A stretch of DNA of 47,542 nucleotides from Mesotoga sp. Brook.08.105.5.1 (GTDB lineage Bacteria > Thermotogota > Thermotogae > Petrotogales > Kosmotogaceae): positions 1 to 47,542 of the forward strand of contig NZ_AYTW01000059.1 of NCBI RefSeq assembly GCF_002752635.1, given 5' to 3'. Both the position numbers and the translations under genes were made by a program. The notes under the pieces were generated by a model that made no database searches, was not told the DNA's origin, and saw only the letters and a program-made list of their open reading frames with translations. This document shows, piece by piece, positions 1-47,542 of the stretch. Within the stretch, counting starts at the first letter, position 1. Every line of letters begins with the position of its first letter.

Positions 1-79
1 GTAAACTATCCCCTGCAACTTATGCACTCAGGGGAATGCGAGCATCAATACTCGAAGGTAGAGACATGCCAGAAATGAA

Positions 80-373
80 GTGAGACCGATGTTCCACTGG
101 ACACCAAGAAGGATAAAGGGTCATTTCGTTGTATGTTTCCTTGCATTCTTGGTGCAAAGAGAGCTTGAGTTCAGAATGAGAAAGAAAGGAATACACACTT
201 CAACCCAGGAGATACAACGAGCGATAAACTCACTCAAAGTGATGAAGTTCAGCCATGGTGAGCAAAGTTACTACATGAAAGCCAAATCACTACCCCTTGC
301 TTCGAAGATTCTTTCATTAATGAAGATAACACAACCCGACAAGGTAACGCCTCAAGAAGAACTCACTCTCTGA
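80..373 (+). pseudogene. C-terminal remnant of a DDE transposase (IS1634/IS4-like)
   Basis: The 97 codons read like the C-terminal end of IS4/IS1634-type transposases. The run FHWTPRRIKGHFVVCFLAF followed by an arginine-rich helix is the usual 'R-P-x-Y/F-H-W ... R-I-x-G-H ... C-F-L-A' block after the catalytic glutamate. The upstream sequence in this frame reaches a TAG at about 59-61, and the other two frames also close quickly, so the catalytic D-D-E part is missing. Only the C-terminal 80-90 residues of a protein that is normally 450-550 long remain. Family assignment is by recognition of the motif, not by a search. The sequence to the left is outside the window, so a frameshifted continuation cannot be excluded. 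Confidence 0.6.
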
Positions 374-404
374 ATACAGAGTTTGTAGTGGCAAAATTCT
401 TCGT

Positions 405-442
405 TTCTGAAAACACTTTGGCTTGTTCAGCTGTTTTCAGAA
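405..442. other. Perfect 11-bp inverted repeat downstream of the transposase remnant
   Basis: TTCTGAAAACA at 405-415 is exactly complementary to TGTTTTCAGAA at 432-442, with a 16-nt loop. It starts 32 nt after the transposase stop. There is no T-run on the plus strand, so it is not a classic intrinsic terminator. It could be a terminator-like structure or part of an insertion-sequence end. Confidence 0.4.
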
Positions 443-556
443 GATTAAGTGATAAACTCAAGAGTTAAAAAAAGAAAGTCGGTAAACCATTCTTTCTATT
501 TTTTGGTTTCTATAAATGGTTGTTCTAATTGTTCCTTTCTCCAAACAATCTTCAAA

Positions 557-1243
557 CTATGAGATTTTATTTCTGCCCTTTGTTCGCTTAACGTTATCGG
601 TCCAGTACCATCTGTTTCTCTCTTTTAGTATGCTGATGTAGTCTTTGCCTTTAATCATGTAATTGCCATCAGCGCCTATTAACCATTTGACCGAATCGCT
701 TTGAATTTCGCGCACAATACTCTCTCGCTGCTTGAAACCACCAAGTAGTCTGGCTTCTGTTATGCTCAAAAAGTTGTCAAGCATGGAGCTTAATCTTACT
801 TCTGCCATTATCATGGCGTAATCAGCAACATTATCAAACAGATACTTGCGCGTTAGAGGCTGAAAAACATAGCTTCTAGGTAGGATGGTGCCGTTAACCT
901 TGGCATTTTCATTTTTTTGTATCATCTGTCCGAGGCTATCTTTCCATTGACGCAGATTGTGTTTAGTAGCCTTATCATCCATATACGCATCTTCACCTCG
1001 CGCGATTTTCCAGGCTAGGTCAAGGCCGGTAAAATATTCGGAGTCCCAATCTAGACTGAACTCCATTTTCAGCCCTACAAATGCGCCAATTGTATCCTGT
1101 ATATCTTCAATGTGCGACTCAAAGTCATTCTTACCCGCGTTTAAATTAGCGCCTGGGAGAGTCGCTGTACCAGAAATTGATATATCAAAAAGTGGTACAG
1201 CGTTTCTCTGAATTTCAGATTTGAATACTAAATTGTTTTGTAA
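557..1243 (-). pseudogene. 5'-truncated gene of unknown function
   Basis: An ATG at 1066 would give 169 residues, but the same frame stays open upstream for another 59 codons to a TGA at 1244-1246. That extension has no ATG, GTG or TTG codon and reads like ordinary protein (for example FDISISGTATLPGANLNAG). No ribosome binding site precedes the ATG at 1066. The simplest reading is a gene that has lost its 5' end. The product is hydrophilic with alternating aromatic residues and ends in KWLIGADGNYMIKGKDY...KERNRWYWTDNVKR. I do not recognise the family. It sits between a transposase remnant and the lipoprotein cluster, which fits damage by rearrangement. A shorter functional protein starting at 1066 remains possible. 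Confidence 0.5.
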
Positions 1244-1409
1244 TCAATGTAACATTTGATAGAATTTAAATGTATTATCTGAATTATGTTATTGGTTTGA
1301 TTTTGAATCTGAAAATTGCTGGCTATCAGTGAGAGGAAGCCTTTTAGCGTAAACAATTATCATTTTGATAATTCGCAATAAATAGAGCAGTTCGTTAAGG
1401 AGGCCAAGA

Positions 1410-3650
1410 GTGAAACGAGTTAGTTCTCTTTTTGTGATTTTCGTACTTCTCTTCATGCTTGCTGGGTGTCCATCTATTCAGACTATGAAAGATTCTACTC
1501 TGAAGGCTTTATTGTTTAATTCTCTTTCAGTCCCAAATTTTGATCCAGAAATAACAGAATATACGATTGAGCTTCCAAGAGGAACAACTGAAGTACCTAC
1601 GATAAGCACTGTTCCAAATATCGAAGGCGTAACAATCGAAGTGATTAACGCGGAAACAATTCCCGGAACAACTAAGATAATTGTAACTGCCTTGGATGGT
1701 GAAACTGTGACCACGTATCACATCTACTTCGCCGTACAGAAGAACAATGATTCTTCTTTGAAGGCCCTTGAATATAATGCGATACCCGTTCCGGGATTTA
1801 AGAATGATAAATTGAACTACGAAGTTATTCTTCCAGCGGGATCTACTTATTTGCCAACGATTTCAGCTACTGCAAATGACCCAAATGCAACTATCACTAT
1901 AACGCAGGTTCTTGAGCTTCCCGGTACTGCTTTTGTTACAGTAACTGCGGAGGATGCAGTTACAGCTTCTAACTATTCAATTTACTTCATTCCTCAGTAT
2001 TTCATTGAAGCGTCTTCGAATCCATCGGATGGGGGAAACATAACAGGTAGTGGTAACTATGTTCATGGAACTCAGGTAAATCTGACAGCCACAGCTAATG
2101 AAGGCTACGAATTTATTGACTGGACAGATAATGGAGTGCGGGTTAGCACAAATGCAAGTTATTCCTTTACAGCTAACGCGGATAGAGCTCTTGTGGCGAA
2201 TTTCAAGTTGAAGACCTATACACTAACAGCAACTGCAGGAGTCGGTGGTACCGTAATACCCTATGGAATTGTTGAAGTAAAACATGGCGAAGATAAGCAA
2301 TTCACTATTGCTTCAGATCAAGGCTGTGAAATAAAGGAAGTAATCGTTGACGGAGTATCCGTTGGCGCTGTGAATACTTACGATTTTGACAACGTTACCA
2401 GAAATCACACTATCCACGGCGAGTTCAAGTTAAAGCTTTACACTATTGACGTCTCTGCTATCCCTGAGACTGGCGGAACAGTGAGCGGAGGAGGCAACTT
2501 TAATCATGGAGATTCCGTTGAAATAATAGCAACAGCCAACACCGGTTATGAATTTATCGGCTGGACTGAGAATGAATTGCAGGTGAGCACAGATACCAGT
2601 TATTCATTTACTGCAACCGCGGACAGAACACTTGTTGCTAACTTTAGACGGCTAACTTACTCTATCACTCTAGACGTAAATCCCATAGATGGTGGATCAG
2701 TTAGCGGGGGCGGGGCCTTCTTACATGGAGAAGAAGTAACTGTTATTGCTACTCCTAATCTAGGGAAGTACTTCATAAACTGGACAGAAGATGCAGTTGA
2801 AGTAAGCAAAGAGCCGGTCTACACATTTGTTGCCACTAAGGACTGTAATCTTGTGGCCAATTTTGAAATGAATCACGCGCCGGAATTCGACAAACTTCTA
2901 CCGGTTAATGGAGCGGTGAATCAGCCAGTAGATGTGAAGCTCGAATGGAACGCTGTTGATACTAATGGTGCAACCGTAACCTACGATGTTTACTTCGGAT
3001 ACTCTAGCGCTAACCTTATTAAGGTCATGTATGGAACAACTCTTGAGGAGTATTATCCAGATGTGATTAAGGGATTTACCTTCTACTGGAGAGTCGTCGC
3101 TTCAAATGGATCAGTCACAACGGATTCTGGAGTAATTGCTTTCTCTACGGTAGAAGAAGTCCTTACAGATAAATCCGTACACATAATCGATAATCTACTA
3201 GATAAGCAACCTTCAGATCCAGCAACGATTGCAGTACAGGTACGAGGCATCGGGATTGTAGCGGGCTCTGAATTAGCAATAGAAATAGATACAAACTACA
3301 TGGAATTTCTGAATAGAGATGGTCATACCCTTAGCGAATTTCTTGCATCTAATCCCGAGGCAACATTTGCAGACTTCGAACCCTGGTGCGAATACAAAGC
3401 TATTAGTACGGATTTCCTGTCAATAATGAAACTTAAGGATACTACCGGTTCCACCGTTTATCTGAGTGGAGCCTACAAAAATTCTGCTGGAAAGAACATT
3501 GCCGATGGGAATCTCTGGTTTATCTACGTGAAGGTAAAGGCTATAACAGGAAGGACTGCCGCGGTTTTCAGCAGTGTCTCATTTGTTGATACTGCTTTGG
3601 TTGAAATTCCAGTTGATTCAAGTGATCAGGGACTTTTCATTGTGAAGTAA
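1410..3650 (+). CDS. Surface lipoprotein with cadherin-like and InlB-type beta repeats
   Basis: The start is GTG 1410, seven bases after AAGGAGG (1397-1403). Residues 1-20 form a lipoprotein signal with lipobox LAGC, so the mature protein should be lipidated and outward-facing. Two repeats of about 85 residues (roughly 27-195) have the 'S-T-L-K-A-L ... F-D-P-x-x-x-x-Y' pattern of the cadherin-like beta-sandwich domain. Four repeats at about 197-485 carry the GG-x(V/I)-x-G-x-G-x-(Y/F)-x-H-G ... GY-x-F-x-x-W-T pattern of divergent InlB B-repeats. An FN3-like domain with the YFWR/Y-W-R-V signature follows (about 487-590), and then a C-terminal domain of about 150 residues that looks like a cohesin-type beta-sandwich. 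No enzyme motif is visible. The role is inferred to be adhesion or cell-envelope structure. It is the first gene of a plus-strand cluster of modular proteins, 50 nt before the next gene. Confidence 0.8.
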   Translation: MKRVSSLFVIFVLLFMLAGCPSIQTMKDSTLKALLFNSLSVPNFDPEITEYTIELPRGTTEVPTISTVPNIEGVTIEVINAETIPGTTKIIVTALDGETVTTYHIYFAVQKNNDSSLKALEYNAIPVPGFKNDKLNYEVILPAGSTYLPTISATANDPNATITITQVLELPGTAFVTVTAEDAVTASNYSIYFIPQYFIEASSNPSDGGNITGSGNYVHGTQVNLTATANEGYEFIDWTDNGVRVSTNASYSFTANADRALVANFKLKTYTLTATAGVGGTVIPYGIVEVKHGEDKQFTIASDQGCEIKEVIVDGVSVGAVNTYDFDNVTRNHTIHGEFKLKLYTIDVSAIPETGGTVSGGGNFNHGDSVEIIATANTGYEFIGWTENELQVSTDTSYSFTATADRTLVANFRRLTYSITLDVNPIDGGSVSGGGAFLHGEEVTVIATPNLGKYFINWTEDAVEVSKEPVYTFVATKDCNLVANFEMNHAPEFDKLLPVNGAVNQPVDVKLEWNAVDTNGATVTYDVYFGYSSANLIKVMYGTTLEEYYPDVIKGFTFYWRVVASNGSVTTDSGVIAFSTVEEVLTDKSVHIIDNLLDKQPSDPATIAVQVRGIGIVAGSELAIEIDTNYMEFLNRDGHTLSEFLASNPEATFADFEPWCEYKAISTDFLSIMKLKDTTGSTVYLSGAYKNSAGKNIADGNLWFIYVKVKAITGRTAAVFSSVSFVDTALVEIPVDSSDQGLFIVK

Positions 3651-3700
3651 TGCCGGAATAGGGGAAAGCGAGTAGATAAGTGGCCGGGGGAGGTAGTTGG

Positions 3701-6700
3701 ATGAAAAGGGCAATCGGATTTGTCGCCATTGGTTTACTGGTTCTGGTAATTGCGGGATGTTTCTCACTAGATCAGAAAGCAGTTAATTCTGAAGAGGTTT
3801 CCTTCATTCTGAATGATGACGGCTCAATATCCATTAAGGCGCTGAAGGAGCTTACGGGGATAGATGTGATAGTAGCAGCCTCTATTGAAGAAGAAGCTAT
3901 AACAGTTGACGATTCCCTCCTGAAGATAGTAACCCATAGCGATGAAGGCACAACGAGAATAGCAATAGTCTCGACTTCAGCAAACATAAGGGAAGGGGAA
4001 GAGATAGCCAGAATAGACGGTAATTTCACTACCTTGAAGAACCTGGTGATATCTTCTTCTGCTAAATATCTTGAAATGCCTTCGCCAAAGACTCAGGCAA
4101 AGCCTCCGTTCCCGGATGGTATAAGCATAGTAGACGGAAGCATAGACAAAGCCTCTAATGGCTACTTTCTCGTTCACGCTGAAAATGTCAATGGATTTGC
4201 CGGAGTTGAGATCACCATAACTTACGATCCACAATACATAATCATTGACAAATCTAAGGGAGAACAAGGAGTAACTCCTCTAAACTCATTCGGAACGGGA
4301 CTACTAATAGTTCAACACACCGAAAACACGATTACGATAACCTCGGCCTTCAACTCGGCAAAGAGTGTCAATTGCGAATATATCTACCAGATACATTTCG
4401 TGGCCAGTCTCATAGAGGGAAAAACATTGATTGGACTATCGGGAGAGGTACGCGATGCAAACACCGGACTAATCCAAACAGTGTTTCATGATGGTGAGAT
4501 TACTATAGGTGGTCCCAAACTGATTGGTGACTTTGATAATAGCAACAAGGTGGATCTTCCAGACTTCATATTGTTTGCCAGAAGCTATGGAAGCGTACTT
4601 GGAGGAGAAGGCGAATATATTGAAACATACGATATTGCGCCTGCGGAGGACAAATACCAGGGAGTATGGGCGGGAATATACGACAGCTGTGCTCCGGATG
4701 GAGAGATAGACCTTGTTGACTTCATAATCTTTGCAAGAAACTATGGGAAGAATAAGCCAAACGAACCGCCCTTCATATCTGTGCCCGATCAGCAGGTTGC
4801 CCAAGGTGACACATTGGAACTGGATCTTCTAAACTATTCATCCGATCCCGAAGGGGACAGCCTGTTGTTCATACTTGAGGTTGATTCCCCGGGAACGATA
4901 ACCGATTCAATCTACTCATACACGCCGGATTTCGAAACACTTGGAAACCAGACAGTTGATATAGCGGTTGAAGATACAGCGGGAAATATGATGACAGACA
5001 CATTCATAATCGAAGTAACGAAAACTAACAGACCTCCCGTTACAGATGGAATACCTGATCAGACAATAGCGGAAGGAGAAACGCTTAACTTAGAACTGCT
5101 TGATTACTTCGAAGATCCTGACGGAGACAACCTTGTTTTCGCGGTAATTTCAGGCGTGGGTACGGTTATTGGCAGCGAATATACCTACAGTCCCAATTAC
5201 GATGCTGCCGGAACATACCAGGTAACGATAAAGGCAGCCGACGGAAATGGAGGAGAGGTTGAAACGACATTCACGCTGACTGTTGAGAACACTAACAGAC
5301 CTCCGGAAGAGCCGCAACTGGTATCTCCGGAAAACGCTGCCCTGTTAATCAATACAACTTCGGTAGAGCTCAGCTGGAATTGCAGCGATCCGGACGGCCA
5401 GCTTCTGACATATGATGTTTATTTCGGAGAAGACATAGAAGCGCTGGAAGTTATAGCTACACAATCAGCTACAAGTCTTCATGTTCAAGAAATAACTGCT
5501 GGAAAGACATACTTCTGGATGATAGTGGCCAGAGATCCTCACGGAGCTGAAACGGCAAGTGAAGTCTACTCTTTCAGCACAGACTATTATTTAATTCCTG
5601 GCGGAGAATTCGAAGGAATGATCTCCGGATATGCGCTCATGACTAAGGCCAACTCTCCATACATAATCACGGGAGACATCGTAGTTGAATCTGGAGCGCA
5701 GCTGATAATAGAACCGGGAGTTGAGGTTAGGTTCACCTACATATCCGATCCTGATAACAACGGACAGGAAGATACGAATGCAGCCGATCTTATAGTTTAT
5801 GGAAAGCTATTTGCAGAAGGAAGTGAAACTGAGCCTTTACTATTCACTTCAAACGAGACTCCGGCGCTTAAAGGCGACTGGGGAGGAATAAGGTTTGCCT
5901 CGAGTGAAGGAACATCTAAGATAAGCCACGCAACTATTGAAATGGCGAAAGATGGTGTCTGGACATCCAGCAACTGCAATATTGAAATCAGCAACTGTGA
6001 GATAAGAACGAACATTGATTACGGGGTGCGTCTAGGAAGCAACTCAAACGCAACTATAGTTAATAGCACGATACATCATAATGCCAATGGTGTCTGGACA
6101 TCCAGCAACTGCAATATTGAAATCAGCAACTGTGAGATAAGAACAAACATTGATTATGGAGTGCTTCTAGGAAGCAACTCAAACGCAACTATAGTTGATA
6201 GTACAATACATCTTAATGCCACAGGAATATCTAACTATGGAACAATGATAATCCGAGGCTGCACTATATCTTCAAGTGGAGGAACGGGAATCTATAGTAA
6301 TGGAGTCTACATTGAGATCTATGAGACTTTGATAGGAGAAAACTCTTCAACGGGAATCACTCTTCATAACTCAAGTTCAAACTCAAGAGTTCAAAATTGC
6401 CACTTCCTGGATAATGGTAGTTATGGCATAGAAGGATACAGATTTGAAGTAATAGATTCCTCTTTTGCTCGTAACGGCAACCATGCAATCAGTGGGTCGA
6501 ATTGCGTAGTAGAAGGATGTTTATTTACTGAAAGTATAAAGGGGATTCGTGGTTCATCCATAACTGCTGTTAATAATAACTTCGAAGGTGAATTCTGTTC
6601 TTCGTTCTATGATGACTACTCGGGAGTATACATAGACGGACAGGCTTTGATTTCACACAACGTGTTCTCAGGTTTCGCAACAGGGGTATGGTTAGCAACT

Positions 6701-8356
6701 TCGAGTGAAGTGACAATACAGGATAATCTTGTAACGGGAAACTACAGAGGTATCTGCTTTGCAAGTGTTGATGGCCAGAATTTGACTTGTTCAAACAACA
6801 ATATTTATGGTAATCGAGACTGGAATGTCTACAACGACACTAACCAGAGAGTGGCTATCACTAATTCTTTCTGGGGCACAGATAATGAAAGTACTATAAA
6901 GAGCAAGATATTCGATTATTATGAAGATTCTAGCAAGGGTCCAGTGAGCTATACAGGGTTCAAGTCCTCTCTTATTGATGGAGCAACCTCTTCCAAAAGA
7001 ATAGCTTTGATACCTTATGATAGGCAATCACTGGGGTTTGCCGATGAAGCCACAATAAGCTGGACCGCATACGATCCAGATGGGCTTTTGGAATCGTTCG
7101 ATCTGTATTTTGGCGAAACTGAGACTCCTGAGCTCTATACTGCAGATGTTATAAGTCCCGTGACAGTTCCCGTTGATCATGCAAAGACTTACTATCTTGG
7201 TGTTATGGGATTTGATTCTCAAGAGTCTCTTAAAGCAGAATCAACCGTTTCAGAAATATGCATCGGACTACCGATAGTCTTCGGAGGTAGTAGTAGTGAC
7301 AGTGGGCTTAGCGTTGTAGAGACATATGACGGCGGATTGGTCGTGACCGGTTATACAAATTCTTTCGGGAATGGAGATCAGGTGTATCTGTTGAAAACCG
7401 ATTCAAACGGAGACCTTCTCTGGGAGAAGAACTTTGGCGGTACAAGTGATGACTATGGACACAGCGTCGTCGAGACATCTGACGGCGGACTGGTTGTGAC
7501 TGGTAATACGGATTATTTTGGGAATAGTTATCAGGTGTATCTGTTGAAAACCGATTCAAACGGAGACCTTCTTTGGGAGAAGAACTTTGGCGGTACAAGT
7601 ATTGACTATGGACACAGCGTCGTCGAGACATCTGACGGCGGACTGGTTGTGACTGGTTATACAGAGTCTTTTGGAAATTGCTGGCAGGTATACCTGCTGA
7701 AAACCGATTCAACCGGCAACCTTCTCTGGGAGAAGAACTTTGGCGGTACAGGTGGTGATGTAGGATACAGCGTTGTCGAGACATCTGATGGTGGTCTGGT
7801 TGTGACTGGTTTTACGGATTGTTTTGGAAATGGCAATCAGGTGTATCTGTTGAAAACCGATTCAAACGGAGACCTTCTCTGGGAGAAGAACTTTGGCGGT
7901 ACAAGGAATGATTCTGGACACAGCGTCGTCGAGACATCTGACGGCGGACTTGTCGTGACCGGTGATACGTATTCTTTTGGAAATAGAAGTCAGGTGTATC
8001 TACTGAAAACCGATTCAAAAGGAAATATGCTATGGGAGAAAGGGCACGGTACTTCTAGAGGTAATTCTGGGAGCAGCGTTGTCGAGACATCTGACGGCGG
8101 ACTGGTTGTGACCGGGCATACGATTTCTTTCGAGAATAACAACCAGGTGTATTTGTTGAAGACAGATTCAACCGGCAACCTTCTCTGGGAGAAGAACTTT
8201 GGCGGTACAAGGGATGATTCTGGAGAAAGCGTCGTCGAGACATCTGACGGCGGACTGGTTGTGACTGGGTATATGACTTCTTTCGGGATTAGCACGCAGG
8301 TGTATATGATCTGGACTGATTCAGAAGGTAACGGTATAAGCGAACCCGGCTGGTGA
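3701..8356 (+). CDS. Giant lipoprotein: cohesin-like, dockerin-like, Ig/FN3-like, beta-helix and seven-bladed propeller
   Basis: ATG 3701 is preferred over the in-frame GTG at 3680 because GGGGGAGG (3686-3692) sits nine bases before it and the protein then starts with a clean lipoprotein signal (lipobox IAGC), giving 1551 residues. Domains in order: a cohesin-like beta-sandwich at about 125-270; a dockerin-like pair of calcium loops at about 272-352 (GDFDNSNKVDLPDF and a second loop with PDGEIDLVDF); two Ig/cadherin-like repeats at about 360-540, each starting with PP; FN3-like at about 540-630; a right-handed parallel beta-helix at about 630-1065, rich in N-S-x-I and containing an exact 45-residue duplication; a second FN3-like domain; and seven repeats of about 51 residues (SVVETSDGGLVVTG ... 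QVYLLKTDS.G.LLWEK) at about 1190-1551. No catalytic residues are recognisable. It is probably a cell-surface scaffold or carbohydrate-binding protein. Cohesin-like and dockerin-like modules in one chain could allow self-assembly (inference). Confidence 0.8.
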   Translation: MKRAIGFVAIGLLVLVIAGCFSLDQKAVNSEEVSFILNDDGSISIKALKELTGIDVIVAASIEEEAITVDDSLLKIVTHSDEGTTRIAIVSTSANIREGEEIARIDGNFTTLKNLVISSSAKYLEMPSPKTQAKPPFPDGISIVDGSIDKASNGYFLVHAENVNGFAGVEITITYDPQYIIIDKSKGEQGVTPLNSFGTGLLIVQHTENTITITSAFNSAKSVNCEYIYQIHFVASLIEGKTLIGLSGEVRDANTGLIQTVFHDGEITIGGPKLIGDFDNSNKVDLPDFILFARSYGSVLGGEGEYIETYDIAPAEDKYQGVWAGIYDSCAPDGEIDLVDFIIFARNYGKNKPNEPPFISVPDQQVAQGDTLELDLLNYSSDPEGDSLLFILEVDSPGTITDSIYSYTPDFETLGNQTVDIAVEDTAGNMMTDTFIIEVTKTNRPPVTDGIPDQTIAEGETLNLELLDYFEDPDGDNLVFAVISGVGTVIGSEYTYSPNYDAAGTYQVTIKAADGNGGEVETTFTLTVENTNRPPEEPQLVSPENAALLINTTSVELSWNCSDPDGQLLTYDVYFGEDIEALEVIATQSATSLHVQEITAGKTYFWMIVARDPHGAETASEVYSFSTDYYLIPGGEFEGMISGYALMTKANSPYIITGDIVVESGAQLIIEPGVEVRFTYISDPDNNGQEDTNAADLIVYGKLFAEGSETEPLLFTSNETPALKGDWGGIRFASSEGTSKISHATIEMAKDGVWTSSNCNIEISNCEIRTNIDYGVRLGSNSNATIVNSTIHHNANGVWTSSNCNIEISNCEIRTNIDYGVLLGSNSNATIVDSTIHLNATGISNYGTMIIRGCTISSSGGTGIYSNGVYIEIYETLIGENSSTGITLHNSSSNSRVQNCHFLDNGSYGIEGYRFEVIDSSFARNGNHAISGSNCVVEGCLFTESIKGIRGSSITAVNNNFEGEFCSSFYDDYSGVYIDGQALISHNVFSGFATGVWLATSSEVTIQDNLVTGNYRGICFASVDGQNLTCSNNNIYGNRDWNVYNDTNQRVAITNSFWGTDNESTIKSKIFDYYEDSSKGPVSYTGFKSSLIDGATSSKRIALIPYDRQSLGFADEATISWTAYDPDGLLESFDLYFGETETPELYTADVISPVTVPVDHAKTYYLGVMGFDSQESLKAESTVSEICIGLPIVFGGSSSDSGLSVVETYDGGLVVTGYTNSFGNGDQVYLLKTDSNGDLLWEKNFGGTSDDYGHSVVETSDGGLVVTGNTDYFGNSYQVYLLKTDSNGDLLWEKNFGGTSIDYGHSVVETSDGGLVVTGYTESFGNCWQVYLLKTDSTGNLLWEKNFGGTGGDVGYSVVETSDGGLVVTGFTDCFGNGNQVYLLKTDSNGDLLWEKNFGGTRNDSGHSVVETSDGGLVVTGDTYSFGNRSQVYLLKTDSKGNMLWEKGHGTSRGNSGSSVVETSDGGLVVTGHTISFENNNQVYLLKTDSTGNLLWEKNFGGTRDDSGESVVETSDGGLVVTGYMTSFGISTQVYMIWTDSEGNGISEPGW
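5954..6223 (+). repeat. Two tandem 135-nt units inside the beta-helix region
   Basis: The unit starting GGTGTCTGGACATCCAGC at 5954 recurs at 6089. Only a few base differences separate the copies, giving two nearly identical 45-residue stretches (VWTSSNCNIEISNCEI... and so on). The rest of the beta-helix is much more diverged, so this is a recent in-frame duplication of about two helix turns. Confidence 0.85.
7275..8345 (+). repeat. Seven 153-nt repeats encoding propeller blades
   Basis: Seven units, each about 153 nt, share long identical stretches such as GACGGCGGACTGGTTGTGAC and CTTCTCTGGGAGAAGAAC. They encode blades of about 51 residues. The first and last units are the most diverged (the seventh ends MIWTDSEGNGISEPGW), while the central units are close to identical at the DNA level. 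This points to recent amplification or gene conversion. Seven is the most common blade number for a closed beta-propeller. Confidence 0.85.
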
Positions 8357-8520
8357 AATATCTATAGAGATCTATAAGGAAAAGACTTATTACAAAAATC
8401 TTAGAGGTGCATCTTTTAATCAGAAAATCAGTGAAGAACAAGTCTGATAAGACTTGAGCATTATCAAGAGAGAACGCAATGCTCGATTACTAAGCGCGTA
8501 TTTCATACAAGGTGATAACC

Positions 8521-10200
8521 ATGAATAGCAGATTTTCAAAGAGAATATTCCTAACACTAATGTTTGGAATACTAATAGTTTCAGCTTCAACGGTTTTTGC
8601 TAACGAAGGGAGTTGCCTGCTTAAGATAGTTGCCGCCAATGATTTGGCAAAGACCGGGACTGTGTTTGTGGACGGAAAACTTAAAGGGCTGCTTGAGTTA
8701 GGAGAGTTAGTTATTTTTGATCTTGATATTGGCACCCACAAGATTACGGTTGATGGAAAACTAATCGAGAAGCAGGAAATAGATGTGGCTTTCGAGAATG
8801 CTTATGAATCAAAACAAATAGATGTGAAGGCTATTCCTGGTCGGCGAGCAGTGCGCATTATTTCCGAACCTTCAAATGCCCTTATTAGAGTTAATGAAGA
8901 TTGGATTGGTCAAAAGACACCCTGGCAGATTGTGCTTGAAGTAGGTAGAACGTATGAGATCGAATTGTTAAAAGACAATCACGGAAGTACTGTCGAGACT
9001 CTTGACATATCGGAAAAAGGTGAAGTAATTGTACTGGATATTGCTGTCCCGGTAGCAACCCCACCAGATGAACCGAGGCTTGTTTACCCTTCTAATGGTG
9101 CAACTGATTTGACTATTGGTGAGGTGTTTTTAGAGTGGGAACACTTTGATACAGCACTGCAATTTGAAGTTGACTTCAACGGGGAAAGCTACACAACGCG
9201 AAGTTCTGTTATTCCTGTTCAGCTAATTGAGAAAGGCAGAGTGTACACGTGGAAGGTAACAGCCATAAATGAATTTGATAAGAGAAGTTCCAGTGAAGAG
9301 TTCTCTTTCACAACACTGCAGAACATGCTACCAAACGAACCATCATGTCTATTCCCTGGAAACGGTACTGATAATTACCCGGACGCTGTAATTCTTCAAT
9401 GGGTTTGCGAAGATCCCGAAGGTGATAGGTTAAGCTATGATGTTATTTTTGGAGAAGGAGATGCTCTTTGTACAAGGGAAATCGGAATTCCAAGTTCTAA
9501 GTTATTGGTGAGTGAATTAAAATCTGGAACACAATATTTCTGGAAAGTAATAGCGAAAGATGATTATGGAGGAGTTACAGTAGGACCATTATGGACGTTT
9601 TCAACTAAGGCCAGCACGTCTACAGAAGATTCAAAAGCGGGTTCTCTTTTTGGTAATGAAAATAGCAGCGATGATTCTTGTCAAGTTGATGTACTAAAGG
9701 AGAAAATAGTTTCTCTTGAATGGGCTTTAGAGGAATTGAAGATTCTGGTAAGAGAAAACACAAGGCTTGTAGAAAACACGTTGATCTCACTAATAACAAC
9801 AGGTTCTTCTGCTTGTTCTGCTGTCCAGGGATCGAATTACTTCACCAAAGAATTTGGCAAGGGTTTACAGATAAAGATTGAATCTGATTTCAAAGGAAGC
9901 AGTATTCTCCATGACAGCGATATCCTTATGATTTTGAACGAAATATACGCTTTGAGAGCCACGAAGATTTCGTTAAACGGGAAGAGAGTACTGCCATATA
10001 CATACGTACGCTGCGTTGGGGCAACCGTGATAATCGATGATGAACCAACTCAAATTATGCCAATAGTAATTGAAGTGTTGGGCGATTACGATTATCTTGT
10101 TTCGGGTCTGGGTCTATTGAAGGAGTATTTTGCAGGCAGGGAGATTGATATGTCTTTTCTGCCTGTTGAATTTATAACGATTCCGGCTTTCAACGAATAA
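8521..10200 (+). CDS. Secreted PEGA/FN3-like protein with C-terminal DUF881-like domain
   Basis: ATG 8521 is preferred over the in-frame GTG 8512, because AAGGTGAT (8509-8516) fits the ATG as a ribosome binding site. The protein has 559 residues. A signal peptide (about 1-27, ending VFA) is followed by a region with two PEGA-like strands (about 30-165; SEPSNALIRVNEDWIGQKTPW is typical). Two FN3-like domains follow, ending in the Y-x-W-K-V / Y-F-W-K-V signature (about 175-360). A short predicted coiled coil (VLKEKIVSLEWALEELK) leads to a domain at about 400-555 with the DUF881 hallmarks: ILHDSDILMILNEIYALRATKISLNGKRVLPYTYVRC read as H-D-S-D ... N-E-(L/I) ... A-x-x-I-S-x-N-G-x-R. DUF881 proteins are often envelope-associated in Gram-positive bacteria. 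The function here is unknown. The N-terminal half is paralogous to the gene at 10312. Confidence 0.75.
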   Translation: MNSRFSKRIFLTLMFGILIVSASTVFANEGSCLLKIVAANDLAKTGTVFVDGKLKGLLELGELVIFDLDIGTHKITVDGKLIEKQEIDVAFENAYESKQIDVKAIPGRRAVRIISEPSNALIRVNEDWIGQKTPWQIVLEVGRTYEIELLKDNHGSTVETLDISEKGEVIVLDIAVPVATPPDEPRLVYPSNGATDLTIGEVFLEWEHFDTALQFEVDFNGESYTTRSSVIPVQLIEKGRVYTWKVTAINEFDKRSSSEEFSFTTLQNMLPNEPSCLFPGNGTDNYPDAVILQWVCEDPEGDRLSYDVIFGEGDALCTREIGIPSSKLLVSELKSGTQYFWKVIAKDDYGGVTVGPLWTFSTKASTSTEDSKAGSLFGNENSSDDSCQVDVLKEKIVSLEWALEELKILVRENTRLVENTLISLITTGSSACSAVQGSNYFTKEFGKGLQIKIESDFKGSSILHDSDILMILNEIYALRATKISLNGKRVLPYTYVRCVGATVIIDDEPTQIMPIVIEVLGDYDYLVSGLGLLKEYFAGREIDMSFLPVEFITIPAFNE

Positions 10201-10311
10201 TCTGTTGAATTTTAATGTCATCTAACCAAAAACAGAAGTTGTAATTTCCTTTTTAGTCTATTTGTAATTGCTGTTATAAAGACACAATAGGGTTTTCTTA
10301 GAGGTGGAGAT

Positions 10312-12783
10312 ATGAAAAGTACAATGCTAAAGAAGCTATCTTTTCTGATACTGTTCAGTGTAATCACAGTGACAACTTCATTGGCCGCTACAAATGAAAG
10401 TAGTTGCTTTCTTAAAATAGTTGCTGCAAATGACCTGGCGAAAACGGCGAGCGTTTATATAGATGGCAAGCTTGAAGGAACCCTCGAATCAGGGGAGTTG
10501 ACCATCTTCGATCTGGATGTTGGCAATCACTTAATAACACTCGATGGAGAGCTAATTGAAAAGTATGAACTAGAGGTAGTTTTCCAAAGCACGTATGAAT
10601 CAAAGCGAATAGATCTAGAAGCTAATCCGGGGAAAAGGGCAGTAAGGATAACATCCGAACCTTCCAATGCAGCTATTCGAATTGACAAGGAATGGCTAGA
10701 ACAGACAACACCCTGGCAGATTATTCTTGATGTGGGAAAGACCTATGAGATCGAGTTGTTCAAAGAACTATATGGTGGTAAAACACAATCTCTTTATATC
10801 CCTGATAAGGGAGAGATTATAATTCTAGATGTTGAAATACCAAAAGCAGATCCGCCCCTTAAGCCACGTCCAACATATCCCATAGACAAATCTGTCTGCC
10901 CTGATGAAATCGTAGTTGAGCTAGTATGGGAGTCACTTGATAATCCTCTGCAATATGAACTTCAGTTCGATGGTAAAGTGTATACGACTTCGTTTAGCAA
11001 TGCAAGATTCTACAAGCTAGAACGTGGTAAGACTTATTCCTGGAGAGTGACGGCAGTTAATAAATATGGCATGAGAACAACAAGTGAACGATATTCCTTC
11101 ACGGTTCAAGAGAACCGTGGTCCGGAGATTGCATTTGTATATCCTCAAAACGACAGTGATGATGTTTTTGCGGAAGAGTTGATCCTGAAGTGGGAAGTTA
11201 CGGATGCGGATGGAGATTCTATAACTTGTGATGTTTATTTTGGTGACAAGCCTGATTCATTAGAGCCAGTGAAATCACATACCACTTCGAACGAATACAT
11301 TGTAAAAGAATTGCAAAGAGGAAAACCATACTACTGGAAAATAGTTGCGACGGATAGTTATGGCGAAGTCAGCGAAAGTCTTGTGTATTCTTTTACTACT
11401 ATGGCAAACAGGCCTCCGATTGAACCATTTAATATTATTCCTGAAGACGGAATGGAAAACTTACCGGATTGTTTAACACTTGAATGGGACTGCACAGATC
11501 CTGACAATGACAATTTGACTTATGCAATATATCTGGGAGTAGATGCAGATTCCATGAATCAGATAGGCGAGACCACCAACAAGAATTTTGTCTTGAATGA
11601 TTTGACCAGGGGAACAACACACTACTGGAAAATCGTGGTCTTTGATTCCTTTGGGGCAAAAACCGAAGGACCACTAAATACTTTTATCACAAAGGCTAAC
11701 AAACCACCAGTTATTGATCCCAGTTCTGAAGTGTTTCTTAAAGAAACCGATCGAGATGTATTTGCGGAACTTAAATGGTTCTGTGAAGATCCAGATGACA
11801 AGCTGCTGTTATATGATGTATATCTTGGAGTTGATACAGAACCCTCATTGATTCTTTCGGATCATTATCTAACCACTTTGACCAAAGAAAAACTGAAATT
11901 CGGTACAACATATTACTGGCAAATTGTTGCCAAAGATGTACATGGCGGAATTTCTAAAGGACCATTGTGGGAATTTACAACGAAGAACCCTCCGAGCTAT
12001 ATTCCATCTGATATTGTTCCAAAGAGGGTGTTTGTGGAGAAAGGCAGCTTCACGATGGGTGACACGTGGGGTGGTGGATACGGTGATGAAAAACCAACCC
12101 ATACGGTCACGTTTACCTACGACTTCTACATTGGCAAGTATGAAACTACATTCGACGAGTACGACGCTTTCTGTGATGACACTGGCAGAAATAAACCTGA
12201 TGACGAAGGCTGGGGCAGGGGACAGAGACCTGTTATGAGGGTCAGCTGGTGGGATGCGATAGCCTACTGTAATTGGTTGAGTGAGAAAGAGAAACTCCCG
12301 AAAGCTTATGACACTAATGGCAATTTGCTGGACAAAGATGGAATAGTAACTACTGACCCGTCGAAAGTAGTAGGCTACAGACTACCGACAGAGGCAGAGT
12401 GGGAATATGCAGCAAGAGGTGGAAACAAGAGTAAAGGATACAAGTATTCCGGGAGCTATAAAGTAGATGAGGTTGCCTGGTATGTTGCAAACTCGGGGGG
12501 CAAGACGCAGGAAGTTGGTAATAAAGCACCTAACGAGCTGGGGCTGTACGATATGTCTGGAAACGTGTGGGAGTGGTGCAGTGATTGGTATAATAACACC
12601 TATTACTATAACACTCCAAAGACGAATCCGTACAACAATAGTGGTTCCGATCGGGTGATTCGTGGCGGTAGCTGGGGCTGGGGCTACAGTTCGCCGGACG
12701 CACGTGTGGCGCGTCGCAGAGGCAACTCGCCCACTAGCACGGACGTCAACATCGGGTTCCGTATTTGCAGGACGGTGTTCTGA
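10312..12783 (+). CDS. Secreted PEGA/FN3-like protein with C-terminal FGE-sulfatase (C-type-lectin fold) domain, DGR-like 3' end
   Basis: ATG 10312 follows GAGGTGG at 10301-10307. The product has 823 residues: a signal peptide (about 1-26, ending LAA), PEGA-like region (30-185) closely matching the 8521 gene, four FN3-like repeats (about 190-560) each ending Y-(Y/H/S)-W-(K/R/Q)-(I/V), and an FGE-sulfatase domain (about 568-823) with MGDTWG, GYRLPTEAEWEYAARGG, LYDMSGNVWEWC and RGGSW. The paired catalytic cysteines of true formylglycine-generating enzymes are absent from the segment after RGGSW, so enzymatic activity is unlikely. The fold is the one used by DGR variable proteins for ligand binding. 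The last 45 codons compare with the 12917 gene as a variable repeat would (see the variable-region entry). Inferred role: an exported, possibly diversified receptor or adhesin. Confidence 0.8.
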   Translation: MKSTMLKKLSFLILFSVITVTTSLAATNESSCFLKIVAANDLAKTASVYIDGKLEGTLESGELTIFDLDVGNHLITLDGELIEKYELEVVFQSTYESKRIDLEANPGKRAVRITSEPSNAAIRIDKEWLEQTTPWQIILDVGKTYEIELFKELYGGKTQSLYIPDKGEIIILDVEIPKADPPLKPRPTYPIDKSVCPDEIVVELVWESLDNPLQYELQFDGKVYTTSFSNARFYKLERGKTYSWRVTAVNKYGMRTTSERYSFTVQENRGPEIAFVYPQNDSDDVFAEELILKWEVTDADGDSITCDVYFGDKPDSLEPVKSHTTSNEYIVKELQRGKPYYWKIVATDSYGEVSESLVYSFTTMANRPPIEPFNIIPEDGMENLPDCLTLEWDCTDPDNDNLTYAIYLGVDADSMNQIGETTNKNFVLNDLTRGTTHYWKIVVFDSFGAKTEGPLNTFITKANKPPVIDPSSEVFLKETDRDVFAELKWFCEDPDDKLLLYDVYLGVDTEPSLILSDHYLTTLTKEKLKFGTTYYWQIVAKDVHGGISKGPLWEFTTKNPPSYIPSDIVPKRVFVEKGSFTMGDTWGGGYGDEKPTHTVTFTYDFYIGKYETTFDEYDAFCDDTGRNKPDDEGWGRGQRPVMRVSWWDAIAYCNWLSEKEKLPKAYDTNGNLLDKDGIVTTDPSKVVGYRLPTEAEWEYAARGGNKSKGYKYSGSYKVDEVAWYVANSGGKTQEVGNKAPNELGLYDMSGNVWEWCSDWYNNTYYYNTPKTNPYNNSGSDRVIRGGSWGWGYSSPDARVARRRGNSPTSTDVNIGFRICRTVF
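12643..12780 (+). other. Candidate DGR variable repeat VR1 (3' end of the 10312 gene)
   Basis: The region runs from GGTTCC (12643) to the stop codon. It encodes RGGSW then about 30 residues ending NIGFRI. Compared codon by codon with 14042-14104, frame words such as TCG CCC ACT (12727-12735), ACG, CGC and CGT ATT are identical. The codons between them differ as NNC/NNC pairs (GGC/AGC, AAC/GTC, AGC/GCC, GAC/AGC, GTC/AGC). This is what adenine mutagenesis of AAC codons in a template repeat produces. Confidence 0.55.
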
Positions 12784-12790
12784 TTTACAC

Positions 12791-12852
12791 TTTAGCCTTT
12801 TTACATTTTTGCCCTTTGCTGAGTCTCCGAGCACCGGGCACGGAGTAGCCCG
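12791..12852 (+). other. Conserved element downstream of VR1: TTTAGCCTTT plus GC-rich hairpin
   Basis: TTTAGCCTTT (12791-12800) and GAGCACCGGGCACGGAGTAG (from 12829) both recur after the second FGE gene, although the sequence between them is different. CGGGC and GCCCG flank ACGGAGTA and can form a 5-bp stem. No T-run follows, so an ordinary terminator is unlikely. A hairpin just beyond the variable repeat is a known requirement in studied DGRs. Confidence 0.5.
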
Positions 12853-12916
12853 CAAGCACTAGAAGACCAATAAGTTGAAATGATTTGTTTCACATAACTT
12901 CACTCGAAAGGTGAAC

Positions 12917-14116
12917 ATGATGAAAGATCTATTAAGGGAACAACTAATCAGAATAGTCCAAGAGTATGGAGCAGACATACTAAAAAACCCAAAAAAGGTG
13001 AATAGTCTCCTTAAAGACTTCTGTCCTGAAGAATCAAGGGGAAAGATATTTGCAATCACCCAGTGCCTGAGAGAAGGAATACATAGAGAGCTTATAGATT
13101 CAAGCAAGAGAAAGACGATAAGAATAGAGATGAGCAGACTCATAAGAAAGATACATGATAACTTTGGACTGAAAGAAGATATATCCAGATGGGCAGTGGA
13201 AAGCATCGCTTTGGCTCTGCGGATAATAAGCGAAAAGGAAACTGTAATAACAACCGAGAAATCTCAAGTAATCGAACAAAAGTTTGTAGAAACGCATAAG
13301 GCAATATCCCATGAACGGATTGTTGAGGAAAGAGAAAAAAGAACAACAAACGGAGACGAGCTAATCCATGTCGAGAGAGGAAGCTTCATAATGGGAGACA
13401 CATGGGGAGACGGTTTCCCATACGAGAGGCCAACGCATGAGGTTACGCTCACATATGACTTCTACATAGGCAAGTATCCAGTGACTTTTGAAGAATATGA
13501 TATCTTCTGGAGTGCGACAAGAAAAAGCAAACCGGATAGCGAAAAATGGGAAAAATGGGGAAGAGGAAGGAGACCGTTAATAAACGTGAGCTGGAACTAT
13601 GCAACAGCCTACTGCAACTGGTTGAGTGAAAAGGAAGGAATTCCTAAGTCGTATGATGATAAAGGTAACCTCCTGGACAAATATGGAAAGACGACTACAG
13701 ACATAACTGACGTGGTTGGTTACAGGTTACCTACTGAAGCCGAATGGGAATACGCTGCAAGGGGAGGAAACAAGAGCAAGGGATACAAATATTCTGGTAG
13801 CGATAATGCAGACGATGTTGCCTGGTATGCTTCTAACTCAAAAAGCATGACACAGGAAGTAGGGACTAAGGTACCTAACGAACTGGGTCTGTACGATATG
13901 AGCGGCAATGTATGGGAGTGGTGTTCGGATGTGTTTAGAGACTACTCTAGTTCCCCACAAACAAATCCATACAACAGCATTGGTTCCTGTCGGGTGTTTC
14001 GCGGTGGCAGTTGGTACTGCAGAATGTCTTTCGTATGTGTAGCTTACCGCGACAGCGTCTCGCCCACTGCCACGAGCAGCGGTCTGGGCCTCCGTATTGC
14101 AAGGGCTTTACCCTGA
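12917..14116 (+). CDS. FGE-sulfatase-domain protein with helical N-terminal domain, no signal peptide, DGR-like 3' end
   Basis: The start is ATG 12917 (or 12920), just after GAAAGGTG (12906-12913). The in-frame GTG 12911 lies inside that ribosome binding site. The product has about 399 residues. Residues 1-105 form a hydrophilic helical domain (LIRIVQEYGADIL, LLKDFCPEE, ISRWAVESIALAL) of a kind seen at the front of bacterial signalling proteins. A charged linker follows, and then an FGE-sulfatase domain (about 150-399) with MGDTWG, GYRLPTEAEWEYAARGG, LYDMSGNVWEWC and FRGGSW. No signal peptide or membrane segment is visible, so this paralogue is probably cytoplasmic, unlike the 10312 product. 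Two cysteines follow RGGSW, roughly where catalytic cysteines lie in true FGE, but the paralogue lacks them and the segment is hypervariable. Inferred role: diversified binding protein. Sulfatase activation is not supported. Confidence 0.75.
   Translation: MMKDLLREQLIRIVQEYGADILKNPKKVNSLLKDFCPEESRGKIFAITQCLREGIHRELIDSSKRKTIRIEMSRLIRKIHDNFGLKEDISRWAVESIALALRIISEKETVITTEKSQVIEQKFVETHKAISHERIVEEREKRTTNGDELIHVERGSFIMGDTWGDGFPYERPTHEVTLTYDFYIGKYPVTFEEYDIFWSATRKSKPDSEKWEKWGRGRRPLINVSWNYATAYCNWLSEKEGIPKSYDDKGNLLDKYGKTTTDITDVVGYRLPTEAEWEYAARGGNKSKGYKYSGSDNADDVAWYASNSKSMTQEVGTKVPNELGLYDMSGNVWEWCSDVFRDYSSSPQTNPYNSIGSCRVFRGGSWYCRMSFVCVAYRDSVSPTATSSGLGLRIARALP
13982..14113 (+). other. Candidate DGR variable repeat VR2 (3' end of the 12917 gene)
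   Basis: This matches VR1. GGTTCC-nnT-CGGGTG-nTTCG at 13982 aligns with 12643, and TCG CCC ACT at 14060-14068 aligns with 12727-12735. Between 14042 and 14098 I count 17 first- or second-position differences from VR1 and 6 third-position ones. In the upstream conserved block (12373-12455 versus 13719-13801) nearly all differences are synonymous. VR2 is two codons shorter than VR1 after RGGSW. Confidence 0.55.
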
Positions 14117-14122
14117 TTATGT

Positions 14123-14168
14123 TTTAGCCTTTACTGCGGCTGTGAGCGCCGGGCACGGAGTAGCCGGC
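14123..14168 (+). other. Conserved element downstream of VR2: TTTAGCCTTT plus GC-rich hairpin
   Basis: TTTAGCCTTT is at 14123-14132, and GAGCGCCGGGCACGGAGTAG starts at 14144. They are the same pair of blocks as after VR1. Here GCCGG and CCGGC form the stem, so a pairing is kept although the stem sequence differs from the VR1 copy. It ends 3 nt from the 3' end of the convergent recombinase gene. Confidence 0.5.
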
Positions 14169-14170
14169 TG

Positions 14171-14764
14171 TTATAAATTCAGTTCCACATAGATATCGTT
14201 CAGCTGCTCCTGGGTAATTCCTATATAGCGCAGAGTTATTGCCGGAGAAGAATGGTTCAACATCTTTTGAATGTATTCCAGAGCCACGCCCTTTTTGTAC
14301 AGGTGGTAGCCGAACGTTTTTCGAAGTGTATGTGTTCCGATCCCATCATCCAAACCAACCATATTGGCGTATCTATTTAACATTTGCCAGGCGGCTATTC
14401 TTGTTATTGGTTGTAGCGTGCCGTCAGCTGTCTTACGGGATGAGAATACAGGATCATCAGGATTGGGACTTCCCAGGGAATCGTAGTAGAGTTTCAACGC
14501 TTCGGCGACCGACCTGTTTATCATAAAGCTCTTTATCTTTTTGGTCTTAATCTCCACAACATTCAACTGGTCTCCTGACTTCAGCAGTCTTCCACCACCG
14601 TTAATGAAACTGCTCCACTTAAGGGCGAGAATATCTGAGATTCTCAGTCCGGTGTTAATACCCAGAGTGAACAGAAGGAGATCCCTGTAGTTTGATTCAC
14701 CCTTCATAATAGCCTTCATCGCATCGATTTTCTTCGAATCGCGTATCGGCTGGACTTCCTTCAT
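14171..14764 (-). CDS. Minimal tyrosine recombinase / integrase
   Basis: ATG 14764 is preceded on the minus strand by GAGGTG. The 197-residue protein carries a full tyrosine-recombinase active site: R41 (GLRISDIL), a lysine at about 73-76 (EIKTKKIKSF), H145-x-x-R148 (HTLRKT), H171 (MLNHSS) and Y180 (LRYIGI). It is about 100 residues shorter than XerC/XerD because it lacks the N-terminal SAM-like core-binding domain, and it begins directly in the catalytic domain. Such short catalytic-only recombinases act as integrases or resolvases in some bacteria. The partner site is unknown. It is convergent with the second FGE gene and upstream of a WGR-like gene on the same strand. All key residues are present, so it is probably active. 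Confidence 0.85.
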   Translation of the reverse strand: MKEVQPIRDSKKIDAMKAIMKGESNYRDLLLFTLGINTGLRISDILALKWSSFINGGGRLLKSGDQLNVVEIKTKKIKSFMINRSVAEALKLYYDSLGSPNPDDPVFSSRKTADGTLQPITRIAAWQMLNRYANMVGLDDGIGTHTLRKTFGYHLYKKGVALEYIQKMLNHSSPAITLRYIGITQEQLNDIYVELNL

Positions 14765-14855
14765 AACTACACCTCGTAAAACGCTCTCTAACGCATTTTC
14801 TCTTGCTGCACCTTCATATATGTATTAGCACCATCAAAAGCTCAGAATGGGGCGT

Positions 14856-15152
14856 TTAGAAAGGAAATAGCCCGAGCTGGACCGGCTTGGAGTCTTGCCT
14901 ATCCCTCAAATACCTCGGTTTAACCACTGAGTAATGGTGCCTATGTCTTATCCTGAGCTGCTTACGTACATATCTGGTAGCCATAGCCTCGCTCGGGAAT
15001 ATTTTGGTCACGAATGAGGCGCGCTCGGAGATCCTGCCGAAAATGATGGTAACCGGATACCCGGTAAAGGTACTCTGGCGTTCGTCACTTATGAAATAGA
15101 ACCTTCTCATATTGTTTTCGGGCATAACCTTCTCCAGGTAAACTGATGCCAT
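14856..15152 (-). CDS. Small WGR-domain-like protein
   Basis: ATG 15152 follows GGAGG on the minus strand. The 98 residues show the WGR-domain layout: RRFYFIS, a strand with T(I/V)IFGRI in place of W-G-R-I, then F-(P)-S-x-x-x-A and a basic helix RYVRKQLRIRHRHHY. The tryptophan of the name motif is replaced by phenylalanine. Stand-alone WGR proteins of this size occur in bacteria and are presumed to bind nucleic acid, and the very basic C-terminal half fits that. It lies 92 nt upstream of the tyrosine recombinase on the same strand and may be co-transcribed with it. Assignment is by pattern only. Confidence 0.55.
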   Translation of the reverse strand: MASVYLEKVMPENNMRRFYFISDERQSTFTGYPVTIIFGRISERASFVTKIFPSEAMATRYVRKQLRIRHRHHYSVVKPRYLRDRQDSKPVQLGLFPF

Positions 15153-15378
15153 TTGAGGCCTCCGTGTCTGAATTCAATTATTTAACATAAGTAGATAATA
15201 TCACATATTATGTAAAATACAAAATCGAAGAGAGCAAACAGAAGAGTTATGGTTTCGAATGAAGCCTTTACCAGGAGTGGGATAGAAGAGAACAGATGAA
15301 TTTAACATAATACTCTTAAGTTAAATTGAAGTTGGTTATTAGAATGCTTGAGTTGGATTTCTGTTTAGTAAGAAAGTA
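15153..15378. other. AT-rich intergenic region with two inverted repeats between WGR gene and CRISPR array
   Basis: No gene is seen. ATAATAT-CAC-ATATTAT (15195-15211) is a perfect palindrome in the presumed promoter region of the WGR-like gene and could be an operator. AATTTAAC (15299-15306) and GTTAAATT (15320-15327) form a second 8-bp inverted repeat. It lies about 50 nt before the last CRISPR repeat fragment, at the leader-distal end of the array. Confidence 0.45.
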
Positions 15379-15399
15379 GTTTCCATACCACTATGGTTC

Positions 15400-15665
15400 A
15401 TATAAGAGCCGTCCTCCGTTGACCGTCCAAGAGCATGGACCCGTCCTCCGATAAGATCAAAGACCAGATCCTGACCAAGAGCACGTCAGGATGACCAGTT
15501 GAGTTGGTTCATACAACCTAACGTCCTGCCCCTAGAAAGCTTCTCCCTCCTGGCGAAGCCAGCCATGCGTCCCCGGATGTTTCTCCGGGCATTGCGTCCG
15601 CCAATGGTTCTCGGCGCATCACTTCCCGGGATGATCTTCCCGGCACAGCGTCCTGCCGAAGGCAG
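15400..15665. repeat. CRISPR-embedded hairpin module, copy 1
   Basis: This is a 266-nt unit starting ATATAAGAGCCGTCCTCC and ending CCTGCCGAAGGCAG. Its right half is a chain of short GC-rich hairpins (CCTGGCGAAGCCAGC, CCCCGG...CCGGGC, CCGGGA...TCCCGG, CTGCCGAAGGCAG) joined by linkers containing TGCGTCC or GCGTCC. Read in the reverse direction these are the same hairpins found at 46.6 and 47.3 kb. Confidence 0.9.
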
Positions 15666-15820
15666 CGATTCATACCACTATGGTTCTCACGCAACGAGAA
15701 ATGCAGTTTACAGGTTTAAAGATGGGTTTTGGGTTTCCATACCACTATGGTTCTCACGCAACCATCTCAATGCAATTGACCTAGAAACACCTAAAGTAGG
15801 TTTCCATACCACTATGGTTC

Positions 15821-16086
15821 ATATAAGAGCCGTCCTCCGTTGACCGTCCAAGAGCAAGGACCCGTCCTCCGATAAGATCAAAAACCAGATCCTGACCAAG
15901 AGCACGTCAGGATGACCAGTGGAGTTGGTTCATACAACCTAACGTCCTGCCCCTAGAAAGGTTCTCCCTCCTGGCGAAGCCAGCCATGCGTCCCCGGATG
16001 TTTCTCCGGGCATTGCGTCCGCCGATGATCCTCGGCGCATCACTTCCCGGGATGATCTTCCCGGCACAGCGTCCTGCCGAAGGCAG
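15821..16086. repeat. CRISPR-embedded hairpin module, copy 2
   Basis: Same length (266 nt) and junctions as copy 1, with a handful of substitutions (for example AAGAGCAAGG, GAAAGGTTC, and GATGATCCTCGG in place of AATGGTTCTCGG). Copies are about 97-98% identical by eye. Confidence 0.9.
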
Positions 16087-16175
16087 CAATTCATACCACT
16101 ATGGTTCTCACGCAACTTAGTAAGACAGAGCGTAAAAGATACCGAAGAATTCATGTTTCCATACCACTATGGTTC

Positions 16176-16441
16176 ATATAAGAGCCGTCCTCCGTTGACC
16201 GTCCAAGAGCAAGGACCCGTCCTCCGATAAGATCAAAGACCAGATCCTGACCAAGAGCACGTCAGGATGACCAGTTGAGTTGGTTCATACAACCTAATGT
16301 CCTGCCCCTAGAAAGCTTCTCCCTCCTGGCGAAGCCAGCCATGCGTCCCCGGATGTTTCTCCGGGCATTGCGTCCGCCGATGGTTCTCGGCGCATCACTT
16401 CCCGGGATGATCTTCCCGGCACAGCGTCCTGCCAAAGGCAG
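16176..16441. repeat. CRISPR-embedded hairpin module, copy 3
   Basis: This is 266 nt with the same junctions. It differs from copy 1 at a few positions (CCTAATGTCC, CCGATGGTTC, CTGCCAAAGG). The last change breaks one base pair of the terminal CTGCCGAAGGCAG hairpin. Confidence 0.9.
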
Positions 16442-16660
16442 CGATTCATACCACTATGGTTCTCACTTAACCAGGATATTTACTACGGATATATATGATG
16501 CTATTGTTTCCATACCACTATGGTTCTCACGCAACAAGTGGCTCGCAGAGCGTACATGCGCCAATACTACAGGTTTCCATACCACTATGGTTCTCACGCA
16601 ACATGCATACAAGAGTTCTTGTGTGTATATACGTGCATAGTTTCCATACCACTATGGTTC

Positions 16661-16926
16661 ATATAAGAGCCGTCCTCCGTTGACCGTCCAAGAACAAGGA
16701 CCCGTCCTCCGATAAGATCAAAGACCAGATCCTGACCAAGAGCACGTCAGGATGACCAGTTGAGTTGGTTCATACAACCTAACGTCCTGCTCCTAGAAAG
16801 GTTCTCCCTCCTGGCGAAGCCAGCCATGCATCCCCGGATGTTTCTCCGGGCATTGCGTCCGCCAATGGTTCTCGGCGCATCACTTCCCGGGATGATCTTC
16901 CCGGCACAGCGTCCTGCCGAAGGCAG
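16661..16926. repeat. CRISPR-embedded hairpin module, copy 4
   Basis: This is 266 nt with the same junctions. Private changes include AAGAACAAGG, CCTGCTCCTAG and CCATGCATCC. It is the copy nearest the regular part of the array. Confidence 0.9.
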
Positions 16927-19900
16927 CGATTCATACCACTATGGTTCTCACGCAACCGCTCCGTACCGAAACCTTTAGCATCCTTAACGCGTGTTTCCAT
17001 ACCACTATGGTTCTCACGCAACTTGGCGCTGCGGTAGTATGAATTCCTGTAAGTACCAGGTTTCCATACCACTATGGTTCTCACGCAACTCGTGAAGGTC
17101 AGACCTTTCTTTGTCTGCAGTGTGTGTTTCCATACCACTATGGTTCTCACGCAACCAAACTCCGTCTAATTCCTTTTCTAACCACCCCGAGTTTCCATAC
17201 CACTATGGTTCTCACGCAACTCCTATCGCTCAGCTCACGCAGTCTTTCCCATGTAGTGTTTCCATACCACTATGGTTCTCACGCAACTCAAGTGCTTGGG
17301 AATACTGCTACTACTCTGGATTATGGTTTCCATACCACTATGGTTCTCACGCAACTCAATCATCTCTCATCCCATATAAACTTACTTGCATACGTTTCCA
17401 TACCACTATGGTTCTCACGCAACGAGCGATGACGACGATGACATAGTAAGTGTCTTCTGGAGTTTCCATACCACTATGGTTCTCACGCAACCAGAGTAAC
17501 CCCAATGAATATGCCCGCAGTATAATGGGTTTCCATACCACTATGGTTCTCACGCAACCACCGCGTGCGCTATCAACGTCACCAACAGACATATAGGTTT
17601 CCATACCACTATGGTTCTCACGCAACGTAGAAAATCCTCTGACGGCACTACCGTGGACGATAAGTTTCCATACCACTATGGTTCTCACGCAACGTGGAGA
17701 GATTGCCGTAATGCTTGCAAACTTGAGTGTTTCCATACCACTATGGTTCTCACGCAACCACGGCCTTAACCTTGGCTAACGGAACCAAAATTCGTTTCCA
17801 TACCACTATGGTTCTCACGCAACTCTACAAGGTGATGTGGTTTAAGTCCTATTCCATCAAGTTTCCATACCACTATGGTTCTCACGCAACACAGAACCTG
17901 ATGAAGTCACAGAAGACGAAGAATAAAGGTTTCCATACCACTATGGTTCTCACGCAACGGGTTGATGGTAGGGGACGTGTAAACGTCCCTCTCTAGTTTC
18001 CATACCACTATGGTTCTCACGCAACCCTTTGTGGTGAGCATTTGTGCTCTTTTGCCAAATCTCGTTTCCATACCACTATGGTTCTCACGCAACTCGACAT
18101 CGGCGATAATTGAAAACGGTGTAGAACGTTTCCATACCACTATGGTTCTCACGCAACAAGATGCAGCTTTGATGAACTGCCAGAGAGAGAATTGTTTCCA
18201 TACCACTATGGTTCTCACGCAACTCAGACAAGAAAGATGCAGAAGTGGATCGAAAATCACGTTTCCATACCACTATGGTTCTCACGCAACATGACTGTGT
18301 TCAGAGCTTGGCAGATGAAAAGGCGTTTCCATACCACTATGGTTCTCACGCAACGAATCAGAGGTTCTTTATGAAAGTTTGGTTCTCAACGTGTTTCCAT
18401 ACCACTATGGTTCTCACGCAACCATGGTTAGGGGGCTTTCAGTCTTTCATACACCAAGGGTTTCCATACCACTATGGTTCTCACGCAACACTCATTTGCT
18501 GTTGTAATTTTTAACAATCATTTCGGTTTCCATACCACTATGGTTCTCACGCAACGGGCCTAGGGAAGACAGTCCAGGCAATAGCAAGTATCCGTTTCCA
18601 TACCACTATGGTTCTCACGCAACCCCCATCGGCCCAACGGTTGTAACTCATCAAGTTTCGTTTCCATACCACTATGGTTCTCACGCAACGCTCCGTTTTC
18701 CTGTCTCTTCCACGATTCGATGTTACGTTTCCATACCACTATGGTTCTCACGCAACCCAGCCTCTTCTCGAGCTCATGCCTTTCGATAATTGAGTTTCCA
18801 TACCACTATGGTTCTCACGCAACGAACGTCCGCATTGGTGAGACACGTTCGGGACGGCCAAGTTTCCATACCACTATGGTTCTCACGCAACCAACATACT
18901 TGCCAGCCCATACATGACAGGCGACAACGGTTTCCATACCACTATGGTTCTCACGCAACAATGAACGGCAAGAAAGGCTACGTAATCAAGGATTTCAGTT
19001 TCCATACCACTATGGTTCTCACGCAACGATTCCGGGACGTACTTTATTCCGGCCCAGCAATCTGTTTCCATACCACTATGGTTCTCACGCAACGCAACAG
19101 GCACGGCGCAAGGATAATGTGGAGACTAGTTTCCATACCACTATGGTTCTCACGCAACGTGATATGTGGAAGCACCTAATAACAGAAGCATATAAGTTTC
19201 CATACCACTATGGTTCTCACGCAACAGTTGTGTTCCCAAAGTTTGCAGAGCGCAAAAGCCCGTTTCCATACCACTATGGTTCTCACGCAACAAAGAAATT
19301 TGACAAGGCGACCTTCAAAGCAGATAACGTTTCCATACCACTATGGTTCTCACGCAACGTGCTGAAACACTTGCCAGAGATCGCTGCGGTCGAAGGTTTC
19401 CATACCACTATGGTTCTCACGCAACCAGTCGTTCCTTGCAGCCCTAATCACAGCAGCTCAACTTGTTTCCATACCACTATGGTTCTCACGCAACTTAACG
19501 AGCCGCTTGAAGTTGTGTTCCCAAAGTTTGCGTTTCCATACCACTATGGTTCTCACGCAACGCTTGCATACTTGCGAAATGCAATCAAGGCCATAGAGGT
19601 TTCCATACCACTATGGTTCTCACGCAACGCAGAGAAACGGAACACCTGAAGGCTGGACGCTTTCGTTTCCATACCACTATGGTTCTCACGCAACTGAAAA
19701 TATGATCCATTATCTCGTATTCGCAGACACGTTTCCATACCACTATGGTTCTCACGCAACAGCCGGGAGGGCCGGTGGCGGTGAGCAATTCATTGTTGGT
19801 TTCCATACCACTATGGTTCTCACGCAACATCCGGATATAGAGGGAAGGTTTCGCAGCGACCTCATCGTTTCCATACCACTATGGTTCTCACGCAACAAGG

Positions 19901-20889
19901 ATAATGTGGAGACTACGACTAGATCCGGATATGTTTCCATACCACTATGGTTCTCACGCAACGTATCAAAGTTTCAGATGTTTCATGAGCTGAAGGTGTG
20001 TTTCCATACCACTATGGTTCTCACGCAACTCAATACGTGTAATCTATCCAATCAAACAATAAAAGTTTCCATACCACTATGGTTCTCACGCAACAAGAGG
20101 AATCGGGCAAGAAGAGTTTGATGCTTGGTGTTTCCATACCACTATGGTTCTCACGCAACTTGGAGGTGTCCAGCCTTTTTTCATGTAAAAAACCGTTTCC
20201 ATACCACTATGGTTCTCACGCAACGGTGCTATATGAGTTTTCCACAACCGCAAAGGATAACGTTTCCATACCACTATGGTTCTCACGCAACTTGGTTATC
20301 AAAAAGTAGCGAGTCAGACCAAGCATGTTTCCATACCACTATGGTTCTCACGCAACGAAATCCGGAGATGCCCTCAAAACTTGACAAAGCAAGGTTTCCA
20401 TACCACTATGGTTCTCACGCAACCAGAAGAAGATAAATCTTCTTCTCGTCAGAAATCTGAGTTTCCATACCACTATGGTTCTCACGCAACACACTGGTGA
20501 CGACATTGATGCGCCAGAAGAACTCCCGTTTCCATACCACTATGGTTCTCACGCAACCCTATGCCAGTTTTATTCCAACCCTTTGGTCGGCTGTTTCCAT
20601 ACCACTATGGTTCTCACGCAACCCAAAGCGATTCAGAGTCAGGTTGAAGAGAAGTTGAAGAGTTTCCATACCACTATGGTTCTCACGCAACAGACGAGTG
20701 GAAAGCGGTTTTAGGAAATAAGTGGCAGTTTCCATACCACTATGGTTCTCACGCAACAAGCGATTCAGAGTCAGGTTGAAGAGAAGTTGAAGAGTTTCCA
20801 TACCACTATGGTTCTCACGCAACGGTGAAAAAGCGAGCTTAAAGGGGGTATGAAAGTGTGTTTCCATACCACTATGGTTCTCACGCAAC
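16927..20889 (-). CRISPR. Main CRISPR array: 59 consecutive intact 30-nt repeats plus one degenerate repeat, 59 spacers
   Basis: After a degenerate repeat (16927-16956) there are 59 identical 30-nt repeats, from 16993 to the last at 20860-20889. On the plus strand each starts GTTTCCATACC and ends TCTCACGCAAC, with an internal CCATACCACTATGG near-palindrome. Spacers are 34-39 nt. The reverse complement ends ATGGAAAC, like the 5' handle of type I-B/III crRNAs, so the array is read leftward. Three things agree: degenerate repeats lie at the left, a promoter-like sequence lies just right of the last repeat, and the deduced PAM falls on the matching side. No cas gene is in the window, so the effector type is inferred from the repeat only. 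Overlapping and near-duplicate spacers are described in the findings. Confidence 0.97.
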
Positions 20890-21670
20890 CGCTTCTATTA
20901 CAAAGATATTATACAGGTTTTTAGGAGGTGGAATCAACTAAATGGTCAGCTCTTACAATAGCCGTAAACATTGCGTTTCGGAGATTTGTTCAGAGTTTAT
21001 TCGAGAAAGCCTCGTAGTTTTTCGAAGAAAGAACATGCCGGTATCTTCTAAGAAAGATCTATCATGGAAAATACCGGCGAGATACCCTTCGGCAAAAGCT
21101 CACAGAAGAAAACTGCTGTCAATTTCGCTTTCAATCACATGACCAATTGCTAGTCGAATCTATGTAAACTGTACAAGAATGATTCTAAATAGGTCTAGAA
21201 GTGTTATTAGAAAGTGAATTCAGCGGATAATGGTATACGATCGATCCGACGAGAATCAATTACCAAATTATTAACTCGGGAAAAGCTTTGTGGAAGCATA
21301 ACACAACTCGTTAAATAAAATAAGATAAGTATACTCCGCAATTTGGAGTTCAACAAAATCGGCGTCATGTAATGTGATCCGACAATAAGTATAACGAACT
21401 AAACTACAAAGCCCTCATTGGATAATACTTGTGGATGAGGGCTAATAATGTTAGTCGTTAGATGAAAAAGAGATTATTGAACCTGCAAGATTACAAAAAG
21501 CTTAAGGGGCGAACCAGGTTATTTTGCAGGGCTGCCAATGATTGATATTGAACAGAATTCTCTTGTGATGAATTACCTGGTGAAGCCAGAGATTCGGATT
21601 GACACGGTAGCACATTCTAAAAAGTACTCTTAGTCTTTCCTGCTTGGAAAGGAAAGAATATCTGCTTTAA
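20890..21670. other. CRISPR leader and intergenic region, about 780 nt, no supported gene
   Basis: The AT-rich sequence to the right of the array should contain the leader. Two hairpins stand out: GCCGGTAT (21037-21044) with ATACCGGC (21071-21078), and AGCCCTCAT (21410-21418) with ATGAGGGCT (21435-21443). The second has a T-rich stretch after it only on the minus strand, so it might end leftward transcription. A 66-codon plus-strand frame at 20942 has a good AGGAGGTG before it but looks non-coding and overlaps the leader promoter. Confidence 0.5.
20908..20937 (-). promoter_or_regulatory. CRISPR leader promoter
   Basis: On the minus strand, TTGATT (20932-20937) and a perfect TATAAT (20908-20913) are 18 bp apart. 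The -10 box ends 18 nt before the first repeat, so transcription would start just upstream of or at the first repeat and run leftward through the array. Confidence 0.7.
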
Positions 21671-21714
21671 TTAGAACAAACGGCAATGTGTTTATAAATT
21701 GCCAATTGTTCTAA
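21671..21714 (+). promoter_or_regulatory. Operator-like inverted repeat upstream of the AbiEi-like gene
   Basis: TTAGAACAAacGGCAAT (21671-21687) pairs with ATTGCCaaTTGTTCTAA (21698-21714): 15 of 17 positions match, around a 10-nt AT-rich centre that includes TTTATAA. It ends 7 nt before the TTG start of the antitoxin gene. AbiEi-type antitoxins are known to bind inverted repeats in their own promoters, so autoregulation is the likely purpose. Confidence 0.65.
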
Positions 21715-21721
21715 AAGTGAG

Positions 21722-22531
21722 TTGATCGATTTGAAAGACGAGACCTGGTCCTCAAAGCGTAGTGGTAAGAGAATAAGTTCAGAGCTTAAAGATAGGGACT
21801 CCTTCACTACTGAGGAGCTCAAGCCATTTCTTACTCTTCCCGGAGAAGAGATAAGCCCGGTTACTATCCGTACCAGACTGAATGCTCTGAAAAGGTGCGG
21901 AATCATAACCCACATTGGGCGTAGTCTGTACACTCTCAAAAAGCTGTACGATTATACTCCAGAGATAGACCAAACTCTTAGAAAAGTATATCTCGAGCTA
22001 AGGAAACGGCTGCCGCTAACGAGAATATGTGTATGGAGGCCTTTCTGGTTGAACGAGTTCGCACTTCATATAGCCTTTATGCAGACCATAGTTGTTGAAT
22101 CGGAAAGAGAAACTGAAAGGGCCGTCTTTGAAGTGCTTCAGGAATCGTTGGAGAAGAACTCCTCTCTTACCGGAACTCTGCTACTTCTAAATCCCTCTGC
22201 TGAAGACGTCGATCTGTATGTTTCAGGTCAGTCTCCCGCAATAGTTGTCGGAAGACTCATCACTGAAGCACCGGTAAGGGAGAGTGATGGAGTCATCGTA
22301 CCGAGGCTCGAAAAAATGCTTGTGGATTTATTCTCAGGGGGGCCCGTTCTTGAGCCTTTTGGTGGTGCCGAAATGGACAGAGTTTTCAGAAATGCCTTCA
22401 ATACATACGCTCTGAACGTAAATACCATCATAAGATATGCCACGAGGAGAGGTAAAAGACAGGAAATGGCTGACTACCTTACCTCAAAGAAGCTGACAGG
22501 TTACAGGGAAGTATTGGATGATCTCCGATAG
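21722..22531 (+). CDS. AbiEi-like antitoxin / DUF6577-type regulator of a type IV toxin-antitoxin pair
   Basis: The start is TTG 21722 (TTG 21731 is an alternative), and no strong ribosome binding site is visible. The product has 269 residues. Residues 10-75 look like a winged-helix DNA-binding domain (FTTEELKPFL...TIRTRLNALKRCGIITHIGRSLYTL). The C-terminal part matches the AbiEi/DUF6577 pattern: WLNEF..H......VVESERETERAVFEVL, PAIVVGRLITEAPVRE, VPRLEKMLVDLF, NTYALNVNTIIRYATRRGKRQEM. It overlaps the next gene by 14 nt (ATG within the 3' end), the usual abiEi-abiEii arrangement. In this family the antitoxin represses the operon and counters the nucleotidyltransferase without direct binding. 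Here it looks intact while the partner toxin is broken. Confidence 0.8.
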   Translation: MIDLKDETWSSKRSGKRISSELKDRDSFTTEELKPFLTLPGEEISPVTIRTRLNALKRCGIITHIGRSLYTLKKLYDYTPEIDQTLRKVYLELRKRLPLTRICVWRPFWLNEFALHIAFMQTIVVESERETERAVFEVLQESLEKNSSLTGTLLLLNPSAEDVDLYVSGQSPAIVVGRLITEAPVRESDGVIVPRLEKMLVDLFSGGPVLEPFGGAEMDRVFRNAFNTYALNVNTIIRYATRRGKRQEMADYLTSKKLTGYREVLDDLR

Positions 22532-23108
22532 TTGTTTGACCAGGGAGTATCTTGAGGCTAAACGAGTTAAGCTGGGTTGTGACCAGATACTGCTAGAAAA
22601 GACGATTAAGGGTCTTCAGCTTCTGGAGTTGCTGATAATCAACGGTGTGGATCTAACGTTCAAAGGAGGAACTTCCCTAATCCTGCTCTTGGATAGAATT
22701 CAGCGTTTATCCATTGATATAGATATCATTGTTGAGCCTGAAGCAGACTTCAGCACTGCTTTGGACAAAGTCATTTCGACCGGTAAGTTCTTTCGCTATG
22801 AAGAGGATATACGAAAGACTGTCTTTCCCGTGAGGCATTATAAGTTCTATTATGACTCGATCAATCCCAGTCAGTAGAACGCATATATTCTACTAGATGT
22901 CTTGTATGAGAGACCTATGCACACCGAGTTAATTTCGACACCAATCAGAAGCTCGATATTTCAGACTGAGGACCCGGTGACCAATGTAAGAACACCATCT
23001 ATAGATGCGATAATTGTGTTAAATAGGGTCAGACTCCATTTTCACACTAAACGAGAAATCGAAGATAATTCTGTGAGGATATTCCTAAGGATAGAAAAGA
23101 AAGGTTAA
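22518..23108 (+). pseudogene. Disrupted AbiEii-type nucleotidyltransferase toxin
   Basis: From ATG 22518 the frame encodes 119 residues with the AbiEii signature FKGGTSLILLLDR and SIDIDIIV (the G-G-S/T and D-x-D nucleotidyltransferase motifs). It stops at an in-frame TAG (22875-22877). The same frame then continues with family-like sequence (AYILLDVLYERP...TPIRSSIFQTED...TPSIDAI) to about 23016. After that it runs into unrelated sequence containing AATAGGGTCAGACTCC and ends at TAA 23108. Full-length relatives have about 270-300 residues, so the gene has both a premature stop and a missing C-terminus. Two lesions make a functional toxin unlikely, although the 119-residue product would keep the catalytic motifs. 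Confidence 0.8.
23022..23037 (+). repeat. Dispersed motif AATAGGGTCAGACTCC, copy 1
   Basis: The 16-nt motif is exactly repeated at 29700-29715. Motifs of this type are commonly found next to small REP-like or transposase-associated elements. Here it marks the point where the AbiEii reading frame loses its family similarity. Confidence 0.5.
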
Positions 23109-23333
23109 GCGGAGCCCTTTGCCTGCTCCGCCCACGGGGACACCCCCATGCAATGAAATTATATCACTTTGCCATCCTTTGGAGAGAGTGATCTCTCTTG
23201 AGTAGATTTAATTATGATGCATTACGGGAATGCCTGAAACGATAAAGATTTCAGCATGTCCCCCTCAATACAATATCCCAAAAATGGGAGAAAACATTGT
23301 TGATCGATGGAGCAAGACTTGTAGTACGTTTCA
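23109..23333. other. Intergenic region between the toxin remnant and the DUF4011 gene
   Basis: No gene is seen. GCGGAGC (23109-23115) and GCTCCGC (23125-23131) form a 7-bp stem with a 9-nt loop directly after the toxin stop codon. There is no T-run after it. Confidence 0.4.
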
Positions 23334-26300
23334 CTATTGTTTTCTAATACTCACTTTCCCATCTTGAATCTGAATCTCATGGTTGCGAATAAGCAAGCTG
23401 ACTTCATTGTCTATGACATTCGAGATGTTCGTTCCCGTCCTCTTGTAACCGAATAGTCTTGCCACATCTGTCTTCAAGTCCTCTCTATCCATTGTGAACG
23501 CGTTTTTAAGACAGAGTTTTATGGCCTCTTGAATCTCCACAGGCGGGATGTGTTCGGGTTTTCTCATATCATCTCTGCTGGCCGATCGTCTTGGAAGTAT
23601 CCTTTCGTTGCGCTTGAGCAAAAAATCTCCCTGCAGAACATATGAATCCCTTGGGAATTGTGCCATAACATACTCCCGTAAACTCTTACGGGAGACATTC
23701 CCGGATTTTGTATACATATCCCAGTTTACCTGGAGTAAATCAGGGCGAGTATCGAAAAGCATGATAATCCTCGACACTACCTCATCCAAATGAACCGGGG
23801 CCTCTTTTTCAATTATCGCCCCAATAAGGCTATACAATTGAATAACTTTCTGCAATGAGACTAATTTGGTTAGGTCATGAGGTGAGAATCTTTCATACAA
23901 TGGAAGGGTCGTCTCTTCTCTTTTTATTGATGGTAAAGGATTTTCGACTATCAGCTCATCATTGATGTTAAGTGCTTCGGTATTTTCTGAAACGGAGCCA
24001 GCAGCTCCTATCTCTGCAATGACTCTCTTGATTTCCGAACTTCTGTCGAAGATCCAATCTCTTGACCAGATTCTGATGATCTTCCAACCCAGATTCTCAA
24101 GGACTTGTTGGCGTAGCCTGTCTCTATCTCTTGCAGTTCTCGCGGAGTGATACATGGCTCCGTCGCATTCAATTCCTGCGACATACCTTCCAGGATGTTC
24201 ATTGTCAACAATTGCCAGGTCTATCCTGTAGCCGGAGCATCCCACCTGTTTGTGCACATTGAACCCGCGTGCTGTGAGTTCTTCATATACCTCCTCTTCA
24301 AAGGGCGATTCAAATTCGCCGCCAGTGTTTTCGGTCTCTCTCAAAAGGAATTCCCTGCTTCCTCCCTCTTCAGCATAGTTCAAATATTCTCTTAGGGCTC
24401 TTACTCCTGGGGTCTGTATTTCAGCAGAGATGTCTGCTCCTCTTATCGAACTTACAACAGTGACTTTCCTCTTGGCTCTCGTTATCGCAACGTTGAGTCG
24501 TCTTTCTCCTCCATTTTTGTTTAGAGGACCAAAGTTCATGGTCAGCTTTCCCGAAGCATCTCTACCATATCCAATGCTGAAGATCATCTCATCTCTCTCA
24601 TCACCCTGAACATTCTCAAGATTCTTCACGAAGAAAGGTTCAACTTTATCCTCGCCGAAGAAATCCTCGACAGACTGATCCTGGGAACGAAGCTCTTCAA
24701 TTCGATCAAGAATCGCTGTCTGCTGAGCTTCACTGAAGGCGACTACTCCTAATGAAACACCTGCCTTTGTCCTTGCATGGCTCATAACCATCTCGGCAAC
24801 TCTGCGAGCTTCTTCAATGTTCTTTCTGCTCTTTGCTCTGTCATAAACTCCATTCGAAACATATTCAAAGCATATTCCGGAATCAAGCCCATTAAAACTG
24901 CTGCTGGGGAAAGTGCTGAGTCTATTCATGTAAAAGTGATAGTTTGAGAAGGCTATCAATGATTCGTGACGGCTTCGGTAATGCCAGAGAAGTTTCTTTT
25001 CTGGAAGACCAGCCGCGCTACATTCGTCGAGAATGCTTTCGAGACTCTCCAGATCGTTCTCTTCATCTGTCATTTCGGCTTCATCGGGTTCAGAGATTCT
25101 GAAGAAGCTTGTGGGAGGAAGCTGTTTGTTATCTCCAACAACTACTACCTGCTTTGCCCTCATGATTGCTCCCACTGAGTCTTCCGGAAATACCTGGGAG
25201 GCCTCGTCAAAAATGGCGACATCGAATTTGAACTTTTCCGGATCGGTGAATACGCTAACTGAAAGAGGGCTCATCATCATGCATGGTTTCAGAACTTGAA
25301 GGAGGTTTGGCGTTTCCGAAAATAGTCTTCTGATTGATTTATTTCGTCTCTTCTTGGCTATCTCTCTTCTCAGAATAGATGTCTCGGCACTTCCAGAATT
25401 CACAAGATTGGAAACCGGAATCCTCTGGGCGAGGAAAGAAGCCAGTCTCTTTCTGGCATACAGCTGTTGTTTTGAATCAAGTAACCGGAACTCCTTAACA
25501 AGAAGGTTGTGGTCACTTGTGGAGAATGAGTTTAGAACCTCATCCTTTGCGTAGAGCTCCGACAAGAGGTTGCTATAAAAACCCTTTAGGAAGACTTTGT
25601 CAAGCACATCGGATTCAACTTCACTTTCCCTCGCTCTTTCGAGAAAGTCTTCCAGTCCAGCCTTCTCAAGAAAAATGATACTCTTCTTCATTGAAAGCCA
25701 GTCATCAAGTTTTGGAAGCGACTCTTGTAGTCTTTGGACAAAATCTTCAAAGCCTTCAAAGTCCGAAAGAGACTTGCCGTCAGAAAATGGTTCCGTGATA
25801 ACCATATCGGATACTTCCTCTAGATCCTTGAAAAATGAATTTGTTGCCGTGATTGCACGCTTCACCCAGTCACTCCTGCCTGATATTGCCTGCTGGTTTT
25901 GGTTTCCTTTCGGCAATATAGAAAAGAATGAGAAGTATTCAATCAGCTCTATTAGGTCTGATTCACTACTTCTCAAAGCTTTCTCCAAGTTATCATAACT
26001 CTCGTTGAAGCTCTCGATTATCCCTTTTGAGCTTTCAAGAAGACTTATCAACTCTTTCTCGTTGCAGGCTTTTGTCATTAGTCCACATTGGGAGAGAACT
26101 CTTTCCGACTTCTCCAAATCTTCTACGATTCTCTCGTAATTTAAAACTCCATCATATTTAAGCGAAGAAAGGATGCGGACATTCTTCTTATAACCTCCAA
26201 ACAACCTACCAAAAAAGCTGTTGTATGAGCTCGAAAACTTTCTTTGAAGCTCATTGTGATTCAACTGAAGAATGGCCGGTCGATATCTCGTCAGAAGCGA

Positions 26301-28166
26301 GACGGTCTCCTCAAATAACTTGACAGATTTGAGAGCATTAGAGATTCCCAAAAGTGAGCGAAGAGCATCAAACTGACGGGTGACTTCACTGTGAGAAACC
26401 TTGACCTCATCTATCGCGCTCTTTAAGTTAATGAAAGAATCTCCATAACTAGATGGAAGTTCTCTCTTAATTGTTGAAACATGAGAAAGAACCTCCTCTG
26501 CCAACTTCAAGGCCTTTTCTTCGGCCGAACTTCCGGACTCAAACAAGTCAAGAATCGTTGAAATCCTAGAATTTGCATATTCGAGTTCCTTACTGATAGA
26601 CGATCTCCACTCAAGGGATGTTTCCTCGCCTATCTTCCTTAGTTTTCCTATAGTGTCTCTTATCTTCGTCAGCGATTGACGAATGCGCATTACGAAAACG
26701 GCATCAGGAGCAACTGCCTTGACTTTGTTAAGGACATCCTTCTTATGGTTGCGATAAATTTCGGCGTGGCGCTTCAAGTTGTCAAGATTGTTGATAATCT
26801 TGTCCAGTTGATCATGCGTGAGATCTTGTAGTTGTGCTACATCAAAACTCACAAGATCTACGTCATGCAAAGCTGCCAGATTGCCGTGAAGCTCAAATGC
26901 TGAAATCTCAAGAGAAGTTCTCTTTTCGTGCAGTCTTCTAACATAGCTGTTGAGTCTTTCTCTTATCTCCTTGAGTCTAGAGAGTTCACGCTCCAGGCTT
27001 TTCGTATCTACAGCATGGTTGTTAGCTTCATTTAGCACTCGTTCCAGCTCGTCCAGGACCACTCTCTTCCCTGTTTTCTTACTGTGAAGCTCCAGGCAAA
27101 AATCTCCCAATTCACAATCATCCAGACGGCGCTTTACAACTTCGAGTGCTGCCATTTTCTCGCTTACGAAGAGGACTCTTTTACCCTGGCTCAGGGACTC
27201 CGCAATAATATTCGCTATCGTCTGACTCTTTCCAGTCCCGGGAGGTCCCTGTATCACGAGGTCTTGACCGCTTTTCACGGCAAGGATAGCCTCTTGCTGA
27301 CTCGAGTCGGCATCTAGTATCTGATAGCAGTTGAGAGGATCGTTTTCTACATCCAAATCTGGAAGCTCGTCGTGTTCATTATCTGGTGCAATCAACGGCT
27401 TCCCTTCTGCAATTGTTCTCAACACAGAGTTTTCGAATATCATGTCTTCATAGTTCTCAAGGTCTTTGTACATGGCAAGCTTGGCAAAAGAGAAGACCCC
27501 TAAAGCAACGTCTTCAATAACCGACCAGCCCTCGATCGGTTCAATTAGCTTTCTGACTTTTACAAATAGATTTCTTAGGGTCGACTCCTCAAGCGACATT
27601 TCCTGATCATAAGTAGACTCCAGGTCAAGGCCAAATTCTTGCAGCTTTTCAGAAAGTGTTGGATTAAGTACAATGTCATCATCGATGATCCTTACGGAAT
27701 AGGGTGAGGCAATTGTCTCGCGGCTAATGGAAACTGGAACAAGGAGTAAAGGTGAAATCACAAAGCTCTTGTTATAATCTACTTCTTTCCACTTGAGGAA
27801 ACCAAAAGCCATAAAAAGGGTATTGATTCCCATTTCCTCGTAAGAAGTCCTCGACTTGAGTTTTAGTCTATTGAGAACAAGGTTCATTTCCTTTTCTTCA
27901 CGGTCAGCCTGTATCTGGTTTGCTTTAAGGGAAATAGTGATTTTATTCTCTTGCTCTTCATCATCTTCTGGAGGAATGGGAATGAAGCTCATCTGTTTTT
28001 CTTGGAGAACGATCTTATTGAAGATCTCGCTGCTTGAAGGGTTTATGAGCATCAAATTGCTCGTCTTGCTGGTCCTGAAGTTGATTAATCTGTTTCTCAT
28101 TGTGAGATCTAGCAAAGCTTTCTTCCACTTGTCGATCTTAACGGAAACAGCGTCATTGTTTTCCAT
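23334..28166 (-). CDS. DUF4011-type superfamily 1 helicase with vsr-like nuclease and DUF3320 C-terminus
   Basis: ATG 28166 follows GGAGGG on the minus strand. The product has 1610 residues. N-terminus: KIDKWKKALLDLTMRNRLINFR is typical of DUF4011. The SF1 ATPase is split: Walker A at about 305 (QGPPGTGKSQTI), a long coiled-coil insert at about 370-900, then Walker B at about 985 (FDEAS), VVVGDNKQLPP, NVQGDERD and LNVAITRAKRKV. At about 1290-1380 is a PD-(D/E)xK/vsr-like nuclease (GYRIDLAI ... GIECDG ... W-K-I-I-R-I-W-S), followed by a C-terminal DUF3320-like region. Proteins of this build are frequent in defence islands and act on nucleic acid, but the exact role is not known. All motif residues appear intact. 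The neighbouring AbiE remnant and CRISPR array support a defence context. Confidence 0.85.
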   Translation of the reverse strand: MENNDAVSVKIDKWKKALLDLTMRNRLINFRTSKTSNLMLINPSSSEIFNKIVLQEKQMSFIPIPPEDDEEQENKITISLKANQIQADREEKEMNLVLNRLKLKSRTSYEEMGINTLFMAFGFLKWKEVDYNKSFVISPLLLVPVSISRETIASPYSVRIIDDDIVLNPTLSEKLQEFGLDLESTYDQEMSLEESTLRNLFVKVRKLIEPIEGWSVIEDVALGVFSFAKLAMYKDLENYEDMIFENSVLRTIAEGKPLIAPDNEHDELPDLDVENDPLNCYQILDADSSQQEAILAVKSGQDLVIQGPPGTGKSQTIANIIAESLSQGKRVLFVSEKMAALEVVKRRLDDCELGDFCLELHSKKTGKRVVLDELERVLNEANNHAVDTKSLERELSRLKEIRERLNSYVRRLHEKRTSLEISAFELHGNLAALHDVDLVSFDVAQLQDLTHDQLDKIINNLDNLKRHAEIYRNHKKDVLNKVKAVAPDAVFVMRIRQSLTKIRDTIGKLRKIGEETSLEWRSSISKELEYANSRISTILDLFESGSSAEEKALKLAEEVLSHVSTIKRELPSSYGDSFINLKSAIDEVKVSHSEVTRQFDALRSLLGISNALKSVKLFEETVSLLTRYRPAILQLNHNELQRKFSSSYNSFFGRLFGGYKKNVRILSSLKYDGVLNYERIVEDLEKSERVLSQCGLMTKACNEKELISLLESSKGIIESFNESYDNLEKALRSSESDLIELIEYFSFFSILPKGNQNQQAISGRSDWVKRAITATNSFFKDLEEVSDMVITEPFSDGKSLSDFEGFEDFVQRLQESLPKLDDWLSMKKSIIFLEKAGLEDFLERARESEVESDVLDKVFLKGFYSNLLSELYAKDEVLNSFSTSDHNLLVKEFRLLDSKQQLYARKRLASFLAQRIPVSNLVNSGSAETSILRREIAKKRRNKSIRRLFSETPNLLQVLKPCMMMSPLSVSVFTDPEKFKFDVAIFDEASQVFPEDSVGAIMRAKQVVVVGDNKQLPPTSFFRISEPDEAEMTDEENDLESLESILDECSAAGLPEKKLLWHYRSRHESLIAFSNYHFYMNRLSTFPSSSFNGLDSGICFEYVSNGVYDRAKSRKNIEEARRVAEMVMSHARTKAGVSLGVVAFSEAQQTAILDRIEELRSQDQSVEDFFGEDKVEPFFVKNLENVQGDERDEMIFSIGYGRDASGKLTMNFGPLNKNGGERRLNVAITRAKRKVTVVSSIRGADISAEIQTPGVRALREYLNYAEEGGSREFLLRETENTGGEFESPFEEEVYEELTARGFNVHKQVGCSGYRIDLAIVDNEHPGRYVAGIECDGAMYHSARTARDRDRLRQQVLENLGWKIIRIWSRDWIFDRSSEIKRVIAEIGAAGSVSENTEALNINDELIVENPLPSIKREETTLPLYERFSPHDLTKLVSLQKVIQLYSLIGAIIEKEAPVHLDEVVSRIIMLFDTRPDLLQVNWDMYTKSGNVSRKSLREYVMAQFPRDSYVLQGDFLLKRNERILPRRSASRDDMRKPEHIPPVEIQEAIKLCLKNAFTMDREDLKTDVARLFGYKRTGTNISNVIDNEVSLLIRNHEIQIQDGKVSIRKQ

Positions 28167-28863
28167 GGGATCCCTCCAGAAGCCTATCTCATACTACCGG
28201 TCTAAACAGAATAAACTAAATGATACACGCAAAACGCTGACTCAACTCATCGAAGAGTCTTTCTTTCAAATCGATCCAAGATCCGTCCATTCTGGTTGGC
28301 AGAACTGATTGGCATCTTGAAATTCAACACTTGAGATGCACTTCTCAGGAAATCTCGAATTGCTAATGTTAACTCTGTATCTCCATATGTTCATACATTG
28401 CAGAAAACAGATTAAGCTCATTTGCCTAGAGAGATTGTATCATTTTGTAAGCAAATGAAACAATGTGAAGAACCTAGAAATAATAACTTTAGATATTTGG
28501 GAAGCAAACCCCGAAGGTGCACACTCTGGTAAATTCAAGATCAATGCATGAGCTGGCTTGATTATTGAATCATCGGCAAAATACGGCGTGGCATGACTTG
28601 GGGCAGACTCTTCTTTCAAGACTTCTTTTGCTTTTAACAACCGTTCGTCTACCTTTCGTTTCAACCATTTTCACCTCTCTTTCTTCTATGGAACTTAGTG
28701 TACTCCCGTCCAGTGAGTTGTAACCATTAAGTAAAAGAACTTCCATGCACCATAAATCATATGTGTAAACAGAAATCATCTTCGCTTCAAAAAAGGCAAA
28801 ACTTGATGCTCGCAACTCCAACCCATCGCTTGTCCAATGCACGCGGCTTCTTGACTCTCAGGG
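28167..28863. other. Intergenic stretch of about 700 nt with no supported gene
   Basis: Several short overlapping frames exist (for example 28440-28664 minus and 28570-28842 minus). On the minus strand AGAGAGGTGAAA precedes an ATG at about 28660, which opens a 30-odd-residue basic peptide, and another frame starts within a few bases. None extends convincingly. This may be a decayed small gene between two defence-type genes. Confidence 0.4.
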
Positions 28864-29607
28864 CTAGTCACTTACAACAGCCTTGCTCCAGTCAAATTGA
28901 AGAACATCCGAGAAATCTACGTCGACGCCACCGGCTCTGGATAAGGTGATTTCAACCTTGTCTATTCCATTTGAACTTGATCGATGTTCAGATGGACAAT
29001 GAAGCAACATAATGGTATCGGCTTCTGCCAAGTATGAACCGTTTCCTTCAAAATCCTCTATTCTTGGCATCTTTCCAGCATTTCTGTACGCTGAGTGTTT
29101 CAGCTTGGTCGCAACGATGAATACAATGCCCAGGGTCATTCCAACTTGCTTTAGAAGGCCACAAGCTTTCCTCTTTCCTGACAGGAGGTAAAGGTCGTCG
29201 ATGAAGAAGATTTCGATCCCTCTAGAGTGATGGAGTTCGGCAGCAACTTCTATCGTTCTTTCTATGCTACGTTCCTTCAAATCTGCAATATCTAATGTGA
29301 GCTGCTTCAGTTCATACAAACTGCGATTCAATTCATCTAATTCATCTGTGGGCAGATCTTTCGTATCTTCCAGCTTTAGCTGTGATTCGAAAACTCTTCG
29401 CAAAAGTCTTGTCTGAAGGTTTTTGGAAGGCTCGCTACATGATAAAAAGGCAACCCGCCCACCTTCAAGTGCGAATTTATATGCCAGGTTTAGCAGAAAC
29501 GTTGTCTTTCCGCTCATATGGAGTCCTCCAACCACTACTAGATGCCCGCTTGTTATTGGTTGGAGACAATTAGATAGACCTCCGTAAGGCCAGTTCAGAT
29601 TCTTCAT
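28864..29607 (-). CDS. Stand-alone DnaB-C/RecA-fold ATPase
   Basis: ATG 29607 is chosen over the in-frame start at 29661 because GAGGTGG sits just before it, giving 247 residues. Walker A is GGLHMSGKTTF (about 28-38), Walker B is IFFIDDLYLL (about 150), and the sensor-like segments are IVFIVATKLKHS, AEADTIMLLHCPSE and KVEITLSRAGG. This follows the order in the C-terminal ATPase domain of replicative helicase DnaB and of RadA/KaiC-like proteins. The N-terminal DnaB domain is absent, and the whole protein is about half the length of DnaB. Similar stand-alone ATPases occur on mobile elements. It lies upstream of the DUF4011 gene on the same strand, but about 700 nt separate them, so co-transcription is uncertain. 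Confidence 0.7.
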   Translation of the reverse strand: MKNLNWPYGGLSNCLQPITSGHLVVVGGLHMSGKTTFLLNLAYKFALEGGRVAFLSCSEPSKNLQTRLLRRVFESQLKLEDTKDLPTDELDELNRSLYELKQLTLDIADLKERSIERTIEVAAELHHSRGIEIFFIDDLYLLSGKRKACGLLKQVGMTLGIVFIVATKLKHSAYRNAGKMPRIEDFEGNGSYLAEADTIMLLHCPSEHRSSSNGIDKVEITLSRAGGVDVDFSDVLQFDWSKAVVSD

Positions 29608-29908
29608 AAACCACCTCGAAGTATCTGCCGTTGATCTGCTGTTAAGCTTACCATTCCACAACTTAAGTCTATACTACAGCAGCTACACTGCCTTCATTGA
29701 ATAGGGTCAGACTCCTGTTAATGCTTTGGCGAAGAGGATTGTTGAATTCCGTTTGCGCTTGGATTCAGAATGATTACATCAAGCAGTTCATGAACCTTGC
29801 GCTCCCTAAGCTCGTTTTGTGTCGTGGTTCCTTTTCTTCGAGATCTTGCTGAACCAATCAGCGTTTTTTGTCATTTCCAGCCTCTGCATATTCGGATGTC
29901 GAGAGAGA
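29608..29908. other. Intergenic region carrying a second AATAGGGTCAGACTCC motif
   Basis: No gene is seen. AATAGGGTCAGACTCC lies at 29700-29715, an exact copy of the motif at 23022. The two copies bracket the DUF4011/DnaB-like gene block. Confidence 0.45.
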
Positions 29909-30697
29909 TTATCTTTTCTCAAGTTCTTCTTCTACAATCCTGTAGAACTCTTCTCTGACATGTTTTTCCATCCAGGGCATGTGGCCGCATCTTTCCAGAA
30001 GCCTGAACTTGAAATTCTCAAGTACCCTTGAAAGCGGGATCTCGACACCCTCTGCCGGATGGGGATCGTAATCGCCATGGACTGCGAGAACGGGACAACG
30101 AATCTTCTTGCCATTCTCGAGAAGCTCTCCGCTGCTTCTCATCTCTGAGGCCTCTGTCCATACGCTCTTGTATATCTCTGCATCAACATTGACTTCGACT
30201 CTTTCGGCATCTTCGAGAAGATCGAAGTGGTCTGTCTTGGCCAGAAGTTCTCTGAACTCAGATAGCAGTTCTCTATCTTTCAGTTCTGCATTGTTCAGGA
30301 GGCTCATGAGTTTTTCCGCTCGAGCCTTTTCTTTTGCGTCAAGACGGTTCAGGCGAGTATTCAAAATACCGGAAGCGTAATGCTGCTCGAAAGGACCGCT
30401 GCTTATGAGTATTATCCTATCCACAAGATCGCCATGCTCTGCCGCAAACAGGAAGACGAGCCACGCTCCCCAAGAATGTCCCAGAAGAATAACCGGGGAA
30501 ATGCAATAATTCTCGACAATCTCCCTTAACTCCTCTATTTGTCCGGATACCGTCTTCTTTGTCTGATAGGGCTCCAGAACTCCCCATCTCTTTCCCAGCT
30601 CTCGCGCAAGGGGCGCGACTCCTCCGGCCGCTCCAGGTCCTCCATGAGCGACTACAACTCTGTATGGAGGATCGCCGTGCATTCTGAGATTGTCCAT
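29909..30697 (-). CDS. Alpha/beta hydrolase, prolyl-iminopeptidase-like
   Basis: ATG 30697 follows GGAGG on the minus strand. The 262-residue protein has the oxyanion motif HGGPG (18-22), the nucleophile elbow GHSWG with Ser75, a cap region (about 100-190), then AVHGDYDPH carrying the acid and CGHMPW carrying the catalytic histidine. HGGPG plus GHSWG is typical of prolyl iminopeptidase-like serine hydrolases, but the substrate cannot be told from the sequence. There is no signal peptide, so it is cytoplasmic. It is 210 nt downstream of the M14 peptidase gene on the same strand, and both may serve peptide use. Confidence 0.85.
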   Translation of the reverse strand: MDNLRMHGDPPYRVVVAHGGPGAAGGVAPLARELGKRWGVLEPYQTKKTVSGQIEELREIVENYCISPVILLGHSWGAWLVFLFAAEHGDLVDRIILISSGPFEQHYASGILNTRLNRLDAKEKARAEKLMSLLNNAELKDRELLSEFRELLAKTDHFDLLEDAERVEVNVDAEIYKSVWTEASEMRSSGELLENGKKIRCPVLAVHGDYDPHPAEGVEIPLSRVLENFKFRLLERCGHMPWMEKHVREEFYRIVEEELEKR

Positions 30698-30907
30698 CTT
30701 CTGAACCTCCGCTTAGATGTGGTCTTATTCGTGTCTAGCGATTGCCAGGCATTTACAACTCCGGCAAGTCAAGCTTAGCCGAAATTGGCGAAAAATGGGA
30801 CAGAAGAGAGGAACTAGTCAGTCCCTATTTTCGCCTCGTATGAACTGGATGCCGAAGCCGTATTCCATCGTTTTCTCTAAGCCCTGCCGAGGAATATCTT
30901 GATACTA

Positions 30908-32281
30908 CTAGCTTCTATCGAGAGCATAAAGAGCAGCATATAGTCCGCTCATCAGCTGTATTTGGACGAGTTTCTTTATGGGGATAATCGTGTACTCGAG
31001 TTCCTTTTCCAGTTTGTCACTCATGTCCTTCATGTGCCGATATGCTTTCTCTGCGGCAGCTTTGAACTCACCGTCGTTCGTCTTCTCGTAGTTGAGAAGC
31101 ATGATCCTTCTGAGCATTCCCCACAAAAGCATCTTGTAGGTCTTGGAGACCTGCTGGTTGTCGAAGGCTTCGGCCACAGTCGCCTTCTTTTCCAATTCCT
31201 TGGCGGTCTTTGCCCAGTTCTCCTGTACAGGGAGGTGTCTTTCGGAGGATTCGAGGAAGTCGTCGAGAGCGGTCCGCAGAGGAGTATCGACCACGAGCCT
31301 GTCCTTCAACGGGAAGTAGATTTCCCTTATCTTCTGGTCCTCCAGCTTTGTGTCTTCGATATTGGCAAGCACAAGATCCCTCCTGATGAACTCCGTCTCG
31401 GAAAGATCTTCAATTTTGGGATTGTAATAATACGGAACTTCACATACCAGCTCAAATACCTTCTCGTTGAACTGCTTTCCGTACTCGTAGCTGCAGGTTC
31501 CCGCCTTCCCGATTATTTCTGCCGGATCCCTGTCTGTATTGGCTGCGTAGTAATCGTAGGTGTCTCTCATCGTCGGCATCTTGAAAACTGCTTCGGCGAA
31601 CTTGACTGCATACGGCATCTCCGGCTCGCCAAGCGCTGCCGGGATATTCTGGTCTTCGTAGGCCTTCTCGAATATCGGATAAAGGATCGGAGCATCGTCG
31701 GATATGTAGTTGTAGACTCCCCCAAAACCGGCATTGTGGAGGCTATATATGAAGATCGGCTTGACCTCTTCGATTATGTTCATCAGAGCTCTCGTCTCGG
31801 GAATCGGATCGTTGTTGTCGAGAGTCTTGTACTTTATGGGGAAGGTCCATTCTACCTGCTGAAAACTCGCCGGTCTGTAGAAGTTCAGCGCATAGTTCAA
31901 GGGCGTGTATGGTCCTTTGAACCAGCCCTCGTTCAACTTCGCCCCGTCGTTGTCGGCTACCTTCACTATGTACCAGCTCACGTCCTTAAAGGTATTTCTG
32001 AAGGCTTCATTTTCGACCAGCTGCTGAGAAAGGTAGTCGAGCATCATGCTTCCTATCGGTTCATTTGGATGCGGAAAACCATACATCAGTATCGCCCTGG
32101 AACCATTGCCGATCTTCAAACAATAGATCGGATCTCCGGCCATCGATTCACCTATCTTGTAGAAGCTGGCAAGATCGGGGTATTGCTCCGCGAGTTTCCT
32201 GCTCGACTCGTTCAGCTCGTCGACCGTCTTGAAGTATTCGTATTCCGTTACATTCTTGATTACCGCCTTAATTGAATCCAT
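30908..32281 (-). CDS. M14-family zinc carboxypeptidase
   Basis: ATG 32281 is chosen over the upstream in-frame start at 32395 because AGGGGGT precedes it and the protein then begins with a typical sequence (MDSIKAVIKNVTEYEYF), giving 457 residues. Zinc ligands are in GFPHPNEPIG (H-x-x-E, about 68-73) and SLHNAGFGG (about 181). The catalytic glutamate is probably in FELVCEVPYYYNP (about 280). A helical C-terminal region of about 150 residues follows. There is no signal peptide. M14 enzymes remove C-terminal residues or act on cell-wall peptides, and the substrate is unknown here. The gene is downstream of tRNA-Pro and its terminator. Confidence 0.85.
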   Translation of the reverse strand: MDSIKAVIKNVTEYEYFKTVDELNESSRKLAEQYPDLASFYKIGESMAGDPIYCLKIGNGSRAILMYGFPHPNEPIGSMMLDYLSQQLVENEAFRNTFKDVSWYIVKVADNDGAKLNEGWFKGPYTPLNYALNFYRPASFQQVEWTFPIKYKTLDNNDPIPETRALMNIIEEVKPIFIYSLHNAGFGGVYNYISDDAPILYPIFEKAYEDQNIPAALGEPEMPYAVKFAEAVFKMPTMRDTYDYYAANTDRDPAEIIGKAGTCSYEYGKQFNEKVFELVCEVPYYYNPKIEDLSETEFIRRDLVLANIEDTKLEDQKIREIYFPLKDRLVVDTPLRTALDDFLESSERHLPVQENWAKTAKELEKKATVAEAFDNQQVSKTYKMLLWGMLRRIMLLNYEKTNDGEFKAAAEKAYRHMKDMSDKLEKELEYTIIPIKKLVQIQLMSGLYAALYALDRS

Positions 32282-32445
32282 AACTACCCCCTTTATATAT
32301 AGTGACAGGCGACCTGCCTGTTGTTGTCGCCTGTTTGGAGCTTCGATTTCTTGACAGTGAATCTTTGGTTCTAATGGCTTCCTGGAAGAACGCATGAACC
32401 AGGAGTCTTCTTGAGAAGGACATTTAAAGTATAACCCGTTCTAAT

Positions 32446-32473
32446 ATAAAAAAACCCCCGAACGAATCGAGGG
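32446..32473 (-). terminator. Intrinsic terminator of tRNA-Pro
   Basis: On the minus strand CCCTCGA-TTCGT-TCGGGGG forms a 7-bp stem (one T-G pair) and is followed immediately by seven T residues. It lies just 3' of the tRNA. Confidence 0.85.
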
Positions 32474-32477
32474 TTCT

Positions 32478-32553
32478 TGGTCGGGGCGACTGGACTTGAA
32501 CCAGCGACCTTCTGCGCCCCATGCAGACACGCTTCCAACTGCGCTACGCCCCG
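32478..32553 (-). tRNA. tRNA-Pro(GGG)
   Basis: The 76 nt fold into a complete cloverleaf: acceptor CGGGGCG/CGCCCCG, D-stem GCGC/GCGT, anticodon stem TCTGC/GCAGA around loop ATGGGGC, T-stem GCTGG/CCAGT around TTCAAGT, discriminator A and an encoded CCA. T33 and G37 flank the anticodon GGG. The C1-G72 first pair is common in bacterial tRNA-Pro. Confidence 0.95.
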
Positions 32554-32562
32554 TACTCGAAG

Positions 32563-32591
32563 ATTCTATCACAGTTGGGATTACCTTTCAA
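32563..32591 (-). promoter_or_regulatory. Promoter of tRNA-Pro
   Basis: On the minus strand TTGAAA (32586-32591) and TAGAAT (32563-32568) are separated by exactly 17 bp. The -10 box ends 9 nt before the mature tRNA 5' end. Confidence 0.75.
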
Positions 32592-32644
32592 GAGCAGAAC
32601 GACGCCCCGAGCAGCTTTCAAACAATGAAAAGTTGCTCTGCGGG

Positions 32645-33109
32645 CTACTCCCTGACCTCGAACGTGAGGAAGTCGATCTCTACACCACCGCTGTCCGAGT
32701 CATTCAATCTGAAGTCGTAGAATCCGGCATCCCATGGAGCGGTAAATACTATCAAACCGTCTGTCATGCCGCCGACGTAAGCATACTGAATGTCGTGCAG
32801 GTCGTTTTCGGACTCGCTTCCATGTGGAATATCAGAGGGAACGATTCCGATCCAGGCGTACGTTTCGAGGCCTTCTGTTCCGTAGAAGTACAGAGTGATC
32901 TCTTCACCGGGAACGAAAACAACTTTGTCAAGGCTCATGTACTTGGATTCCAAGGGAAACTCATCGTCCGCAACATATACCAGACTCTCGATCTCATCGA
33001 GATAGAATTCGTAGATTGAACCATCCTTCAAAGTAATAACCAGCAGACCATTCGCAAGCGCCGCAACACACAGTGCCGCAATTATCAGTAAAGCAAAAGT
33101 CTTTTTCAT
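32645..33109 (-). CDS. Small secreted protein of unknown function
   Basis: ATG 33109 (MKKTFALLIIAALCVAALANG) is chosen because GGAGGTG precedes it and it opens a signal peptide. An in-frame start at 33139 would place charged residues before it. The product has 154 residues. After the signal comes DGSIYEFYLDEIESLVYV, then a predicted beta-sandwich with FVPGEEITLYFYGTEGLE and APWDAGFYDFRLND. The last segment resembles domains that bind or decorate other proteins at the surface, but I do not recognise a named family. It is followed by tRNA-Pro on the same strand. Confidence 0.7.
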   Translation of the reverse strand: MKKTFALLIIAALCVAALANGLLVITLKDGSIYEFYLDEIESLVYVADDEFPLESKYMSLDKVVFVPGEEITLYFYGTEGLETYAWIGIVPSDIPHGSESENDLHDIQYAYVGGMTDGLIVFTAPWDAGFYDFRLNDSDSGGVEIDFLTFEVRE

Positions 33110-33327
33110 GGCGCACCTCCTATATGATGATTCTCTCACAATTGCTCATTCAGACGGCCGTCGTTTCATGCCTCCCTCAAGAACTATTGCTTCACCAGAA
33201 ACGGATGGACAGTCTCAAAACAGGAGGCATTTTAGTCATTTCTTTCCGGCAAAGCCGTGAAACTGATCTCCCCTTGAGGAAGAGCAACTCAGATCGCAGA
33301 TGCTATCATAACTCAGTCTTGTTCAAA

Positions 33328-33336
33328 TGCTATAAT
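33328..33336 (+). promoter_or_regulatory. Extended -10 promoter of the NifX-like/PadR operon
   Basis: TGCTATAAT is a perfect -10 box with the TGn extension, 37 nt before the GTG start. No good -35 box is present at 17 bp, which is usual for extended -10 promoters. Confidence 0.6.
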
Positions 33337-33372
33337 ATATGTTAGATGAATATAGGTAAGGAGGTAGTTTTT

Positions 33373-33744
33373 GTGAAGATCGCAATTCCCACTATTGATA
33401 ATAACGGTCTCAAATCCAAGATTTCAGAGCATTTCGGTCACTCTCCGTTCTTCGCATTCGTAACTGTGGAGAACAACGAGATTGTCTCTCACGAAATCGA
33501 AGCGAACCCTTTTGAACAGCACGAGCCAGGCGAGATTCCAGGCTACGTGAAGAGTAAAGGCGCCGATGTGATAATAACAAGAGGCATGGGCGGCCGGGCA
33601 AGACAGTTCTTCGAGACGCTGGGCGTACATGCCATTACCGGGGCCAGCGGGACCGTCGAAGCGCTAGTAAGAACCTACATTGAAGGCGAACTTTCCAGCG
33701 TTGAATACGAGCCCGAAGACCATGGAAAGTTTCACAATCACTAG
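33373..33744 (+). CDS. NifX/NifB-C-like (dinitrogenase iron-molybdenum cofactor family) protein
   Basis: GTG 33373 is chosen because AAGGAGGT (33359-33366) precedes it. The in-frame ATG 33346 lies upstream of that site. The product has 123 residues: VKIAIPT at the start, SEHFGHSPFFAFV, a helix, then GADVIITRGMGGRARQFFETLGVHAITGASGTVEALVRTYIEG. This matches the small dinitrogenase FeMo-cofactor-binding family found in many anaerobes without nitrogenase. These proteins are thought to bind metal clusters, and the histidine-rich tail HGKFHNH fits metal binding. The PadR gene follows after 21 nt, so the two form an operon. Confidence 0.85.
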   Translation: MKIAIPTIDNNGLKSKISEHFGHSPFFAFVTVENNEIVSHEIEANPFEQHEPGEIPGYVKSKGADVIITRGMGGRARQFFETLGVHAITGASGTVEALVRTYIEGELSSVEYEPEDHGKFHNH

Positions 33745-33765
33745 AAAAAAGACGACGGAGCATAT

Positions 33766-34128
33766 ATGAGAAGTATGAGAGGAAGACGAATGGGGATGGG
33801 CAGATCATGGATCGAGTTGTATCTGCTTCTCCTCATCGCTGAGAAACCGGGCCACGGGTATGAACTGTCTTCTAGAATCAACGACTTCGAGATCCCTATC
33901 TTTGGTGTCGGTCAGATGGGCAGTCTGTACCGGGTGCTCGGGAGTCTCGAGGAAACGGGTCTTATAACCTCTGAATGGGATACTGAAGACACAGGTCCAG
34001 CCCGGAAGAATTATAAAATAACCGAAGCGGGCCTTGAATATCTTAAATCTGCCGAAGTCAGGATCAGAAGGTTCAAAGACAATATAGATAAGTTTCTTGA
34101 AAGGCTTGAAGATCTAAAGAAAGCATGA
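33766..34128 (+). CDS. PadR-family transcriptional regulator
   Basis: ATG 33766 has a modest CGGAG before it. The 120 residues are a typical PadR winged helix: WIELYLLLLIAEKPGHGYELSSRI, then GQMGSLYRVLGSLEETGLITSEWDTEDTGPARKNYKITEAGLEYL, and a C-terminal coiled coil for dimerisation. The effector is unknown. It is co-transcribed with the NifX-like gene and probably regulates this operon. It ends in a short hairpin shared with the convergent next gene. Confidence 0.9.
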   Translation: MRSMRGRRMGMGRSWIELYLLLLIAEKPGHGYELSSRINDFEIPIFGVGQMGSLYRVLGSLEETGLITSEWDTEDTGPARKNYKITEAGLEYLKSAEVRIRRFKDNIDKFLERLEDLKKA

Positions 34129-34148
34129 AGCCCTGCGACGCAAGGCTT
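34128..34148. terminator. Possible bidirectional hairpin between convergent genes
   Basis: AAGCC (34128-34132) and GGCTT (34144-34148), with inner complementary TGCG/CGCA, can fold between the PadR stop and the PLP-enzyme stop. The T-run after it on the plus strand is short, so its strength as a terminator is doubtful. Confidence 0.4.
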
Positions 34149-35110
34149 TACTTCACATAAGCTGCCGGATTGTCGAACAGCTTGAACAATCCGCCTGTAT
34201 GGATAAAGAGAACTCTCTTTCCGGCAAATCTCCCTCTAGAGATTTCGAGCATGCCTCTGAAGGCTTTTGCCGTATAGACGGGATCAAGGAAGAATGCTCT
34301 CTCCTTCGCAAGTTTCTTTATGAGATCCATATCCTCTTCCGAAGGCACGGCGTACGCCGGTCCAGAGAAGTCATCGACTATTTCGATTTCACTGCCTTCA
34401 AGTGAGACGGCTATCCCGTACTCTTTCAGGCCTTCTATTAGTTGTTTCGTCTTTTCCACAAATAAGGACGAGGGATCTTTCGTGACGTTTATGCCGATCA
34501 CTCTGGTGTTATATCCGAGCGATTTTAGACCGGCCACGAGGCCCGCATAGGTGCCCGCGCTACCAACCGCTGTGAAGATGGCTTCGACACCGTCGAGATT
34601 GATCTGTCCTGAAAGCTCTTTAACAGCATCCACATATCCCCTGGCGCCAAGCGCGTTTGAGCCGCCCTCGGGGATCAGGTAGACTTTGCTGCCCTTCTTC
34701 TCGTATTCTTCCTTCTTCGTGGCGAAGATCTCGTCTATCTTCGAATACTCTTCTTTTGTCACATAATGGATATCGCTGCCCACCATTGTGTCAAGAAGAA
34801 CATTCCCCTGGGGGATCTCCATCGGCCTTCCCCTGAGGAAGAGAACAGGCTGCATTCCGAGCGATCTAGCGGCAAGGGCCGTTGCCCTGCAGTGATTAGA
34901 CTGAATGCCCCCGCAGGTGAATACCGTATCTGCCTTCTTTTCCAGAGCATCTTTCAGAAGATACTCGAGCTTTCTGATCTTGTTTCCGCTCGTAATGAAA
35001 CCCGTTAATTCATCATGCTTGCAGAACAGTTCGAACGGAAGTTCGAGGTACTCTTCAATCCATTCAAGCCTGTTCACAGGTGTAATGCTGTTAATGAACT
35101 TGAGTTTCAA
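34148..35110 (-). CDS. PLP-dependent D-cysteine desulfhydrase / ACC-deaminase-family enzyme
   Basis: The start is TTG 35110, six bases after GGGGGTGAG on the minus strand. The 320-residue protein is a fold-type II PLP enzyme. FCKHDELTGFITSGNKIRKLEYLL contains the PLP lysine. TCGGIQSNHCRATALAARSLG, PEGGSNALGARGYVDAVKEL and AVGSAGTYAGLVAGL are phosphate- and cofactor-binding loops. LFIHTGGLFKLFD closes the domain. This order fits D-cysteine desulfhydrase, which releases pyruvate, sulfide and ammonia. ACC deaminase is the main alternative. It is cytoplasmic. Confidence 0.85.
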   Translation of the reverse strand: MKLKFINSITPVNRLEWIEEYLELPFELFCKHDELTGFITSGNKIRKLEYLLKDALEKKADTVFTCGGIQSNHCRATALAARSLGMQPVLFLRGRPMEIPQGNVLLDTMVGSDIHYVTKEEYSKIDEIFATKKEEYEKKGSKVYLIPEGGSNALGARGYVDAVKELSGQINLDGVEAIFTAVGSAGTYAGLVAGLKSLGYNTRVIGINVTKDPSSLFVEKTKQLIEGLKEYGIAVSLEGSEIEIVDDFSGPAYAVPSEEDMDLIKKLAKERAFFLDPVYTAKAFRGMLEISRGRFAGKRVLFIHTGGLFKLFDNPAAYVK

Positions 35111-35121
35111 GCTCTCACCCC

Positions 35122-36375
35122 CTACTCTCTCTCATTTATATTAGAGACTATGCTGTTCAGTTTTTCAATTCGCTCCCATGGCGGCGGGTGGGAATAATTG
35201 AGGGCCGCATATAGCGGATGTGGACTCAGGTTTGACAGGTTGGACGCGGACAGGTTCTTCAGCGCGCTTATCATGGGCAGCGATGTGCCCAGCATCTCGG
35301 CTGCATACCTGTCGGCTTCGAACTCCCATCTTCTGCTTATTAACGAGTCTATCCAGTCGAGCATCGTGAAGACCGATGAGAGGAAAACACCTGCGTACAG
35401 AAGAGTGGTGAACTTCTTCTCAATTCCGAAAATACCAGAAGCCAGAGGGCTCTCGACGATCAGCCAGAGCAAGACCACCGCAAAGGCTGCAGCAGCATTT
35501 GAAACTAGCATCCCCTTCAGGATGTGTTTGCGTTTAAAATGGCCTGCTTCGTGTGCGAAGATCGCCTGTATCTCTTCTGAAGTGTGCTTCTCTAGCAAGC
35601 TGTCAAATAGAACGATCCTTTTCGCGCGGCCTATCCCTGTGAAGAAGGCGTTCGTGTGGCCGGTCTTTCTCGAAGCATCCATGACCAGGATCGACTTCAC
35701 TTCAAAGCCTGCCTTTTCGGCGATAGCCCTTAGCCTGCCCATAAGGTCTTCATCATCGAGAGGTTTGAGCTTGTAGAAGATGGGCAGGATTACTGTTGGA
35801 AATATCAGCTGGGCCAGAAGCTCGAAGACTATGACTCCGATAAGCAAATACAGCCACCAGTAAGCAAACGAGTCGATGGCTAGTAGAACCAGAGTTACTA
35901 CGGGGATACCGATTACAGCCACCAGGCTTATTCCCTTCAGCTTGTCCGCAACGAACGTTCCCGGTGTCGTCCGATTGAATCCGAATCTCTTCTCGAGAAC
36001 GAACGTCGAGTAGATAGAGAAGGGCAAAGTGATGATAAAGGCGGTCGCTCCAATGACGATGAAGAACAAAAGCCCCTGAATCACGAACCCTTCCGCCGCT
36101 CTAACCGCTAAGGATTCAACGGCTCTGAAAAACCAGAAGATGCCTATGCTCAACGCTGCAAGACTCACAATCGACGAGGTGATGGCAAAAGAGCCCTTTG
36201 CCCTCGTGTAATCCACGGACTTTCCAATGAGGTCATCGTTGAAGACGTCGCGCAAGTTGTCGGGAAGGGATACCCTCGAGAGTCTGGCGTTCCTGTAGTT
36301 TAGAGACAGCAACGTTAGTTCAAAGAGACTGATTCCATAGACAACGAGAAGAAAGACAATCTCGAAGCTAGCCAT
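35122..36375 (-). CDS. M48-family (Ste24-like) membrane zinc metalloprotease
   Basis: The 417 residues include several membrane spans (N-terminal, about 60-90, 95-125, 150-195, 300-340). The zinc motif HEAGH is at about 274-278, and the third ligand is in RRWEFEADRYAAEMLG. SRKTGHTNAFFTGIGRAKRIVLFDSLLEKHT before HExxH is typical of the Ste24/CAAX-protease-1 branch. Bacterial members cut small membrane-bound peptides and act in membrane quality control. The ATG 36375 overlaps the previous stop by 8 nt (ATGGCTAG), so translation is coupled to the zinc-ribbon gene. Confidence 0.88.
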   Translation of the reverse strand: MASFEIVFLLVVYGISLFELTLLSLNYRNARLSRVSLPDNLRDVFNDDLIGKSVDYTRAKGSFAITSSIVSLAALSIGIFWFFRAVESLAVRAAEGFVIQGLLFFIVIGATAFIITLPFSIYSTFVLEKRFGFNRTTPGTFVADKLKGISLVAVIGIPVVTLVLLAIDSFAYWWLYLLIGVIVFELLAQLIFPTVILPIFYKLKPLDDEDLMGRLRAIAEKAGFEVKSILVMDASRKTGHTNAFFTGIGRAKRIVLFDSLLEKHTSEEIQAIFAHEAGHFKRKHILKGMLVSNAAAAFAVVLLWLIVESPLASGIFGIEKKFTTLLYAGVFLSSVFTMLDWIDSLISRRWEFEADRYAAEMLGTSLPMISALKNLSASNLSNLSPHPLYAALNYSHPPPWERIEKLNSIVSNINERE

Positions 36376-36817
36376 CTACTTCTTCTTTCTCTTTCAAGTA
36401 CTGCTCTACTTTCTCTTCATCCAGTCTCTGAATCTGTCCTTTGGATGCAGGTCTGAATTCCTCGGTTTCGTGAAGAGCTTCTCCCAGAGGGCACCTTTTC
36501 TCGGGATTCTCTATTAGGTAGTTCATTAACCCGTCTTTGTCTGCGAAGATCTTGTAGAAGACCTTCGTTCCGTCGGTCAGTTCATAGATCCCGCATGGTC
36601 CGTTGAACAGCGCCTCGGCTGCCCGGAGGTAAAGCATAGCGTCATTGAAGGAACTGAAAGAAGCTCGAGGGCCGTGCCTTTCCCGCTCGTCGTCATCCAT
36701 ACAGATCGCCCTTCCACAGGTGGAACAAACGTATTGAACGTGGTTCAAGAGGCAATCTTCGGGGTTCTTCAGCGGCGTCGCCCTACTGTCACTAGAGTAG
36801 CATTCGGGACATTTCAA
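36368..36817 (-). CDS. Zinc-ribbon protein of unknown function
   Basis: TTG 36817 is chosen because the upstream in-frame TTG 36832 lies on the Shine-Dalgarno sequence GGAGGTGAG itself. The product has 149 residues and starts MKCPECYSSD, followed by CSTCGRAIC, so four to five cysteines can form a zinc ribbon. The rest is acidic (LYLRAAEALFNGPCGIYELTDGTKVFYKIF, then ENPEKRCPLGEALHETEE). I do not recognise the family. It is translationally coupled to the M48 protease, so it may be a partner or adaptor of it. Confidence 0.7.
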   Translation of the reverse strand: MKCPECYSSDSRATPLKNPEDCLLNHVQYVCSTCGRAICMDDDERERHGPRASFSSFNDAMLYLRAAEALFNGPCGIYELTDGTKVFYKIFADKDGLMNYLIENPEKRCPLGEALHETEEFRPASKGQIQRLDEEKVEQYLKEKEEVDG

Positions 36818-37048
36818 CTCACTCACCTCCAATACACTATTTTACGACATTGTGGCGATCTCTGAAAGCCTCCATTCAGATTGACGTTTTGATCGGAATA
36901 ATTCCATTCACTTCTCGACTTTGGGGATTGGCAAATCGATAAGTGTCTGATGTTGGAAGCCCAACGTGAAGAGGCAGTTATAGAGTCAGTGATGTTATTA
37001 TTGTCTGAGCGGGCGATCTAGTGACCATATCTTTGAGGGGGCGATCTA

Positions 37049-38371
37049 GTGGTCAATATCTTTGCCGGGTGGTTTTCGGCTCTCGGACTCAGTGAGACTT
37101 TTGACTTGGTACTTGCCAACATAGTTGTTGGAATAATCATGATAGTCGTGGCCTTCTTATCCAAATACATCTTCGAAAAGGCCCTGATTAAGCCAATTGA
37201 GCTTATTGTAAGAAAATCTGCATTCAAATGGGACGACCTTCTCGTAAAACACAAACTGCTCAATAAGATTGCCCTTATGATACCGGCCATCGTGATTGCG
37301 CTATTCGCTCCTGCATTCCCCGCGATAAGCGACGTAATCTACCGGCTGGTAGCCACATATCTGATATTCATCGCCGCCGTTGTGATCGATGCCTTCCTGG
37401 ACGTTTTCACAAGCGCTTATCAGTCTCTGGAAACCTCTAAGGATAAGCCGATAAAGAGCTACATGACCGTTGTAAAACTAATGGTGTATATCATAGCCGG
37501 CGTCATTGCGGTGTCCGTTCTGACGGGAATTTCTACGTGGGGTATCCTGAGCGGAATCGGTGCGATGACCGCCGTCCTACTCGTCATATTCAGGGATTCA
37601 CTTCTCGGGCTCGTCGCCAGCATCCAGATTTCTAAGAACAACCTTGTGAGCATCGGGGACTGGATAGAGGTTCCAAGATACCAGGCCGATGGTGATGTAA
37701 TCGACATTACCCTTACAACGATAAGAATTCAGAACTGGGACAAGACGATAACTACAATCCCTTCATACGCGATAATCTCTGAATCGTTCAAGAACTGGAA
37801 GGGGATGTTTCAGGCCGGCGGAAGGCGAATCAAGAGATCTGTCTACATAGACACCTCTTCCGTCCGCTTTCTCGATGACGACCTGTATGACAGGCTGCAC
37901 AAGATCCAGATTCTGAGACCTTACCTCGAAAGCAGAAAGAAGGAGATCGAGGAGTTCAACAGAATGAACGAGGTAGACGTAACCGAACCGGTCAACGGCA
38001 GAAGGATGACGAACATTGGGACTTTCAGGGCATACCTGACCGCCTACCTCAGAAATCATCCCGGGACAAACAAAGATCTTATCATGATGGTCAGGCAGTT
38101 GCAGCCGACCGACACCGGGCTGCCTCTGGAGATATACGCCTTCAGTAAAGACACATCATGGGTTAACTACGAATCTCTGCAGTCAGACATTTTCGATCAC
38201 ATCTTTGCTACACTCCCTCACTTCGATTTGAGGGTATTCCAGAATCCTTCGGGAAACGACCTGAGGGCAATGGGAGATCTTCTTGTCGGCAAGAGGCAAG
38301 GGCATGAACAGGATAACTCCGAGGAACTCTTTACGGAAAGCCCGAAATTGCACGCCGAAAAGGATACCTGA
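37049..38371 (+). CDS. MscS-family mechanosensitive channel, YbdG-like
   Basis: GTG 37049 follows GAGGGGG. The 440-residue protein has about five N-terminal membrane spans, then the MscS core: TWGILSGIGAMTAVLLVIFRDSLLGLVASIQISKNNLVSIGDWIEVP and GDVIDITLTTIRIQNWDKTITTIPSYAIISESFKNW. A long cytoplasmic domain with an insertion (about 290-330) ends in a charged tail. Length and layout resemble E. coli YbdG. It would open under membrane tension and release osmolytes. It is next to the osmolyte ABC operon, which is convergent with it. Confidence 0.85.
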   Translation: MVNIFAGWFSALGLSETFDLVLANIVVGIIMIVVAFLSKYIFEKALIKPIELIVRKSAFKWDDLLVKHKLLNKIALMIPAIVIALFAPAFPAISDVIYRLVATYLIFIAAVVIDAFLDVFTSAYQSLETSKDKPIKSYMTVVKLMVYIIAGVIAVSVLTGISTWGILSGIGAMTAVLLVIFRDSLLGLVASIQISKNNLVSIGDWIEVPRYQADGDVIDITLTTIRIQNWDKTITTIPSYAIISESFKNWKGMFQAGGRRIKRSVYIDTSSVRFLDDDLYDRLHKIQILRPYLESRKKEIEEFNRMNEVDVTEPVNGRRMTNIGTFRAYLTAYLRNHPGTNKDLIMMVRQLQPTDTGLPLEIYAFSKDTSWVNYESLQSDIFDHIFATLPHFDLRVFQNPSGNDLRAMGDLLVGKRQGHEQDNSEELFTESPKLHAEKDT

Positions 38372-38386
38372 TTCAAGAGGCAAATC

Positions 38387-39130
38387 CTACGCTGTAGAAA
38401 TCGTTTTCTCGATATTACCGAGCAGCGCATCGGCTGAAAATGCGAGAAGCGCCGCAGGAATGGCCCCTTCAAGTACAAAGGCGGGATTCTCTGCGACAAG
38501 TCCGGCGATAATGGGCGACCCGAGGCCACCGGCCCCAATGGTTGCCCCCACAGTTGCCGTTCCGATGTTTATTACGACCGAAATCCGAATCCCCGACATG
38601 ATTACTTTGAGCGCAAGCGGGAGCTCAATTCTAAACAGCACCTGCCAGGAAGACATACCCATTCCATATGCTGCTTCACGCACATCTGCGGGGATGTTTT
38701 CAATTCCCACTATTGTGTTTCTTAAGATGGGAAGCAGTCCATAAAGCAGCAGAGCGGCGACCGTCGGTTTGAATCCAAATCCCAGCAACGGTACGGCGAG
38801 AGCGAGAACAGCGACGGGAGGGAAGGTCTGGCCGAGGGAACTCAGGTTTGAAACGAGAGGCAAGTACTGCCTGCCCATCGGGCGTGTAACCAGCACTCCT
38901 ATCGAGATGCCGATAATCGTAGCAAGTCCGCTGGATACGATGACCATCCAGAGATGTTCGGCCACTAGCTCCAACAAAGTCCCTCTTGGATGAAGAACCT
39001 GCTTCTCTCCGGGAAAGAACCATCGCAGAAAGCTCTCCCACCATGCCATATTAGAGATGAGAAGGACGAAGGCCAGCAAGAACAGTCCCAACAAGACCCA
39101 GGATAAGACTCTACTTCTCTTCTCTGTCAC
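38387..39130 (-). CDS. yehW: Osmolyte ABC transporter permease, YehW-like
   Basis: The 247 residues span about six membrane segments and include the permease EAA-type loop ([30 protein letters not shown]). [23 protein letters not shown] and [13 protein letters not shown] are typical of OpuC/OsmU glycine-betaine permeases. It is the last gene of a four-gene operon and overlaps the ATPase gene by 20 nt. It should pair with the longer permease at 40201 to form the membrane channel. The symbol reflects gene order and size matching yehZYXW, not a proven substrate. Confidence 0.85.
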
Positions 39131-40208
39131 TTCTGGTCAACTCCTGGATTCTGGTCATGCTTATCTGGCCGAGAAAACGTCCCGTTCTCTCGACGACCGG
39201 CAACGCCGCGGTTCCGCTTTCAAGCATTCTGGAAAGCGCCTCCTTAACAGTGCTGTCCGGACTCAAGATCTCTTCTTCCTTCATTTCAGTCAGAGCTTCT
39301 CTTACCGGTTTCTCCCTGCTCGAATGGGAGACATCTACCCAGCCGACAAGTCTCTTTTCCTTGTCAAGCGCCCAGACGAATTCCTCTTCGATCTTGCCTA
39401 GCTGTTCCCAGCTTCCTGAAAGGTCTATCGCGAAGCTCTCCTCTATATACTCCCCGACCGGGATCCTCGAGAGCCTCTTCAGCGCTCTATCTGATCCCAT
39501 GAAGTCGTGGACGAATTTCTCCTTCGGATGCGCCAGGATCTCTTCGGGAGTGTCATATTGAAGGATTCTGCCCGCTTTCATGACCGCGATTCTATCTGCA
39601 AGCCTTATCGCCTCATCTATATCGTGGGTTACGAAGACGATCGTCTTGTGGAGTTCCTCCTGAATTCTGGCAAACTCGTCTTGGAGCCTCACTCTAGTTA
39701 ATGGGTCTACCGCTCCGAAGGGCTCGTCCATAAGTATTATCGGGGGATCGGCTGCAAGCGCCCTCGCAACGCCGACTCTCTGGGCCTCGCCGCCCGACAA
39801 TTCTTTGGGAAGCTTGTTCGCGTAGGACTTAGGCTCCAATCCAACCAGCTGCAGCAGTTCGTGCACCCGATCGTCAATCTTCGATCTCTCCCACTTCAGC
39901 AGTCTCGGCACGGTGGCAATGTTATCCTTCACCGACATATGTGGAAAGAGCCCCACGTTCTGGATTACGTAACCTATTCCTCTCCTGAGCTGCTTCACAT
40001 CCATGGCGGTTACGTCGTTGCCGTCTATCAGGATCTTCCCCGTTGTCGGTCTGACTATCCTGTTTATCATCTTGAGCGTAGTTGTCTTACCACATCCCGA
40101 AGGCCCGATTAGAACCGTCAGTTCGTTCGAGGGGATCTCGAAGGTAATCGAATCTACGGCCAGCGTATTCTCGTCGTATTTCTTTGTAACATCTTCAAAT
40201 CTAATCAT
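39111..40208 (-). CDS. yehX: Osmolyte ABC transporter ATPase with CBS domains, YehX-like
   Basis: The 365-residue ATPase has Walker [12 protein letters not shown]-loop VIQNVGLFP, signature [15 protein letters not shown], Walker [13 protein letters not shown] and the switch His in FVTHDIDEA. The C-terminal 130 residues form CBS-like repeats ([35 protein letters not shown]). CBS domains in OpuCA-type proteins sense ionic strength or c-di-AMP, so gating by osmotic stress is likely. The start overlaps the upstream permease stop by 8 nt (ATGATTAG). E. coli YehX is shorter, and this longer form is nearer to OpuCA. Confidence 0.88.
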
Positions 40209-41388
40209 TGGCTCCCTCCGAGATTAACCCCTTAGGAGTCAGTATTCCTATAAGCAGCTGCATTAGGGAATCGACTATCAAAGCGAGAGCAACTATAGGC
40301 AACGCTCCTAGAAGGACAAGATCCATTGCGGCTTGACCGAGACCCTGAAATACGAAAACCCCTAGGCCTCCTGCTCCGATCAGGGCCGCCATGGTAGTGT
40401 TCCCCACGGCCTGAACGGCCGCTGTTCTAACGCCAGCAAGGACAACCGGCAGCGAAATCGGAATCTCGACCTTTCCGAGAACCTGAATTCTGCTCATTCC
40501 CATCGCCCTGGCAGCCTCCACGGTATCTGTGGGAATAACCTTCAGACTTGAGTAAGTGTTTCTGACTATCGGGAGAAGCGAATACAGGACGAGAGCTATC
40601 ATGGCCGGAGCCCAGCCGACACCCGTTATTCCTATCTCCCTAAGAAATGGCAGACTGCGTGAAAGGTAGGATAGCGGAGCTATTAGCAAGCCGAAAAGGG
40701 CTATACTCGGGATCGTCTGTATGAAGTTCACAACAGCGAATACAGGTCTTTCGATCTTTGGAGACCTGTTGGCAACTATTCCAAGCGGCACTCCTATGAG
40801 CACTCCGGCGAGAACTGCTCCTCCTGCAATTACGAGATGCCTCACAGTCTCTTCAAGAAATCTGTTGCTTCTGTTTGCGTACTCCTTCATTATTGCAAGG
40901 TCTTTCAGATGACCCGAGCCTAAAAGCAACAGGAACAGGCCAATCGGAACCAAGACCAGAAGCGATGAGATGATCTTCCTGTCCTTCAGTCTTCTTCTGG
41001 CAGCGAATACAACAATGTAGCCGGCCAGGAGAAGAACCCACAAACCGGTGGAAGGGGAGACCCTTGCAAAGGGACCTGCCTTTGAAGCTATAGAGGCGGC
41101 ATGCCTTCCGGCCAGAAAGAAGCCGAAGACGGGGGCAATCCCTCCCACGAGGCCCATCAAAAAGCTGAATCCCGCGTAGGACAAAAACAAGACTGCAAAT
41201 GAGGCCACTAACAGGAGAGAGAGGCCCACATTTGAGAAGCTGCCTAAAGCTACGGGAAATGTCTCCGAGATTCTCGTCTCCTTAACTGAAAGGAATCCGG
41301 GGACCAGGAGAGACAACAACATGATGGCCATTCCTAGAATGGCCATCATGTCTCTTCGTCTGGAAATCAGCGTCATAACTCTAGTCAA
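40201..41388 (-). CDS. yehY: Osmolyte ABC transporter permease with extra N-terminal spans, YehY-like
   Basis: The 395-residue protein has three or four extra membrane spans before a standard permease half: [21 protein letters not shown], then [51 protein letters not shown]. This length and the added N-terminal block match YehY and separate it from the short OpuC permeases. It overlaps both neighbours by 8 nt. The second, shorter permease in the same operon implies a heterodimeric channel. Confidence 0.87.
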
Positions 41389-42286
41389 TCAGAGACTTCG
41401 ATATGAGGAACTGCTCGGCGACGTATCCCGCATCTAAACCTTCTATCGCTATCGAAGCGTTTAGCATCTGCAGCGTCTCGAGATCAAGAGCCTCAAAAAC
41501 GGGTTTGAGGAGCTCCTCGATTTCCGGATAGGCTTCATGTATCTCCTTTCTAACGATCGGAGCGGGTTCATAAACGGGCTGAACTCCCTTGGTGTCTTCA
41601 AGGACCACCAACTTGAGAGCGGAGAGGGCGCCGTCAGTACCATATGCCATCGCGAGGTTTACACCGTCAATGTTCTGGGAAGCGGCCCTTATGGTCTGAG
41701 CGGTATTTCCTCCAGAGAAGGCAAGTAGCTGCTCATTTGAAAGCTCGAAGCCATAAGCCTCCTGAAAAGCCGGCATAGCGTCCGGTCTGGTAAGAAACTC
41801 CTCTGAAGCGGCCAGCTTAATGAAGCCGCCGCGATTCAGGTAAGACGCGAGGTCTTCAAGTGTCTTTATTCCTTCACTGTCGGAAAGATCCTTCCTGATC
41901 GCCAGAGCCCATGTATTGTTGGCAGGGGCGGGGGTCAGCCACACCAGGCCGTTGTTCTCAAAGTCGAGTCTCTTGACTGTCTCGAATCCCTGCTGCGCGT
42001 TTTTCCATATACCCGGATCAGTGTTATCGAAGAAGAAACCTCCGTTGCCGGTGTACTCGGGATATATATCGATCTCTCCAGCAATGATCGCCTTTCTGAT
42101 AACACTAGTAGTTCCGAACTCAGTCTTGTCGTTCACTTCAAAGCCATTCTTCTGCAGGACTATCACTATCATCTGTCCCAACAGTGCGCCTTCGGTATCT
42201 ATCTTCGATGCGACCGTAATCGGTCCCTTCAGTGCAAAGCCAATGGCCGTCATTAGTATCAGTGCAATCAGCATTATTCTCTTCAT
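41381..42286 (-). CDS. yehZ: Osmolyte-binding protein of the ABC transporter, OsmF/YehZ-like
   Basis: ATG 42286 (MKRIMLIALILMTAIGFA) is chosen over the in-frame 42301 because GGAGG precedes it and it opens a signal peptide. The product has 301 residues. The body has KIDTEGALLGQMIVIVLQKNGFEV, GEIDIYPEYTGNG and a C-terminal SIAIEGLDAGYVAEQFL, as in glycine betaine/choline-binding proteins of the OsmF/OpuCC group. It should deliver a compatible solute to the two permeases. It is the first gene of the operon (42286 to 38387), in the same order as yehZ-yehY-yehX-yehW. Confidence 0.87.
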   Translation of the reverse strand: MKRIMLIALILMTAIGFALKGPITVASKIDTEGALLGQMIVIVLQKNGFEVNDKTEFGTTSVIRKAIIAGEIDIYPEYTGNGGFFFDNTDPGIWKNAQQGFETVKRLDFENNGLVWLTPAPANNTWALAIRKDLSDSEGIKTLEDLASYLNRGGFIKLAASEEFLTRPDAMPAFQEAYGFELSNEQLLAFSGGNTAQTIRAASQNIDGVNLAMAYGTDGALSALKLVVLEDTKGVQPVYEPAPIVRKEIHEAYPEIEELLKPVFEALDLETLQMLNASIAIEGLDAGYVAEQFLISKSLID

Positions 42287-42318
42287 ACAACCAACCTCCA
42301 TAATTCGTATTGCCGATA

Positions 42319-42324
42319 ATTATA
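42319..42324 (-). promoter_or_regulatory. -10 box of the osmolyte transporter operon
   Basis: A perfect TATAAT lies on the minus strand, 33 nt before the ATG. No clear -35 box is seen at 16-18 bp. Confidence 0.5.
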
Positions 42325-42688
42325 CTCCATTTAATTGTACACTATCTCTGAAAGTTTTCAATGCGCAGTTGTCTCTGTTGACATATCCATGTTCCGACTG
42401 AAAGCTCCAGCCCAGAATCTGAGATCCGGTTTCTCACTCTTTCCCATTTCGGCTCAGACAGATAACCCCAAAAAGGGAGAACCTGAAAGCAGCTGATTCA
42501 CAGAGAGGCACAGGTTGTTCTCATCTATTCAAAACAAGAAAGATTCAAGGCTACAACTAGAACCCCACGAAGGAATACTGACTTCAAATGCCACGAAATC
42601 CAACCACCTTTCTTCCCGAAGGGTTACCTCCATCGACTAACCCCGAAAGAGATTCCGCGAGCATTCTAATATACTCTTGCAAATACGG
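42325..42688. other. Intergenic region of about 360 nt
   Basis: No gene, tRNA or strong hairpin is seen. It separates the osmolyte operon promoter from the 3' end of the flavoprotein gene. Confidence 0.5.
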
Positions 42689-44086
42689 TCAGCCATCCAG
42701 CGTCATGAAGAGATTATTCAATGATTCCACGAGCGTTGGGTGTGCAAAGACGCCGTCTCTGAGCGAAGTGAATGGAAGCCCGCCCATCATGGCAATCTGA
42801 ATTGCAGATACAATCTCTCCGCCCTCAACTCCTAGAATGGCGGCACCGATAATCCGGTCTGTCTCTGAGTCGACAAGCGCCTTCATCATTCCCCGTGTCT
42901 CGTCCGTTTCAATGGCCCGAGCCACCCTATCAAAAGGCAGCTTTGCCACGCGATAGCTGTACCCCCGACTCGATGCTTCCTTCTCGGTGAGGCCTATTCT
43001 TCCAAGTTGAGGATCAATGAATACTACATAAGGGACATCCCTCTCTTCTATCGACGAGCTCCCTCCGTTCAAGAGGTTCTGTTTCAATACTCTGAAGTCG
43101 TCGTAGGAAATATGTGTGAAGGCCGGTCCGCCTTTAACATCGCCTATCGCGTAAACTCCCTCCGACGTGGTCTCCAGTTTGTTGTTTACCTTTATGAATC
43201 CCCTATCGTCAACCTTAACCCCGCTCTTTTCCAGATCCAGGTCGGGAGTATTGGGTAACCTGCCGGTCGCGAGCAGCAGATGGCTTCCGACTAACGTCGT
43301 TTCCTTCTCAGAAGATTGCACTCTCAGGCTGATCCTGTTGCCCCCGGCGCTTCTGGCCTGGAGCGGTTCGCTATCTAGAAGGACCTCGATACCTTCGTCC
43401 CTCATGATTTCCAAAACCATGCCGGCGATATCCTCATCTTCGCGAGAGAGCAACTGTTTATCCCTTTGAATAATGGTTACTTCACTTCCAAAACGTCGGA
43501 ACATCTGCCCGAACTCGAGACCAACGTAGCCGCCACCAACGATTATGAGGTGTTCCGGAAGCTCATCGAGCTCCATTATCGAAGTCGAGTCATAAGCCAC
43601 TGAATTATCCAGACCTCTTATCTCAGGTCTCGCAGGTCTCGTTCCGGTGTTTATCACTATGATGTCTGCTTCAAAGAACTCCGTACTTCCACTTAGAAGA
43701 CTTATTTCGAGCTGTCTTTCCCTTACAAAACGCGCGCTGCCTTCTATCAATGATAGGTTTGGAGAATCGAGAATCCTTTTCTTGCTTCCTTCCCTGAAAC
43801 TCTCAACCACTTCTTTTTTCCGCCGGATAACTCTCTCCAGATCGAGCGAGAACTCCCCGGCATGAACTCCGAAATCTCCTGCGCGCTTTACCAGATGCGC
43901 TACTCTTGCGCTGGCTATCATAGTCTTTGTTGGAGTACACCCTTCATTGACGCATGTACCTCCAACTGCCTTTCTTTCCACAAGTGCGACCTTCCATCCT
44001 GCATCTGCAAGCGAAAGCGACAGAGGAGTGCCTCCCTGACCGGAACCGATAACTATCGCGTCGAATTTTTTCCTACCATCCTTCAT
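42689..44086 (-). CDS. Pyridine nucleotide-disulfide oxidoreductase (mercuric reductase / lipoamide dehydrogenase-like)
   Basis: The 465 residues show the full class I flavin disulfide reductase layout: FAD motif AIVIGSGQGGTPLSLSLA, redox-active disulfide GGTCVNEGCTPTKT (two cysteines four apart), NAD(P) motif LIIVGGGYVGLEFG, second FAD motif GVYAIGDVKGGPAFTH, and C-terminal FAHPTLVESLNNLF with the catalytic His and Glu. The GCTPTK variant in place of GCIPSK is common in mercuric-reductase-like proteins. There is no N-terminal heavy-metal domain and no C-terminal vicinal cysteine pair, so true mercury reduction is doubtful. It reads as a single gene, and the substrate is unknown. Confidence 0.87.
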   Translation of the reverse strand: MKDGRKKFDAIVIGSGQGGTPLSLSLADAGWKVALVERKAVGGTCVNEGCTPTKTMIASARVAHLVKRAGDFGVHAGEFSLDLERVIRRKKEVVESFREGSKKRILDSPNLSLIEGSARFVRERQLEISLLSGSTEFFEADIIVINTGTRPARPEIRGLDNSVAYDSTSIMELDELPEHLIIVGGGYVGLEFGQMFRRFGSEVTIIQRDKQLLSREDEDIAGMVLEIMRDEGIEVLLDSEPLQARSAGGNRISLRVQSSEKETTLVGSHLLLATGRLPNTPDLDLEKSGVKVDDRGFIKVNNKLETTSEGVYAIGDVKGGPAFTHISYDDFRVLKQNLLNGGSSSIEERDVPYVVFIDPQLGRIGLTEKEASSRGYSYRVAKLPFDRVARAIETDETRGMMKALVDSETDRIIGAAILGVEGGEIVSAIQIAMMGGLPFTSLRDGVFAHPTLVESLNNLFMTLDG

Positions 44087-44566
44087 TTGATCACCATCCT
44101 AATTTTCGCCACATACATGCAGTTTTCACTGTTTTTCCCGGTCAATCACTTGAAAGCAAAAGGCCCGATTCTTGATCTCTTCATCGGCCATGAGTTGGTG
44201 ATTATGTTCAATCTTCTTTCGAAAGAGACTAAGCGATTTCTCACCAAGATGATCCACAAAGGATCGGGCAGAGAAAACCTGTCCTGTTCTGCTTTTCTAT
44301 GAAGCCAGAACGGCCGAGCAATCCGTTTAGAAGGCTGAAAAACTGCTCACTGTTATAGATCCTCTGGAGTCACTGAATCTCTGGATACCTCACAAGTTTA
44401 GCATCGGGCAAAGCAAAACAAATGAAGGAAAGAGTCTGTGATCGGGAGCCGAAATTGCTTGAAGCCGTCACTGTGTCGCGCCTGTCTTAAATCCAGTCGA
44501 CAGCATAGGATGCAAAAGTCGCTGCTAGTATAATTGTATGATCAGTGCAGGCCGGTGGTGAATAGA
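44087..44566. other. Intergenic region with a -10 box for the next gene
   Basis: No gene is seen. A perfect TATAAT at 44529-44534 lies 33 nt before the ATG at 44567 and is its likely -10 box. No convincing -35 box is present. Confidence 0.45.
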
Positions 44567-45526
44567 ATGACTAGATACGATGAGCGTGACACGATGTTTG
44601 CCAGGATGAACTACGAAGCAGGATCTCCCGAGTACCGTGACTACTACTCTAGACATCCCGAGCTGAAAGAGGTTGATGACGAACTGCGTAGCAAACTGGA
44701 TCTGTGCGACGTAAGCTCCCTCTATTATGATCTGATTGAAGCTTCAGAAATCCGTTCGAATTTCTCCCTTGTAGAAGATCTTCGGCCTCTATGCGAAGGT
44801 ATGCCATCAAATAACAAATTTCGATCCGACTCGTCAAGCTTCACCGATCTAGTCAAAAGGGTCGCCCGCGATTTTGGTGCAGATCTAGTAGGTGTGGCAG
44901 AAATGAAACCGGAGTTTTATTACAGCCACAGAGGCAGGCATCGAGAACACTACGGAAAGAAAATAAGCGATCTACTTCCTTTTGGAATAGCATTCGCGGT
45001 TGAAATAAAGAAGGATATGATTGACAGCGCACCGGCGATGACCGCAATGGTCGAGAGCTCCAGAACGTATCTGAAGGCAGCCACGATCGGACTAAGCATC
45101 TCCTATTTCATTCGAAGTCTTGGATACTCGGCCAGAAATCATATGGACGGAAATTATCTCGCAATTCTCCCTCTGGTGGCGGAAGCTTCAGGACTTGGCG
45201 TTTTCGGAAGACACGGCCTTCTCATCTCTGACAGGTTCGGCCCAAGAATAAAACTCGGACTGGTAACTACGGATATGCCTTTGAAGTGCGACCAATCAAT
45301 CAATGTTGACCTAGAGAGCTTCTGCGGCAGCTGCGGTATTTGCTCGACAAAGTGCCCGGCTTCTGCAATACCCGTCAATGGAAAGGAGATCGTCAACGGA
45401 ACCAGGAAATGGAGAATTAGTCACGAGCTCTGTTACTCTTATTGGAGGACGAATGGAACCGATTGCGGTATTTGCATTAGGGTCTGCCCCTTCTCGAAAG
45501 GGATCGGCTTTTCACAGTCCATGTAA
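44567..45526 (+). CDS. Soluble reductive-dehalogenase-like 2x[4Fe-4S] protein
   Basis: ATG 44567 follows GGTGGTGA, giving 319 residues. An upstream in-frame TTG at 44534 has no ribosome binding site and overlaps the -10 box. C-terminal cluster motifs are FCGSCGICSTKCPASAI and CYSYWRTNGTDCGICIRVCPFSKG, the latter very close to the reductive-dehalogenase signature. The middle (MDGNYLAILPLVAEASGLGVFGRHGLLISDRFGPRIKLGLVTTDMPL) matches the cobalamin-binding fold shared with epoxyqueuosine reductase (QueG). There is no Tat signal, so it is cytoplasmic, unlike respiratory dehalogenases. Possible roles are cobalamin-dependent catabolic dehalogenation or an unrelated reduction. Confidence 0.8.
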   Translation: MTRYDERDTMFARMNYEAGSPEYRDYYSRHPELKEVDDELRSKLDLCDVSSLYYDLIEASEIRSNFSLVEDLRPLCEGMPSNNKFRSDSSSFTDLVKRVARDFGADLVGVAEMKPEFYYSHRGRHREHYGKKISDLLPFGIAFAVEIKKDMIDSAPAMTAMVESSRTYLKAATIGLSISYFIRSLGYSARNHMDGNYLAILPLVAEASGLGVFGRHGLLISDRFGPRIKLGLVTTDMPLKCDQSINVDLESFCGSCGICSTKCPASAIPVNGKEIVNGTRKWRISHELCYSYWRTNGTDCGICIRVCPFSKGIGFSQSM

Positions 45527-45673
45527 TCAAAAGGCAAAACGCTCCGATTCTGAGAACCTCGGCTGCTTTCTCTAAACTGCTTAGGCGGTAGAAAGGTTTC
45601 CGTTTTCATCGAATTTGGGTTTTTGAAGGATCGTATGTAAGAATAACTACATGAGACTATAGGAGGGATTACC

Positions 45674-46513
45674 ATGAATGAAGTACTCAGTACAATTATC
45701 GAGTGGGCCATCAGAATAGGGATTAGCGTTGTAATCCTGCTGCTGGCAAAATGGCTGGCAGGTCTCTTCTACAAAACATTCATAAAATTCGCGGAGAAGA
45801 CAACCGTTGTCTCCACTCAGTATCGTAAGACCATGAGAACGCTTTTCAATCTGGCGTTCTATGCGCTGGCAGCCTTCATAATCATCTCGGTTCTCTTCAA
45901 GAATCTGGCTCCTATGCTTGCCGGACTCGGAGTATCAGGTATTATTGTGGGTCTCGCAGTCAAAGAGCCTCTAGACAATTTCATCTGTGGAATTCTTATA
46001 ATGATCAACAAGTTGGTTTACGAAGGGGAAGCCGTGGACATTGGCGGAACCTCAGGCGGGATTCAGGAAATAAAACTGAATCACGTACTCATCAAAACCT
46101 GGGACGGCAAGCTCGTAACTATACCGAGCAGAAACGTCTGGACCGCAACGATAATTCACTTCTGGCCCGAAAATATAAGAAGAAACGATCTCACGGTAGG
46201 CGTTTCGTATTCGAGCGATCTGAACAAAGTGATGAAGATACTCGAGGATTCTGTCAACTCTTATGAAAAGCTATATGTAGACGACAATCACAAACCCATG
46301 ATCCAGTTCACCGGGTATGGCGCGTCTTCGATCGACTTCGTCGTGAGGTTCTGGGTGGAGAGGCCTAACTTCGTCACCTCAAGCACAGAACTCGCGAAGA
46401 TCATAAAATCGAAATTCGATGAAAACGGAATAGAGATACCGTTCAGCCAGCTGGACCTGCATATTGTCGACAGCCCCAAAGAAGGCATAAGATTGGCCGG
46501 GAAGGAAAGCTGA
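45674..46513 (+). CDS. Small MscS-family mechanosensitive channel
   Basis: ATG 45674 follows AGGAGGG. The 279 residues are close to E. coli MscS in length: three membrane spans (about 10-30, 57-75, 78-95), pore helix APMLAGLGVSGIIVGLAVKEPLDNFICGILIMINKLVYEGEAVDI, beta domain GTSGGIQEIKLNHVLIKTWDGKLVTIPSRNVWTATI, and a C-terminal alpha/beta domain. It is the second MscS-type gene in the window and not closely similar to the one at 37049. It should act as a tension-gated safety valve. Confidence 0.9.
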   Translation: MNEVLSTIIEWAIRIGISVVILLLAKWLAGLFYKTFIKFAEKTTVVSTQYRKTMRTLFNLAFYALAAFIIISVLFKNLAPMLAGLGVSGIIVGLAVKEPLDNFICGILIMINKLVYEGEAVDIGGTSGGIQEIKLNHVLIKTWDGKLVTIPSRNVWTATIIHFWPENIRRNDLTVGVSYSSDLNKVMKILEDSVNSYEKLYVDDNHKPMIQFTGYGASSIDFVVRFWVERPNFVTSSTELAKIIKSKFDENGIEIPFSQLDLHIVDSPKEGIRLAGKES

Positions 46514-47542
46514 CCGAAGGGATCAGAGGGCAGAAACGTGGTCGGGGGTAGCAGGTTGGGGTAGGAAAGAGCGGAGTAAGACGCAAGGCGCCGGAATGCA
46601 TCGGCGGACGCAAGGCTGCCTTCGGCAGGAAGCGATCTGAAAGTTAGTCACCTTCGGTGGCCAGTTCCGCTTCGCGGGCTAGGAACCGCTGAACGCTGAC
46701 GAAGACAACGTTGTCCGTCAACGGTCCAGAGAGAGGCCGCTGAACGCTTAAAAGCGGAGAACCCGCTGAACGCTGTTTAGAGACGTCTTCGTTGAAATCA
46801 AACCCGAGAACCTTTTTCTTAGCATTTGCTCTTATAACTTGCAACATTGCACTTGCAACTGTTCGCGTTTTTCGCGTGGATCGAGATTCTGACCAGGACC
46901 TTCGTCAGAATGACGAAAAGCAAGAAAAGACTGTCATCCCCGTAGAACCTTCCCTTAAATCCACTTACCTGGTCATCCCGTGATGCACCTGCACGGGATC
47001 TGCTTTTTCTCCCTGTTCTTCGTAGTCTCGAATAGGGTTTCTCTCGAAGCGAAGCTTCATCTCAAACTCAAAGCGTCTTCTCGCTCAAAGATCCGCTGTA
47101 CGCTTAAGAGCAAGGACCCGCTGATCGCTCTAAAACATGGTTCGCCGTTGACCGTTCAAGATCATGAACCCGTTCACTGATAAGACCGTCGAGAAAGAGC
47201 ACTGTCGAGACGTTCGCTGCGCTCACGAGAAGGCGGGTGAAAAGTCAGTCACTGAAATTAGACGCAAGGCGCCGAAAGAACATCGGCGGACGCAAGGCTG
47301 GCTTCGCCAGGTCGCAATGCCCGGAGAAGCATCCGGGGACGCAAGGCTGCCTTCGGCAGGAGGCGATTTTGAAGCCTGTCTGTTCGCACAGACCAGTTTC
47401 TGCCTTGCGAGACCAATAAGAAGCATCGGAAAGAGCATTATCGAGAGTTCGCTGCGCTCACGAGAAGACGAGAACTCTCTCCTGTTTCTCGTCCTCTCGA
47501 TGCTCTTCTTTGAAACAAGTAGGGTCAAGAGATGGCGCGGTG
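46514..47542. repeat. Gene-free region filled with hairpin-and-linker repeats related to the CRISPR-embedded modules
   Basis: About 1 kb without a credible gene. Short hairpins (GCTGCCTTCGGCAGG, GCTGGCTTCGCCAGG, GCCCGGAGAAGCATCCGGGG, GCGCCG...CGGCG) are joined by linkers of the form ACGCAAG or CGCAAT. They occur at about 46590-46637 and 47262-47372. A second family (CCGTTGACCGTTCAAGA, AACCCGTTCACTGATAAGA, at 47150-47190) matches the left half of the CRISPR modules. A third (CCGCTGAACGCT) is repeated three times at 46685-46775. TTCGCTGCGCTCACGAGAAG occurs at 47213 and 47452. Confidence 0.75.

Follow-up and report, generated by a model that had tools for sequence, protein, structure and literature searches.

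The window, by which we mean the whole 47,542-nt stretch of DNA analysed here, is contig C59 of the host genome (2.99 Mb in 61 contigs, completeness 100%). It carries two neighbouring genes, W1 and W2, both ending in FGE domains, as the initial annotation had proposed. The features of the locus are listed below, with DGR denoting a diversity-generating retroelement and the repeat boundaries taken from alignment and per-column counts.

10312–12783, + strand: W1, an ORF of 823 aa with a C-terminal FGE/C-type-lectin domain and a well-preserved DGR-type variable repeat
12640–12750, + strand: W1 variable repeat (AGT ... AAC)
12751–12783, + strand: invariant 3' end of the W1 reading frame (ATC GGG TTC CGT ATT TGC AGG ACG GTG TTC TGA)
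12784–12865, + strand: W1 3' element, a TTTAGCC tract and stem-loop, 90% identical to the genus consensus over 87 nt
12911–14116, + strand: W2, an ORF of 401 aa with an FGE/C-type-lectin domain and a degraded DGR-type variable repeat
13979–14083, + strand: W2 variable repeat (ATT ... GGT)
14120–14168, + strand: shortened W2 3' element
14171–14764, − strand: tyrosine recombinase of 197 aa (PF00589, 91.8 bits), adjoining the W2 element

Further along, the window contains a large CRISPR array (15370–19400; repeat GTTTCCATACCACTATGGTTCTCACGCAAC, about 49 copies), whose left end is interrupted by four near-identical 300-nt stretches (97–98%), as well as a gene at 23334–28166 for a 1610-aa protein with DUF4011, AAA_11/AAA_12, and REase_MTES_1575 domains. 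This helicase-nuclease could be a defence gene.

The FGE domain of W1 spans residues 570–819 (Pfam PF03781, 187.9 bits) and is preceded by a PEGA domain and FN3-like repeats (Pfam PEGA and fn3), with a likely signal peptide, judged by eye, at the N-terminus. Its top sequence match in the PDB is 2y3c, T. denticola variable protein 1 (TvpA; E=7.6e-35), in an alignment that runs through the variable repeat (RGGSW...GFR). By this sequence match, which we judged to be enough, the W1 domain is assigned to the fold class of TvpA, a Treponema DGR variable protein. In W2, the FGE domain occupies residues 149–398 (PF03781, 183.2 bits), and no Pfam family matched the N-terminal part of about 100–150 residues. 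The variable repeat lies at the 3' end of the FGE domain in both genes, as located by Pfam and the PDB sequence match, and neither protein has a known effector domain. By analogy with TvpA-type DGR proteins, which are thought to do so, the W1 and W2 proteins would most likely bind variable ligands. The sixth FGE domain of the host genome (L007, G000:C38:9101-9838) contains one in-frame TGA and looks like a pseudogene; FGE genes with one TGA each also occur in two relatives.

The two repeats differ in their preservation. The W1 repeat keeps the third base of the inferred template in 13/15 AAY columns and has two additional codons (GGC TGG) 3' of TGG. The W2 repeat keeps that base in 11/15 AAY columns, has no unmutated AA left, and shows several non-A substitutions in its 5' half. 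Against the inferred template, differences are mainly adenine-limited in W1 and only partly so in W2. The W1 repeat is well preserved, whereas that of W2 is best read as a decayed repeat in which ordinary substitutions have gathered; the differences that had been set against adenine mutagenesis (CTG/ATC, TTC/CTC, GGG/GGC) are mostly due to these substitutions in W2.

The initial annotation had described an inverted substitution pattern in the two tails, with 17 differences at codon positions 1–2 and 6 at position 3 in the last 20 codons from 12709 and 14042. This count is reproduced for 19 codons, whereas for 20 the TGC/GCA codon raises it to 19 and 7. Two coordinates also needed correction: the variable blocks truly start at 12640 and 13979, and the second of the compared core stretches starts in frame at 13718, not 13719. 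Between the full blocks of W1 and W2, 26/98 non-A sites differ, and third positions differ in 16/44 codons as against 68/135 upstream (p=0.07), which makes the inversion weak for this pair; W2 alone gave no significance against any other gene. Moreover, FGE-like domains are often variable near RGGSW...GFR, and had only these two genes been seen, most of their differences could be explained by ordinary diversifying selection on ligand-contact residues, without a retroelement. Because the pair is weak on its own, the FGE genes of relatives were collected and aligned.

The resulting alignment comprises the 21 genes that share the 3' block, namely W1, W2, one gene of a sister genus, and 18 genes that belong to seven other species of the genus; it covers one genome per species. 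In this set, which spans eight species of the genus plus the sister genus, the block extends over ~38 codons and includes hypervariable codons in which positions 1 and 2 show all four bases, whereas position 3 is nearly fixed, as C or T by column. In the ACG and AGC columns, it is the A that varies. Among codons variable at positions 1 and 2, the median third-base diversity was 0.27 in the block versus 0.71 outside (p=3e-8, 21 genes), and the same contrast was obtained with one gene per species (p=2e-6). Columns for this test were chosen by variability at positions 1–2 only, which avoids leaning on the template; the latter was inferred from the repeats themselves, and the choice of A-sites draws on the same data. 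In the AAY columns of seven core genes, the pairwise difference was 0.65/0.65/0.15 at positions 1/2/3. Once the 21 family members are compared, the inverted pattern thus far exceeds what chance would give. Selection on amino acids cannot fix third bases as C or T by column while positions 1 and 2 randomise, nor would it homogenise neighbouring synonymous sites between diverged genes, and the diversity of 0.71 was measured in codons of these genes that lie outside the block and vary just as much. We therefore rejected ordinary diversifying selection on third-base behaviour and regard it as highly improbable.

Between species, the non-A sites of the block are 90–95% identical in the best-preserved genes, whereas 37–60% of their upstream third positions differ. 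In the pair G002:C402 and G007:983842, third positions differ by 37% upstream and by 7% in the block (p=4e-5), and the block differs at 23/34 A-sites versus 5/98 other sites. For W1 and G002:C402, the corresponding values are 48% upstream and 11% in the block (p=5e-6), with 17/34 A-sites versus 8/98 other sites differing. Across the family, variation is adenine-limited and the non-adenine sites are homogenised. These A-site differences, along with the per-column third-base behaviour, lend strong support to the earlier suggestion of adenine mutagenesis of AAC codons. As judged from the aligned sequences, the block pattern is that of retrohoming from one AAC/AAT-rich template combined with adenine mutagenesis. 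The inferred template would read about RGGSWNNNATNxRVANRNNNSPTNTNNNLGFRI. Ordinary orthologous FGE genes differ at 11–44% of third positions between species of the genus, and because the block third positions (7–11%) are no more diverged than these, the rewriting would have taken place around or after the species split.

The same figures bear on whether the targets are still live, that is, served in trans by an RT (reverse transcriptase) and template located on an element such as a plasmid or phage that lies outside the assembly or is carried only by other strains, with W1 and W2 still being diversified. Compared across species, non-A sites in the block agree at least as well as ordinary orthologs do, and the rewriting would accordingly not be ancient; the third bases kept in W1 also favour current diversification, and other DGRs are known to act in trans (PMC10907252). 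On the other side, the block is frozen in one pair of orthologs, G004/G009 (0/34 A-sites and 1/98 other sites differ; 96.7% identity upstream), which as a single pair is thin evidence for inactivity. Block exchange between paralogs occurs as well: G004:C21 and C63 differ at 3/34 A-sites and 5/101 other sites, although they are 26% different upstream, which shows that repeat-to-repeat recombination also happens.

The block is followed by a low-diversity 3' end. CGT and AGG are invariant in 21/21 genes, and columns 352–357 show low diversity except for a TGC/GCA alternation. In W1, this segment (12751–12783) occupies the position that, in DGRs, belongs to the initiation of mutagenic homing, and we infer a corresponding role for it.

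The hairpin element that had been noted 3' of both genes is real and accompanies FGE genes, on their 3' side, in seven genomes; in one of these, G007, two further copies adjoin a tyrosine recombinase. It consists of a tract, TTTAGCCTTTTTAC, and a stem-loop, which in W1 has an inner stem at 12835–12839/12848–12852 and the loop ACGGAGTA at 12840–12847. Most copies of the full element, of 50–60 nt, are predicted to fold into a hairpin of about −25 to −35 kcal/mol, whereas the W1 element, with a broken outer stem, folds at −15 kcal/mol; two pairs of the hairpin are changed on both sides. This conserved stem-loop may have a role in homing. Placed some 60 nt or more beyond the 3' end of the repeat, it has an 8-nt ACGGAGTA loop and a multi-part stem, which do not match the hairpin downstream of the repeat in phage DGR targets, which has a 7–10 bp GC-rich stem and a 4-nt GRNA loop (PMC3240598). 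The element had no Rfam match at the gathering score, and the only weak Rfam match nearby, to AdoCbl-II, was below threshold and on the other strand.

The W2 copy is cut short at GGAGTAG, and its right half (CCGGCTGTTATAA...) aligns with a recombinase-gene flank and not with the FGE element. Compared with G007, it looks like a recombination junction. The adjoining 197-aa recombinase shows ~50% identity to plasmid integrases of Geobacillus, has 90% identical copies only in G007, and is probably a neighbour of the DGR targets, not part of them. In G007, a full element stands at the end of a restriction-like gene beside the same recombinase, twice. Such a junction with a tyrosine recombinase, the travelling of the 3' element with the block, and the near-identical blocks of G004:C21 and C63 would all suit a history in which donors with a live DGR passed on the repeat segments and 3' element, through recombination or horizontal transfer, and no diversification ever took place in this lineage. 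Yet nearly all genes carry A-site variants of their own, block and flanks together were seen only in the bacterial family of the host, and no donor was found, the four template loci that we located in other phyla (below) having a different second half. We consider such an acquisition quite improbable.

The window itself yielded no RT, Avd, or template, in agreement with the initial annotation, which had concluded that the targets must be served in trans or be relics and had proposed a genome-wide search. In that search, the host genome yielded two RVT_1 matches, both of group II intron type (TPQGGVISP), with a GIIM maturase domain on the one that was scanned; it has no RT that carries a [LIVMFA]GxxxSQ motif and lacks a maturase domain. 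Likewise, no template repeat nearly identical at non-A sites was found in the host genome, a 61-contig draft from which a small RT/template locus could be missing, or in 103 genomes of the class. BLAST of the W1 and W2 tails against the host genome returned, beyond chance matches, only each other's 3' element, and the inferred template matched mainly FGE-gene copies in the 103 genomes (up to 85% identity), along with weak matches.

No DGR RT or template that matches the W1/W2 block was found in the host genome or in nine related genomes, and the only DGRs in the 103 class genomes are two phage-type systems with a different template. Fetched RTs of the bacterial family are of group II type by motif, except those of G002:C212 and G006:C277, a classification that covers the fetched RTs, with the remaining RT matches sharing length and score with classified ones. 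Among the fetched RTs of the closed genome G007, in which three genes bear the block, only group II-type motifs occur. Among the viral contigs (viral_contigs), two patterns from the first half of the template had no match, an exact pattern of its second half matched neither there nor in genome_contigs, and a 16-mer, TCGAGCGCCGGGCACG, matched 15 viral stretches. We rejected viral FGE genes (at most 47% identity), FGE relatives in phage records (below 40%), and plasmid records (only distant FGE genes) as close sources.

An RT and template of the right kind are therefore absent from the host assembly and from all related genomes searched. Because differences between species and paralogs concentrate at the inferred template adenines, this points to loss or absence of the machinery, and not to absence of a DGR history. 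The draft state of the host assembly leaves room for an element acting in trans, but the genus members, closed G007 included, have no DGR RT save the two phage-type ones, and the template patterns searched in viral contigs found nothing template-like; together with the frozen pair, this makes continued service in trans unlikely.

We consider it probable that W1 and W2 are instead orphaned, relic target genes of a DGR. Their C-type-lectin-like domains would have ended in variable repeats that were rewritten in the past by a DGR RT, (i) which copied an AAC/AAT-rich template with errors at adenines and (ii) whose mutated copy homed into the 3' end of each target gene. Rewriting would have occurred in this lineage, and the RT and template would later have been lost or have stayed on an unsampled mobile element. 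The targets would now evolve as ordinary genes, with W2 more decayed than W1.

Among known systems, the TvpA-type DGR of T. denticola is similar in its FGE/C-type-lectin targets, in its AAC-codon repeats at the 3' end, in having several targets per genome, and in the remote and orphan targets seen where a genome is without the core (PMC4891356). Target genes with neither RT nor template repeat are thus already known from T. denticola isolates (PMC4891356). There, however, close strains carry the RT and template that explain the orphans (PMC4891356), whereas no genome of the W1/W2 genus has a matching core, and the W1/W2 template, unlike that of T. denticola, is known by inference only. What is new here is a family-wide case without a matching core in the genomes searched, in which the template is inferred from the targets alone.

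The two phage-type DGRs of the same genus (L097 in G002:C212 and L098 in G006:C277) resemble W1 and W2 in their FGE-like variable repeat and have an RT with IGALTSQ and a template beside it; the bAvd accessory protein (PF22296) was found only in L097. However, their template reads RGGNWNNGSNARSGLILNLNNEPTNRNNNIGLRAA, with no match to the W1/W2 block, and the phage protein that they target is of a structural type. Of the first 20 differences between variable and template repeats in L097, 14 fall at template adenines. A 29-mer pattern from the inferred template found only four loci in genome_contigs (257 Gb searched), one each in Elusimicrobiota and Marinilabiliaceae and two in one Kiritimatiellae MAG (L316–L319). 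Each of the four stretches also carries an RT with the DGR motif IGNLTSQ. The templates begin like ours (RGGSWNNNATN.R..), but they differ in the second half and belong to other phyla.

A further parallel is Thiohalocapsa PB-PSB1, in which DGRs diversify conflict-system sensors with C-terminal CLec/FGE domains, some of them fused to TIR (PMC10907252). It parallels W1 and W2 in its C-terminal CLec/FGE sensor domains and incomplete loci, and it shows action in trans, but its RTs and templates are present in the genome (PMC10907252). Two relatives of W1 and W2 (L109, G004:C23; L113, G009:C25) join a TIR domain (PF13676) to an FGE domain that bears a variable block of DGR type, a sensor-effector layout as in DGR-diversified conflict systems.

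Even in a genome with neither RT nor template, DGR targets are thus recognisable and their template can be deduced; RT-anchored DGR surveys would miss such targets. More tentatively, and with some doubt on our part, sensor-like genes throughout the genus may once have been diversified by a chromosomal DGR, whose RT and template have either disappeared from all sampled species or sit on an unsampled mobile element shared between species, with the template still readable from the surviving targets. If the loss is real across the genus, these genes would offer a natural case of what becomes of hypervariable receptors once the mutator has gone. With a mobile mutator, they would be a case of a shared diversifier that acts on chromosomal sensors, some of them TIR-linked.

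Follow-up and report, generated by a model that had tools for sequence, protein, structure and literature searches.

BIMEs of enterobacteria are extragenic, shuffled mosaics of palindromic units and defined linkers; they alternate in orientation, and their palindromes are few and conserved. In the accessible text of the study by Di Nocera and colleagues (PMC3733652), REPs are split into GTAG and CGTC families, the carriers of the CGTC-3 type include Mesotoga prima and Kosmotoga olearia, and CGTC REPs have no dedicated transposase. The same text gives CGTC REPs an unpaired CGTC (or TGTC/CCTC) tag beside the stem, 8- to 9-bp stems with A-T at positions 1 and 2, loops of 4 to 5 nt, and CCA tails, and describes them as mostly head-to-head dimers, head-to-tail pairs being negligible. 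Mesotoga prima is also listed in the RepRanger survey (PMC12306157), in a row whose figures we take, by analogy with Table 2 of that survey, to be counts of 1,814 for REPs and 824 for terminators; its accessible part gives counts, without a unit, array or CRISPR insertion such as those described below. PMC4603820 reports, as far as its accessible sections go, only CRISPR and transposon counts. Across the portions of the literature on Mesotoga repeats, REP/CGTC families and CRISPR-repeat insertions that our search covered, neither the unit nor the CRISPR insertion is described.

The stretch of DNA analyzed here, referred to as the window, is contig C59:1-47542 (47,542 nucleotides) of a genome of 2,992,699 bases in 61 contigs. 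Right of an MscS-type gene (45674-46513) begins a mosaic of about 1 kb that holds two plus-strand arrays built from one linker-hairpin unit. The first (46580-46634), recognized by sequence reading, unit scan and linker matches, has two units; the second (47261-47365) has four, with stems CGCCG, CTGGC, CCCGG and CTGCC, and was recovered by unit scan, linker matches and a covariance model, R1, which matches at 47261-47294 and 47311-47343. The second array is enclosed in a longer mosaic segment (47127-47473, plus strand) whose best partial genomic copies elsewhere are 77 to 93% identical in sequence comparison. Palindrome scanning also located a CGTC-type REP with an AT-first stem, the class being that defined in the accessible text of PMC3733652, at 46885-46914 (minus strand) and a CGTC-like REP with a GGTC tag at 46972-47000 (plus strand). 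Between the first array and these palindromes, a second hairpin-linker family with GGCCAGT-type linkers and TTC hairpins occupies 46646-46682 (plus strand), as seen in the sequence and in a family count; this second family, also present in the L177 and L176 modules, shares some hairpin cores with the main one, and its GGCCAGTY motif was counted 44 times in stretches of this genome, 34 times in those of a second genome (G008) and 56 times in those of a third (G012). The units recur on the minus strand, within 15544-16928, in four modules inside a CRISPR array. Elsewhere in the window, at 5952-8305, in-frame tandem repeats with periods of 135 and 153 bp lie inside a 1558-aa ORF.

The motif GACGCAAKGC has 10 matches in the window versus 0.15 expected by chance, one of them (at 34137) without a surrounding array, and SGCTGSCTTCGSCAGG with up to 2 mismatches has 12 versus 0.11 expected. 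A genome-wide count of the kind proposed in the preliminary description gave 75 exact copies of GACGCAAGGCTG in this genome and 0 in the reversed control. Together with the excess of linkers and hairpins in the window, this count rules out chance or a simple repeat as the origin. We consider the units probably to be a REP/BIME-like family of extragenic DNA mosaic repeats of a new head-to-tail type, which would grow and shuffle at the DNA level and for which no transposase was identified.

Each unit consists of a 10-nt linker (GACGCAAGGC, GACGCAATGC, GTCGCAATGC or GAAGTGATGC) followed by a 5- to 6-bp hairpin. Surveyed over 267,499 bases, comprising the window and 20 repeat-bearing genome stretches, the linker pattern gave 332 matches, 263 of which were followed by a hairpin, compared with 106 and 39 in the reversed sequence. 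Individual linkers were found 102 (GACGCAAGGC), 65 (GAAGTGATGC), 36 (GACGCAATGC) and 28 (GTCGCAATGC) times in the same bases. Spacing was fixed: among 188 tandem unit pairs, 179 had start-to-start distances of 27 nt (74 pairs), 28 nt (51), 22 nt (42) or 23 nt (12), with other distances in the remaining 9. Hairpins fall into two classes: 5-bp stems closed by a TTC triloop, in some cases by a 4-nt loop, and 6-bp stems with loops of 6 to 7 nt.

Stems vary in sequence and keep their pairing, as the covariance analysis called for in the preliminary description revealed strongly in both unit sets that were aligned. In the 72 distinct long-loop units (set A1), 95.6% of 360 cells were paired versus 58.1% after shuffling and at most 57.5% when the partner side was slid; both sides had changed in 124 of the 360 cells, and the covariation score was 0.822 versus 0.181. 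The 18 triloop units (set A2) had 92.2% of cells paired versus 70.1% when shuffled, with covariation scores of 0.629 versus 0.231. A separate swap control agreed, with at least 4 pairs kept in 85 of 94 distinct cores versus a mean of 53.7. The first stem pair was C-G in 69 of the 72 A1 units. As a whole, the array at 47255-47370 was not unusual in its DNA fold relative to shuffles (z = -1.71).

Compared with the described systems, the family resembles BIMEs in that palindromic units and defined linkers form an extragenic, shuffled mosaic (39 orders in 49 arrays), but differs in its uniform orientation and in stems that vary with compensation. Like CGTC REPs (PMC3733652, accessible text), the units are short extragenic palindromes in many copies with no dedicated transposase. 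The GACG linkers, the largest linker class, read CGTC on the opposite strand, and the GAAGTG and GTCGC linkers carry no CGTC tag. The stems, however, are only 5 to 6 bp and begin with C-G, and the loops are mostly 3 or 6 to 7 nt. Arrangement differs as well: the units stand head to tail with no mixed-strand array among 68, whereas CGTC REPs are mostly head-to-head dimers according to the same accessible text. By stem, loop and dimer orientation, the units differ from the published CGTC-3 REPs of Mesotoga prima. CGTC-like palindromes occur in the same mosaics as separate elements (47 in stretches of this genome, 54 in those of G008 and 80 in those of G012), including the pair at 46885-46914 and 46972-47000 and one per CRISPR module.

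Among 38 genomes of the order, R1 (E ≤ 0.001) detected the unit in 8, comprising 7 of the 10 genomes of the genus and a single genome outside it (G015, at least 3 units). Unit counts, which are lower bounds because 150 candidates were scored per genome, were at least 136 in this genome, 138 in G012, 103 in G008, 36 in G007, 29 in G011, 23 in G013 and 9 in G014; no units were detected at this threshold in G006, G009 and G010. We based the distribution on R1 because a blastn survey of the family partly counted the second hairpin family, to which the blastn matches in G009 (query 77-111) belong. The repeat family is real and of genus level.

Modularity is seen at several scales. The 253 units recognized form 68 arrays of up to 19 units, each head to tail in a single orientation; 16 of the 68 are single units, some within ORFs and probably due to chance. 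Apart from these, arrays sit mainly between long ORFs, with ORFs that overlie arrays assumed to be spurious, and they form long intergenic mosaics together with CGTC-type REPs, further short palindromes and the second linker-hairpin family. Tandem runs of at least two hairpins number 49 in this genome and show 39 different orders, and the corresponding figures were 13 orders in 19 runs in G008 and 26 orders in 34 runs in G012. Six gene pairs of this genome sought in G008 and G012 had the array absent, displaced or inverted. G008 and G012 are 99% identical to each other in some intergenic regions, and at one locus that they share (L172 in G008, L179 in G012) the flank and the first unit are identical and the remaining array differs; close copies of both swapped segments are found elsewhere in the same genomes. 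The locus directly supports an exchange of blocks, whether through ectopic recombination or through conversion. The preliminary description had proposed that the pieces behave like interchangeable blocks, and the 39 orders in 49 arrays, the swap, the covariation and the genome-wide copies bear this out. No unambiguous empty site was found outside CRISPR, and the CRISPR module is therefore the only case in which a whole array is shown to have inserted.

In the same description, TTCG tetraloops had been taken to suggest that the units work as RNA. On such a reading, arrays would be transcribed and their UUCG-type hairpins would bind a protein, stabilize transcripts or terminate them. We judge this quite improbable. 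Strong stem covariation, the stable RNA folding of the hairpins, the shared direction of the units within any one array and the agreement of units in the CRISPR array with the putative crRNA direction are all consistent with it. However, in tested TTCG-bearing palindromes ViennaRNA folds an odd length into 5 bp and a 3-nt TTC loop, so these hairpins are not UUCG tetraloops. In 147 distinct cores (from stretches of this genome, G008, G012, G007 and G011), outer stem pairs included 16 GT/TG and 16 AC/CA mismatches, and this equality argues against an RNA role, since selection on RNA would favor G-U over A-C. The innermost pair was G-T in 15 cores and A-C in 7; once it is counted, totals become 31 versus 23, so a weak RNA constraint is still conceivable.

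Other evidence also speaks against an RNA role. Relative to flanking genes, 62 arrays divided into four orientation classes of 18, 18, 16 and 10, which by these crude gene calls gives no orientation bias, and orthologous sites do not keep their arrays. The RNA fold of the array at 47255-47370 was ordinary (z = -1.20 versus shuffles). At the right end of the window, Rfam gave no match up to an E value of 1, a promoter search was negative, and terminator-like sites were about as frequent as after shuffling; across the window, the single Rfam match at gathering scores was a tRNA. A known RNA family was therefore rejected as the identity of the units. The preliminary description had also held its reading to be at odds with substitutions that ignore base pairing. 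The outcome is mixed. Across the family pairing is kept, but when orthologous arrays are compared between G008 and G012, the three substitutions seen in units are one loop change and two stem changes, each of the latter breaking a pair. An RNA function of the units is not supported, whereas their modularity is confirmed.

GTAG REPs that work with a RAYT (the REPtron) share with the units a hairpin and an unpaired conserved tag, and RAYTs occur in the genus. If the units were the REPs of such a system, a RAYT (Y1 transposase) would move the single-stranded linker and hairpin, now or before the gene was lost, and a conserved linker beside a variable paired stem would suit a structure-reading HUH enzyme. 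Y1_Tnp genes were found in 5 of the 10 genomes of the genus, and this genome has two intact RAYT-like ones, on contigs C19 (L053) and C32 (L049). A second Y1_Tnp type is present on its contig C16 (L025, 5526-6100) and on contig C26 of G011 (L193); the C16 copy is broken by stop codons and lies about 340 bp from a seven-unit array. We nevertheless regard a REPtron as unlikely, because in the stretches read the palindromes nearest to both Y1 types are of other kinds: many GGGACAGAC palindromes, likely a separate REP family, around the C19 gene, and GTAGGGGC REPs near the C16 and G011 genes. No unit linker lies within about 1.5 kb of the C32 gene, and the linkers contain no GTAG tag. The genomes also mismatch, since G008 has at least 103 unit matches and no Y1_Tnp match and G006 has two Y1_Tnp matches and 0 units by R1. 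A RAYT as the cognate enzyme is weakened accordingly, and no transposase tied to the units was found. Separately, a transposase-like gene of G008 (L172, 929-2640) that we take by eye to be IS110-like lies in a mosaic beside a unit array and is missing at the G012 counterpart.

Of all our results, the most surprising is that pieces of this mosaic have inserted into CRISPR repeats. The CRISPR array of the window (15379-20890; repeat GTTTCCATACCACTATGGTTCTCACGCAAC) counts 62 intact and 4 interrupted repeats; because of its ATGGAAAC end, we read the minus strand as the putative crRNA strand and place the modules at the old end of the array. A Pfam scan of 17 proteins, 16 of which are encoded in the window, revealed no cas gene, and the array may be an orphan. 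Beside it, at 20890-22877, genes of the DUF6577 and AbiEii types may form a toxin-antitoxin pair. Each interrupted repeat runs as far as CATACCACTATGGTTC, continues with 271 nt, and then gives CATACCACTATGGTTC again and the remaining repeat, so that the insertion point within the repeat is constant and 16 nt of the repeat are duplicated. Junction parsing placed the four 271-nt modules, each a hairpin array with a CGTC-like REP, at 15400-15670, 15821-16091, 16176-16446 and 16661-16931 on the minus strand. As the preliminary description had stated, the modules contain particular hairpins joined by GACGCAA-type linkers: GCTGGCTTCGCCAGG is exact in all four, GCTGCCTTCGGCAGG is exact in three and has TTT in the remaining one, and GCCCGGAGAAACATCCGGGG is read in all four. 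Its observations that the same hairpins and linkers recur on the plus strand in different number and order (at 46580-46634 and 47261-47365), and that the two module halves are differently arranged, also held, module positions 42-82 corresponding to 47145-47185 in forward and 172-225 to 47310-47363 in reverse orientation.

The module junction was found in 5 of the 10 genomes of the genus, with 4 copies in this genome, 7 in G008, 3 in G012 and 1 each in G007 and G013. The four copies of the window are 97 to 99% identical to one another and 85 to 92% identical to those of G008. Twelve parsed modules out of 14 are 269 to 271 nt long; in G012, one module measures 210 nt and differs in its interior and at its right end, and one no longer has its far junction. 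A MITE or transposon would have constant ends and a target duplication. The module has the 16-nt duplication at a fixed site, and its ends are constant in most copies, the exceptions being one variant right end and two tandem copies with another left end. G008 also has tandem modules with just the 16 nt between them, and at two tandem places the 16 nt are followed by a different mosaic piece that begins with the second hairpin family. Beside a module, G008 and G012 have two spacers in common; because these adjoin modules that are 99% identical between the two genomes, this insertion predates their split. A phage source was dropped, as the module had no match in 50,697 phage records.

The module might be treated by the array as a giant spacer, cut from the precursor RNA and either placed by the CRISPR integrase or selected because the array still works. 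The 16-nt copy at almost all far-side junctions, the tandem G008 modules separated by exactly those 16 nt, the steady length, the recurrence in half of the genomes of the genus and the orthologous modules beside common spacers would fit such a role. The duplicated 16 nt contain the complete repeat hairpin, so both repeat halves could stay processable. However, 271 nt is much longer than usual spacers, 16 nt rather than the whole 30-nt repeat are duplicated, the far junction is lost in one G012 module, no cas gene was among the 17 proteins scanned, and homologous recombination could explain the multiplication; on balance we think it improbable. In a broader version, CRISPR arrays across the genus would carry the module as a passenger that targets one point of the repeat, recopies the hairpin so that the array can still be processed, and multiplies as a giant spacer in a safe harbor; this strikes us as somewhat less doubtful, though still unlikely. 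The junction tells the event, not the enzyme.

The reading that we prefer, an extragenic DNA mosaic, accommodates the arrays and the modules alike. The data show the number of copies, their regular spacing, covarying stems, the variety of unit orders, the turnover of arrays at orthologous sites and the block swap. Growth and shuffling, we infer, would take place in the DNA itself, through tandem duplication combined with ectopic recombination or gene conversion from one array to another. Hairpins in single-stranded DNA are probably sites of breakage or template switching, and such switching may keep the palindromes perfect; it is an established cause of perfect stems in other systems. In the CRISPR array, a mosaic piece would have entered a repeat, recopying on its far side 16 nt that include the complete repeat hairpin, and would then have multiplied inside the array. 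The family thus presents a REP-like repeat in the form of uniform head-to-tail hairpin arrays whose stems change sequence yet keep pairing. Two related genomes record an exchange of blocks, and in several species such repeats have entered the CRISPR repeat, always at the same point. These CRISPR insertions offer a testable case of the way in which short palindromes insert and arrays multiply, and of whether a CRISPR array tolerates large passengers.
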